From Candidatus Poribacteria bacterium (GTDB lineage Bacteria > Poribacteria > WGA-4E > WGA-3G): a DNA stretch of 45,850 bases. The stretch lies in NCBI GenBank assembly GCA_022827885.1, contig JAJEIP010000130.1:1-45850 (forward strand), in the 5' to 3' direction. Below, in pieces: positions 1-45,850 of this stretch; positions within the stretch are counted from its first letter, which is position 1; each line of letters begins with the position of its first letter. The position numbers and the translations under genes are program-made. Under the pieces are notes generated by a model. The model did not search any database. It was given only the letters and a program-made list of their open reading frames with translations, and was not told the origin of the DNA.

Positions 1-167
1 GGATGATGAAGTTTATTCTCGTCAGGTACGGGGGATTTAGAATGTATCGAAGTGCGAGGCCGATATTCCTTGGGCTTGTGCTTGGCGAGATGATCTGCGC
101 TGGCATCTGGGCAATTGTTGGAATGGGAACGGGTGTCAGCACGGGTTATCGAATCTTGCTGAGTTAA
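1..167 (+). CDS. C-terminal end of a DUF6785-like multi-pass membrane protein (partial)
   Basis: An open frame runs in from the left edge and stops with TAA at 165-167, giving about 55 residues. It contains one long hydrophobic segment and ends in ILLS. Its sequence lines up by eye with the C-terminus of the full-length membrane protein at 25311-27236: GGFRMYRSARPIFLGLVLGE here against GGVSAHRKLIPLFLGLILGE there, followed in both by a hydrophobic helix containing IW-x-(I/L)-(V/I)-G. It is therefore most likely the 3' end of a paralogue of that gene, with the start outside the window. Function unknown. No terminator is obvious before the next gene. Confidence 0.75.
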   Translation, partial: MMKFILVRYGGFRMYRSARPIFLGLVLGEMICAGIWAIVGMGTGVSTGYRILLS

Positions 168-255
168 TCTGTTCCATTGTTACACAACGTCTAAAATCAA
201 GAGCAATACGCACCTCGTGTGCTGCAAATAACGTAAAGTAGATATAAGGAGTTTT

Positions 256-1422
256 ATGAATATGAAAAGATTCACATCATTCACATTTTTATTCGGGATT
301 GTTGCGCTCATTATCGGATTCTCCGGCTGTGACCGAGTTTCCGAGATTGTTCAACCCACCACACCGCAGATGACGGAAGTCGGTGAAGATATTTCTATCG
401 GTGTCGTTTTACCCTTGACGGGTCGGTTCAGCTACGTGTCTGGTAGTCCACTCTTACAAAGTTTCGAGTTGGCACGCAGTGAAATTAACGCTGCGCACCC
501 TAATGGTGCCAAGCTCAAGCTTATCGTCGAAGACGGTCAGAGCACGACAGAAGGCGCAGTGGCTGCTTTCAATAAATTGATTCATCAAGACGGGGTGTCT
601 GTTATCCTTGGACCCACTACTTCAACGCACACGAAGGAAGTTTTTCCGATTGCACAAGAGAATCAGGTGGTGGCAATCAGTCCGACCTCCGCTGCTCGGG
701 GTCTCAGCGCGATTGGAGATTTTGTGTTCCGCGTCGCGCTGACGACAGACATACTTATCCCCAAGGGTATTGAAGTAACACAGACGAAACTCGGCTATCA
801 ACGCGTGGCGACACTCTATGATGACGCCGATCTTTTCTCTACAGATGGAGATGCGGCAGTGCGGGAGGTGCTCAAGGCACGCGGTATTGAAGTGGTCGGC
901 ACTGAAACCTTCCAAGGTGGGGATACCGATTTTTCCGAACAGTTAACCCGAATCCAGGCACTGGCACCTGATGTCATCTTTGTTTCATCTCAACCCCCAG
1001 AAAAGCCTGGTATCCTCACCCAAGGGCACGAACTCGGTATATCCGCCCCCTTTATCGTGCGCACCTTAACGGGAGCAAACGTGGAAGCTGCAGGCGTAGC
1101 CGCCGAGGGCGCGATGACTTTTATCGGATGGGGTGCCGCTGTCAATACCCCCGGAAATCAAGCGTTCGTAGAGAATTATACCACCCAATTCGGCATGGAA
1201 CCCAACAACTTCGCGGCGCGCGCGTATGCGGCGTTTTATATTCTCGCGGAGGCGATCGAGCGGGCACACTCCACTGATGCTGCTGCGATTCGAGACGCGC
1301 TGGCAAGTATCAGAGATTTCGATACAATTCTCGGTAGTTTCTCCTTTGATGCTAACGGGGATGCGGTTTATGATCCGAAGGTTCTGGTTGTCAAGGATGG
1401 CGAGTTGGTGCTTTTTGAGTAG
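256..1422 (+). CDS. ABC-type branched-chain amino acid-like substrate-binding lipoprotein (copy 1)
   Basis: A periplasmic binding protein of the Leu/Ile/Val-binding (Peripla_BP_6 / LivK) type, 388 residues, which is a normal length. The N-terminus has a basic stretch, a hydrophobic core and a lipobox ending in GFSGC with Cys25 as the likely lipidated residue, so it should be a membrane-anchored receptor. The mature part starts with the family hallmark IGVVLPLTGR (about 48-57) and contains the GP-x-TS ligand-loop region (about 118-122). An AAGG-AG ribosome site (TAAGGAG) lies six bases before the ATG; a second in-frame ATG is two codons later. No permease or ATPase gene lies next to it, so it may serve a transporter encoded elsewhere or act as a sensor. 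The real ligand cannot be told from sequence. It is a tandem paralogue of the gene at 1654. Confidence 0.88.
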   Translation: MNMKRFTSFTFLFGIVALIIGFSGCDRVSEIVQPTTPQMTEVGEDISIGVVLPLTGRFSYVSGSPLLQSFELARSEINAAHPNGAKLKLIVEDGQSTTEGAVAAFNKLIHQDGVSVILGPTTSTHTKEVFPIAQENQVVAISPTSAARGLSAIGDFVFRVALTTDILIPKGIEVTQTKLGYQRVATLYDDADLFSTDGDAAVREVLKARGIEVVGTETFQGGDTDFSEQLTRIQALAPDVIFVSSQPPEKPGILTQGHELGISAPFIVRTLTGANVEAAGVAAEGAMTFIGWGAAVNTPGNQAFVENYTTQFGMEPNNFAARAYAAFYILAEAIERAHSTDAAAIRDALASIRDFDTILGSFSFDANGDAVYDPKVLVVKDGELVLFE

Positions 1423-1444
1423 TCGAATCGGGGTTACAAACCCC

Positions 1445-1484
1445 TCCCACAAGAGGGATTTGGGACATCCCACAAGAGGGATTT
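1445..1484. repeat. Tandem 17-bp direct repeat, each with a small hairpin
   Basis: The 17-base unit TCCCACAAGAGGGATTT occurs at 1445-1461 and again, identical, at 1468-1484, with 6 bases between. Each unit can fold as TCCC/GGGA around a 6-base loop. The repeats lie just after the stop of the first receptor gene and before the promoters of the second, in the 231-bp gap. They are not followed by a T-tract and so are not a convincing terminator. Confidence 0.8.
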
Positions 1485-1513
1485 TGACAATTGAATGCCT
1501 CTGCGGTAATAGG

Positions 1514-1608
1514 TTGACTTGCTGGGTTATATAAGGTATAATAACGTAAGTTTTCAGCTTCAATACCCCTACGAAAACTGTTGACATATTTTTAGGATTT
1601 ACTATAAA
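1514..1608 (+). promoter_or_regulatory. Two predicted sigma70-type promoters upstream of receptor copy 2
   Basis: Promoter 1: TTGACT (1514-1519), 17-base spacer, TATAAT (1537-1542). Promoter 2: TTGACA (1581-1586), 16-base spacer, TATAAA (1603-1608). The predicted starts are near 1549 and 1615, giving leaders of about 105 and 40 bases before the ATG at 1654. A GTTTTC/GAAAAC hairpin sits between the two promoters. Together they indicate that the second receptor is transcribed independently of the first. Confidence 0.6.
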
Positions 1609-1653
1609 TGATTCTACTAACGGATCACCCAAGTTACTATTTAGAGGAACCTC

Positions 1654-2820
1654 ATGAATACTAAAAAACTCACATTCTTCGCATTTCTATTTGTAATTAC
1701 TGTACTAATTGTCGGATTTTCGGCGTGTGATCGGGTTTCCCAGATTGTTCAACCTACCACACCGCAGATGACAGAAGGGAGTGCAGAAATCGCCATAGGG
1801 GCTGTCTTACCCCTGACGGGTCGGCTCAGTGCCTCATTTGGTATCCCAATATCGCGAGGCTTTGAATTGGCACTCAATGAGATTAATACCGCCCAACAGA
1901 ATGGCGGACAACTCAAATTTATCACTGAAGACGATGGAAGTACTGTAGAAGGAGCAGTTGAAGCCTTCAATAAACTGATCCACCAGGACGCGGTGTCTAT
2001 TATCCTTGGACCTTCTACCTCAAGCCAAACCGAGATGACTTTTCCGATCGCGGAAGAGAATCAGGTGGTGGCAATCAGCCCGACTTCCTCCGCTCGGGGT
2101 CTCAGTGCACTTGGAGATTTTGTGTTCCGCGTCGCGCTGACTACAGATATACTCATCCCCGAGGGCATTACGGTAACACACACAAAACTCGGTTACCAAC
2201 GCGCCGCTACACTCTACGATGAAACCGATCTTTTCTCTACCGATGGGGACGCAGCAGTGCGGGAAGTCCTCGCTGCTAAGGGGGTTGAGGTGCTCATCAC
2301 CGAAACTTTCAAGGGCGGCGACACCGACTTTTCTGAACAGCTAACCCGAATACAGGCACTGAATCCCGATGTCATCTTTGTTTCCTCTTTATCGCCAGAG
2401 AAGCCTGGGATACTCACCCAAGGGCACGAACTCGGTATATCCGCTCCTTTTATTATCCGCACATTGACTGGAGCAGAGGTGCAAGCTTCAGGTCCAGCTG
2501 CTGAGGGTGCAATAACCTTTGTCGGGTGGGGTGCCGCTGTTGATACGCCAGCAAATCAAGCGTTTGTGGAGAATTATAGTGCCACATTCGGCATAGCACC
2601 GAACAATTACGCCGCGCGTTCGTATACGACCCTCCATCTTCTCACAGCGGCAATGGCACAGGCAGAATCAACCGATCCCACAGCGATTCGAGACGCGCTC
2701 GCAAGTATCAAAGATTTCGACACAATTTTTGGTAAGTTCTCTTTTGACGCTAATGGGGATGCGATTTACGACCCGAAAATCCTGGTTGTCAAAGATGGCG
2801 AGTTGGTACCCTTTGAGTAG
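1654..2820 (+). CDS. ABC-type branched-chain amino acid-like substrate-binding lipoprotein (copy 2)
   Basis: Also 388 residues and clearly a tandem duplicate of the gene at 256: the lipobox region is GFSAC (Cys25), followed by an almost identical linker (IVQPTTPQMTE) and the IGAVLPLTGR family motif. Most of the C-terminal lobe is nearly identical in sequence, whereas differences concentrate around residues 57-75 and 110-130, near the ligand-facing loops of this fold, which suggests different ligands or ongoing divergence. AGAGGA lies about 6 bases before the ATG. It has its own predicted promoters. As with copy 1, no permease or ATPase is adjacent, so the transporter it serves is unknown. Confidence 0.88.
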   Translation: MNTKKLTFFAFLFVITVLIVGFSACDRVSQIVQPTTPQMTEGSAEIAIGAVLPLTGRLSASFGIPISRGFELALNEINTAQQNGGQLKFITEDDGSTVEGAVEAFNKLIHQDAVSIILGPSTSSQTEMTFPIAEENQVVAISPTSSARGLSALGDFVFRVALTTDILIPEGITVTHTKLGYQRAATLYDETDLFSTDGDAAVREVLAAKGVEVLITETFKGGDTDFSEQLTRIQALNPDVIFVSSLSPEKPGILTQGHELGISAPFIIRTLTGAEVQASGPAAEGAITFVGWGAAVDTPANQAFVENYSATFGIAPNNYAARSYTTLHLLTAAMAQAESTDPTAIRDALASIKDFDTIFGKFSFDANGDAIYDPKILVVKDGELVPFE

Positions 2821-2863
2821 TCCACCCTCGAGAGACTTGACTTTTCGATAACTCAGAAAAATC

Positions 2864-3721
2864 GTGCAACATTCATTAGACCAATTTTATACGAAATCAG
2901 AGGTCGCGCGGGCATGTTGGGAGCATTTCACGGAGACGCTTTCAAGCTTAAATCGAAGTCCCAGCGACCTCTTTTTCGTAGAGCCCGCCGCTGGTACCGG
3001 TGCGTTTTATAAACTCTTACCGCCGGAAAAACGGTTAGGCATAGATCTCGTGCCGAAATGTAGCGATGTGAAATCCCAAGACTTTTTTGCAGGCACCGAT
3101 CTCCCGTCTACACGCAGCGATATTGCGGTTATCGGTAACCCACCTTTCGGGAAGCGTGGAAAATTAGCGATAGACTTCTTTAACCATGCTGCCCATCTGG
3201 CGGATATCGTGGCGTTCATTGTCCCCGTCAATTTCCGAAAGTTTGGCACGCATAAGCGGCTTGAGGTCAACATGCGGTTTATCAGTCATTTGCCGCTCCC
3301 CAGAGATGCGTTCTATCTCGAAACCGGTAAATCCTACTCGGTAAATACAGAGTTCCAGATATGGACCCGTTTGGTAAGTGCCCATCCGGACATGCGACAA
3401 TATAAACGCTTACCCATCCGACACCGTGATTTTCAGATGTGGCAGTATAACAACACACCTGACGCTTTGAAAGTCTTCCAAAATCCGTTTGATTTCGCTG
3501 TGCCGTGTCAGGGATGGCAGGATTATTCTCGGAGAGAGATAGATGAAAAGCAGTGCGAACGGCATAAACAGTGGATGCTTTTAAAAGCACAAAATCCAAC
3601 TGTCTTAGCGCGGTTGATGAGGATTGATTACGAACGCTTGGCACAAGAATGTGCTACGGCTGTCCCAGGTTTTCGGAAGGGGGATTTGGTGAAGGTGTAC
3701 ACGGATCACTATGAAGTCTGA
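2864..3721 (+). CDS. SAM-dependent N6-adenine-type methyltransferase, orphan
   Basis: 285 residues starting at a GTG. It has the two diagnostic methyltransferase motifs: the SAM-binding motif I VEPAAGTGAF (residues 39-48) and the catalytic NPPF motif (92-95) typical of N6-adenine (gamma-type order) DNA methylases. An N-terminal QFYTKSEVA segment is also common in such enzymes. No restriction endonuclease or specificity subunit is adjacent, so it could be an orphan (regulatory or phage-derived) DNA methylase; a protein or RNA substrate cannot be excluded. It follows the second receptor gene by 43 bases and may be co-transcribed with it. No good ribosome site is visible before the GTG, so the start is uncertain. 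Recognition sequence unknown. Confidence 0.75.
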   Translation: MQHSLDQFYTKSEVARACWEHFTETLSSLNRSPSDLFFVEPAAGTGAFYKLLPPEKRLGIDLVPKCSDVKSQDFFAGTDLPSTRSDIAVIGNPPFGKRGKLAIDFFNHAAHLADIVAFIVPVNFRKFGTHKRLEVNMRFISHLPLPRDAFYLETGKSYSVNTEFQIWTRLVSAHPDMRQYKRLPIRHRDFQMWQYNNTPDALKVFQNPFDFAVPCQGWQDYSRREIDEKQCERHKQWMLLKAQNPTVLARLMRIDYERLAQECATAVPGFRKGDLVKVYTDHYEV

Positions 3722-3759
3722 ACTGTGAATTTATAAGATTATCAGACGGAGGGGACAGG

Positions 3760-4908
3760 CTATTCAAACCGTTCAGGTCGGTAGGGTACGAACCACTCTA
3801 CCCTTGCATTGTCGGCAATTTCCAAGCTTGCCATTTCACCCACCAAAGGTGCTAATGTTACGCCGCTGTGCATTAAGGCGATATATAGATTCTGCACCGC
3901 CTCGGTAAACCCCAGGACCGGAAACCCATCAAGGGGCATTGGACGATAGCCAACGGGTGTTGGAATCGCTTCAGCGTCCCCTATGGCTGGCAAATACGCC
4001 TTGGCACGGGCGAGGAGTGCATCGGCGTGCTGCTGTGAATCATCACGGTTTATCCCTTCTTGCGTCCCCTGTCCGATTCTGAGACTCCCGTCAGACAGTT
4101 GTCGGAGGTGAAGGTGCTGATGGTTCTCATCTGTCGGCGGTGCGTGGATGATGGCGACGTTGTTTAGAATTTTAGCACACGGGGTTGTCTCAATAACGAT
4201 CCCCGGACTCCGTTGTTGAGGCACATAGGTATGCGCGAAGGCGGCGAGTTCAGTCGTCTGAACACCGCTCGCTAAAACGACACCATCGCACGGAAATTCG
4301 GCATCAGTGGTTTTGACAGCCACGATACTCCCCTCACGAACCACAAACCCCGTAACACTGGTGTGTGGATGCACAACCGCCCCACCTTCGCACGCCCGTT
4401 GGAGACACACCTCAATGAATCTATCGGTCTCAATGTGGATATCGGCTTCTGAGAAGGATGCGGCTGCTACAGTGCCGGGGTGTAAGTGTGGTTCAAATGC
4501 CAACATCTCGTCACGCGTGATGAGCCGACACGGGTAACCCCACTTCTGGATTTGTTGGATGCGTTGGCGGAGTTGTGTCGCTCGTTGTGGCGTGTTTTCC
4601 CACCGCATTTCGCCGCCGTAGTGGATACCTATATCGGCATCCAGTTGATGTTCAAGGCGGTACCACATATCCAAGGAACGCCGGTTGAGGGTATGGTACT
4701 CCCGCGGCTCTTTCCCGAAGGCGTTTGCCCATGCGAAAGAGTGTCCGGATGCTCCGGCCCCGGGAACCTCACGCTCCAGAACCGTTACAGCGATACCGTT
4801 GCGTCGGGACAGATGATATGCGATGGTGGCACCGATGACACCCGCACCGACTATCACAATTTTTTTTGTATTGGGACTGGGGGAAGGACTGGATTTTTTG
4901 TTTGACAA
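3760..4908 (-). CDS. FAD-dependent oxidoreductase of the DAO (D-amino acid / glycine oxidase) family
   Basis: 382 residues, a usual length for DAO-fold flavoproteins. The N-terminal dinucleotide-binding motif is IVIVGAGVIGATIAYHLSRR (residues 17-36) with GxGxxG at 21-26, followed by the acidic residue at the end of the second strand (VLERE). The C-terminal part carries a second FAD-contact region (GYRPMPLDGFPVLG) and the late LYIALMHSGVTLAP segment typical of sarcosine/glycine oxidases and D-amino acid dehydrogenases. It would oxidise an amine or amino acid; the exact substrate is not predictable. The TTG start at 4908 lacks a clear ribosome site; a GTG 17 codons on would lie inside the first beta strand and is less likely. 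Confidence 0.85.
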   Translation of the reverse strand: MSNKKSSPSPSPNTKKIVIVGAGVIGATIAYHLSRRNGIAVTVLEREVPGAGASGHSFAWANAFGKEPREYHTLNRRSLDMWYRLEHQLDADIGIHYGGEMRWENTPQRATQLRQRIQQIQKWGYPCRLITRDEMLAFEPHLHPGTVAAASFSEADIHIETDRFIEVCLQRACEGGAVVHPHTSVTGFVVREGSIVAVKTTDAEFPCDGVVLASGVQTTELAAFAHTYVPQQRSPGIVIETTPCAKILNNVAIIHAPPTDENHQHLHLRQLSDGSLRIGQGTQEGINRDDSQQHADALLARAKAYLPAIGDAEAIPTPVGYRPMPLDGFPVLGFTEAVQNLYIALMHSGVTLAPLVGEMASLEIADNARVEWFVPYRPERFE

Positions 4909-4960
4909 TTTTTTATTTGAGAGCTACATATCTTCGGATGCTACTATAGTTGAAAGAATT

Positions 4961-5584
4961 CTATCGATGCGCTGCGACAATAAATCCTGTTAATCCGGTC
5001 AGCAGCAATTGGAAACCGGTTTGATAGAATAGCATTAGAAAGGGTTGACAGAGTGCAATCAAACCGAGTGCGATGAAGCCGACAGCAATTTGTTCACACA
5101 GGGTTTTTTGCGAAAAGACGATCGAGAAAACGATTACGCCGGGTAGAAGTAGATGTAGGGCGGTGCTATTAAGTGCTAGAAAGAAAGGCTGGTAGAGAAA
5201 AAGGATGCCGATGCCCGCGAAGATGGCTGAACCGATAGTCGCTGGGTGTTTCGTTGGGATCGTCATGCCAAATGCAATCGCAGCGGCGAAAAGGATATGG
5301 AACGTTGAACCCCGCAAAATTGAGGGAACAGGTAGATAGAGGCATCCGAACCCCATCACTAAACATACACTGGAAATGATGGCGATTCTCGGTTTATTCT
5401 CGAAGGCGGTCCCCGCGAGGATCGCAGCGATGCTTAGTAACACCAGTGCGATGCCTTTGAGTAAAACAGCATTCTGAGCGATGAAGGATGGGAGGAACGA
5501 GATACCCTCTACATAGAGGAAGAATATACCGAGAACGAAGAACCCGATCGCAAACAACTGGTTCCGTTTTTCTTTGGTTTCCAT
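4961..5584 (-). CDS. Multi-pass membrane protein of unknown function
   Basis: 207 residues made almost wholly of hydrophobic stretches, about six or seven predicted membrane helices, with a short charged cytosolic N-terminus (METKEKRNQ). No conserved motif that I recognise. It lies 53 bases upstream of the flavoenzyme gene on the same strand and 58 bases downstream of the coiled-coil gene, so the three may form one transcript. Function not assigned. Confidence 0.6.
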   Translation of the reverse strand: METKEKRNQLFAIGFFVLGIFFLYVEGISFLPSFIAQNAVLLKGIALVLLSIAAILAGTAFENKPRIAIISSVCLVMGFGCLYLPVPSILRGSTFHILFAAAIAFGMTIPTKHPATIGSAIFAGIGILFLYQPFFLALNSTALHLLLPGVIVFSIVFSQKTLCEQIAVGFIALGLIALCQPFLMLFYQTGFQLLLTGLTGFIVAAHR

Positions 5585-5642
5585 AGCGATTTTCGATCCC
5601 TGTGAGCGTCAGGGCTCCTGTAGCCTTGCGTATCCAGCTCTA

Positions 5643-6212
5643 TCACTCTCTGCGTTTTAGTAAACGGTCTACCCAGGTTTTGGATTGTTCCGCAATGAGT
5701 TGGCTTTGCAGTTTGTCCACTTCAGCGGACAACCTCTCTTTTTGGGCTCGGAAGTCTTCCACCTTTTCCTGGAGTTGTTTATTTTTAGCGATAAGGATTT
5801 TATTCTCCCCTTCTAATCTTTCACACGTTTCCTTTAGATGTGTGATATGAAAGACCTGACAACTGAGGTTCTCAATAATATCATCCGTTGGGATATTATA
5901 GGTAAGTTTTTTTATCAGGAGTGCGAGCCCATCAATCCTTAACTGAATCTGTGGTTTGGGACTCCCGCCAGGCGTTTCAGGTGGCGCAGAGACGACGCGC
6001 AGATACGGTTCAATGTCCACATCTCTTCGTTTTAATGTTCCGTTAATTATTCCTTCTTCCACACCTATTATCTCAGTGATTTTGGAAGGGGTCAGATAGA
6101 GGTCCATTCCGAAATTTCCTAACACATCTCTTCTACGAACTAAAGGGTGATACTGTTGCTTTCTATCAAGTGAGATTGAGAAAAGCATAACATATATTGA
6201 AACATCTGGCAA
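5643..6212 (-). CDS. Hypothetical protein with C-terminal coiled coil
   Basis: 189 residues from a TTG start at 6212, or 181 from an in-frame ATG at 6188; neither has a clear ribosome site. The N-terminal half is mixed with no recognised motif. From about residue 120 to 180 the sequence is strongly heptad-like and charged (LEGENKILIAKNKQLQEKVE and onward), predicting a long coiled coil, and it ends in a basic tail (RLLKRRE). It may be a structural or partner-binding protein. No family recognised. Confidence 0.6.
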   Translation of the reverse strand: MPDVSIYVMLFSISLDRKQQYHPLVRRRDVLGNFGMDLYLTPSKITEIIGVEEGIINGTLKRRDVDIEPYLRVVSAPPETPGGSPKPQIQLRIDGLALLIKKLTYNIPTDDIIENLSCQVFHITHLKETCERLEGENKILIAKNKQLQEKVEDFRAQKERLSAEVDKLQSQLIAEQSKTWVDRLLKRRE

Positions 6213-6261
6213 ATTAAAATTTGGGTGTATCTATAGGGGCAGCTTCAAAGCACGTTGTAGG

Positions 6262-6279
6262 CGCGAGGCGTGCTTCGCG
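6262..6279. repeat. Short intergenic hairpin (CGCGAGGC / GCTTCGCG)
   Basis: An 8-bp stem with one G-U pair and a 2-base loop in the 106-bp gap between the PhyH gene (ending 6319) and the coiled-coil gene. No T-tract follows on either strand. Its GCGTGCTTC core recurs in hairpins at 10361-10395 and 31426-31450, suggesting a family of small interspersed palindromes. Confidence 0.5.
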
Positions 6280-6318
6280 ATCCCGGCAGATAGCAAAATA
6301 CGGGTAAAAACGCAGAGG

Positions 6319-7056
6319 CTATGAAATCCCGTCCCAATATTTCCACATATCATCAGGCGTCTCAAACTTAATCTGGTCGAGGTCTTTTCGGCGATACCGA
6401 CTGATGCATGCGATTCGGACGTTGCGACCACAGTTCGGACCCGCCGTGTGGCTCATCTGATGATGCCAGAAACAGACATCACCTGCCTCACCGGTGAATT
6501 CGTAACTCGGGCCTAAGTCGAACGGTGCGATACCGCCTGGGAGGCTATCCAAGTCATGGTGTCTGAAGTATTCCGCCCAAATCCGATGGCTTCCGGGCCA
6601 GACGGTAAATCCGCCGCCCTGTTTTTCAACTGTGCCCAAATAAACGGTAGCCCCCAGCGTGAACGCACCAACGACCCCTTTTGGCACACCGTTGGTAGGC
6701 GTGTGGTAACCGTCAAGGTGTCCCATCGGTTCACTCCATTTTCGATCTGGATCTGGAAAATTGATATGGGGTCCCGCGCCACCGCTCGTATTCAATTTAC
6801 CTTTGCCGACGAGTTCCTCTGCCATAGCGAAGACTCGGTTGCCGTAGGTTGTGCCGCTGATAACCTCTTCACTCCCAACAGGAACCGTGCGATATCCCTT
6901 GCGTATCCATGATTCCGGATCGTTTCTGTCTTCATCCATCGCTTCCCAGAGTCGATCAAGTGCGGCATGAATCCCTTCCTGCTCCAAGGCACCGCGTACA
7001 ATCAGATAACCGTTTTCCTTAAAGAATTCTTTGTCTGCTGCAGTTAAATATGCCAT
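6319..7056 (-). CDS. Phytanoyl-CoA dioxygenase (PhyH) family Fe(II)/2-oxoglutarate oxygenase
   Basis: 245 residues with the double-stranded beta-helix metal triad: His113-x-Asp115 in MGHLDGYH and the distal His203 in HQMSHTAGPN, with Arg214 eleven residues later as the probable 2-oxoglutarate-binding residue. The N-terminal FFKENGYLIVRGALEQEG stretch is the usual start of PhyH proteins. It would hydroxylate a small molecule using O2 and 2-oxoglutarate; the substrate is unknown. A purine-rich GGAGGAG lies about 10 bases upstream of the ATG. The enolase-superfamily gene upstream on the same strand may share its transcript, although a 164-bp gap with two palindromes separates them. Confidence 0.88.
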   Translation of the reverse strand: MAYLTAADKEFFKENGYLIVRGALEQEGIHAALDRLWEAMDEDRNDPESWIRKGYRTVPVGSEEVISGTTYGNRVFAMAEELVGKGKLNTSGGAGPHINFPDPDRKWSEPMGHLDGYHTPTNGVPKGVVGAFTLGATVYLGTVEKQGGGFTVWPGSHRIWAEYFRHHDLDSLPGGIAPFDLGPSYEFTGEAGDVCFWHHQMSHTAGPNCGRNVRIACISRYRRKDLDQIKFETPDDMWKYWDGIS

Positions 7057-7126
7057 GGTTTTGTTTCTCCTCCGGTTTCCGAAACTTTCTGTTACGTTCG
7101 GAGTTGTCCCCTACCTATGAACATAG

Positions 7127-7191
7127 CACTCCGCTGGAGTGCAAGAGGTTGAATACACGATTTTCTATAGACATATCACCCCGCTGGGGTG
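7127..7191. repeat. Two copies of a palindromic element with compensatory base changes
   Basis: CACTCCGCTGGAGTG (7127-7141) and CACCCCGCTGGGGTG (7177-7191), exactly 50 bases apart, each with a 6-bp stem and GCT loop. Each is preceded by ACATA and followed by A/CAAGA. The two differ at one stem position on both arms (T/A against C/G), keeping the pairing. They lie in the 164-bp gap between the enolase-superfamily gene and the PhyH gene. No T-tract, so not ordinary terminators. Confidence 0.8.
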
Positions 7192-7220
7192 AAGAAAGGT
7201 CTGGTGAGCGGCCGACTTAA

Positions 7221-8345
7221 CTACGCGCGAACCTCGAACCCGTTTTCTTCCTTCGCTTTTTGGTAGGGTGCCTCCTCCAGATTCAAGCCGAAACCCGGAC
7301 TTTGTGGGATGTTCACATAGCCGTTTGATATGGAATACCCGGCGTCATCTATACCCGGAGTCGTTGCATGGTCCCATTCGACGAATTCAAACCGCTCCAC
7401 CTTCGCTGATAGATGACCGGTGACATAATTACCGTAGTGACCACCGTAGTGATGGGGTGCCGTGCCAACGCCGGCTGCATCCAATTCGGGTCCCAACTCA
7501 AGCCAGCGTGAGAAGCCGGGAGAGAAGATATCGTATTGGACAATATCGATGAGTCCGTCTTTTGCCCAGTCTACTAAATTCGGTGAGGCGCCGCCTTCAC
7601 CATCGGCAATGCGGGTTTCTAAACCCTCGGCATTCAGCCATTCTCTGAGCAGGCTATAGACACGGGCATCCTCGTGGAATGCCTCCTCCATCCAATAGAC
7701 GTTTGCATCCGCCGCGCCGCCGAGCACCTGTTTGGTGATATTAAGATTGTAGCCGTTGTTTGCGTCTATCAAAATCGAAGCATCGGGTCCGACAGCCTCT
7801 CGGACAGCGCGGATGACCTCAATATCCCGTTGGTTCCCTTTGTCAAGTGGCATGTGCATCGCCCCGCGCCCTACTTTGATTTTGTAAGCATTATGCCCGC
7901 GCGCCTTCCCTTCTAACGCCTCAGAGGCAATGAGTGCCGCGGCTTCGGCATTGTCGTCAATGTGCAAATCATCAATATAAAGCGAGGTATCGTAACACGG
8001 GGCGCGAAACTCCCCGTTTTCTCCAGAAAGCATGGCGTAGACGGGTTTTTGCGCCAATTGTCCCACGAGGTCCCAGAGCGGATACTCCAACATCCTGAAT
8101 TCTTCGGTGACCCCGCTTTCTGCGTCGAATGCGTCGCTGAGTTGAAATCCGACGATTGCTTGCGCTTTTTCACGGGAAATCGGTGAAAATCCGAAGCCGC
8201 TGGCACCCTCTGTTGTTGTTAGACGCGCGATAGGGGGTCGGACATGCAACCCGTGTTCACCGAGACGCGAATTGCACCCTGCTTTACGAGGACGTTCGCC
8301 CGTCAAGCGTGCCCATTCAATCCGTTCGATTCTTACGTTCTCCAC
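7221..8345 (-). CDS. Enolase-superfamily enzyme (mandelate racemase / muconate-lactonising type)
   Basis: 374 residues. Visible active-site elements: KxK at Lys155-Ile-Lys157 (YKIKVGRG), metal ligands Asp194 (ILIDANNGYN), Glu220 or Glu221 (YWMEEAF) and Glu250 (IADGEGG), and His298/His299 near the C-terminus of the barrel (APHHYGGHYG). This order fits the MLE/mandelate racemase side of the superfamily, whose members dehydrate sugar acids or racemise/cycloisomerise carboxylates through an Mg-stabilised enolate. The substrate is not predictable, but a sugar acid is plausible given the neighbourhood. The start is a GTG with GGGGAG eight bases upstream. A nearby tnpB element lies immediately upstream of this gene in the opposite orientation. 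Confidence 0.87.
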   Translation of the reverse strand: MENVRIERIEWARLTGERPRKAGCNSRLGEHGLHVRPPIARLTTTEGASGFGFSPISREKAQAIVGFQLSDAFDAESGVTEEFRMLEYPLWDLVGQLAQKPVYAMLSGENGEFRAPCYDTSLYIDDLHIDDNAEAAALIASEALEGKARGHNAYKIKVGRGAMHMPLDKGNQRDIEVIRAVREAVGPDASILIDANNGYNLNITKQVLGGAADANVYWMEEAFHEDARVYSLLREWLNAEGLETRIADGEGGASPNLVDWAKDGLIDIVQYDIFSPGFSRWLELGPELDAAGVGTAPHHYGGHYGNYVTGHLSAKVERFEFVEWDHATTPGIDDAGYSISNGYVNIPQSPGFGLNLEEAPYQKAKEENGFEVRA

Positions 8346-8427
8346 TCTTAGTACTCCCCCGTCAAACCCCCGGTTTCCTTTAGATAGGGGATGTAGACGG
8401 CGTAAGGGTTGATAGTTAAAATTAACC

Positions 8428-8456
8428 GTGACATTCCCACAGAAATATGGTATAAT
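8428..8456 (+). promoter_or_regulatory. Extended -10 promoter of tnpB element 1
   Basis: GTGACA (8428-8433), 17-base spacer, then TGG-TATAAT with the -10 at 8451-8456. Seven bases past the -10 is A8463, the first base of the outer helix of the leader. The second element has the same arrangement. Confidence 0.65.
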
Positions 8457-8462
8457 TAAGTT

Positions 8463-8553
8463 ATCAAGTTGGCAGACAGTTTCAGCGTAACTGCACAGTT
8501 ACGTGTCTGCCAACCCACTGAAACGGGGTTAAAGACTTGATGCTTGATATACC
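8463..8553 (+). ncRNA. Structured tnpB leader RNA with predicted pseudoknot, copy 1
   Basis: Pairings seen directly: outer helix D ATCAAGT (8463-8469) with ACTTGAT (8535-8541); helix A TTGGCAGACA (8469-8478) with TGTCTGCCAA (8504-8513); helix B GTTTCAG (8479-8485) with CTGAAAC (8518-8524); hairpin C CGTAACTG (8486-8493) with CAGTTACG (8496-8503). The order A-B-C-C'-A'-B' makes A and B cross, i.e. a pseudoknot, with no unpaired base between the strands up to 8513. CCC (8514-8516) could also pair with GGG after B. Every helix recurs in the leader at 17280-17372, with compensatory changes in A and B. There is no good ribosome site next to the tnpB ATG (8554). Role unknown: it could control tnpB translation, bind TnpB, or be the folded left end of the transposon. 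Confidence 0.65.
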
Positions 8554-9666
8554 ATGAGAAAATCATATAAGTTTAAGATGCAAAATCAAAAGAACGCCGT
8601 TAAATTCGGCAATATGATTGACGACATGTGGGGTATCCACCTGTACATCATGCTTTTGGCGCGCCGGTATCGTCGTATGTTTGGCAAAGACGTATCTGCC
8701 TACAAACTGAAGGCACACGTCACCAAACTCAAGAAGCGGACAAAACCGCATTGGAAAGACCTGCCGAGCCAAGTCGTTCAAGACGTTGTTTTGCGTTACG
8801 GCAAATCTCTAACCGCCTTTTTTGATAATATCAAAGACCGAGCCGCCGGTATCACCACTCGCAAGGTCGGTAGACCGAAAATCAAACCGCGTCATAAATA
8901 CAACTCTATGACATTCACACAAGCGGGGTATGAACTACAGGAGAACCGCATCAAGATCAACTGCATCGGGACATGGTATTCTTTCCACAAGCACCGAGAC
9001 TGGACAGGTATCATCAAGACAATCACGATAAAACGTGACAGATGTGGCGATTATTGGATATGCTTTTCATGCGAGGGTGTAGATGATTCCGAACGGAAAC
9101 CCAAGACGGGTAAGAGCGCAGGGTTTGACTACGGAAACAAAACATTCCTCATCAGTAGCGAAGGTAAGAAGATACACTCTCCACAGTATTTGAAACAATC
9201 CCTCCGGCAGTTGCGCGCACTCAACAAAGCACTTTCTCGTAAGGTTAAAGGTTCGGGCAATTGGTATCGTGCGAGCAGGGCATTGGCACGTCTGCATCGG
9301 AAAATCGCAAGGCAGCGGGAAGATTGGCAATGGAAACTTGCTACGGATCTTTGCACAGATTTTGATACCCTCTGTTTTGAAACGTTAAACCTTGATGGCA
9401 TGAAACGGCTTTGGGGTCGTAAAGTCTCTGACCACGCCTTCTACCAGTTTCTGCAGATACTCGAACAGAAGTGTGCGAAACACGGTAAAACTTTCATTCA
9501 AATATCGCAATGGACTGCTACAACAAAACCTTGCAGTGATTGTGGATACCACAACAAAGAACTCTCTCTTTCAGATAGACAGTGGACGTGTCCTGACTGT
9601 GGTTCACACCATGACAGAGACGTAAACGCTGCTATCAATATCAAACGGGCAGGCTTGGCTGCCTAA
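8554..9666 (+). CDS. tnpB: TnpB RNA-guided nuclease (IS605 OrfB family), copy 1
   Basis: 370 residues, a typical length. The RuvC nuclease centre looks intact: Asp192 (AGFDYGNKTF), Glu276 (LCFETLNLDGMKRLWGRKVS) and an aspartate of HDRDVNAA (354-356). A zinc ribbon has Cys327, Cys330, Cys346 and Cys349 (CSDCGYHNK ... CPDCG). TnpB proteins use an omega RNA from the element's 3' end to cut DNA carrying a target-adjacent motif, which helps the element to be retained. The N-terminal part (TKLKKRTKPHW) is shared with the second copy; overall the two are diverged paralogues rather than recent duplicates. No tnpA neighbour. Translation start: ATG directly after the conserved leader, without an adjacent Shine-Dalgarno. 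Confidence 0.93.
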   Translation: MRKSYKFKMQNQKNAVKFGNMIDDMWGIHLYIMLLARRYRRMFGKDVSAYKLKAHVTKLKKRTKPHWKDLPSQVVQDVVLRYGKSLTAFFDNIKDRAAGITTRKVGRPKIKPRHKYNSMTFTQAGYELQENRIKINCIGTWYSFHKHRDWTGIIKTITIKRDRCGDYWICFSCEGVDDSERKPKTGKSAGFDYGNKTFLISSEGKKIHSPQYLKQSLRQLRALNKALSRKVKGSGNWYRASRALARLHRKIARQREDWQWKLATDLCTDFDTLCFETLNLDGMKRLWGRKVSDHAFYQFLQILEQKCAKHGKTFIQISQWTATTKPCSDCGYHNKELSLSDRQWTCPDCGSHHDRDVNAAINIKRAGLAA

Positions 9667-9750
9667 AGCTGAGTGATATTAAGACGTTCAACCTTTTCGG
9701 AAGAATGCAGTTGCGACGAAGCACAAACCCCTACCTTCAGGTAATGGGTA
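9667..9750 (+). ncRNA. 3' end region of tnpB element 1: likely omega RNA scaffold and right end
   Basis: After the tnpB stop comes a segment alignable with that of element 2 (TTAAGACG..., GCAGTTGCGACGAA) and ending in a hairpin ACCC-C-TACC / GGTA-AT-GGGT with a TTCA loop at 9727-9749. This matches the known layout of IS605-group elements, where the omega RNA overlaps the 3' end of tnpB and runs to the right end, with the guide coming from flanking DNA (here from about 9750). The region is about 40 bases shorter than in element 2. The 5' end of the RNA within tnpB is not determined. Confidence 0.6.
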
Positions 9751-9815
9751 CCATTGACGACGCTGCGCCTTTAAAGATTGAATGTCTCGCTGGTAAGGTT
9801 TGGGTAACCCACCCC

Positions 9816-10325
9816 CTACAATTGCGTTTCAAGCAGGGCGAGACTTGCGGGATCCAAATGGTGGTAATTCTCAATCTCGTAACGATTGCCGTCGGCATCT
9901 TTAATAAGCACCCGTCCATTTTCAAGACTAACGACATCATATCGGGTGCGCATACTGAACGTGACGGGACCGCGGTTGGTTTCTACGACCCACCGTGTAA
10001 CCCCGAACTGACCATCGAGTTCGTGGATTTTGGTAATCTTCGGCATAAAATACCGTTTCTGCAACTCGGACACGAGGATTTCCACGGATTCGCGAGGCAA
10101 CTGTTTGATGTCTTGAATGATGCCGATTTCCGCTCCTTCGTTATCCAGGAGTGTGATATATTTGTTAGAATCGGTGAGCGGAAAGGATCGGATGGCTTCG
10201 ACCTTCGTGTGACTTGTGCCATCTGGCAGTTCGACTGTGAGTTCTTCAAACGAATTTCGCGCAATTTTGACTTTGGAGGCATCAAGGAATTGCACCTCAT
10301 CGGTAATCTTCACGGCGTCCTGCAT
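9816..10325 (-). CDS. DUF1854 domain protein paired with an ABC exporter
   Basis: 169 residues. The second half has features I associate with the DUF1854 family: GVTRWVVETNRGPVTFSMRT (about 108-127) followed by LIKDADGNRYEI (about 140-151). It appears cytosolic, with no signal peptide or membrane segment. It follows the ABC exporter gene on the same strand after an 81-base gap containing a stable hairpin, and this family is commonly found beside an exporter of that type, so it probably acts with it. Biochemical function unknown. GAAGGAG lies about 9 bases before the ATG. Confidence 0.7.
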   Translation of the reverse strand: MQDAVKITDEVQFLDASKVKIARNSFEELTVELPDGTSHTKVEAIRSFPLTDSNKYITLLDNEGAEIGIIQDIKQLPRESVEILVSELQKRYFMPKITKIHELDGQFGVTRWVVETNRGPVTFSMRTRYDVVSLENGRVLIKDADGNRYEIENYHHLDPASLALLETQL

Positions 10326-10360
10326 TATGTAACTTCTCCTTCTTCCGTATCAAGACAGAG

Positions 10361-10395
10361 GTTCTGGTGCGTGCTTTCAAGGCGCGCACTAGAAC
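10361..10395. repeat. Intercistronic hairpin between ABC exporter and DUF1854 gene
   Basis: Stem GTTCT-g-GTGCGTGC (10361-10374) pairs with GCGCGCAC-t-AGAAC (10382-10395): 13 pairs, one G-U, one mismatch, 7-base loop. No T-tract on the minus strand after it, so it is more likely an mRNA-processing or stability element, or an interspersed palindrome, than a terminator. Its GCGTGC / GCGCGC core is shared with 31426-31450. Confidence 0.65.
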
Positions 10396-10406
10396 AATAT
10401 GGTTAC

Positions 10407-12863
10407 CTATAAGGCACGAATTTTTGACAATTCTGTCTGCTTCTCACACAACCCTGCATACGTCCCATCTTTAGCAAGAAGCTCCTCATGTGTGCCGATT
10501 TCATCGACTTTTCCGTCTTTCAGCACAACGAGTCGGTCAGCATATTTGAGGGTAGAGAGTCGGTGTGCAATAGCGAATACCGTCCGCCCGCGGACAAGCC
10601 GTTCCAATGCTTCTTGAATATTCGACTCCGTCTCTGTATCCACAGAGGATGTCGCTTCGTCTAAGATGAGAATTCTCGGATTTTTCAGGATTGCGCGAGC
10701 GATAGAGATTCGTTGCCGTTCCCCGCCGGAGACACGAGCCCCCCGTTCCCCGACCATTGTATCGTAACCATCGGGGAATTTGATGATGAATTCATGGGCG
10801 TTTGCGGCTTTCGCTGCGGCGATAATCTCATGCCGAGAGGCCCCCGGTTTTGAATACCCAATATTTTCGGCGATTGTCCCTTGGAACAGGAATGGATCTT
10901 GCAGCACGACACCTACCTGTTGCCGGAGTGCCTTCAGTTTAATATCGCGGGTATCGTGTCCATCAATCTCTATTGAACCTTCATTTGGATCGTAGAACCG
11001 GGTAATCAGGTTAATAACCGTGCTTTTCCCTGCCCCGCTATGTCCGACAAGCCCAATCATTTCACCTGCTTCAGCGTGGAAACTGACCCCATTGATAGCA
11101 TTTTTTTCTGCATCGTAAGAGAAATAGACATCCTTGAACTCAACATCGCCTTTAATGTTTTCAAGCGCAACGGCGTCTTCTCTATCGGCGACACTTGGGG
11201 GGGTATCTATAATTTCAAACACGCGATCAGCGGAAGTTGCGGCTCGGATGAACCGTTCATTCATCTGGCAAAGTGTGAAAACGGGTCTAATGAACTGTCC
11301 CATGAGTCCTTGGAACATTACGAGTTGGCCCAGACTTAGCGACCCCTCGAAAATCTGCGAACCGCCGATTAGCCATATTAGGATAGAGCCGGAGAAAATG
11401 ATGAATTCCATGATTGGACGGTACAACGTCCACAATTTCGCAGCATTCATTTCTCCATTGAACACCTGATATGTTTTTTCGTTGAATCGGCTTACCTCAT
11501 ACCGTTCACGTGCGAAGGCTTTGACGACGCGGACACCAGGAATCGTACTGGCTAATATCGTGCTAATATCGGCATACCGCTTCCATAGCACGGAGAAGAC
11601 TTTGCTCATTTTCTTCCCAAAGAAGATGGTGAAGAAAATAAGACAGGGCACTGGAATTAACGTCCATGCAGCGAGTTTCCAATTGGTGAGAAACATAATA
11701 ATACAGATGCTGATGAGCGTAAACGAATCCCCAATCAGGTCTTGCAGTCCGTTTGCGATGAAATCTCGAAGCCTCCCGACATCCTGCGTGATTCTCGACA
11801 TCAGGTTTCCGGTATCGCGCTGATTGTAAAAGTCTAACGAGAGCGCGTTGAGATGTTCATAAGTTTCGTTCCGGAGCCGGCGCGTGATATTTTGTCCGAC
11901 CCACGCCATCATATACCCGCGGATAGCGGATGCCCCCAGTGTGATAACGCGGAACCCCACCATTAAAAAGATAATAGCGAGCAGGTGTCCCCAACTGCCA
12001 GCCACCGGTAGCGTTAACCAGCCAGAAACCGCGTCAACGATGCCACTCAGGCGTCCCCACGTCGGCGGCGAGACAGGCTCCCCCGTCTCGGTTAACGCGG
12101 CACCGCTTACAGCTGCGCCAGCTGGGACAAGAATGTTATCGACCATCTCCTGGCTCAAAACAGTTGGTAGGAGCGAAATGAATCGGATGACCATCATCAT
12201 CGCAAGCGCAGGCACGGCAACATGCCAAAACGGGGACGAATATCGAATGAGCCGGAAGATGAGTTTTCGCTTTTCAACGCAATGAACACAAACACCAGAC
12301 CAACGTGGCAGCGGCTGTCCGCATGATTCGCATTTGTTTTTATTTTTTCCCCAACCCTGAGGACGGTGCTGCTTTTCATGTTCGACATCCGGATTCGCTT
12401 CCTGAACCAATGTCTCTAATTCAGGCGTTGCCAACTCAAACTTTGGTGAGACCCGACGTGAATAGCGTGCAACTTCCGCGGCATCCTCGGATGTTCTGAT
12501 TTTGAGGATATTGTTACCATACATCTCGACGATCTCAACAGCCTCAACGGATGCCAGTGGAATCTCACGAAGTTGATGTTCCGGTGCACCGTTCTGGTTA
12601 AAGGCGATGAGTCGTTTATTCGTAGCAATTACCCAATCTTTGCCGTAGTTGCCATCGAACCGGAGATCGGTTGAGACAGCGACTTTGATTTCTTCTCCGT
12701 TTGCGAGTAATGCGTGTGCCCGATCTTCTACTTCCTCGGGCATCTCTTCCATCGTTGTTAACTCTTCGTTGGCTTGTTCATCAGGTGCAGGTTGTCCGTT
12801 GGAAGGACGTTTCCGTAGAAATTCCTTCCTCACATTGGACGACTTCGGGATTATCCCGCGCAT
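10407..12863 (-). CDS. ABC exporter (fused permease-ATPase) with N-terminal PH-like and zinc-ribbon domains
   Basis: 818 residues; ordinary half-size exporters have about 580-600, so about 200 residues are added at the N-terminus. Order: basic/acidic leader (1-55); a PH-like beta domain (about 58-125, with WVIATNKRLIAFN and IPLASVEAVEIV); a zinc ribbon with Cys178, Cys181, Cys192 and Cys195; the six-helix exporter domain (about 210-540); and the ATPase with Walker A GHSGAGKST (607-615), signature VSGGERQ (711-717), Walker B ILILDEA (731-737) and H-loop His767. It should dimerise and export a lipid, peptide or other molecule, driven by ATP; substrate unknown. It appears to be the first gene of a two-gene unit with the DUF1854 gene. 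No convincing promoter was found in the 171 bp upstream. Confidence 0.9.
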   Translation of the reverse strand: MRGIIPKSSNVRKEFLRKRPSNGQPAPDEQANEELTTMEEMPEEVEDRAHALLANGEEIKVAVSTDLRFDGNYGKDWVIATNKRLIAFNQNGAPEHQLREIPLASVEAVEIVEMYGNNILKIRTSEDAAEVARYSRRVSPKFELATPELETLVQEANPDVEHEKQHRPQGWGKNKNKCESCGQPLPRWSGVCVHCVEKRKLIFRLIRYSSPFWHVAVPALAMMMVIRFISLLPTVLSQEMVDNILVPAGAAVSGAALTETGEPVSPPTWGRLSGIVDAVSGWLTLPVAGSWGHLLAIIFLMVGFRVITLGASAIRGYMMAWVGQNITRRLRNETYEHLNALSLDFYNQRDTGNLMSRITQDVGRLRDFIANGLQDLIGDSFTLISICIIMFLTNWKLAAWTLIPVPCLIFFTIFFGKKMSKVFSVLWKRYADISTILASTIPGVRVVKAFARERYEVSRFNEKTYQVFNGEMNAAKLWTLYRPIMEFIIFSGSILIWLIGGSQIFEGSLSLGQLVMFQGLMGQFIRPVFTLCQMNERFIRAATSADRVFEIIDTPPSVADREDAVALENIKGDVEFKDVYFSYDAEKNAINGVSFHAEAGEMIGLVGHSGAGKSTVINLITRFYDPNEGSIEIDGHDTRDIKLKALRQQVGVVLQDPFLFQGTIAENIGYSKPGASRHEIIAAAKAANAHEFIIKFPDGYDTMVGERGARVSGGERQRISIARAILKNPRILILDEATSSVDTETESNIQEALERLVRGRTVFAIAHRLSTLKYADRLVVLKDGKVDEIGTHEELLAKDGTYAGLCEKQTELSKIRAL

Positions 12864-13034
12864 AAATTAACCCCCACAGAATAATTAAAGGCGTGTTTTA
12901 GCAGCCTATATTAAACAGTTAAGATACTTTATTTAACGTAAAATATAGGAAAAGGGTTAAATTAAAATGCAAAAACCTGCCGAAAAATGTGAATATACGT
13001 GGAATTAGCGAATTTCATCCCCAATCATCTCAAT

Positions 13035-13451
13035 TTATGGGTTCGGTGGGGATGTACATATCAAGACCTCCATAGATTCATCGCCTGTATTTTCGATGCC
13101 GTGCTCACACCAAGGTGGGAGATGAATGAATGTTCCTGCTTCAACGGGGACCTTTTCATCAGCGAGCGTCATCACACCTTTTCCTTTTAGAATCACGTAG
13201 CATTCCTCGGTATGGTGGCTTCCGGGTTCCAGAATGACGTGCGGTGGCACAAAAAACACGACTAATCCCAAGTTTTGTGCGGGTGCGTTCGGATTGGCAG
13301 GATGCACGACCCGGACACCGATCCCATCGCAGCCGGAATACTTTACAGGCACCCCGTCCTGAACGGTGACAACATTCGCTTGCACCTGATGTGCGGGTTT
13401 CGGAATCGGAGGTTCCCCTTGATACCCTTTAAACATCGTAATTTTTGCCAT
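13035..13451 (-). CDS. Cupin-domain protein
   Basis: 138 residues from the ATG at 13451, chosen because GGAG lies six bases upstream (AAAGGAGAAAAA); a longer frame upstream has no ribosome site. It is a small single-domain cupin with both motifs: EPGSHHTEECYVILKGKG (two His and a Glu as metal ligands) and later HLPPWCEHGIENTG with the fourth ligand His. Such proteins are metal-dependent isomerases, dioxygenases or sugar/small-molecule binders. It is downstream of the SDR and antiporter genes on the same strand, so a shared metabolic role is likely. Substrate unknown. Confidence 0.85.
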   Translation of the reverse strand: MAKITMFKGYQGEPPIPKPAHQVQANVVTVQDGVPVKYSGCDGIGVRVVHPANPNAPAQNLGLVVFFVPPHVILEPGSHHTEECYVILKGKGVMTLADEKVPVEAGTFIHLPPWCEHGIENTGDESMEVLICTSPPNP

Positions 13452-13510
13452 TTTTTCTCCTTTATTAGAGTCGTCGGCACATTTCATGTGCCACAACTAT
13501 GGTTGTTTAC

Positions 13511-14329
13511 TTACCAGTCTCGCGTATAGCCGGCGATCCAACCACCGTCCACTGGGAGGACAGTCCCATTGATATAGCTTGCATCCGGCGAGACGAGGAA
13601 GAGCACGGCTGCTGCGATTTCAGTGGTTTGCCCGGGTCTGCCAATCGGAATATGCGACAGCAGGCTGGCGGCGTTTTCTGTGTACGCCCCATCGTCTCCG
13701 TAAAAGAGTGCCTTCGTGCCACGCGTCAAAGTAGAACCGGGGGCAACAGCATTCACGAGGATCCCTTCCGGTCCGAGTTCCAACGCCATTGAACGCGTTA
13801 GATTCGCCACACCTGCCTTCGCGGCAACGTAAGCACTCTGCAAGCGGAGCGGCACCAATCCAGCAATAGAACTGATGTTGACGATACGTCCAGTTGCGTT
13901 TTCGGAACCAGACCTGCTGTGCGTCTCCAAGATATATGGAATGACGGCACGACTCGTCGCAAAAACACCCGTGAGGTCTATTTCCAAGATTCGTTGCCAG
14001 TCCTCTAAGGTGTACTGATGAATCGGCACCCTATCACTTCTCGTGTTAATTCCGGCATTGTTTATCAAAATCTCAATTTTGCCGAAATGCGCTGCAATCC
14101 GAGCAGCAATATCCGCCATTTGTGTTGCGTCTGAGACGTTGCCTTCTACAAACAGACAGGTTCCACCACTTTCTTTAACCTCTTCAACGGTTTTCATGCC
14201 CGCTTGCGTATCGATATCAACGATTGCCACTTGTGCGCCATTGGCAACCAGTGCGTCTACGGTAGCACGACCAATGCCATTCGCGCCCCCCGTAACAATT
14301 GCGACCTTTCCCTCAAGTTCAACTTTCAT
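13511..14329 (-). CDS. Short-chain dehydrogenase/reductase (SDR, classical type)
   Basis: 272 residues. NAD(P)-binding TGGANGIG at 13-20, NNAG at 90-93, catalytic Ser153/154 (NISSIAG), Tyr167 and Lys171 (YVAAK), and a C-terminal PVDGGWIAG typical of the family. Asp38 and Asp40 at the end of the second strand (VDID) favour NAD over NADP. It would oxidise or reduce an alcohol/ketone, perhaps a sugar derivative. AAGGA lies eight bases before the ATG. The antiporter gene ends 12 bases upstream, so the two are almost certainly co-transcribed, with the cupin gene next. Confidence 0.92.
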   Translation of the reverse strand: MKVELEGKVAIVTGGANGIGRATVDALVANGAQVAIVDIDTQAGMKTVEEVKESGGTCLFVEGNVSDATQMADIAARIAAHFGKIEILINNAGINTRSDRVPIHQYTLEDWQRILEIDLTGVFATSRAVIPYILETHSRSGSENATGRIVNISSIAGLVPLRLQSAYVAAKAGVANLTRSMALELGPEGILVNAVAPGSTLTRGTKALFYGDDGAYTENAASLLSHIPIGRPGQTTEIAAAVLFLVSPDASYINGTVLPVDGGWIAGYTRDW

Positions 14330-14341
14330 TTGATTTTTCCT

Positions 14342-16012
14342 TTATATAGCAAGTTTTGACTTGCGAGCTACAGCAAAAAATAGCAAGATAATTAGACCCG
14401 TGCCACCGAGAATTCCGAGCACTGAGGAAATACCGAGCGCAGCAGGAAGATAGCCGCAAAACAGCGCGATGCTTGCCACAGTGAGACTATATGGCAATTG
14501 CGTCCTGACATGGTGAATCGGGTCACAACTACTGGCGATGGAACTGAGGATCGTTGTATCCGAAAGCGGCGAGCAGTGGTCTCCGAAGATGGCACCGTCC
14601 AATACTGCCCCGAGACAGATGATTGTTGTGAGTCCGTAACTCCCATTATCGAGCGAGAACGCCACTGGAATTGCAGTGGGAATCAGGATCGCCATCGTGC
14701 CCCAACTTGTCCCGGTCGCAAAAGAGGTAACGGATGCACATATAAAGACGAGGACTGGAAACCAGAGCGGCGACACAATATCGCTGAGCATGGTTGCGAG
14801 GAATTGCCCTGTCATGAGTCTATCGCAACTCGCTTTTAACCCCCACGCCAAGAGCAAGATACTCAACGGGGTTAGGCTGCTTTTCACACCGCTCCAAACA
14901 ACCGGCGCAATCTCTGCGAATCGTAGTTTTGAGAGCCAGCGTGCACAGCCAATTGAAACAATAAAGCCGCTCGCTGCCGCACAGGCGAGAATCTTGACGT
15001 TGTCTGCATTTGAAAGTGCGTCTCGCCATGCAGCCAACGAAAAAATGGATCCCGTCCCTTTGCCATCTATCCAGAAACCTCCTAACAGCAATCCGAAAAG
15101 CGTTAGGAGCGGTAAAACTGCCGAAAAAGGTTGTGTCACAGCATTGGGTAGACTCGTGAAAGCTGAAGTATGTCCAAGTGCTTTCGCATCTGGAGCGGCG
15201 ATGTTCCCTGTCTCTCGAGCACGTCTTTCCGCCTTGTGCATGGCGCCGTAATCCCTGCCACTGATCGCATTGACAATAACGAAAATAATCATCAGGATAC
15301 AGTAGAACCGGAAACCGAGTGCGTCAAAGAACATTGAATACCCATCACGTTCCAGCCCGATGGTCTTCGCGATATCCTCAAAGAGCCCGACTTCATAGCC
15401 GATCCACGTGCTGACGAACGCGAGACCTGCGATTGGGGCACTCGTGGAATCCACAAGAAACGCCAATTTTTCACGACTGACGCGGTGATGATCGGTGAGT
15501 GGACGCATCGTGGGACCGACAAGCATGGCGTTGGAATAATCCCCGATGAAGATGACGATCCCCATCAACCCGGTGATAAATTGGGCCGAACGGGGTCCTT
15601 TTGCGAACTGAGAAAGCCACACAACAACGCCACCAATACCACCGGAGGCGACCACAACAGAGATCGTCGCCATGATGAGGCATACAAACAGAACGACCCA
15701 GAAATTGAAGAGGTCTACACCCTCATTTCCGATGCTCACGGCACGCACAAACCAAACAATCTCCGTCAAAAAACCGATGGGGGTGGCACCCTGTTGATAC
15801 CACGAGAGGACGATCCCCACACCTACCGCTATGCCGAGACTTGGGAGCAGTCGCGTTGTCAGAATCGCTAATGTAACGGCAAGTAACGGTGGAATTATGC
15901 TGAACCACACGAGGGTTTCCGCATCGCTCACCTGTTCTGCTCGCCACTTCAGTGCCAGGCTAATGCCGAAAAATATTAAAAAGCCGCTGGCATATTTCAA
16001 TTTGGAATTCAT
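14342..16012 (-). CDS. NhaC-family Na+/H+ antiporter
   Basis: 556 residues from the ATG at 16012, preferred because CGGAG lies six bases before it; a codon five residues upstream is in frame but overlaps that site. About 12 membrane helices. NhaC-type hallmarks are present: FIGDYSNAMLVGPTMRPLTD in the first half and DHCSPLSDTTILSS followed by HVRTQLPY near the C-terminus. Members exchange Na+ (or organic cations/anions) for H+ across the inner membrane; some NhaC-like proteins carry organic acids (e.g. malate-lactate), and the linked SDR and cupin genes make an organic solute possible. First gene of an antiporter-SDR-cupin unit. Confidence 0.88.
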   Translation of the reverse strand: MNSKLKYASGFLIFFGISLALKWRAEQVSDAETLVWFSIIPPLLAVTLAILTTRLLPSLGIAVGVGIVLSWYQQGATPIGFLTEIVWFVRAVSIGNEGVDLFNFWVVLFVCLIMATISVVVASGGIGGVVVWLSQFAKGPRSAQFITGLMGIVIFIGDYSNAMLVGPTMRPLTDHHRVSREKLAFLVDSTSAPIAGLAFVSTWIGYEVGLFEDIAKTIGLERDGYSMFFDALGFRFYCILMIIFVIVNAISGRDYGAMHKAERRARETGNIAAPDAKALGHTSAFTSLPNAVTQPFSAVLPLLTLFGLLLGGFWIDGKGTGSIFSLAAWRDALSNADNVKILACAAASGFIVSIGCARWLSKLRFAEIAPVVWSGVKSSLTPLSILLLAWGLKASCDRLMTGQFLATMLSDIVSPLWFPVLVFICASVTSFATGTSWGTMAILIPTAIPVAFSLDNGSYGLTTIICLGAVLDGAIFGDHCSPLSDTTILSSIASSCDPIHHVRTQLPYSLTVASIALFCGYLPAALGISSVLGILGGTGLIILLFFAVARKSKLAI

Positions 16013-16128
16013 GAAAGTCTCCGGCACTCCCCTTGCTCTCGGTTCGTAGGATTTATCATCTCTCTGATGATGTGCATCATAGCACTTTTAGGTGTCGCTG
16101 GCAAGCCAAAACTTGTTCTGTAAAAACC

Positions 16129-16164
16129 TTGACAGTGGCAATATATGTCAACTATAATTGTCAA
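16129..16164 (+). promoter_or_regulatory. Ribokinase promoter with repeated TGTCAA motifs
   Basis: TTGACA (16129-16134), 18-base spacer, TATAAT (16153-16158). TGTCAA, the reverse complement of the -35, recurs at 16146-16151 and 16159-16164, so the promoter is framed by an inverted TTGACA-N11-TGTCAA plus a further direct copy: a plausible repressor operator. A GTG start with AGGA upstream follows at 16192. Confidence 0.6.
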
Positions 16165-16191
16165 AAATCGTTAGAAAGATAGGAATGAACC

Positions 16192-17190
16192 GTGGTAAAC
16201 CAAACAACACCGCCCGCAAGCCCAAAAGTTACCGTTGTTGGCAGTCTGAACGTCGATCTGGTATGCCGAGCAACGAGGCGACCCGATAAGGGTGAAACGC
16301 TTATCGGCGATGCTTTTGATATTTTCACGGGTGGAAAGGGATTTAATCAGGCAACTGCTGCGGCACGGTTAGGTGCTGAGGCCACACTGATCGGAAGTGT
16401 GGGTGCCGATCTCTTCGGAGATATGTTACTCGCAGCAACGGAGAACGAACGGATTAATAACAGGTTTGTCACAAAACGCGAGGAGGTCGGGACGGGTGTG
16501 GCAACGATCGTCATTGAACCCGATGGCGACAACAGCATCATCGTAGTGCCGCGCGCGAATATGGCACTCACAACAGCAGATATAGACGCTGCTGCCGACG
16601 AGATCGCAAACGCCAATGTTTTACTGCTACAATTAGAAACACCCGTGGCAGCATCGGCGCACGCCGCAGCCATCGCTAAGGCACACGGGACGACTGTGAT
16701 ATTAAATCCTGCACCTGCGCAACCGTTGCCGGATAGCCTGTTAGCGTCTGTTGATATTCTTATCCCGAACGAATCCGAAACGGAGTTGTTGTCGGGGGTA
16801 AAAATTGACACTCACGAAGACGCGCGCCGCGCAGCAGAAGTATTACGCGGGCGTATGGTGGATGCTCCAAGCACTGCTGTTGTCCTAACGCTTGGTGCAC
16901 AAGGCGCATTGATGTTGACAGCCACCGAATCTGCATACGTTTCGGCAGTGACTGTCGATGCTGTGGATACAACGGGTGCAGGGGATGCGTTCTGTGGGGC
17001 ACTCGCGACCACACTGGCAAGCGGCGAGACTTTACGGGCAGCTGTTGCGTTTGCGAATGCAGCGGGGGCAGCGGCAGTGACTGTGGTTGGTGCGACACCT
17101 TCTATGCCCACGCGCGAAAAAGTAATGATCCATGATTTTTGTGAGTTATCTAATTTACCGAAGAAAACGGGGAGAAAGCCCAATGCTTAG
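16192..17190 (+). CDS. rbsK: Ribokinase (PfkB-family sugar kinase)
   Basis: 332 residues from a GTG with AGGA eight bases upstream. It has both PfkB signatures: the N-terminal GGKGFNQATAAARLG (about 48-62) following VGSLNVDLVCRA, and the C-terminal DTTGAGDAFCGAL (about 260-272) with the catalytic Asp in GAGD. The order and sequence are those of ribokinase (ATP + D-ribose to ribose-5-phosphate), though a related sugar such as deoxyribose or 2-keto sugars cannot be excluded. Cytosolic. It has its own promoter and stands alone, divergent from the antiporter unit, with tnpB element 2 inserted just downstream. Confidence 0.88.
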   Translation: MVNQTTPPASPKVTVVGSLNVDLVCRATRRPDKGETLIGDAFDIFTGGKGFNQATAAARLGAEATLIGSVGADLFGDMLLAATENERINNRFVTKREEVGTGVATIVIEPDGDNSIIVVPRANMALTTADIDAAADEIANANVLLLQLETPVAASAHAAAIAKAHGTTVILNPAPAQPLPDSLLASVDILIPNESETELLSGVKIDTHEDARRAAEVLRGRMVDAPSTAVVLTLGAQGALMLTATESAYVSAVTVDAVDTTGAGDAFCGALATTLASGETLRAAVAFANAAGAAAVTVVGATPSMPTREKVMIHDFCELSNLPKKTGRKPNA

Positions 17191-17241
17191 CTTTGGGATG
17201 AATGCCCGCCCTCTTGGAAAAGACCAAAGCGTTCATTTTTT
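17191..17241 (+). terminator. Possible weak terminator after ribokinase
   Basis: ATGAATG (17198-17204) can pair with CGTTCAT (17230-17236), which runs into six T residues (17236-17241). The loop is long (25 bases). CTTTGG (17191-17196) with CCAAAG (17224-17229) is a competing, crossing pairing. It sits immediately before the tnpB promoter. Confidence 0.3.
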
Positions 17242-17243
17242 CC

Positions 17244-17273
17244 TTGACATTTTTTGTAAGAAAGTGGTATAAT
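17244..17273 (+). promoter_or_regulatory. Extended -10 promoter of tnpB element 2
   Basis: Perfect TTGACA (17244-17249), 18-base spacer, TGG-TATAAT with the -10 at 17268-17273. Seven bases downstream is A17280, the first base of the outer leader helix, exactly as in element 1. Confidence 0.75.
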
Positions 17274-17279
17274 AAGTGT

Positions 17280-17372
17280 ATCAAGTTGGACCGACAGTTG
17301 AAGCGTAATCGCAAGGTTACGTGTCGGTCCCACCCACTTCAACGGGGTTAAAGACTTGATACTTGATCTACC
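17280..17372 (+). ncRNA. Structured tnpB leader RNA with predicted pseudoknot, copy 2
   Basis: Pairings: helix D ATCAAGT (17280-17286) with ACTTGAT (17354-17360, or a repeat of it at 17361-17367); helix A GGACCGACA (17288-17296) with TGTCGGTCC (17322-17330); helix B GTTGAAG (17297-17303) with CTTCAAC (17337-17343); hairpin C CGTAATC (17304-17310) with GGTTACG (17315-17321) closing a GCAA loop of the GNRA type. The order again makes A and B cross. Compared with copy 1, A differs at several pairs and B at two adjacent pairs, with both partners changed each time. The stretch ACGGGGTTAAAGACTTGAT after B is identical in both copies. Confidence 0.65.
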
Positions 17373-18485
17373 ATGAAAACTGAAAAATATGAGTTTTATC
17401 ATCAGTCGAATATCATCACACTTGGCAATCTCCTTGACGACTTGCATGGCGTGCATGTCCACTTGCTTTTATTGCAGCGACGCTATTATCGTATCTATGG
17501 TAAATATGCGTCCTTTGGGCGTATCTGCTCGCATATTACGAAGTTGAAAAAGCGGACAAAACCGCATTGGAATCAACTGCCGAGTCAGGTTATCCAACAA
17601 GTCGCCAAGCGTATCCATCTTGGATATGACAAGTTTTTTGACTACCTTGACGAGAAGGCGAAAGGACTATCTCCGCGCAAAGTCGGCAAGCCAAAGATAA
17701 AACCGAAACACCGATATAACTCACTGACGTTCACCCAAGCCGGTTATGAGATTGAAGACAATCGCATTCATATTAAGTGCCTGAAGAAGTGGTTCACCTT
17801 TTGGAAACACCGTGAATGGACTGGGACTCTCAAGACAGTGACAATCAAACGCGATAATGTAGGCGAATACTATTTGTATCTGACGTGTGAGAATCCAGAA
17901 CCTACCAAAAAACTCTCACTGACCGGTAATGAGGCAGGAGCAGACTTTGGTATGAAAACATTCCTCACACTTTCAGATGGTATCAAGATAGGGTCTCCAG
18001 AGTTCTATAAGCAAAGTCTCAACGAGATACGTTCGGCAAATAAAGCACTCTCGGGTAAGAAAAAAGGTTCAAACGCGTGGTATCGTGCGAAGCGACACCT
18101 TGCCCGCGTCAATAAGGATATAGCCAATAGAAGGCGGGATTGGTTCTTCAAGTTAGCACTCCGTCTTGTGAGACGCTATGATACCCTTGCCATTGAAAAC
18201 CTAAATCTTGAAGGTATGAAACGCCTGTGGGGTCGTAAAGTGTCTGACGTTGCTTTTGGTGAGTTCTCATTGATCCTTCGTTGGATGTGTGCCAAATACG
18301 GTAAAACATTGCTGAAAGCAGGCCGTTGGGAAGCGACAACAAAACCTTGCTCAGATTGTGGCTATCACAACAAAAGCTTAACACTTTCAGATAGACAGTG
18401 GACATGCCCTGACTGTGGTTCATCCCACGACCGAGACATCAACGCTGCGCGAAACATATTGCGGGTTGGGGTACCCTGGACCTAA
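17373..18485 (+). CDS. tnpB: TnpB RNA-guided nuclease (IS605 OrfB family), copy 2
   Basis: 370 residues. RuvC residues appear intact: Asp191 (AGADFGMKTF), Glu275 (LAIENLNLEGMKRLWGRKVS) and Asp353/Asp355 (HDRDINAARNI). The zinc ribbon has Cys326, Cys329, Cys345 and Cys348. Relative to copy 1 it shares the central and C-terminal blocks closely but differs much in the N-terminal third after residue 75. The expected activity is RNA-guided DNA cleavage using the element's own omega RNA. The ATG directly follows the conserved leader. No associated tnpA. An intact open frame in both copies argues for selection or recent activity. Confidence 0.93.
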   Translation: MKTEKYEFYHQSNIITLGNLLDDLHGVHVHLLLLQRRYYRIYGKYASFGRICSHITKLKKRTKPHWNQLPSQVIQQVAKRIHLGYDKFFDYLDEKAKGLSPRKVGKPKIKPKHRYNSLTFTQAGYEIEDNRIHIKCLKKWFTFWKHREWTGTLKTVTIKRDNVGEYYLYLTCENPEPTKKLSLTGNEAGADFGMKTFLTLSDGIKIGSPEFYKQSLNEIRSANKALSGKKKGSNAWYRAKRHLARVNKDIANRRRDWFFKLALRLVRRYDTLAIENLNLEGMKRLWGRKVSDVAFGEFSLILRWMCAKYGKTLLKAGRWEATTKPCSDCGYHNKSLTLSDRQWTCPDCGSSHDRDINAARNILRVGVPWT

Positions 18486-18610
18486 ACCAGATAAAACCGA
18501 TCTGATTCGGAATAAGAACCCGCAGGTGGAGCGACAGTAAGACGGTGGACGCTTGAGCGAAAATCGCAGTCGCGATGAAACCGAAGCCCACGCCTTTAGG
18601 CGTTGGGTAG
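18486..18610 (+). ncRNA. 3' end region of tnpB element 2: likely omega RNA scaffold and right end
   Basis: Downstream of the stop: a small hairpin CCGA/TCGG, then GTAAGACGGTGG, then an ATCGC/GCGAT hairpin within GCAGTCGCGATGAA, and finally CCCACGCC (18587-18594), TTTA loop, GGCGTTGGG (18599-18607) with a single bulged T. The final hairpin and the GCAGT-Y-GCGA-Y-GAA block are shared with element 1. This is the classic right end / omega RNA 3' end of IS605-group tnpB elements; the guide would be read from about 18611 into the TPR gene leader. Confidence 0.65.
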
Positions 18611-18635
18611 TATCACCATAAGGAAAATTAGAAAA

Positions 18636-21563
18636 ATGAAAAAAATAGTGAAACAGCCCGCAATATTTATAGCTTTAATTGTATGTTTATGGATCAATAC
18701 AACCGCAATACAAGTCCTTGCCGCGGAGAAGTGGGAATCGAACATGAGAAAAGACTTCGCAAAGGTCTTGCAAGAAAAGAATAAACCCGCGGAAAAACAT
18801 CGTGAACTCATCCTTAAATGGCAAAAGCAGGGACGTCTTTCTGAACTCCTCACACTTTACACCGCCAGGGAGAACAACCGTCAGGCACAACAACCCGCCA
18901 CGCCCATAATTAAGGCGGCGTTCTATTACGGCTTGGGTTATATACATGCCCTTCAAGCATCGAAAACCGGTGAAGTGTCGGAGACTGCCATTAACCACTT
19001 ACAATATGCCGTTGAGATCGATCCAAATCTATTTTGGGCGCGCTTCAACCTCGGCGGTATCTATCAGGAACAGGGTAAAGACGAATTGGCACTCGCTGAA
19101 TTTGAGGTGTGTATCCGTTTAAACCCTAACTACTATCCGGTTCACTATCGGATGGGTGAAATCCACTTAAAGCAGCAGAATTACATAGAAGCCCTGCAAG
19201 CCTTTGATGCCGCACGCAAGGTAAACAGAAAGTGGGAATATCCACAATACGGCATCGGTTTGGTTTATTTCGGACAGGGTGAGATAGACCGGGCCCGCGA
19301 GACCTTTGAGAATCTTACCCAGAAAAATAAAAGGTTCGCACCTGCCTACTTCAAACTTGGACAAGTCCTTGCGACTGAGGGATTCTTTGATGAGGCGTTA
19401 AAAGAATATGCGAAAGGATCGGAACATCAGGACTACTCCGCAGAGGTCCTTTACGAGCTGGCGGTTATCTTCGATGAGAAAGGCAATACGGACGGCGCAA
19501 TTCGGCTATATCAACGCACAATTGAGGCTGAGCCGAGGCACGCGCACGCACTTTTCGCGCTTGGAGAACGCCTCTATGCGAGCGGGGATACCCCGGCAGC
19601 GGTGCAACACTACCAACACGCATTATCCCTCACACCGAGCCTTAAGGATACCTTCTATGCACCGCTTGAATCTTACTTCGCAGGGTTGATGACCGCAGAT
19701 GCAGCGATGCCGATCCTTGAGAAAGCGATGTTAGTCCTTCCTGAAGATCCACGCTCCCATTTTTATACAGGTATGGTCGAAGCCGATGCTGGTAACCTCC
19801 AGGCAGCCATCGCATCTTACGAAAAGACTATCGAGATTATAGAAGTCGATCCCAGTCTTATGCAAACGGAACTCCTCTTAGGCGATTTCAACGATGTTTA
19901 CTTGAAACTCGGTGAACTGTATCACCAACAGGGGGATGTAGAGACTTCTGTTGCGTATTTTAAACGCGCATTGGCGTTAAATCCGGAATTAGCGAATAAA
20001 TTTATTGAGCAAGGACAAGGCGCTTTCGATGAGAGGCGCTATCAAGAGGCTATTGAATCTTTGAATACGCACCTGCTATTGTTTCCGGAAGACGTTAGTG
20101 GTGCCTACCTACTGGGACAGAGTTATGAGGCGAATGGCGATACAGACAACGCCCTCACCCTTTATCAACGCACTCTGGCGTTAGATTCACAGCGAACAGA
20201 TGTGCTTTTCAAGATGGTTCACATCTATCGAAACCGGGAATCACATCAACAGGCAATCGAGACTTTAGAGAAGATTATCGAGATTGCTCCGGATACGATC
20301 GAGGCGCATTATCTAATGGCACTGTCCTACCTGACACTGGAGCAGTCGGACGCTGCGTTGACGGCGTTTCTTGCAACTGTCCGGCTCAATCCTGAGGATG
20401 TCTCGGCACATTACCACGCGGCAGTCTTGTTTGAACAAAAAGGCGACATAGACAACGCCATCGTACATTATGAGAAAACGATTGGACTTGACACGGCATC
20501 GATTGAAAGCCCTTTTTTTGAAGTAACAGAAGTTACACCTTTTTTCCAACTCGGTGCCATCTATCGCGAGCGCAATGATGAAGCGAATATCATTCGGGTC
20601 TATCCACCGGCGTTAGAAATTGAACCGAATCACCCGGAACTCCATCACCTTCTTGCCGTCATCTTCGAGAAGCGCGACGAACGTGAGCGCGCGATTCGGT
20701 ACTATGGACTGGCGAACCAATACAATCCTAAGAAGTTTGACTGGCACTATAGCTACGCCCGTCTGCTCGACCAGCACGCCGAGACCCTCGGAGATGCCTA
20801 TCATAAACATGCTGAAATGGCTGTCAAGGAATATACCGCAACCATCGCTCTGAATTCAGACTACGTAGATGCGTATTTCTACCGCGGGATGCTCACGCTC
20901 CGCTACAGACGTATTGGTAAAACGCTGTATCGCTATAGCCAAATTTTAGAGGATTTCAAGCAGGTGACCGAATCCCAACCCAAAAACCGTGAGGCGAGCT
21001 ACCAACTCGGGGTCCTTTATCTCGAAATTGATCGACACCGTCTCGCTCAAGAGGTTTTTGAAAATATGCTCTCTCACGCGCCAGAATACAGAGGTATCCA
21101 CGCGCACCTCGGACAGATTGCGGAATGGGAGCAGGCGTGGAAAGCGGCGATTCAACATTATGAGGCGGAGGCTGCACTTATCCAAGAACCTGCCGAAGTA
21201 GACGACGAGATTGCCATCAAAACGTATCAACGCCTTGGCGATCTTTATTATGCACATGCCTTGGATTACAACGCTGCGAAAGAGACGCTGGAAAAGGCAC
21301 TCGCTTTGGACGATACACATGTGCCGACGCTCCTCAACTATGCCAATAACCTTTTCAGTATGGACCTACTCGGCGCAGCAACAGAGCAGTTTGAACAGGT
21401 GATACAACTGGAACCGAGTAACTTGACTGCGAATTACAACCTTGCGTTAATGTATGAATATAGAGAGAAACGTGAAGAGGCGAGAATGCAATGGCAGCGT
21501 TTCCTTGAACTGAATCCACCCGAACAGTGGCGGATTGAAGCGGAGCGGCATCTGAGCCAGTAA
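18636..21563 (+). CDS. Large exported TPR-repeat protein
   Basis: 975 residues from the ATG at 18636 (a TTG 33 bases upstream would overlap the tnpB element's terminal hairpin). The start MKKIVKQPAIFIALIVCLW...LAAEKW is a good signal peptide, so the protein should be periplasmic or outer-membrane associated. The remainder is tetratricopeptide repeats, more than 20 by eye, with recurring A-x-x-H/Y-Y-x-L-G-x-x-Y and A-L-x-L-x-P patterns from about residue 90 to the end. TPR arrays mediate protein-protein interactions; no catalytic domain is visible. It precedes the biotin ligase gene by 4 bases, so they are probably co-transcribed. No separate promoter is seen between it and tnpB element 2. Confidence 0.88.
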   Translation: MKKIVKQPAIFIALIVCLWINTTAIQVLAAEKWESNMRKDFAKVLQEKNKPAEKHRELILKWQKQGRLSELLTLYTARENNRQAQQPATPIIKAAFYYGLGYIHALQASKTGEVSETAINHLQYAVEIDPNLFWARFNLGGIYQEQGKDELALAEFEVCIRLNPNYYPVHYRMGEIHLKQQNYIEALQAFDAARKVNRKWEYPQYGIGLVYFGQGEIDRARETFENLTQKNKRFAPAYFKLGQVLATEGFFDEALKEYAKGSEHQDYSAEVLYELAVIFDEKGNTDGAIRLYQRTIEAEPRHAHALFALGERLYASGDTPAAVQHYQHALSLTPSLKDTFYAPLESYFAGLMTADAAMPILEKAMLVLPEDPRSHFYTGMVEADAGNLQAAIASYEKTIEIIEVDPSLMQTELLLGDFNDVYLKLGELYHQQGDVETSVAYFKRALALNPELANKFIEQGQGAFDERRYQEAIESLNTHLLLFPEDVSGAYLLGQSYEANGDTDNALTLYQRTLALDSQRTDVLFKMVHIYRNRESHQQAIETLEKIIEIAPDTIEAHYLMALSYLTLEQSDAALTAFLATVRLNPEDVSAHYHAAVLFEQKGDIDNAIVHYEKTIGLDTASIESPFFEVTEVTPFFQLGAIYRERNDEANIIRVYPPALEIEPNHPELHHLLAVIFEKRDERERAIRYYGLANQYNPKKFDWHYSYARLLDQHAETLGDAYHKHAEMAVKEYTATIALNSDYVDAYFYRGMLTLRYRRIGKTLYRYSQILEDFKQVTESQPKNREASYQLGVLYLEIDRHRLAQEVFENMLSHAPEYRGIHAHLGQIAEWEQAWKAAIQHYEAEAALIQEPAEVDDEIAIKTYQRLGDLYYAHALDYNAAKETLEKALALDDTHVPTLLNYANNLFSMDLLGAATEQFEQVIQLEPSNLTANYNLALMYEYREKREEARMQWQRFLELNPPEQWRIEAERHLSQ

Positions 21564-21567
21564 TTTT

Positions 21568-22236
21568 ATGAATGTTAAGGTGCTGCGGACAACACTTCAG
21601 ACGACGCTTATTGGTTGCCAGATTGAGCACTATCCGCAGGTCGCTTCTACCAACGACCTCGCGCTTGCGCGCGGCAAGATCGGTGCCGCAGAAGGGACGC
21701 TCATCATTGCGGAGCACCAGACCGCTGGGCGCGGTAGATACGGTAGGCACTGGGAGGCACCGTCGGGAAAAGGTCTCCTTGTGTCCGTCGTCCTTAAACA
21801 TCGGCTCCTTCGCGATCAGGTTACACTCCCGAATCTCATCGGTGCGATGGCAATAGCAGCGACAATTCGCACAACACATAGGCTTGACGCTCGGATTAAG
21901 GTGCCTAACGATGTGCGGATCGAAAAGAAGAAGGTTGCGGGTGTCCTCACAGAACTCGCATACGACGCGGAAGGTCACCCTTTTTTTGTTTTGGGTTTCG
22001 GTGTGAATGTCAATAACGCTTTGGAGGATTTTCCGCCTAAATTGCGTGGAACCGCAACCTCGGTGCGTATGGCGCATCCGTTCTCGGAAAATCGCAACTT
22101 TGAAATCTGTCGTGCCTCGCTATTATGCGATATTCTCTGCCACTTGGAAAAGCACTACCTGCAGCTGAAGGCGGGTAAGACGGATTTAATTATGAACGCG
22201 TTTGAGGTTTTACGGGAAGATGAAAATCGTACTTAG
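21568..22236 (+). CDS. birA: Biotin--protein ligase catalytic domain (BirA/BPL), C-terminally short
   Basis: 222 residues. It has the biotin/AMP-binding GRGRYGRHW (54-62), the KVPND variant (111-115) of the usual KWPND motif, a lysine-rich KKKVAGVLTE segment (120-129) and GFGVNVNN (143-150). The enzyme activates biotin as biotinyl-AMP and transfers it to carboxylase carrier lysines. It lacks the N-terminal helix-turn-helix, so it is not a repressor of the E. coli kind. It also ends soon after the catalytic domain: the C-terminal SH3-like domain of about 50 residues is missing, and the reading frame ends 17 bases inside the next gene. Whether this form is fully active is uncertain. Confidence 0.85.
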   Translation: MNVKVLRTTLQTTLIGCQIEHYPQVASTNDLALARGKIGAAEGTLIIAEHQTAGRGRYGRHWEAPSGKGLLVSVVLKHRLLRDQVTLPNLIGAMAIAATIRTTHRLDARIKVPNDVRIEKKKVAGVLTELAYDAEGHPFFVLGFGVNVNNALEDFPPKLRGTATSVRMAHPFSENRNFEICRASLLCDILCHLEKHYLQLKAGKTDLIMNAFEVLREDENRT

Positions 22237-22657
22237 TGCTTGTCTTCTTGGTGTCCGCTGCCGATACGATGGCGGTGACAGCCGAAATGAAACAGCGATA
22301 AAACACGGGGAGAAGTATACGCTTATCCCTGTTTGTCCAGAAGAATCCGGTGGGTTGCCAACGCCGCGTCCGCCTGCAGAGATTGTCGGCGGTGATGGCG
22401 GTGATGTCTTGGATGGCAGGGCAAAGGTTATGACGGCTGACAGGACGGACGTAACGGAAGCCTATTTGAAAGGTGCTCACCACGCTTTGCGGGTTGCGCA
22501 ATCAAACAAAGCGACACACGTGGTTCTGAAAGCGAGGAGTCCATCCTGTGGTTGTGGCGACATCTACGACGGCACGTTTTCTGGAACCCTCACGCCTGGC
22601 GACGGCGTAACCACCGCCCTCTTGAAACGACACGGAATTACTGTTACCTCCCTGTGA
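22220..22657 (+). CDS. DUF523 family protein
   Basis: 145 residues from the ATG at 22220, which overlaps the birA end by 17 bases; a frame six codons longer has no support. Family features: SACLLGVRCRYDGG near the N-terminus, CPEESGGLPTPRPPAE (about 36-51), and LKARSPSCGCGDIYDGTFSG (about 101-120) with clustered cysteines. DUF523 proteins are small cysteine-rich proteins of undetermined biochemical function, some fused to DUF1722; the conserved cysteines suggest a metal or Fe-S site. The overlap implies translational coupling with birA. Confidence 0.88.
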   Translation: MKIVLSACLLGVRCRYDGGDSRNETAIKHGEKYTLIPVCPEESGGLPTPRPPAEIVGGDGGDVLDGRAKVMTADRTDVTEAYLKGAHHALRVAQSNKATHVVLKARSPSCGCGDIYDGTFSGTLTPGDGVTTALLKRHGITVTSL

Positions 22658-22725
22658 TACCAGTGGACCATCTTGGACAGAATCGCCATTGTCAATCAAC
22701 AGGACCCAGAAAACTGACTGCTACG

Positions 22726-23538
22726 TTAATAGTCCAAAAGATGCCGGACCTGTTCGCCAATGTCGAGGCTCCGCATCAATGACTCACCGACAAGCATCGC
22801 CTGCACACCGGCTTCTTGTAACCGCATCACGTCTTCACGTGAATAGATACCGCTTTCACTCACCACGACCTTATCCGCTGGGATGGCTTCGCGTAAACGG
22901 AACGTTGTGGCGATGTCGGTGTGAAATGTGCGTAAATCACGGTTGTTGATACCGATTATCTGGGCATCCACGTCTAACGCGATAGCCAATTCCTCTTGTG
23001 TATGCACCTCCACCAAACACGCCAGCGATAACGAGGCTGCAATATCCATGAACGTCCGCAACTCTGCTGCTGTCAACGCTGCAACAATCAGTAAAATGGC
23101 ATCCGCTCCGGCGACGCGGGCTTGGTAGATGTGATACGGGTCAATTGTGAAATCTTTTCGGAGGAGGGGCACATCAACAGTGTCCCGAATTGCGCGCAGA
23201 TAGTCGAGTTCGCCTGCGAAAAAATGCTTGTCTGTTAACACAGAAATCGCAGCAGCACCGTTTTCGACGTAGGTTTTGGCGATTGATACCGGATCGAAAT
23301 CTTCGCGGATAATGCCTTTGCTGGGTGATTTTTTCTTCACCTCGGCGATAAGTTTAACGGTTCCACTACCTGCAATGGCACTGCGACTTTTGACAGCAAG
23401 TTTTGGTTTGCAAGCTGCACCAAAATCCCGCGTTGGTGGAAGATTCGCTACCTGCGTTTCCAATTTAGCAATCGGCACCCGTTTCCGTTCCGCTGTGAGC
23501 TCCTTCTGTTTATGGGCAATGATAGTATCAAGTATCAA
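22726..23538 (-). CDS. trpC: Indole-3-glycerol phosphate synthase
   Basis: 270 residues, single-function TrpC length. Catalytic features: LIAEVKKKSPSKG (about 83-95), ending in the SPSKG phosphate-binding motif, LLRKDFTIDPYHIYQAR (about 144-160) with the general-acid lysine, GINNRDL (about 196-202) and VSESGI (about 228-233). It closes the indole ring from carboxyphenylamino-deoxyribulose phosphate in tryptophan synthesis. It begins 27 bases after trpD on the same strand, forming a trpDC pair; the remaining trp genes are not in the window. It converges with DUF523, with no obvious terminator in the 68-bp gap. Confidence 0.95.
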   Translation of the reverse strand: MILDTIIAHKQKELTAERKRVPIAKLETQVANLPPTRDFGAACKPKLAVKSRSAIAGSGTVKLIAEVKKKSPSKGIIREDFDPVSIAKTYVENGAAAISVLTDKHFFAGELDYLRAIRDTVDVPLLRKDFTIDPYHIYQARVAGADAILLIVAALTAAELRTFMDIAASLSLACLVEVHTQEELAIALDVDAQIIGINNRDLRTFHTDIATTFRLREAIPADKVVVSESGIYSREDVMRLQEAGVQAMLVGESLMRSLDIGEQVRHLLDY

Positions 23539-23565
23539 TTTTTTAATTTTGCCTTTTTTGAATAA

Positions 23566-24609
23566 CTAAAAATTATTTGAGACGGCTTTGAGTCCTTCTA
23601 ATTTCGCGAGCGCTGCGCCCGAATCAATGGATTCTGAGGCAAGTTGGATACCCGCATCGAGACTATCTACTTTCCCGCTTGCGGTAATCGCTGCGCCAGC
23701 GTTCAGCACAACAATATCGCGTTTGGGTCCCTTTTCACCCTTCAGGAGATTGACCACAATTTCGGCGTTCTCCTCTGGCGCGCCCCCAAGAAGTGCTTCA
23801 GGTTCGGCTCTCGGAATTCCGAATGTCGTGGGATCAAGGGTATAGGTTTCCACAGTGCCGTTTCGGAGTTCGGAAACGCGCGTGGTTGTTGTGGTTGTGA
23901 TGTCGTCCAAACCGTCATCCCCGCGCACGATGAAGGCGTGCTGGCATCCGAGGTTATTCAAGGCATTCGCATGCGCCTCAGTGAGTTCTGGGGCATAGAC
24001 CCCGATGACTTGTGCCTGCGGTCCTGCCGGATTGGTCAGTGGTGCTATGGCATTGAAAATCGTCCGAATCCCGATCTCTCGTCGGGGTCCGATGGCGTAT
24101 TTCATGGCGCCGTGGAGTGTTGGTGCGAATAGAAAACCGATGCCGACCTCATCAACGCACCGTCCGACGTGTTCGGGACCAATTTCAATGTTCACGCCTA
24201 ATGCCATCAGTACGTTCGCGCTCCCACTCTGTCGCGTCACGCCGCGATTGCCATGCTTTGCGACTGGGACGCCTGCTCCAGCGGTAACAATAGCGGAAGT
24301 TGTCGAGATGTTGAAATGGTTCAAACCTGTCCCCCCTGTGCTACACGTATCGACAAGTCGTGGGACTTTGGGTGTCGCTTGCAAGTCAGGTGTATGCAGT
24401 GTGGGAACAGGGGTAGACTTAGCGCGCATGGCACGCGTTGCCCCCGTCATTTCCTCTACTGTTTCGCCTTTAAGCCGCAGTGCGGTAAGAAAACAGGCAA
24501 TCTGGGCATCTGTTGTCTTACCTTCCATGATCTCGTTCATGGTATCCATCATTTCTGCTTCGGTTAAAGCGTTCCCTGCTATAACCTGTTGAATCGCTTC
24601 ACGAATCAC
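23566..24609 (-). CDS. trpD: Anthranilate phosphoribosyltransferase
   Basis: 347 residues from a GTG at 24609. That start is chosen because AGGAGG lies eight bases upstream and because an upstream ATG at 24642 overlaps the -10 box. TrpD motifs: LVDTCSTGGTGLNHFNISTT, the PRPP-binding region (the common form has GTGGDG; here STGGTG), KHGNRGVTRQSGSANVL for anthranilate and metal binding, and NPAG. It transfers phosphoribose to anthranilate in the second step of tryptophan synthesis. First gene of trpDC. Confidence 0.94.
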   Translation of the reverse strand: MIREAIQQVIAGNALTEAEMMDTMNEIMEGKTTDAQIACFLTALRLKGETVEEMTGATRAMRAKSTPVPTLHTPDLQATPKVPRLVDTCSTGGTGLNHFNISTTSAIVTAGAGVPVAKHGNRGVTRQSGSANVLMALGVNIEIGPEHVGRCVDEVGIGFLFAPTLHGAMKYAIGPRREIGIRTIFNAIAPLTNPAGPQAQVIGVYAPELTEAHANALNNLGCQHAFIVRGDDGLDDITTTTTTRVSELRNGTVETYTLDPTTFGIPRAEPEALLGGAPEENAEIVVNLLKGEKGPKRDIVVLNAGAAITASGKVDSLDAGIQLASESIDSGAALAKLEGLKAVSNNF

Positions 24610-24641
24610 GCAATGTTCCTCCTGAGAATATTCTATTCGCA

Positions 24642-24680
24642 ATTATAGCAGACCGCCGCATATTTTTCAAGACCGGTCTT
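24642..24680 (-). promoter_or_regulatory. trpDC promoter with adjacent 12-bp palindrome
   Basis: On the minus strand TTGAAA (24670-24665), 17-base spacer, TATAAT (24647-24642); predicted start near 24635, leaving a leader of about 26 bases, too short for a classical trp attenuator. The perfect palindrome AAGACCGGTCTT (24669-24680) abuts the -35 box and is a candidate operator. Confidence 0.7.
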
Positions 24681-24815
24681 CTGAATCTCGGCACAATTTA
24701 ATCTTAGACACAATTTGTATTTTTTCTCCACACGGTATAACATATCTTTATAGGAAGGATTGAGACTTGAGAACCTCCACCGTATTTTACAACGCGTCTA
24801 CAAAAAGGAAGAAAA

Positions 24816-25295
24816 ATGATCCGAAAATATAAGCAGAGTGACCTGCAAACACTTCGACAGATCACGGCTATCTGTTTTGCGAAGGTGTCCATAGACAAAA
24901 ATATTGAAGACCGGTTTGGGCGTATCGGCGATATGGCTTGGGAAGAACGCAAAATGTCGCACATTGATGACGATGCAGCAGCAAACCCGGACGGGCTGTT
25001 TGTGGCGGAGGTTGAAGGGGAGATTGCTGGCTACATCACAACTCGACTTAACCGCTCAACTCGCATCGGCGGGATCCCGAACCTCGCCGTGCTACCGCAG
25101 TTTCAACGCCGTGGTATCGGCAGGCAACTCATTGAAAAAGCGTTGGCGTATTTGCGGGCAGAAGGAATGCTCTACGCTCGGATTGAAACTCTGGAGCAGA
25201 ACCCGATAGGCACCAGTTTCTATCCATCTATGGGTTTTACAGAAGTCGCAAGGCAGATCCATTATATTCAACCGCTGTCAGAATCCAGCGATTAA
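24816..25295 (+). CDS. GNAT-family N-acetyltransferase
   Basis: 159 residues, normal for single-domain GNATs. The acetyl-CoA-binding motif A is visible as NLAVLPQFQRRGIGRQLIEK (about 89-108, Q/R-x-x-G-x-G within RRGIGR), preceded by the VAEVEGEIAGYI strand and followed by an ARIETLEQN...FYPSMGFTEVAR segment typical of the C-terminal half. It would acetylate an amine on a small molecule or protein; substrate unknown. AGGA is about six bases before the ATG. Divergent from trpDC, convergent with the DUF6785 gene. Confidence 0.87.
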   Translation: MIRKYKQSDLQTLRQITAICFAKVSIDKNIEDRFGRIGDMAWEERKMSHIDDDAAANPDGLFVAEVEGEIAGYITTRLNRSTRIGGIPNLAVLPQFQRRGIGRQLIEKALAYLRAEGMLYARIETLEQNPIGTSFYPSMGFTEVARQIHYIQPLSESSD

Positions 25296-25310
25296 AAAAA
25301 CAATCACGTT

Positions 25311-27236
25311 CTAAAATAAAAACCGGTACATGGGTTGATTTGTCGTAATTCCGATGAGGCTCCAGATACTACCGATGATGAATTCGCCTAAAATCAGTCC
25401 GAGGAAGAGTGGAATAAGTTTCCGGTGCGCACTCACACCCCCGTGTCGAAGAATAATCCATTTGAGGACGGAACTCACAAAAATCGAAAACCAGAATACG
25501 TTCATTGACCAACTGCTGGAGATCGCGAATCCAGCGGGATGAAAGGGCCACCAGAAGAGTCGCATCCGCATCACCATCAGGAAGCCGGTAATAAGGAAAC
25601 CGATACACATTGCGAGGATTGCGGGTACATCGGGTGCTCTCGGGGAGGTGAGCCAACTTTGGAGTCGATTGAAAGGTCTCCCGGCAAACCAATCCCGTGC
25701 CCCTTCAACATAAGAGATATGATAGAACGCCCAAAATGAGGCAAATGTCCCGACGACAATCGCAATGCACATTGCAATGAGCAACCGTCGGTTGGAAATT
25801 CCGGTGCGTTCTGCTAATTTAAATCCTTCCAAGATGTGTGGCATCGGATGTCCACGATAGGCGCGATTGAAGAAGAACAGGTACGCCATTATGGTTAAGT
25901 TGTGTGGTCCGAGGAGGCGCGTCCCGAAAATGCGAGGCATCATCTCATCAGGTCCAATGAAGTGCAAATCGTGGACAGGGGATCCGAGTTCGGCACGCAT
26001 TCGGGTCACCGCTGTAGAGATCGCGTAATAGATGCCGAAAAACACGAGAATCACCCAGATAGACATCCCCGCGGTTTTACAGAAACCGACGATAAAGACA
26101 AGACTCGCGATGAGACCTAAGAGTATCACACGATAGGACATCGGTTCGGCTGCGTCATCAACACGCGGATCGTTTTTAAACAACTTGCGCCCGACTTGTG
26201 CGAGGTGTTTTCGCGTCGCCACAATCGCGATGACGAACAAGCCGAGATATGCCCCGAAAGACTGTTCATCGGTGAAAGGGAAGTTCGGCATGCCGCGGAC
26301 GCCTAAGGCATCCCCGAAGACTCGCTCTGCCTTCCAGAAGAGGTAGAAAAACCAGCAGGAGAATGACAAATCCAGCGGAATAAAGAAAGCGATGCCGACC
26401 GCGAACGGAAACACGGCTATCGGACTCCATCCGATGGCACTCCAGGGTTTCTGTGTAAAGAACGGACGTAGATCGTAGAGTCTGCCGCCCAAACTCGGCA
26501 CAGTCGGATAGAGGTAGTGGAGTCCATTGAGGATGTCAATTGCGCCGGCGATACCGAAACCGAGCCACATCATTTTATTCGTCAGTAAGTTCGTTCTACC
26601 GCCACTTGTCAACTCAAGCGGTAATTGGATGATGGGGTAACTCAGTTTTTCGTGCTCTGTCCACTGTTTCCGAACGAGACTGTTAATACACACCATCAGG
26701 AAGACCATTGCACAGAGGAAGCCGCCCCAGACAAAAGTTGTTGTCAACCATCCTTGAACAGTTTCCCATTGATAAAGGGTTGTTTCACCGCGATAATACT
26801 CTGTTAAGAAAGATCTGTCCTTGACAGCCATCCAGTCAGGAATATACCGATGAAACAGGTCTACCCAGTCATTTTCTGGTGTGGCGTACCAGAATGCGTA
26901 GGGGATCATCGGAATCAATACGCGGAGTACATCGTGTCCTGCGAGTGAGGAAGCGATCGCTAACATGACATAAATCGTCAGCAATTCGCCTTGTTGCATT
27001 GCGATCCTTGGTGCTATCCGGACTAAGAAGAGGTTAACACCGATGATAACAAAGATGCAGAAGATGACGTTAAAGTAGAGGGAGATCGTGGTGGGATACC
27101 CTTGACCGGCAGAGTCCAGAATCCAGTACATGTTGGGAATAATAAGGACTGTACCAAGTAGAATCGCTCGCCATGATGCTCCATATTTGGGAGGTTCTCT
27201 GAATCTGTGAGGTTCCGAGGTCAATTCACTTTTCAA
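25311..27236 (-). CDS. DUF6785-family multi-pass membrane protein
   Basis: 641 residues with about 13 predicted membrane helices and charged loops; N-terminal segment RAILLGTVLIIPNMYWIL and later conserved-looking segments such as GMPNFPFTDEQSFGAYLGL and RMRAELGSPVHDLHFIGPDE. I associate this pattern with the large uncharacterised DUF6785/DUF6784 membrane proteins abundant in Planctomycetes, Poribacteria and relatives; a transport role is only a guess. Its C-terminus matches the partial gene at the left edge of this window. The start is a TTG without a good ribosome site and remains uncertain. It is divergent from the PhyH gene at 27462. Confidence 0.65.
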   Translation of the reverse strand: MKSELTSEPHRFREPPKYGASWRAILLGTVLIIPNMYWILDSAGQGYPTTISLYFNVIFCIFVIIGVNLFLVRIAPRIAMQQGELLTIYVMLAIASSLAGHDVLRVLIPMIPYAFWYATPENDWVDLFHRYIPDWMAVKDRSFLTEYYRGETTLYQWETVQGWLTTTFVWGGFLCAMVFLMVCINSLVRKQWTEHEKLSYPIIQLPLELTSGGRTNLLTNKMMWLGFGIAGAIDILNGLHYLYPTVPSLGGRLYDLRPFFTQKPWSAIGWSPIAVFPFAVGIAFFIPLDLSFSCWFFYLFWKAERVFGDALGVRGMPNFPFTDEQSFGAYLGLFVIAIVATRKHLAQVGRKLFKNDPRVDDAAEPMSYRVILLGLIASLVFIVGFCKTAGMSIWVILVFFGIYYAISTAVTRMRAELGSPVHDLHFIGPDEMMPRIFGTRLLGPHNLTIMAYLFFFNRAYRGHPMPHILEGFKLAERTGISNRRLLIAMCIAIVVGTFASFWAFYHISYVEGARDWFAGRPFNRLQSWLTSPRAPDVPAILAMCIGFLITGFLMVMRMRLFWWPFHPAGFAISSSWSMNVFWFSIFVSSVLKWIILRHGGVSAHRKLIPLFLGLILGEFIIGSIWSLIGITTNQPMYRFLF

Positions 27237-27366
27237 ATTACGTGATGCTTTCTGTCTATGACACGCCTGTTCGCGCTTGGATGGAGATTAAACAGCGTCC
27301 TTGGTTGCGGATCCCGTCGGACACTTTTGCTTTCAACACGTGTATTTTACCGATCATAAAATTACT

Positions 27367-27396
27367 TTGAAATTTTTTCGGTGTGTCCTGTATAAT
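27367..27396 (+). promoter_or_regulatory. Predicted promoter of the PhyH gene
   Basis: TTGAAA (27367-27372), 18-base spacer, TATAAT (27391-27396), in the 225-bp divergent gap. The predicted start is near 27403, about 59 bases before the ATG. Nothing else stands out in this gap. Confidence 0.6.
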
Positions 27397-27461
27397 GCAT
27401 AATACGATTTGAATCTCGATTAACAATCCAAGCTACTTCAGCACGCCAAAGGATAAACGCT

Positions 27462-28298
27462 ATGGATACTATAACAGATCTTAATCAAGCCGCAGTCTTT
27501 ACACCGGCGCATAGGGAATTTGTTGAAAACAATGGGTATTTGCTGATTAAAAACGCCCTACCGCCTGATGTCGTCGCGGACATTGATGCTGCCGTTGATG
27601 AGGTTTATGCGAAAGAGGAAGCCGCAGGTAGACTTGAGGCTGGTGGCAAATTAAACCTCCGTAACTGCATCACGCACCACGAAGCATTTCTCCAACTCCT
27701 TGACTGGCAAAAAACAGTGCCGCTCGCCTACGGGGTTCTCAATTGGAACGTGCAGATGATAACATCGCATCTGATTGTCCTCCCCTCAAAAGAGGAACCG
27801 CCGCCTGAGGTGAAGAACCGGATCGGCTTGCATCGCGACGGTGGCACGTCCCATGCTGAGATGCAGGAACCCCACCCGCGCATCATGCTCAAGATTGCTT
27901 ACGCCATCAGCGACCAATCCGACCCTGCCTCCGGTGCGACTGTGCTGGTGCCGGGGAGTAACCGATTGACGGGTAGACCCCCACTTGATCCAGATACAGG
28001 TCGGGCACGCGGTGCTATCTCTATGAATGTCAACGCCGGTGATGCCTTCCTCTTTGAACAACGGACATGGCACGGTATTGGACACAACTGGTCGGGTATG
28101 CCGCGGAAAACCATTTTTATGGGATATGCCTACCGATGGGTCAAACCGATGGATTATATCGCCATGCCTGATGAACTGGTTGCTAAGTGTAACCCAATTC
28201 AGAAGCAATTGATTGGGGTCGTCAGTGATCCGCTCAGTTACTATCTACCGCAGGAACAAGATGTACCGTTGCGGGCATTACTTGACGGACAGGATTAG
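27462..28298 (+). CDS. Phytanoyl-CoA dioxygenase (PhyH) family Fe(II)/2-oxoglutarate oxygenase
   Basis: 278 residues. Metal ligands His124-x-Asp126 (GLHRDGG) and His204 (TWHGIGHNW), with Arg215 eleven residues on as the 2-oxoglutarate contact. N-terminal FVENNGYLLIKNALPPDVV is the usual PhyH opening. It differs strongly from the PhyH protein at 6319-7056 outside the motifs, so the substrates probably differ. AGGA lies nine bases before the ATG. It stands alone, with its own promoter, convergent with the cytochrome gene. Substrate unknown. Confidence 0.88.
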   Translation: MDTITDLNQAAVFTPAHREFVENNGYLLIKNALPPDVVADIDAAVDEVYAKEEAAGRLEAGGKLNLRNCITHHEAFLQLLDWQKTVPLAYGVLNWNVQMITSHLIVLPSKEEPPPEVKNRIGLHRDGGTSHAEMQEPHPRIMLKIAYAISDQSDPASGATVLVPGSNRLTGRPPLDPDTGRARGAISMNVNAGDAFLFEQRTWHGIGHNWSGMPRKTIFMGYAYRWVKPMDYIAMPDELVAKCNPIQKQLIGVVSDPLSYYLPQEQDVPLRALLDGQD

Positions 28299-28339
28299 GT
28301 AGCGACCCTATATCGCGAAATGCGACGGCCCCCCTCTCC

Positions 28340-29245
28340 CTATTCCAGTTCACTTTCGAGCGAAAGGCTGTAGTCGAGCAGTGCATTTGCATAGGGTATG
28401 TTGTGAAGCCCGTACCCACTGTCGCCTTTAACCATGTCGTAGTTCAACTTTGCGTCAAGATAGGCTTGCGACGTTTTGTCAGGTGTAGCGTCAAGCATCG
28501 TTTTGACGGCTTGCATCTTTGCCTCTATTTCAGCACGATATTGTGGTAATTTCGTCTCCATACTGTTGTCGGCACTGTCGTGACAGCCCGCGGTGCTACA
28601 TGTCGAGAAATCCGCTTTGAATGTGTGGCCGCCGTGTTGTGCGACCGTCTCTGGATCCTCTTTCGCCATGTGGCAGTGCACGCATCGTTTTTTCATTGCG
28701 CGCACGTGTGGTGAGGGCATCCGTTTCACACCGGCCCCCTCGCGTCCAAGGAACATCTCCGACTGTGATTGATGGACGATCCCGGCACCTGCGCAACCGC
28801 AATCCATTTTATGGCACTCAACACACAATTTCCTCGCGGGTTTCACCAACAAGTGTTCCGATCTACTGTTGTGTGAATGGCATGAGGAGCAGGCAACGGC
28901 ATTTACCGCTGTCTCTATGTTATAGGTATGCCCTGGATAGACCCGATCGCTGAAAACTTCATAGCCAGAAGAGTGGCAGCTGAGGCACGAAGTCTGGAGC
29001 TCATAGGGACCCTCAATCAGATTGACAAGCGCATGCGAATGCCCGGCTTGCTTCCATTCTTGATAGGCAGGTTCAGTGCCGTGACACTTGACACACCCTT
29101 CAGCAAATGGAGTTGTTGGGTTAGGTGTAGCAGCCTCTACAGGTGCTGCGTGAAGCGTCGCAATATTGTCATAGCCACAAAGCGCGAAAAGGGCAACCGT
29201 TCCCATCAGTAGGGACAACCCTAAAAATAAGAAAACCTGTTTCAT
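28340..29245 (-). CDS. Exported multihaem c-type cytochrome (five CxxCH plus one Cx4CH)
   Basis: 301 residues with an N-terminal hydrophobic signal segment. Haem-binding motifs: CVKCH (51-55), CLSCH (87-91), CSSCH (119-123), CVECH (141-145), CVHCH (188-192), and CSTAGCH (216-222), which has four residues between the cysteines as in some cytochrome c3 proteins. A Cys-rich DCGCAG follows the fourth site. The C-terminal helix-rich segment (NYDMVKGDSGYGLHNIPYAN) is typical of periplasmic multihaem electron-transfer proteins. It should be matured by the Ccm system encoded later in the window. Electron partner unknown. AGGAG is 14 bases before the ATG, a loose spacing. Confidence 0.87.
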   Translation of the reverse strand: MKQVFLFLGLSLLMGTVALFALCGYDNIATLHAAPVEAATPNPTTPFAEGCVKCHGTEPAYQEWKQAGHSHALVNLIEGPYELQTSCLSCHSSGYEVFSDRVYPGHTYNIETAVNAVACSSCHSHNSRSEHLLVKPARKLCVECHKMDCGCAGAGIVHQSQSEMFLGREGAGVKRMPSPHVRAMKKRCVHCHMAKEDPETVAQHGGHTFKADFSTCSTAGCHDSADNSMETKLPQYRAEIEAKMQAVKTMLDATPDKTSQAYLDAKLNYDMVKGDSGYGLHNIPYANALLDYSLSLESELE

Positions 29246-29510
29246 TTTTTAATTTATTGCTCCTGGGCACCGCTCAATTTCATTTCGCGGTGGTTTTCGG
29301 TGATCCTATACGTATTTTGGATATCCGATATATTTTTTAAAACGAAACATCTCTAAGTCAACGATACCTTATCTTGATTAAATATCATACCTTAACCTTG
29401 CGAAATATGTCAATTTTTAATTATGCCTTGCGGTTCGGTCAGGTGCGTTGGGATTTTGCTGGACTCGCGAGAAATATCGATCTGAAGATCGGACTATAGG
29501 AGGGACTTTG

Positions 29511-30176
29511 ATGTCTCAATCTGGAAGCGGAATTAACCTTTTCAATGGTAAAAATATGGAGGGCTGGCTTGCCCGCGGTGGTGCCCCAGAACATGAATGG
29601 GATGCTGCTGGTAGCGTCGCCCTCAATCCTGACGATAGCAAACTGCTGACAACAACAGCAGGTGAAGGAATTTTTTACAACGGCGCCACTGGACGCACTA
29701 TCGATATCTACACCGAGGCTGAATACGGGGATTGTGAACTTCACATAGAATTTATAGTGCCACAAGGCTCTAACTCCGGTGTCTATCTCATGGGGAGATA
29801 CGAGATCCAGATATTAGATAGTTGGGGTGAAACGGACCTTCGCTATGGAAGCTGCGGCGGTGTATATTGCCGTTGGATCGACAATCAACCGGTAGATGGC
29901 GTGCCGCCGCGCGTCAATGCGAGTAACCCACCCGGTGAGTGGCAGACTTATGACATCACCTTCCGCGCCCCAAAATTCGATGCTGAAGGTAATAAGATTG
30001 CCAATGCGACTTTCGTCAAAGTGGTGTGGAATGGACAGGTAATTCACGAAGATGTTGAAGTGGTGGGTTGTACACGCGGGACAATGATTGAAGATGAAGC
30101 GGCTACGGGTCCGTTAATGTTGCAAGGTGACCATGGACCTGTTGCCTTTCGAAATGTCGTGCTGGAACCTGCTTAA
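29511..30176 (+). CDS. DUF1080 (3-keto-disaccharide hydrolase-like) protein
   Basis: 221 residues from the ATG at 29511, which follows AGGAGG by seven bases; a frame opening at 29448 lacks support. It has the DUF1080 layout: opening INLFNGKNMEGWLARGG, then YTEAEYGDCELHIEFIVPQG, SNSGVYLMGRYEIQILDSWG, and a C-terminal GPLMLQGDHGPVAFRNV. The family has a concanavalin-like lectin fold, and some members hydrolyse 3-keto-glycosides. No signal peptide is evident, so it may be cytosolic. It lies 109 bases before a Gfo/Idh/MocA oxidoreductase gene, a common pairing for keto-sugar metabolism. The 265-bp gap upstream holds no gene and no convincing promoter. Confidence 0.88.
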   Translation: MSQSGSGINLFNGKNMEGWLARGGAPEHEWDAAGSVALNPDDSKLLTTTAGEGIFYNGATGRTIDIYTEAEYGDCELHIEFIVPQGSNSGVYLMGRYEIQILDSWGETDLRYGSCGGVYCRWIDNQPVDGVPPRVNASNPPGEWQTYDITFRAPKFDAEGNKIANATFVKVVWNGQVIHEDVEVVGCTRGTMIEDEAATGPLMLQGDHGPVAFRNVVLEPA

Positions 30177-30285
30177 ACTGTCTTGACGACAAGTATATTA
30201 TCCGAAAGTAAGGACTGTAGCGTAAACTGTTAGTTTTGCACTACAAGCACTTTTTATTTAACTCATGTTGTACTAAGGAAAGATC

Positions 30286-31374
30286 ATGGAAAAACTGAAA
30301 CTTGGTGTTATTGGGGCAGGCGGTATTGTCTGCCGGATGCATCTGCCGGATCTCGCAGAAGACAACGATTTCGAAGTGAGTGTCATCGGTGGCAGACGCG
30401 AACACCGTCTCAAACATCAATGTCAAGAATTCGATATACCCCGCTGGACCCAGGATTACGACGCAATCATCGCTGATGATACGCTTGATGCGATACTTGT
30501 CGGGACGCCACATCCTCTACACGTCTCATGGGGTATCAAAGCGTTGGAAGCCGGCAAACATGTGCTCATGCAAAAACCGCTCTGTGGGGATATGGATGAA
30601 GCGAATCAATTTGTGGCGGCAACCGAAGCGAGTGGCAAAACGGTGATGTGTCTTCCACATTTCAACGCCGCTATCTATAAGATCCGTCAATTGATTGCGG
30701 AGAATGCGATTGGTCGGGTATCGGGTGCGCGGATGCGGAGCAGTCATGGCGGTCCCGAAATCTACTATGCGGAGATTCGTGATATCTTCGGTGAATCTGG
30801 CGATGATCTGTGGTTCTTCGATGCGAAACAGGCAAGCGTCGGTGCGCTTTTCGACATGGGAGTTTATGCCGTTTCGGGTCTCGTTGCGATGCTCGGCACG
30901 TTCAAGCGGGTGACTGGCTTCGTTTCTACCTTCGACAAACCGACAGCCTTAGAAGATGTGGCGACCCTCGTGCTTGAGATGCAATCGGGGGGCATTGTCA
31001 CTGCGGAGACGAGTTGGTGTGATCCCGCGCGCACAGGTGAAGCGAGTGTGCACGGCACGGCGGGCAAATTCACGATGCCCGGCGCAGAGGGCGCGACGCT
31101 CAGTCAGTGGACACCGACCTCTTATACACGTGAACACGCGCCTGTTGATGTTAAAGCGATCGACTGTTCCGATGCAGCACCGAGCGGCATGCACACACAT
31201 TTTGCGGAGTGTATCCGTGAGGGAACGCAACCGCCGCTCTCAAACGCGTACACGGCGCGGCATGTCACTGAGATTCTGCTTGCGGGACTCAAATCCTCTG
31301 AAATGGGTAAGGCAATAGAATTGACAACAGAAGCAGACAATTGTGGAAATTGTTCATCGTCGGACTGTTGTTAA
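30286..31374 (+). CDS. Gfo/Idh/MocA-family oxidoreductase with cysteine-rich tail
   Basis: 362 residues. The Rossmann N-terminus has GVIGAGGIVCRMH (about 7-19), DAILVGTPHPLH, and GKHVLMQKPLCGDMDEA, where the usual EKP is QKP (the lysine is kept). The C-terminal half has the family's mixed sheet. These NAD(P)-dependent enzymes oxidise or reduce sugars and sugar derivatives. Unusually, the protein ends in C353-GN-C356-SSSD-C361-C362, a short cysteine-rich tail not expected in the family. AGGA lies about seven bases before the ATG. It likely works with the adjacent DUF1080 protein. Confidence 0.88.
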   Translation: MEKLKLGVIGAGGIVCRMHLPDLAEDNDFEVSVIGGRREHRLKHQCQEFDIPRWTQDYDAIIADDTLDAILVGTPHPLHVSWGIKALEAGKHVLMQKPLCGDMDEANQFVAATEASGKTVMCLPHFNAAIYKIRQLIAENAIGRVSGARMRSSHGGPEIYYAEIRDIFGESGDDLWFFDAKQASVGALFDMGVYAVSGLVAMLGTFKRVTGFVSTFDKPTALEDVATLVLEMQSGGIVTAETSWCDPARTGEASVHGTAGKFTMPGAEGATLSQWTPTSYTREHAPVDVKAIDCSDAAPSGMHTHFAECIREGTQPPLSNAYTARHVTEILLAGLKSSEMGKAIELTTEADNCGNCSSSDCC

Positions 31375-31425
31375 GAGGTCATCAAACTAACGGCAGAAGA
31401 GACAGGTAATTAGGAAGGAAAAGGG

Positions 31426-31453
31426 AGGCGTGCTTCATGTAGGCGCGCCTTTT
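31426..31453 (+). terminator. Likely terminator after the Gfo/Idh/MocA gene
   Basis: AGGCGTGC (31426-31433) pairs with GCGCGCCT (31443-31450) around a 9-base loop, followed by TTT; a GC-rich stem with a short T-tract 52 bases past the stop codon. The hairpin core resembles the palindromes at 6262 and 10361, so it may instead be an interspersed repeat serving as a terminator. Confidence 0.45.
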
Positions 31454-31483
31454 CGCCGCGCCCACACGAAACGCTCTAAAGGT

Positions 31484-31915
31484 CTAACCTAAACTGGCGT
31501 GCAATTCATACCAGTCATCAAGATTATTGAGATTAACCGCGTCTAAGATGGAGCCATCATCTTCAATGCTGCTTGCACCGAGGATACTCCCACGGGTATC
31601 ATCGTCGTGATTATAGCCTGAAATCGCAGCGTTCAGTTCAGCAACTGCCGCATCGTCAAAACTTCCGTTTTCCGAAACCCAGGCTTCAAACTGTGGATAG
31701 GTAGGGGAATTGTCACCGATATATGCCAATGTAGCGTCTTTGTCCAGACCGAGTCCATCTAATACCATTTGATCGAAACCTGCGCCGCATGCTGGATAAT
31801 CTTCATGGAGCTGCCCCTTGGCATCCATTAGCACTTTCGACCAGAATCGCGGGAGGTGCAACACGCCGAGTGGTCCTGCAACCCCGGAACTAATTGTCGG
31901 AATCATTCCTGCCAT
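31484..31915 (-). CDS. Small protein resembling DUF5069
   Basis: 143 residues. The pattern LPRFWSKVLMDAKGQL..., CGAGFDQMVLDGLGLD, and a later YPQFEAWVSENG recalls the DUF5069 family of small cytosolic proteins of unknown function; I assign it with moderate confidence only. GGAG lies eight bases before the ATG. It reads on the same strand as ftsB upstream but is separated from it by 156 bp containing a strong hairpin, and it converges with the Gfo/Idh/MocA gene. Confidence 0.6.
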   Translation of the reverse strand: MAGMIPTISSGVAGPLGVLHLPRFWSKVLMDAKGQLHEDYPACGAGFDQMVLDGLGLDKDATLAYIGDNSPTYPQFEAWVSENGSFDDAAVAELNAAISGYNHDDDTRGSILGASSIEDDGSILDAVNLNNLDDWYELHASLG

Positions 31916-31951
31916 TCTCTGTTCTCCTTCTTATGAATGTTGTGAATAATA

Positions 31952-31989
31952 GGCGGGCACCATCGGCACAAGAGGTGCCGTTGCCTGCC
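31952..31989. repeat. Strong intergenic hairpin between ftsB and the DUF5069-like gene
   Basis: GGCGGGC (31952-31958) pairs with GCCTGCC (31983-31989, one G-U) and CGGCAC (31964-31969) with GTGCCG (31975-31980), a two-part stem with 5-base loop. On the minus strand it is followed only by an AT-rich stretch (TATTATTC), so termination after ftsB is possible but weak. Confidence 0.55.
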
Positions 31990-32071
31990 ATGCGAAATTC
32001 CATGTCATTATAGCACAACGGAGAAAAAAAGCCAAGGGAAATTTAAGCGAATTTTGCGAACCCGTTATAAA

Positions 32072-32359
32072 TTATTGAACCGCCTCGGGTTTAACAACTT
32101 TAAATTTGAGTTCACCCGGCTTGATATAGCCAAGCCGTTTTCTGGCGAGGCGTTCCTTTGTGAGTCTGTCGTCTTGTAGCATTTCGACGCGTTGTTTAAG
32201 CTGATCGCGTTCCGCTTCCAATTCCCGTAGCTCAGCACGGTAGGCTTCTTCCGCAAGCTGCGCCTGTTGCCAGTCCCCATACCCGTTCATAAATTGCCTG
32301 ACACTCACCAGGAGTAAAGCGAGCGCGATGAGGAATAAGATCGGGCGAAAAATACGCAT
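32072..32359 (-). CDS. ftsB: FtsB/DivIC-type septum formation initiator
   Basis: 95 residues from the ATG at 32359; an upstream extension of the frame into the enolase gene has no support. It has a short N-terminus, one membrane helix (PILFLIALALLLVSVRQF), then a charged coiled coil (AELRELEAERDQLKQRVEML), and a C-terminal LARKRLGYIKPGE motif typical of FtsB/DivIC. It belongs to the divisome (FtsB with FtsL and FtsQ), spanning the inner membrane with the coiled coil in the periplasm. It lies 64 bases after eno on the same strand, the common eno-ftsB arrangement, which supports the call. Confidence 0.87.
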   Translation of the reverse strand: MRIFRPILFLIALALLLVSVRQFMNGYGDWQQAQLAEEAYRAELRELEAERDQLKQRVEMLQDDRLTKERLARKRLGYIKPGELKFKVVKPEAVQ

Positions 32360-32423
32360 GGATATACCTTTGAAAGAGATATTTCGGGACAGCGCGAAGG
32401 CTGCCCCATGCCAATACAAGCGT

Positions 32424-33740
<1,317 letters not shown>

Positions 33741-33773
33741 TTAATAACTGCCTTCTTTAATGACTGAAGGGCA

Positions 33774-34466
33774 TTATTCTTCAATAACGGCATCTGCGAG
33801 TAGATACGCAGCGGCTAAAAAGATTAAACTATATGCGGCGATCAATTTCAGCCAGAATCCACCCTCTAATCCACCGGTTACCAGCAGTGAAACAGTGGAT
33901 TTTGCACCGCCCATAATGATTGGAATCACGAGCGGAAGTAGAATGACGGAAAGCAGACTTTCACCGCCATTTGCGCTTGTAGACATGCCCGCTAACAGGA
34001 CACCCACAGCGCAAAAACCGAGCGTACCGACACTCAGCACGCCAAAGAGTTTCAATAATATGCCCACCGTCACTACGTCAAGCAGATCTAAGAATTGAAG
34101 TGCGATAGGCGTGATGACAATTTCCAGCAGAAATAGAAATACGACGTTGCTAACGACTTTGGAGAGGTAGAGGTTACTTGCATCAACACCAGTAAGCCGA
34201 ATACCGTCTATTGCCCCGTGCGAGCGTTCTAAGGTGAATGAACGGTTCAAACTAATAATCCCTGCGAAAACGAACGCTGCCCAGAGGACACTGGCGGTTA
34301 ATTTTCCACGCTCTACCTTTTCAGGAAAAATCGGACCGAACGCAAAAGCGAAGATAAGGACGACCAGGACGCTGAAAACGAAGATTAATACCAACGTCTC
34401 CTTTGAACGGAATTGAAGTCCAAGATCCTTACGAATCAACGCGCCAATTTGCCGGAATGCCTTCAT
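33774..34466 (-). CDS. ccmB: Haem exporter membrane protein CcmB
   Basis: 230 residues and about six membrane helices, the usual CcmB size. The N-terminus (IGALIRKDLGLQFRSKETL) and the LNRSFTLERSHGAIDGIRLTG block are characteristic. With CcmA it forms the ATPase unit that releases holo-CcmE from the CcmC complex in System I cytochrome c maturation. It follows ccmA by 26 bases. ccmC, which normally follows, is absent: the next gene is eno. Confidence 0.93.
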   Translation of the reverse strand: MKAFRQIGALIRKDLGLQFRSKETLVLIFVFSVLVVLIFAFAFGPIFPEKVERGKLTASVLWAAFVFAGIISLNRSFTLERSHGAIDGIRLTGVDASNLYLSKVVSNVVFLFLLEIVITPIALQFLDLLDVVTVGILLKLFGVLSVGTLGFCAVGVLLAGMSTSANGGESLLSVILLPLVIPIIMGGAKSTVSLLVTGGLEGGFWLKLIAAYSLIFLAAAYLLADAVIEE

Positions 34467-34492
34467 ATTTATCTCGGTTTGAAAGAGACGCT

Positions 34493-35212
34493 CTACAGTC
34501 CTTTCGGAGCGTTGTGTGTTAACCTTTTCTCATACATGTGCAGTAATGTCTCTGCTTGGATTTCATTTTTCCCCGCAATATCTTCCAATTCCCCGTTTAT
34601 CATGAAAAGGAACCGTGTGCCAGCCAGATACCCCAACTCCGTGTTGTGTGTTGTAATGACGATGCCCGTGCCTTTTTGTCGTTCTTGTGCGATACGATCA
34701 AGGACAAACTGTCTGGCAGCAGCATCCAGTCCAGAGAAGGGTTCATCGAGTAGCAACACTGAGGGAGCGTGGAGAAGGGCTTTAGCGATCATGAAACGCT
34801 GCGTCATACCGCGAGAGAAGATACGAAGGGGTTCATGTAAAAAACGCTGCAACCCGACTTCAGCAAGAAGTGTTGTTGCCCGGTGTTCCAACTGCTTAAC
34901 ACCGTACATCTGTCCGAAAAACTTGAGGTTCTCATAGGGACTGAAGGAAGGGTAGGCAAGATTTTCATGAATAACGACCCCCACTGCCCGACGGACATCC
35001 GAGTACTCTGCGATTGCATCCGCACCTTCAATCTCAAGTTTTCCAGAGGTCGGTTTCAGGAGAGTTGCGAGAATTTTGATGAGCGTTGTCTTCCCGGCAC
35101 CGTTGGGACCGAAAATCGTAACCACCTCTCCGGGCTGAACGGAGAGTGTAGCATCTTTGACAATCGTGCGATGTCCGAAATCCTTTGTGAGTTGGGAAGC
35201 ACGAAGGCGCAT
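34493..35212 (-). CDS. ccmA: Haem exporter ATPase CcmA
   Basis: 239 residues from the ATG at 35212; an upstream 37-codon extension runs through the intergenic repeats and is unlikely. ATPase motifs: Walker A GPNGAGKTTL, signature FSRGMTQRFMIAKALL (SRGMTQ in place of LSGGQ, as usual for CcmA), Walker B VLLLDEPFSGLD and the H-loop TTHN. It powers release of haem-loaded CcmE. It is paired with ccmB and lies downstream of korB, but the gap between them has a hairpin terminator facing the other way and no clear promoter. Confidence 0.92.
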   Translation of the reverse strand: MRLRASQLTKDFGHRTIVKDATLSVQPGEVVTIFGPNGAGKTTLIKILATLLKPTSGKLEIEGADAIAEYSDVRRAVGVVIHENLAYPSFSPYENLKFFGQMYGVKQLEHRATTLLAEVGLQRFLHEPLRIFSRGMTQRFMIAKALLHAPSVLLLDEPFSGLDAAARQFVLDRIAQERQKGTGIVITTHNTELGYLAGTRFLFMINGELEDIAGKNEIQAETLLHMYEKRLTHNAPKGL

Positions 35213-35291
35213 GATGTCAATGATTCCATGCTGACTGGAAAAGTGGAAGTTCTTCCATCTCCCATCTTTCCGTCCGTTATCGTTGAAGACT

Positions 35292-35340
35292 GGAAGGTTG
35301 GAAGATTGCGGGGGCACTTCCATCCTTCCGTCTTTTTTTT
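35292..35340 (+). terminator. Strong plus-strand intrinsic terminator between korB and ccmA
   Basis: GGAAGGTTGGAAG (35292-35304) pairs with CTTCCATCCTTCC (35317-35329), 12 of 13 positions, loop 12 bases, followed by GTC and eight T residues (35333-35340). A preceding GAC can extend the stem. It faces the plus strand, yet all annotated genes here are on the minus strand. A second small palindrome TGGAAGTTCTTCCA is at 35244-35257. This fills most of the 132-bp korB-ccmA gap. Confidence 0.75.
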
Positions 35341-35344
35341 GTCT

Positions 35345-36253
35345 TTACATCATCCGCCGAATAATCGCATCACCCTGCTCTTGGCTAACGCCAAGCGATT
35401 GACGTGCCATGGGCCCGTTTTCCAAAACGGGTTCCATTTCATCCAAGGCGGGCCGGCTTGTATCTTGATAGAACAGTCCGATCGGGATCTCGTCTCCCCA
35501 CTTGACGGCTTGTTCAAGCGCTGCGGTCTTATCGCTTGGATCGTGACCTTCGAGTTCCAGGACACGCTGTTTGAAAAAGGCAGTCGTGTTATCCTTATTA
35601 AAGGTGATACAGGGGCTAAACACATCAATAAGCGCAAATCCCCTATGTTGCATGCCGTTATACATCAATTCCGTCAGCTGTCTTGGGTTCCCACTAAATC
35701 CTCTGGCAACATAGGTCGCCCCTGTGACAATCGCCATAGCAATCGGGTTAAGGGGTGCTTCTATGTTTCCGAAGGGAGTGCTTTTGGTTGCCATTCCGAG
35801 CATGCTGGTTGGAGAAGCTTGGCCGATAGTGAGTCCATAAATCTGGTTGTTCATCACGATATAGAGGAGATCAATATTTTTCCGCATCGTGTGAACAAAA
35901 TGGTTTCCGCCGATCCCATATCCGTCTCCATCGCCTCCGGTAACAACCACATTCATCTCGTGATTTGCAAGTTTTGCGCCGGTAGCTACAGCGAGAGAAC
36001 GTCCATGGAGCGTGTGCATCCCATACGTTTCGATGTAACCTGGCAGGTTAGAGGAGCATCCAATACCGCTCACGGTGAGGTGTTCATGATTCCCTTTGCC
36101 GAGTTTGGCATAAGCACTTTGTAGGGAACTCAGGACCCCATAATCACCACAGCCTGGGCACCAATCCGGACGCACATCACCTTGAAAATCTTTCGCTGTA
36201 GGCGCGCCCTTAACGGGTCTTTCTCGTCGAGTAGATCGCTCTCGTTTCGCCAT
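35345..36253 (-). CDS. korB: 2-oxoacid:ferredoxin oxidoreductase, beta subunit
   Basis: 302 residues from the ATG at 36253, ten bases after AAGGAG; an ATG nine bases upstream sits too close to that site. Thiamine-diphosphate binding is shown by GDGDGYGIGG...NHF and VMNNQIYGLTIGQ, and an N-terminal CPGCGDYG supplies iron-sulphur cysteines. It is the catalytic partner of KorA, oxidatively decarboxylating 2-oxoglutarate (or a similar 2-oxoacid) to the acyl-CoA with reduced ferredoxin. It follows korA by about 18 bases. Pyruvate or other 2-oxoacids cannot be excluded by sequence alone. Confidence 0.93.
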   Translation of the reverse strand: MAKRERSTRRERPVKGAPTAKDFQGDVRPDWCPGCGDYGVLSSLQSAYAKLGKGNHEHLTVSGIGCSSNLPGYIETYGMHTLHGRSLAVATGAKLANHEMNVVVTGGDGDGYGIGGNHFVHTMRKNIDLLYIVMNNQIYGLTIGQASPTSMLGMATKSTPFGNIEAPLNPIAMAIVTGATYVARGFSGNPRQLTELMYNGMQHRGFALIDVFSPCITFNKDNTTAFFKQRVLELEGHDPSDKTAALEQAVKWGDEIPIGLFYQDTSRPALDEMEPVLENGPMARQSLGVSQEQGDAIIRRMM

Positions 36254-36271
36254 CTGATTCATTCTCCTTTA

Positions 36272-38056
36272 TTAGACGACAATTTCTTGGTACGGCACGT
36301 AGAAGTCGGTCTTACCTGCTAAGAGCTCACGGGCTCCGTCAACGATATGGTGTGGCATAAATGGCTCACCGTCGTACTTGCGGATTTGGCCGTCAGCCTT
36401 AAAACCTGTTTCACCGCGCAGGAATCGTGCGAATTGACCGGTGTAGTTACATTCTACAACAATTGAATGCGCCGATTTTGCAAGCACTTCGTTGACCGCA
36501 TCTTCGTCCATCGGATAGAGCCACTTGAAATGGATGTGGTTGGTAGAAATGCCGGCTTCCGTTAGGAGTTGCGCGGCTTCGCCAATCACACTGTGTGTGG
36601 AGCCCCAACCAATCAGGGTGACTTCGGCATCTTCCGGTCCTTCAAGCGTTGGGGGCGGGAGGAGTTCGAGGATACCGTCCATCTTCCGTTGCCGTTTCTC
36701 CATGATGTCGCGGCGTTTGTGCGGGTTCGTGAATTCGTCGCTAATCAGCGTGCCATCTTCATCGTGGTCATCCGTTGCGACGACGTGAACGTGTCCCGGT
36801 GTGCCGGGAATCGCTCGCGGTGAGATGCCACTGTCGGTAATTTCGTAGCGGAGGTATTTACCTTCGGCCTGCTCGGCACCATTAATGAGTGAACCGCGGT
36901 CTATTTCGGGTTGCCAATTGATGGAATCCGGCTCGAACGTCGTGAACCCCATGGACAAGGTGAGATCAGAGAGGACCATGGCGGGACACTGGAATTTGTC
37001 TGCGAGATTGAAGACTTCAGGGATAACATCAAAGCCGTCCATAATGCTCGTCGGTGCGACAACAACCTTCGGGAAATCGCCTTGGCTGGCCCCGAGGATC
37101 TGCCACAGATCGCCCTGTTCCGTTTTTGTCGGCAAACCTGTTGAGGGACCGCCGCGTTGGACGTTGATCACGACGATAGGAATTTCCATCATACCTGCGC
37201 TACCGATGGCTTCCGACATGAGAGCGAATCCACCGCCTGATGTTGCGCACATTGCGCGGCACCCGGCGTGTGCTGCTCCAATAACCATGTTGACAACGCT
37301 AATTTCGTCTTCGCACTGGCGTACCATAATGCTGAGATCGCGAGCGTTGTTTGCCATCCAGTGGAGGACCCCGGTTGAGGGGCTCATCGGATAGGCGGCG
37401 TAAAATTTGACGCCTGCGGCTGCCCCGCCCATTGCCATTGCTGAGTTACCATCAACGACGGCGAGGGCTGGTTCCTGCTTCTCAAATTGGGCATCGAATG
37501 CTGTGAAGTTTTCAGCTGCGTGATTGTAGCCGGCGCGTGCGACACCAATGTTCGCATCAACGACCGCTTGCCCTTTGCGTTTGAGGAATTGAATCGTGAG
37601 CATATCCTCAAACACTTTTAAATCTCCGCCCACAAGTTTCAGAGCTGCACCGAGCATACAGACGTTTAGCATCAACTTTTTTCTATCGGTGTTGTTAGAC
37701 AGTTCTTGATAGGACAGAGGTGCGAGTTGTATATCATCGCGTTCTGGTGCTTGCTTGACATCATCGCTATTATAGATGAGTGTGCCACCGGGAGCGACAT
37801 GTGGAAGGTGTGTCTCCAAGCTGTTCCGGTCTAAGGCAATAACCAGATCAAGCTTGTCGCCTTGGTTGGCGACCGGTTCAGAACTAATTCTGGCAGTAAG
37901 GAAGGTATGACCACCGCGGATGAGGGATTGGTAGGCACTATAGGTAAAGACATGCAAACCGTGTCGAGCACAGATCCGTGTCAAAACTTGACCGACGGAG
38001 TCTATTCCCTGCCCGGGTGCCCCTCCTACAGCGATTACAAAATCGTATTTTGCCAT
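36272..38056 (-). CDS. korA: 2-oxoacid:ferredoxin oxidoreductase, fused gamma-alpha subunit
   Basis: 594 residues from the ATG at 38056, with GGGAG six bases upstream; an in-frame upstream extension to 38158 has no support. Residues about 5-180 are the gamma (acceptor) domain (VGGAPGQGIDSVGQVL), and about 195-590 the alpha (pyrimidine-binding) domain with AVVDGNSAMAMGGAAAGVKF, YPMSPSTGVLHW, and GGPSTGLPTKTEQGDL. The fused form is typical of KorA in many bacteria. It heads a korAB unit with a predicted promoter at 38251-38279. Works in the TCA cycle or its reductive direction. Confidence 0.93.
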   Translation of the reverse strand: MAKYDFVIAVGGAPGQGIDSVGQVLTRICARHGLHVFTYSAYQSLIRGGHTFLTARISSEPVANQGDKLDLVIALDRNSLETHLPHVAPGGTLIYNSDDVKQAPERDDIQLAPLSYQELSNNTDRKKLMLNVCMLGAALKLVGGDLKVFEDMLTIQFLKRKGQAVVDANIGVARAGYNHAAENFTAFDAQFEKQEPALAVVDGNSAMAMGGAAAGVKFYAAYPMSPSTGVLHWMANNARDLSIMVRQCEDEISVVNMVIGAAHAGCRAMCATSGGGFALMSEAIGSAGMMEIPIVVINVQRGGPSTGLPTKTEQGDLWQILGASQGDFPKVVVAPTSIMDGFDVIPEVFNLADKFQCPAMVLSDLTLSMGFTTFEPDSINWQPEIDRGSLINGAEQAEGKYLRYEITDSGISPRAIPGTPGHVHVVATDDHDEDGTLISDEFTNPHKRRDIMEKRQRKMDGILELLPPPTLEGPEDAEVTLIGWGSTHSVIGEAAQLLTEAGISTNHIHFKWLYPMDEDAVNEVLAKSAHSIVVECNYTGQFARFLRGETGFKADGQIRKYDGEPFMPHHIVDGARELLAGKTDFYVPYQEIVV

Positions 38057-38435
38057 CTTGGCTCCCTTTCTAACTTTTTGTATTCCATTCTGGTGTAGCG
38101 AATTCACCGAAGATACGCCACAGTCCGATAAACCTGATGACACCAGAATAGTAGACAAATAAGCAAATGGATTCGTTTGTTAGTTACATTGCGATATTCG
38201 CGCCTTTATTCTTAATATTCATGAACACATAAAACGTTTTTCTTTTTTTAATTATACTACATTTGATGCATTTTTTCAAGTTTTTTTAAGCGTTGGCGAA
38301 TTTACCACACCGTTTATCAGACACTAATTTCCATGAATTCAGTTTATTAAAAGCGGGTTTTCAGCGAATTTTGCCAGCATGAATACCCATGAAAATATAC
38401 CTCATAATTATTTTAGGGTGTATAAAATTCTTGCC
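38057..38435 (-). promoter_or_regulatory. 379-bp korAB upstream region with a predicted promoter
   Basis: This gap holds no gene. On the minus strand TTGAAA (38279-38274), 17-base spacer, TATAAT (38256-38251) form a good promoter; the predicted start is near 38244, giving a leader of about 190 bases before korA. Near the HEAT gene end, TAGGG/CCCTA can form a weak stem without a T-tract. The rest is AT-rich with nothing else that I recognise. Confidence 0.6.
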
Positions 38436-39047
38436 CTACAGCTGACTGAGTTCTATGAGTGCTTTTTTCGCTTCGGGCGTTCCAATTTTATCCAATGCAA
38501 AGGCTACGTGATGTTGAACCCGTTCGGAATCGTCCGCTAATGCCTTGATCAACGCCGGGACAGCCGCTGCGGCAGCCGCCTCAAGGTTTGAGATTGCATA
38601 CGCACTGTAGGTCCGAACCTCTTCCTCTGGATCGCTTAGCGCTTCAATCAGAACCGGTATCGCCTCAATCGCTGCTGCCCCCATGTTCCCCAACGCACGG
38701 ATAGCATATTCGCGGAGTTGTTCATCTAAATCCTGTAAGGCTTCGCTCAGAGCGGGGATAGCGGGAGCCCCAATTCTACCTAACGCATCGCTGATGCAGA
38801 GGGCGTGATGCCGTTCAGCGATCGCCAACGTTTCCATAAGTGCCGGTACTGCGGGAGCCCCGATCTCTGCCAAAATGTCAGCGGCTTGGTCGGGAACATC
38901 CCACAAATTTTCTGAGAGTGCCTCGATGAGTTGGGGAATCGCGGGTTCGCCGATAGCAACCAATTCTTTCCCTGCAGCCTCTCGGACATCGTCCTCGATA
39001 TCCGACAGCTCATCAATCAAGTCAGCTATGACGTGTTCGTTATCCAT
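38436..39047 (-). CDS. HEAT-repeat protein (203 residues)
   Basis: 203 residues of consecutive HEAT-type repeats of about 31-37 residues, six by eye, each with a pattern like (I/V)GxPAIPxLxEAL and a following DxxxxVRxxAxxALGxIG. No signal peptide, so cytosolic. Such proteins are scaffolds, and related repeat proteins include phycobilin lyase-like and other binding proteins; no enzymatic motif is visible. Its ATG directly abuts the stop of the preceding HEAT gene (TAG-ATG), indicating translational coupling, and the N-terminal repeat resembles that of its neighbour (HVIADLIDELSDIEDDVR against HHIADLIVMLGHIDENVR), i.e. a tandem duplication. Confidence 0.87.
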   Translation of the reverse strand: MDNEHVIADLIDELSDIEDDVREAAGKELVAIGEPAIPQLIEALSENLWDVPDQAADILAEIGAPAVPALMETLAIAERHHALCISDALGRIGAPAIPALSEALQDLDEQLREYAIRALGNMGAAAIEAIPVLIEALSDPEEEVRTYSAYAISNLEAAAAAAVPALIKALADDSERVQHHVAFALDKIGTPEAKKALIELSQL

Positions 39048-39443
39048 CTATTGACCTTTTTTAACATACGCCAACATTGTGATAAGACGGTCAGTCTGCT
39101 CGGGTCGCAAGTATTTATAAAACCATTCGGAAAACTCGCGTTCGGCTCTGGTGAGTTCCGCTGTGAGTGCGGGGACAGTAGATTCACCGATTTTTGCCAA
39201 TACCTCCGCAGCATGATTCGCCATCTGCTCCATATAAACAGGAATCGCGGATTCCTCAATGTGCGTGTAAAACTCGGCACCGTACCCAGAGATATGCCAA
39301 CATTCCTGTGTCAGGACATCAATGAGTTGTGGAATCGCGGGTTTGCCTATGGCAATCAATTCTGCTTTGGCGGTATCTCGAACGTTTTCATCTATATGAC
39401 CCAACATGACGATCAGATCAGCGATGTGGTGTTTGCTATGCAT
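39048..39443 (-). CDS. HEAT-repeat protein (131 residues)
   Basis: 131 residues from the ATG at 39443, five bases after GGAG; the frame opens further upstream inside the 454-residue gene, but without support. It has about three HEAT-type repeats (AIGKPAIPQLIDVLTQE and following), then a tail FYKYLRPEQTDRLITML that matches the tail of the neighbouring membrane protein (VYKRLRREQTDRLTTLL). Its start overlaps the end of that gene by eight bases, so the two are translationally coupled. Cytosolic scaffold by inference; function unknown. Confidence 0.82.
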   Translation of the reverse strand: MHSKHHIADLIVMLGHIDENVRDTAKAELIAIGKPAIPQLIDVLTQECWHISGYGAEFYTHIEESAIPVYMEQMANHAAEVLAKIGESTVPALTAELTRAEREFSEWFYKYLRPEQTDRLITMLAYVKKGQ

Positions 39444-40764
39444 CGGTTCTCCTTTGTTGTTCTTCGAGGAGTGTTGTGAGGCGGTCGGTTTGTTCCCGGC
39501 GCAATCGTTTATAGACGCGCTCCGAGATCTCCTGCTTCTCGTATTTATCATCGAGATGCGTAATAAATTCAAGTCTTGCGACGCGAACATGCTCGTAATC
39601 ATCTGGCTTCAGTTTACGGAGCCAACCTGCGTCTGAGGGTGTTGCGGTGTTATCATCGGTGTCAGACGTGTTAGTATTTTTTGCTGTGCGAAGTTTAAAG
39701 AGCGCGGCGACGAAGAATCCGCCGGTCAATGCCGCTGCGACAGCAATCAATATCAATTGCCCGAGGTTAGAAGATGTTTGCCCGGGTAAGGCACCGCCGC
39801 GGGCAGTCCCCATGTTTACATTAAGCGCTAAATCAACAGTAGTGCCAGCAGCAAACGCTTCTGGTGCAGTGCTTTGATATATAAGATAAACATTATTGTG
39901 AATCTGTTCGCGCCTTGGTGCGCCGAAAAACTTCGCACGCGGTGCAAAGTTGATGCCTTCGGGTACAAAGAACAGGAATTCCGTCGTGGCAAAATCCAAG
40001 CGGCGCGATAAATCCAATCTATCCTTTTGGACGTGAAAAATGTAAGTATAGCCTAAATGGGTTTCTCCAGGTGGCAATGGTGTGGCGCGAATGGCTTGAT
40101 TGGTAGCGGGATTCAACATGAGTTCCGTTGTCTGATGTGGCTGGAAACCCTCTGTCCCTTTCGGTAGGGTTAAATGCAGTCCGACCCTTTGCGTGCCGTG
40201 CGTTGTTCTAAAAGGCAGGTCGCTCAAGTTCTCAATCCCAACTGCTTCAATAACTGTGACGGCACCATCGGGTGCGTGGTCGGGAGGTGGCGGGGCAATG
40301 ACGAAACTATGCGACCGCACACGGATTTGCGTTTTGTCATCTGTAAACCCCCCGATCTCAAAGTCAATTTCGATGTTCGGAGCCCACGAAGATAAAACTA
40401 CGTCCTTTTCAGTGTAGTCAGTCCCTTCATGAACGGTAGAAACCGTATAGTGGACAAGGGGATCGAGCGGTAGATTTCCAAAACGATAGTTTCCCTTTTC
40501 ATCTGTCATTGTTTCCTGGGTCTCAGTGGCATCCGCCTTATGGATAGTGAGGGTTACGGGATGTGTGCTGAGAGGCGTGTCCTGCTTTCTATCGATAGCC
40601 GTACCTTGAATACTGCCCAGTTCTGCTGTTTGTGCGTGGAGGGTGGGAAACGAGAAAAGGAGCGTCAGGGCAACCGCTAATAGGCTACATATCCAGCCTA
40701 TAGTGATAGCGTGAATCTGCGGATTGCCCCTCGATGTGTTATATGCGGATATATTCGTGTACAT
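39436..40764 (-). CDS. Exported/anchored protein with carboxypeptidase-regulatory-like domain, in a ccm context
   Basis: 442 residues from the ATG at 40764, one base after the stop of the CcmI-like gene; a start 12 codons earlier overlaps that gene. Order: signal anchor (IGWICSLLAVALTLLFSFPT), a CarboxypepD_reg/Ig-like beta domain (GTAIDRKQDTPLSTHPVTLT to NYRFGNLPLDPLVHYTV), a beta-rich central region, a second membrane helix (LILIAVAAALTGGFFVAALF) and a short cytosolic tail with YEKQEISERVYKRLRREQTD. Most of it would be periplasmic. Adjacent Ccm genes suggest a role in cytochrome c handling, but that is inference. Confidence 0.72.
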   Translation of the reverse strand: MYTNISAYNTSRGNPQIHAITIGWICSLLAVALTLLFSFPTLHAQTAELGSIQGTAIDRKQDTPLSTHPVTLTIHKADATETQETMTDEKGNYRFGNLPLDPLVHYTVSTVHEGTDYTEKDVVLSSWAPNIEIDFEIGGFTDDKTQIRVRSHSFVIAPPPPDHAPDGAVTVIEAVGIENLSDLPFRTTHGTQRVGLHLTLPKGTEGFQPHQTTELMLNPATNQAIRATPLPPGETHLGYTYIFHVQKDRLDLSRRLDFATTEFLFFVPEGINFAPRAKFFGAPRREQIHNNVYLIYQSTAPEAFAAGTTVDLALNVNMGTARGGALPGQTSSNLGQLILIAVAAALTGGFFVAALFKLRTAKNTNTSDTDDNTATPSDAGWLRKLKPDDYEHVRVARLEFITHLDDKYEKQEISERVYKRLRREQTDRLTTLLEEQQRRTDA

Positions 40765-40765
40765 A

Positions 40766-41113
40766 TTATGTTCCACGTTGTTGCTGTTTGAATCTTTCAA
40801 TTTCAGCTTCTACATCTGACAGCGACTCATTTTCGAGTTGCATGATGACGCGTGCGGTCTCTTGCAGGAGTTCCTCACGCAATTCTTGGTAGTCGGCATC
40901 CGAGAGTTTCCCGGTTTCGTAATCCTCGTCGAGGTCGGCGAGTGCGGCGTAGCTGCGTTCACGCTCCTGGAAGAGGGTGCGTCGCCGTTCCTCGATGCGT
41001 TCGTCGGACGTTGCAGTCAGTTGTGAACCCGTCTTTGAAAAAATTGGAATTCCCAGATACACAAGGAGTGCGATTCCGAGAATTATCATCCATAAAAGCA
41101 CAAGAAAAGACAT
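40766..41113 (-). CDS. CcmI-like small membrane protein
   Basis: 115 residues: one N-terminal membrane helix (LLWMIILGIALLVYLGIPIF) followed by a charged cytosolic/periplasmic helical part with LADLDEDYETGKLSDADYQE, the motif typical of the N-terminal part of CcmI (CycH). The large C-terminal TPR domain of proteobacterial CcmI is missing, so this is a minimal form. It lies 145 bases after ccmH and directly before the 442-residue anchored protein, with which it overlaps or nearly abuts. It likely helps the haem lyase, by analogy. Confidence 0.65.
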   Translation of the reverse strand: MSFLVLLWMIILGIALLVYLGIPIFSKTGSQLTATSDERIEERRRTLFQERERSYAALADLDEDYETGKLSDADYQELREELLQETARVIMQLENESLSDVEAEIERFKQQQRGT

Positions 41114-41258
41114 GAGACCCCCCGGAAGTCACGCGATCATCGTGATTTGATCTGCAACTCGCCTCCGATATATTATGCTAAGGCACGAGCTGCGAATTAA
41201 GTGCGCCCGCCTTCCTGAAGTGTACGCTGGCATCCATTCTACCCCAAAATCGCCGTGC

Positions 41259-41822
41259 TTAATTTTGCCGTTTATACCGCTCCAATTCGGCTTCAACCTG
41301 TTTCACGGTTGTATCGGCGACCTGCTGATTTGGTCCTTCAGACACATCACTTGTTATGGGTTGCTGCTTGAACCTACGCAGTGCGAAAAAGGCGACGCCC
41401 CCGATGAGGACAAGAATAACGGCCGGCATAATGTAGGCGAGTAGATTAATACCCTCGGCTGGCATAACTGCGTAATACTGCGGTCCGAACGTATCAAGGT
41501 AATTCGTGCGAATCTGCTCGACTGTTTGCCCCGCCAGCAATCGGTTACGAAAATCCTTTTCAATCATGGCTGCCGTTTCGCATACACATACCTTAATTGT
41601 TTCTCGCGTACAACCGCAGTAACAGTAGACTGTGGTCAGCAATTCTTCTAATTTAGACGCAATTGCGGCATCTATTTCTGTTGTGCGAGGTGCTTCTGTC
41701 TCGGCGTGTGCGGTGGCAATAAAGCAGCAAGCCATGGAAAACGCGACAATCCACATAAAATTAAAATTAGGAATTGAAGCGTTATTGGACATTTTGATGT
41801 GTTCAAATTTTCCAATTTTCAT
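41259..41822 (-). CDS. ccmH: CcmH-like cytochrome c maturation protein with unusual cysteine motif
   Basis: 187 residues with AGGA eight bases before the ATG. Signal peptide with likely cleavage after AHA (about 40). The cysteine motif is VYCYCGCTRETIKVCVCETA with Cys67, 69, 71, 79 and 81, whereas classical CcmH has LRCxxCQN. The downstream pattern (RNRLLAGQTVEQIRTNYLDTFG) is typical of the CcmH three-helix domain. A membrane helix follows (about 128-148). CcmH reduces or presents apocytochrome c cysteines for haem ligation. It lies 18 bases after ccmF. Confidence 0.82.
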   Translation of the reverse strand: MKIGKFEHIKMSNNASIPNFNFMWIVAFSMACCFIATAHAETEAPRTTEIDAAIASKLEELLTTVYCYCGCTRETIKVCVCETAAMIEKDFRNRLLAGQTVEQIRTNYLDTFGPQYYAVMPAEGINLLAYIMPAVILVLIGGVAFFALRRFKQQPITSDVSEGPNQQVADTTVKQVEAELERYKRQN

Positions 41823-41840
41823 GGTCTTATTCCTAACGCA

Positions 41841-43862
41841 TCAAGCATCCTTACTACGTTGAGGTTTCTCGGCTATGGCGACGATCCCGCCCAACACCAT
41901 TACTGCAACGCCGATCCAAACAACACCGATGAGCGGATTGTAATATGCTTGAACGTTCACAACACCGCCTGTCTTAACGTCCGGAGGGATGCTGCCGAGA
42001 GCGATATAGAAGTCGTTCACCCCAAAGTGTCGGATAGCAGATTCAATAGTATCCTGTTCTCCCTGTCCGGTCTTGTAATAGAAGTGGCGTGCGGGTTCCA
42101 TCGTTCCTACCTGTTTCCCATTCTTTGCGACATCAAAAACAACGCCGGTTCTGCGATAGTTGGCGAACTCTTTCTCAAACGAATCTTTCATCGTGAGTTG
42201 AAACTGCCCAACCTCCATCGATTCCCCCATTCTCAAGCCTTTGGATTCAAGCAGAAAATAGCCTTTCGATCCCATAATACCTATATAGAGGATAACGATC
42301 CCGATATGGATGATGTACCCCCCATATCGTCTCTTATTCCGTTGGATAAGGAGATTCAAACCGTTGAGGAAGGAGGTTTCCTGCCGTTTCGCTCGGAGTT
42401 TCGCACCCCGATAAAATTCAGCGACAATTGCGACAATCACGAAGGTACTTGCGGCAACACAGAGGACCGAATAAAGCAGAGACGTCTCTTCTTTTATCAA
42501 TGCGAGAAATCCCCACGTCAATGCGCCTGCGGCTAAACCGATAACAAGGGGCCACAGAAACATCCGCTGGAAGTTGTTGACGGTAATTTTTTTCCATGAG
42601 ATAATTGGACCCGCCCCTGTGAGGAAGAGCAGTAATAACCCCGGAATAATAACGACTTGGTTAAAAAACGCTTCGGGAACAGAGGATTTTTCACCGTTAA
42701 TTGCTTCGGAGATAATCGGCCACAACGTGCCCCAGAGAATAATTAAGGTTAATCCAACAAACAGCCAATTATTCAGAACAAACGCACTTTCACGAGAGAG
42801 AAGGGATTCCAAACGGTTTGCACTTTTCAAGCGTCTCCAGCGATAGATGATGAGTCCGATGACCCCGGCAGTCGAGGCTAAAATGAAACCGAGGAAATAT
42901 CCGCCAATATCAGATTGTGCGAAGGCATGGACGGATGTGATAATTCCGCTACGCGTGATGAAGGTTCCCAAGAGCGTGAACTGGAAGGCGAGGGTAATCA
43001 GGAGGATATTCCAGAGTTTGAACATATTCCGCTTCTCTTGAATCATCACGGAATGCAAATAAGCAGTGCCGAGGAGCCACGGCATAAAAGAGGCATTTTC
43101 AACGGGATCCCACGCCCAGTAACCGCCCCAGCCGAGCTCACGATATGCCCAATTGCCACCGAGCGTGATGCCGATAGTCAAGACGATCCATGAGAAGAGG
43201 GTCCATCTACGCGAGCGGAGTATCCATTCGCTTCCAACTCTGCCGGATGCAAGTGCTCCAACGGCAAACGCGAAGGGGACCGTGAGGGCAATCCAACCGA
43301 TATATAACGTCGGGGGATGGAATGCCATACTTGGTGTCTGGAGGAGTGGGTTCATACCGGCACCATCAGGTGCCATCTGTCCATTGGGGAAGCGTGCGAG
43401 TGGGTTATAAACGCCTTCGACTAAGCCAGTGACGAGGATAATAAAAAAGAGTTGGACGACTGCGATAGGAATGAGGGCATAATCCGAGAGGGTATCATTT
43501 GTTTCTTTAGTGTGCCGGTGATTTTGCCAGATGACAACCGCGCCTGCCACAGTGAGTAACCAGAGCCAGAATAGCAGCGATCCCGACATGCGTCCCCAGA
43601 GTGCCGTGATTTTATAGAGTAGCGGTTGTGCTGCGCTTGAGACTTCAACAACATAGCGCATTGAGAAATCATCGGTTACAAAACCGTAGATTAAGGCGCC
43701 GGTTGCAATACTGACGAGAACGAAGGTGGCCAGAACAGCGTTCCTGCCACTCTGGATGGCGTTCTGATTTCGTGTGCGTAGTCCGAAGCAGAGGAAACCA
43801 ATCGCCCACAAGCCAGAAAGCACAGAGAGAAATATAGCGGCTTGTCCAATTTCCGCGGTCAT
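41841..43862 (-). CDS. ccmF: Cytochrome c haem lyase CcmF
   Basis: 673 residues, the usual length, about 14-15 membrane helices. The periplasmic WWD domain is present: ELGWGGYWAWDPVENASFMP (about 242-261). Conserved histidines near it are visible, His182 (MAFHPPTLYIGW) and His270 (AYLHSVM), with another in ITSVHAFAQSD. CcmF receives haem from CcmE and ligates it to CxxCH cysteines. AAGGAGG lies eleven bases before the ATG. It is placed between ccmE (61 bases upstream) and ccmH. Strong call. Confidence 0.96.
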   Translation of the reverse strand: MTAEIGQAAIFLSVLSGLWAIGFLCFGLRTRNQNAIQSGRNAVLATFVLVSIATGALIYGFVTDDFSMRYVVEVSSAAQPLLYKITALWGRMSGSLLFWLWLLTVAGAVVIWQNHRHTKETNDTLSDYALIPIAVVQLFFIILVTGLVEGVYNPLARFPNGQMAPDGAGMNPLLQTPSMAFHPPTLYIGWIALTVPFAFAVGALASGRVGSEWILRSRRWTLFSWIVLTIGITLGGNWAYRELGWGGYWAWDPVENASFMPWLLGTAYLHSVMIQEKRNMFKLWNILLITLAFQFTLLGTFITRSGIITSVHAFAQSDIGGYFLGFILASTAGVIGLIIYRWRRLKSANRLESLLSRESAFVLNNWLFVGLTLIILWGTLWPIISEAINGEKSSVPEAFFNQVVIIPGLLLLFLTGAGPIISWKKITVNNFQRMFLWPLVIGLAAGALTWGFLALIKEETSLLYSVLCVAASTFVIVAIVAEFYRGAKLRAKRQETSFLNGLNLLIQRNKRRYGGYIIHIGIVILYIGIMGSKGYFLLESKGLRMGESMEVGQFQLTMKDSFEKEFANYRRTGVVFDVAKNGKQVGTMEPARHFYYKTGQGEQDTIESAIRHFGVNDFYIALGSIPPDVKTGGVVNVQAYYNPLIGVVWIGVAVMVLGGIVAIAEKPQRSKDA

Positions 43863-43923
43863 TCGTTGCTGCGCCTCCTTAAAAAAGTGTTTTTGAACAT
43901 ATTGCTAAATTGTTAGGGGTCCT

Positions 43924-44385
43924 TTACTCCGAGATATACGAGGTCTCATCCGTAGGTGTCGCGCTTTCTGCTCCCTCGTATTTCGAGGCGCACTTTGTCA
44001 TGAGTTTAGATGCGACAATGAGGTTCTGCGTTGCGTCGTATTTACCTTCCACGAAAACGCTGCCGCCATCCGTAAAATTATCCGGTTTAAGCCGATCTTT
44101 GTAAATCACGTTGACTGTTGCTGCAGTTTCGCGGTCGCAGACAGCAAAGGTGAGTTTAAAATTGGCGGCATCCCATGTAGCGCTGCCTTCAGCAATGAGC
44201 CCATCAACTTGGACCTGTTGATTGTTCATTTTGTTTCCGTCTGTGACGAGTGCAGCGGGCGTGAAGTGCCGCACACTTGTCCTTTTAATTCCAACGAACA
44301 CCAAAAGTGCCATCCCGCATAGCAAGATAATGCCTGCGGCAATCACTTTAAGCCTTCTCTGTTTTCGCACTTGGACTTCCTCCAT
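43924..44385 (-). CDS. ccmE: Haem chaperone CcmE, CxxxY variant
   Basis: 153 residues: a basic N-terminus, one membrane anchor (about 12-33) and the OB-fold chaperone domain (SVRHFTPAALV..., VQVDGLIAEGSATWD, DGGSVFVEGKYDATQNLIVASKL). In most CcmE proteins the haem is bound covalently by His in an HDENY motif; here the matching position reads KCASKYEG, Cys132-x3-Tyr136. This is the CxxxY form known from some archaea, Desulfovibrio and other bacteria (variant System I). It likely starts the ccmE-F-H-I unit; the promoter region upstream (44386-44463) shows no clear box. Confidence 0.92.
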   Translation of the reverse strand: MEEVQVRKQRRLKVIAAGIILLCGMALLVFVGIKRTSVRHFTPAALVTDGNKMNNQQVQVDGLIAEGSATWDAANFKLTFAVCDRETAATVNVIYKDRLKPDNFTDGGSVFVEGKYDATQNLIVASKLMTKCASKYEGAESATPTDETSYISE

Positions 44386-44463
44386 CCATCAGAATCAGTA
44401 GAGATGATTTCTTAGTCGTAATGACGAGATGAATCCCTTTTTAAAAATAATACTTGATTTTAC

Positions 44464-44562
44464 ATGCAAAATCAAGTTAAAATGGAATTTAATTTGGAAG
44501 AGCGTGCAGAATTCCGTGTAAAAAAGCGGTTAGATGCGATGAAGGAACAGGAAAACTTATGA
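44464..44562 (+). CDS. Possible 32-residue small ORF coupled to the DapA-like gene
   Basis: ATG at 44464 (a second in-frame ATG at 44482), stop TGA at 44560-44562, which overlaps the next gene's ATG in an ATGA junction. The product is a short, strongly charged helix-like peptide (EERAEFRVKKRLDAMKEQEN), not similar to anything that I recognise. There is no clear ribosome site. It may be a leader peptide coupling translation to the aldolase gene, or chance. Found in the 173-bp gap between ccmE and the aldolase gene. Confidence 0.4.
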   Translation: MQNQVKMEFNLEERAEFRVKKRLDAMKEQENL

Positions 44563-45506
44563 AAACCGATTGGCAACATCATCCGTGGGCGGGTGTATTT
44601 CCGGCGACACTCTGTCCTTTTCATGAAGATGAATCGATTGACGAAGTCGGATTACGTCACTATATGCAGGAACTCGCGAGTGTTCCGGGGATAAAAGGCG
44701 TTGTCTGTAACGGACACACCGGCGAAATCATGTCCCTCCGCTTGCCTGAAAGACAACGCGTCACGCGAATTACGGCTCAAGCCGTTGGTGATCGAGTGAA
44801 AGTTGTTTCCGGGGTGAGTGCGGAAGGGAGCCTTCCAGCGATTGACGATGCGCTCGCGGCGAAAGAAGCCGGTGCGGATGCCATCTTGTTAATGCCGGCA
44901 CATCATTGGTTGCGTTTCGGAAGGACCCCTGAAACCGCTGTCGGTTACTTTCAAGATGTCGCTGAAGGCGCAGATATACCGATTATTGTTCACCAATATC
45001 CCGCCTGGACCAAGGCAGGCTATAGCCTTGAAGAGATGTTAGAAATGGTGAAGATCCCACAGGTGATCTGCATTAAAATGGGTACCCGCGACATGGCGCG
45101 CTGGCGGTGGGACTACGAACAACTTAAAGAAGCCGCACCGGATGTGCCTATTTTGACCTGTCATGATGAATATCTGCTTGCCTCGTTACTGGAAGGAAGC
45201 GATGGTGCCCTCATCGGGTTCGCAGGCTTTGTGCCAGAGTTGATGGTGGATGTCGTCCACGCTGCACTCAACAACGATCTTATCGGTGCACGGAAGGCAC
45301 GCAGTCAAGTAGACGCGCTGGCACGCATCGTTTATAACTTCGGTGAACCGAGCAGTGATGCCCACCAACGGATGAAGTGCGCACGCTGGTTGATGGGCAG
45401 ATTTCCGTCAATGACGATGCGCCGACCGCTCCGTCAATTGTCCACTGCCGAAGTCAATAAAATCCGAAGGCGTCTTGAAGAGACCGGCTATCAGTGCGTT
45501 CATTAA
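44559..45506 (+). CDS. DapA-family aldolase/synthase (dihydrodipicolinate synthase-like)
   Basis: 315 residues with the TIM-barrel features of the DapA/NAL family: GVVCNGHTGEIMSL (about 47-60, where the GTTGE motif reads GHTGE), the catalytic-tyrosine region IVHQYPAW and the Schiff-base lysine in VICIKMG. It would condense or cleave a 2-keto acid; with a GHTGE motif and no lysine-synthesis neighbours, a catabolic aldolase (e.g. keto-deoxy sugar acid) is more likely than DapA itself. AGGA lies six bases before the ATG. It is followed by a partial Gfo/Idh/MocA gene. Confidence 0.85.
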   Translation: MKTDWQHHPWAGVFPATLCPFHEDESIDEVGLRHYMQELASVPGIKGVVCNGHTGEIMSLRLPERQRVTRITAQAVGDRVKVVSGVSAEGSLPAIDDALAAKEAGADAILLMPAHHWLRFGRTPETAVGYFQDVAEGADIPIIVHQYPAWTKAGYSLEEMLEMVKIPQVICIKMGTRDMARWRWDYEQLKEAAPDVPILTCHDEYLLASLLEGSDGALIGFAGFVPELMVDVVHAALNNDLIGARKARSQVDALARIVYNFGEPSSDAHQRMKCARWLMGRFPSMTMRRPLRQLSTAEVNKIRRRLEETGYQCVH

Positions 45507-45551
45507 AACTGAACCTGTAATGTATGGAGGGGTTGCCTGGGTGTTTCTTCA

Positions 45552-45565
45552 AGGGCTTCCGCCCT
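45552..45565. repeat. Small palindrome AGGGC-TTCC-GCCCT
   Basis: A 5-bp stem with a TTCC loop, 46 bases after the aldolase stop. No T-tract follows. Similar in kind to the small palindromes at 7127-7191, and lies in the 161-bp gap before the last gene. Confidence 0.4.
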
Positions 45566-45667
45566 ATATGCTCAGAACCGTAGCTTGTAATGAAATGGAG
45601 AGCGGATTCGAGAAGGGAACGTGAAATCCGAAGCACACGTTGTTTAACCGCAAGGAAAAATTAAAAA

Positions 45668-45850
45668 ATGGCACGTCTAAAATACGCCTTAATTGGCCAC
45701 GGTAGACGCGGTGCAGCACTTCTATCAACAGGCGCTCTGTTAAAGGATAACTTTGTTATCGTTGCGGTGTGTGATGCGCATGCGGAATCCGCGGAAGCTG
45801 GTGCGGTGAGATTCGGCGTCAAAGCCTATACGGATGTCCGGAAAATGATC
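45668..45850 (+). CDS. Gfo/Idh/MocA-family oxidoreductase, N-terminal part (truncated by window edge)
   Basis: 61 codons are visible from the ATG at 45668, running off the right edge without a stop. The N-terminus is a Rossmann fold: YALIGHGRRGAALL (GxGxxG written as GHGRRG), then a second strand VIVAVCDAHAE and FGVKAYTDVRKMI. This matches the opening of Gfo/Idh/MocA-type NAD(P)-dependent sugar oxidoreductases. It follows the DapA-like gene, with which it may share a transcript. AAGGA lies about eleven bases upstream. Confidence 0.75.
   Translation, partial: MARLKYALIGHGRRGAALLSTGALLKDNFVIVAVCDAHAESAEAGAVRFGVKAYTDVRKMI

Follow-up and report, generated by a model that had tools for sequence, protein, structure and literature searches.

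The two tnpB genes of the window (the whole 45,850-nucleotide stretch of Candidatus Poribacteria DNA analysed here) are each preceded by a member of a well-supported family of structured leader RNAs. Comparison of homologous sequences establishes the family, its place after a promoter, its helices, its topology, in which helix B crosses helix A, and the pairing of one strand, D, with two others, D' and D''. With moderate confidence, we read the leader as a cis-acting structured 5' UTR RNA, a translational switch in which D chooses D' or D''. Each of the two leaders is about 95 nt long, lies directly 5' of its tnpB gene and contains the crossing helices A and B together with hairpin C. The parts of both copies are as follows.

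8428..8456, + strand: promoter of copy 1 (-35 box GTGACA, 8428-8433; -10 box TATAAT, 8451-8456; spacer 17)
8462..8468, + strand: strand D of copy 1 (TATCAAG), covarying with D' and D''
8469-8478/8504-8513, + strand: helix A of copy 1, enclosing the B 5' strand and hairpin C
8479-8485/8518-8524, + strand: helix B of copy 1, crossing A
8486-8492/8497-8503, + strand: hairpin C of copy 1, 7 bp, loop GCAC
8514..8528, + strand: hairpin E of copy 1, CCC (8514-8516) with GGG (8525-8527)
8536..8541, + strand: strand D' of copy 1 (CTTGAT), from covariation and D pairing energy
8543..8549, + strand: strand D'' of copy 1 (CTTGATA), ending 4 nt before the ATG
8554..9666, + strand: tnpB copy 1, 370 aa, PF07282 and PF01385
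17244..17273, + strand: promoter of copy 2 (TTGACA, 17244-17249; TATAAT, 17268-17273; spacer 18)
17278..17367, + strand: leader of copy 2, with the same helix set
17278-17285, 17355-17361 and 17362-17367, + strand: strands D, D' and D'' of copy 2
17288-17296/17322-17330 and 17297-17303/17337-17343, + strand: helices A and B of copy 2
17304-17310/17315-17321 and 17333-17335/17344-17346, + strand: hairpin C (loop GCAA) and helix E of copy 2
17373..18485, + strand: tnpB copy 2, 370 aa, PF01385 and PF07282

As the earlier note had claimed, helices A, B and C were located in front of both tnpB genes, and the coordinates confirm that their 5' strands abut without an unpaired base and that B crosses A. 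Hairpin C, which had been given a 2-nt CA loop, actually has 7 bp and 4-nt loops (GCAC and GCAA), and the structure first described was incomplete, D, D', D'' and helix E having been missed. Strand D of copy 1 begins 6 nt past the -10 box, which places it at the expected transcript start or close to it; in the same copy the 3' strand of B (8518-8524) lies in the loop of hairpin E. Folded without the pseudoknot, the two window leaders reach -32.2 and -31.7 kcal/mol, each with z = -3.34, and no equally stable fold occurred among 200 shuffles of either copy. By eye, neither window copy has a T-run after C or E, and a transcription attenuator was rejected on this ground.

Omega RNA lies at the 3' end of tnpB. 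The leader sits at the 5' end, between promoter and start codon, so an omega RNA would be at the wrong end of the gene, and the earlier distinction between the two stands.

In the source genome (5.13 Mb, 148 contigs), 29 stretches matched the TnpB of copy 1 and 26 places carried PF07282, and the regions 5' of these tnpB copies hold the same leader with many compensated changes. Twenty-one of 25 extracted leaders were aligned by sequence only, leaving out L002, L007 and L013 (mismatched helix A, apparently chimeric) and the divergent L014; the first three re-enter the larger set described below as L054, L046 and L051, and L014 was used only in a descriptor parse and in the greedy measure of D pairing. 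In this alignment 93.1% of cells pair, with 98 two-sided changes as against 27.2 ± 4.2 in shuffles, and at most 19 when the partner strand was slid by 1-3 columns. Substitution of D'' for D' gave 91.5% paired cells and 95 two-sided changes. The 5' and 3' strands of helix A in L002, L007 and L013 seem to come from two forms, as if these were chimeric leaders that arose by recombination between copies.

A covariance model, R1, was built from the 21-leader alignment without B and D''. Within the 45,850 bases of the window it matched two places only at E up to 10, namely the two leaders (103 and 94 bits), both of which were among its 21 training rows. It matched 27 places in the source genome, and an R1 leader was present at 24 of the 26 PF07282 places; at C106 (L014) the leader was recognised by descriptor parse, and none was found by R1 at G000:C18:17860-18054 (L111, open frame of 515 aa). 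Three R1 places (C95, C73 and C34:74238, or L048, L050 and L056) have no intact tnpB behind them. Among these, L048 and L050 have well-kept leaders, and an insertion in C disturbs that of L056; the sequence that follows is common to L050 and L056, and a DNA methyltransferase-like frame was seen by eye later in L050.

Covariation was assessed in 81 distinct leaders of class 1, the sequence class of the window leaders (89 sequences with 8 duplicates, omitting 20 distant-type loci, the second L124 match (set A3) and 5 of the 34 R1-matched loci of the tnpB scan described below). The leaders were aligned by sequence, columns less than 60% filled were dropped, and an APC-corrected G-test statistic was compared with 300 parsimony-based simulations on the tree, a null of our own and not R-scape. 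For D:D', D:D'', A, B and C, the covariation summed over the helix exceeded all 300 nulls, in a set found with R1 and biased towards the helices that R1 contains (D:D', A, C and E), B and D:D'' being absent from the model. Four of the seven pairs of helix B were significant at E < 1e-5, as were one of seven in C (E 6e-5) and one of seven each in D:D' and D:D'' (E 0.003 and 0.013); no single pair of helix A, out of eight, fell below E 0.05 (best 0.1). The structure-preserving changes first proposed from two copies are thereby borne out. Helix B is fully complementary in 73 of the 81 leaders, with 46 different 5' strings, and almost every aligned leader forms C from 7 bp and a loop of 4 nt. None of the three pairs of helix E was significant and its helix sum was reached by 35 of 300 nulls, because E, 95.9% paired, hardly varies in this set; between types it varies in pairs by eye (CCC/GGG, CCA/TGG, CCG/CGG, CAG/CTG, ATCC/GGAT). 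The sole significant pair among 4332 outside the structure joins D' to D'', which share D as their partner and covary for that reason. With both crossing helices, A and B, supported by covariation, the class-1 leader is identified from its alignment as a pseudoknot or kissing-loop leader.

Strand D takes 14 aligned strings in the 81 leaders, some of them one-letter shifts of another. Its pairings with D' and D'' both reach -5 kcal/mol or lower in 73 leaders (medians -10.6 for D' and -9.2 for D''), as compared with medians of -4.4 and -3.9 when D was swapped in from leaders with another D string. Because the D strings share a TATC core, a swapped D still often reached -5 kcal/mol, in 391 of 810 cases with D' and 286 of 810 with D''. 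A stricter greedy measure, in which the first duplex was masked, left both pairings at -5 or below in 40 of 94 leaders, a lower figure because the D' and D'' sites overlap. The exceptions are L115, which has a single D copy, and L049, whose D fits neither strand well. By complementarity and covariation, D pairs with both D' and D''. These data also bear on a constitutive stabiliser or damper, in which the 5' fold would protect the mRNA or set a fixed low translation and D'' would be a spare or slipped copy. We consider this unlikely: D' and D'' both track changes in D, in the pairing energies as in the helix sums, and a spare copy should decay, L049 and L115 being the exceptions. The position of D at or near the 5' end would suit such a function, as would the greater strength of D:D' in 56 of the 81 leaders (D:D'' in 23), and no ligand is known.

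Since the 3' strand of B forms the loop of E, B can be modelled as a kissing helix that joins this loop to the A junction, and we infer that alternative states probably do not set A against B, as had been suggested. The idea of a switch is kept, with D as the probable exchanging strand (D' versus D''). HDV-like ribozymes have the same order of first strands and the same A/B crossing, together with a short P3 whose loop forms P1.1. The strand order A, B, C, C', A', B' would accordingly allow a self-cleaving, HDV-like nested pseudoknot (A = P1, B = P2, C = P3); in the Poribacteria leader, however, C is longer and tetraloop-capped, its 7 bp and 4-nt loop leave no room for P1.1, cleavage ahead of A would take away the conserved D, and no Rfam ribozyme family matches. 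We give this reading hardly any credence. A tRNA-like reading of D with an ACC-A end was also dropped, those letters not being conserved.

Conservation upstream of the leader is essentially limited to the last ~50 nt, as judged from 54 loci of class 1 and 70 of class 2, the second sequence class described below. The consensus comprises a -35 box and an extended -10 box, TTGAC..TGTGGTATAAT in the 54 class-1 loci and TTTGC..TGATATACT in the 70 class-2 loci; further upstream little information is left in class 1 and almost none in class 2, where 10 of 2415 pairs of distal flanks are similar. The conserved unit is, on this profile, a predicted sigma70-like promoter plus leader. In 51 of 56 class-1 loci the codon that ends the model is also the first of the longest ORF; together with the promoter-adjoining position, this fits a 5' UTR.

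This arrangement argues against a DNA-level element, in which a protein (TnpA, TnpB or a repressor) would bind operator repeats or transposon-end palindromes that had been misread as RNA helices: the whole structure follows the -10 box and stops at the start codon. Six copies (L019, L020, L021, L022, L028 and L029) share the left-end motif ACGGATTGGA yet have six different 8-letter D strings, the crossing helix B is highly varied in its 5' strings, C ends in 4-nt loops of the kind found in RNA, and the distal flanks of class-2 loci are for the most part unrelated to one another. D, D' and D'' are nonetheless inverted and direct repeats just past the promoter, and the accessible text of PMC12255303 describes RptR as repressing a restriction-modification island via three direct promoter repeats. 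On balance a DNA-level element seems distinctly improbable. Two narrower candidates were rejected, a transposon-end palindrome because the leader is internal and downstream of the promoter, and a link of D to a left-end or target motif because of the same six copies.

Shine-Dalgarno matches at -4.5 kcal/mol or lower were found in 2 of 59 class-1 leaders as against 14 of 59 shuffled ones, in 14 of 43 class-2 leaders and in 14 of 28 uncurated window ORFs; the window-type leaders have none before the ATG. The ATG lies inside D'' in L014, L211, L212, L214, L217, L220, L230 and L231, and in L118, L125 and L055, and the L014 type has a Shine-Dalgarno-like AAGGA between D' and D''.

In the translational switch that we favour, transcription would start at or beside D, and the core would fold into two hairpins, A (enclosing C) and E, with the loop of E kissing the A junction via B. 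This compact pseudoknot would keep D beside two tandem complementary strands. The output would be translation: pairing of D with D' would free the start region (ON), and pairing with D'', at or containing the start codon, would block it (OFF). As the two pairings are close in energy, the choice could be set by a ligand, a protein, the ribosome or the order of co-transcriptional folding. Where the ATG lies inside D'', pairing of D with D'' would conceal it and pairing with D' would keep it accessible, along with AAGGA in the L014 type. In the window type, the lack of a Shine-Dalgarno match and the end of D'' 4 nt short of the ATG speak against a switch.

The leader family is not confined to tnpB, a wider scope than the earlier note had given it. 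Divergent leaders were obtained from a deeper R1 search of 20 genomes, and 10 ORFs behind leaders were scanned. PF07282 scored over cut-off in L115, L116, L117, L118, L126 and L133; the L128 ORF has the TnpB N-terminal domain only, and the L155 ORF (class 2) no domain. GIY-YIG ORFs replace tnpB behind class-1 leaders at L124:748-1503 (-), with NUMOD3 in addition, and at L132:185-1024 (+), where the ORF starts 24 nt past the model end. No tnpB- or GIY-YIG-type ORF stands right behind the weak R1 matches L119-L121, L129, L130 and L136. On its opposite strand, L124 further carries a class-2 leader (2257-2361).

Class 2 has the same strand order and came from the weak matches L131, L138 and L139 and the second L124 place; a covariance model, R2, was built from these four. 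R2 matched 50 of 84 genomes of the phylum at E <= 0.01, a share of class-1 leaders included (e.g. G000:C18), and in the window it matched the two tnpB leaders only (E 0.0026 and 0.015). Seventy loci, top-ranked and not a random draw, were aligned by fitting to R2 (D, A, C and E; not B). At helix level B and C exceeded all 300 nulls, with 2 of 8 single pairs significant in B and 0 of 4 in C; A and E were weaker, their helix sums being reached by 6 and 3 of 300 nulls, and D:D' showed no covariation in this class (222 of 300 nulls).

Behind the 70 class-2 leaders lie small proteins at 28 loci, other ORFs at 38 and no ORF of at least 50 aa at 4. The chosen start falls before 12 nt past the model end in 43 of the 66 loci with an ORF and further away in the rest, so the link between leader and gene looks looser than in class 1. 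The small proteins are of MKTIL.. type, 98-152 aa long and multi-copy (examples are L141, L142, L145-L148, L150, L151, L160 and L164-L166). From their sequences they look like a signal peptide, a coiled middle and a membrane segment, and the family is possibly a membrane effector; two were scanned by Pfam (one below-cut-off match) and one by PADLOC, with none over cut-off.

Twenty-eight of the 38 other ORFs were scanned with Pfam, and nine of those with PADLOC. Restriction, methylation or anti-phage matches were obtained for 17 of the 28: methyltransferases in L153 (below cut-off), L158, L163, L175, L179, L184, L191, L202 and L206; restriction-like proteins in L144 (PADLOC only), L152 (DpnII), L161 (HSDR_N), L174 (BglII) and L200 (MvaI/BcnI); and anti-phage proteins in L176 (AbiTii), L193 (ApeA) and L157 (FRG). 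The remainder were a UvrD helicase (L167), which could be anything, and 10 ORFs without such a match. In small controls that are not like for like, PADLOC matched one ORF among 10 from the window, through a methyltransferase model that Pfam did not support, and Pfam found a restriction or defence domain in 0 of 6. A 285-aa window ORF at 2864-3721 (+) matches PADLOC type II methyltransferase models (E 1e-40) and no Pfam family; R2 found no class-2 leader there.

Because class-2 and GIY-YIG leaders precede other genes, TnpB self-control is unlikely as a general trigger of the switch. A host factor, small molecule or ribosome state would fit both classes better, and the genes behind the leaders gave no metabolic hint.

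Across the phylum, R1 matched 52 of 84 genomes: all 38 of the window genus (own genome included), 11 of 18 of the sister genus and 3 genomes of another family in the same order. PF07282 was present in 67 of the 84, among them every R1-positive genome, and 15 had PF07282 without R1. A TnpB-alignment scan of genome contigs was followed up for the best 80 of 309 loci, of which 58 were from Poribacteria and 22 were not; R1 at E <= 1e-3 matched 34 of these 80, all in Poribacteria, and gave no match among the 22 others at E up to 10. Sixteen Poribacteria loci, mostly without a strong R1 match, were inspected; 12 parsed as a leader, and none was recognisable at the tnpB genes L224, L228, L229 and L290. 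In the descriptor parses that recognised the L014 leader, which pick the best pairing and hence are no test, L122, L137 and L139 gave no parse.

Outside the phylum, R1 found no match in 14 whole genomes behind non-Poribacteria loci, in 64 genomes of the phylum of a Latescibacterota locus or, in a shallow scan scoring 10 candidates per genome, in 386 genomes of the phylum of a cyanobacterial locus; these scans overlap in some genomes, and their positive control is the 84-genome phylum scan only. Pattern matches in viral contigs, one per scan, were attributed to chance, as R1 and R2 gave no match. On these scans, we treat the leader as known only from Poribacteria. Upstream of three Latescibacterota tnpB genes (L262, L270 and L276; about 1385-1503) lies a different long leader. 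In L276, one hairpin has its 3' arm ending at the ATG and CGGGCTGTT in its loop, with which the loop strand AACAGCCCG could pair, and a kissing-loop leader may have arisen in Latescibacterota too, as seen by eye in three sequences and not in two predicted folds.

The earlier reading came through two checks, covariation in further homologues and a comparison with Rfam, in which no family was found that describes the leader. Rfam 15 (4227 families) gave no match in the window at gathering cut-offs, group I introns included. At a lax threshold, the leader itself matched only a miRNA model (E 9.3), and 18 loci from several types of both classes gave one miRNA model below cut-off (E 0.13), outside the leader. 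IStron group I introns are reportedly RNA structures of TnpB-type elements and, like omega RNA, belong to the same kind of element; an intron reading was rejected for want of an Rfam match. No published description of the leader was found among titles and abstract openings, in a search that most subscription papers fell outside. It belongs among the cis-regulatory leader RNAs; within the reach of this analysis, the family, the D/D'/D'' design and the gene set are new.

The nearest known logic would be, by analogy, the RNA control of T4 homing endonucleases together with 5' UTR control of transposases (accessible parts of PMC2988022 and PMC8450116). In T4-like phages, the genes I-TevI, I-TevII, I-TevIII, segB and mobE have leaders whose own RNA structure controls the ribosome site, according to the part of PMC2988022 that is available. 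They resemble the Poribacteria leader in that a mobile DNA endonuclease has leader RNA structure; they differ, on the same text, in forming, over the Shine-Dalgarno site, structures for which late transcripts lack the necessary length. The Poribacteria leader, in contrast, has a pseudoknot, one promoter at the leader start and two alternative partners for D. For IS200 tnpA and ISPpu9 tnp, the accessible portion of PMC8450116 reports that 5' UTR structure helps limit transposase expression; these are transposase genes with antisense or other small RNAs, and that portion describes no pseudoknot, D/D'/D'' arrangement or leader shared with defence genes. RptR, as presented in the available text of PMC12255303, likewise is a dedicated control before restriction-modification genes, but acts as a DNA-binding repressor.

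Little is understood about the RNA-level restraint that bacteria and transposons place on DNA nucleases, RNA-guided ones included. The leader is a large, statistically well-supported RNA family, tied to a promoter and with an unusual three-strand exchange (D, D', D''). More tentatively, and with less confidence than in the switch itself, it may represent a new regulatory RNA superfamily, seen to date in Poribacteria only, one switch serving mobile nucleases (TnpB, GIY-YIG) and host anti-phage genes (restriction enzymes, methyltransferases, AbiTii, ApeA) and sensing a shared signal, for example infection or stalled translation, upon which the core would exchange D' for D''. If class 2 does control restriction-modification and Abi genes by the same switch, this would be an RNA route of defence control, and defence genes could be found by their leader.
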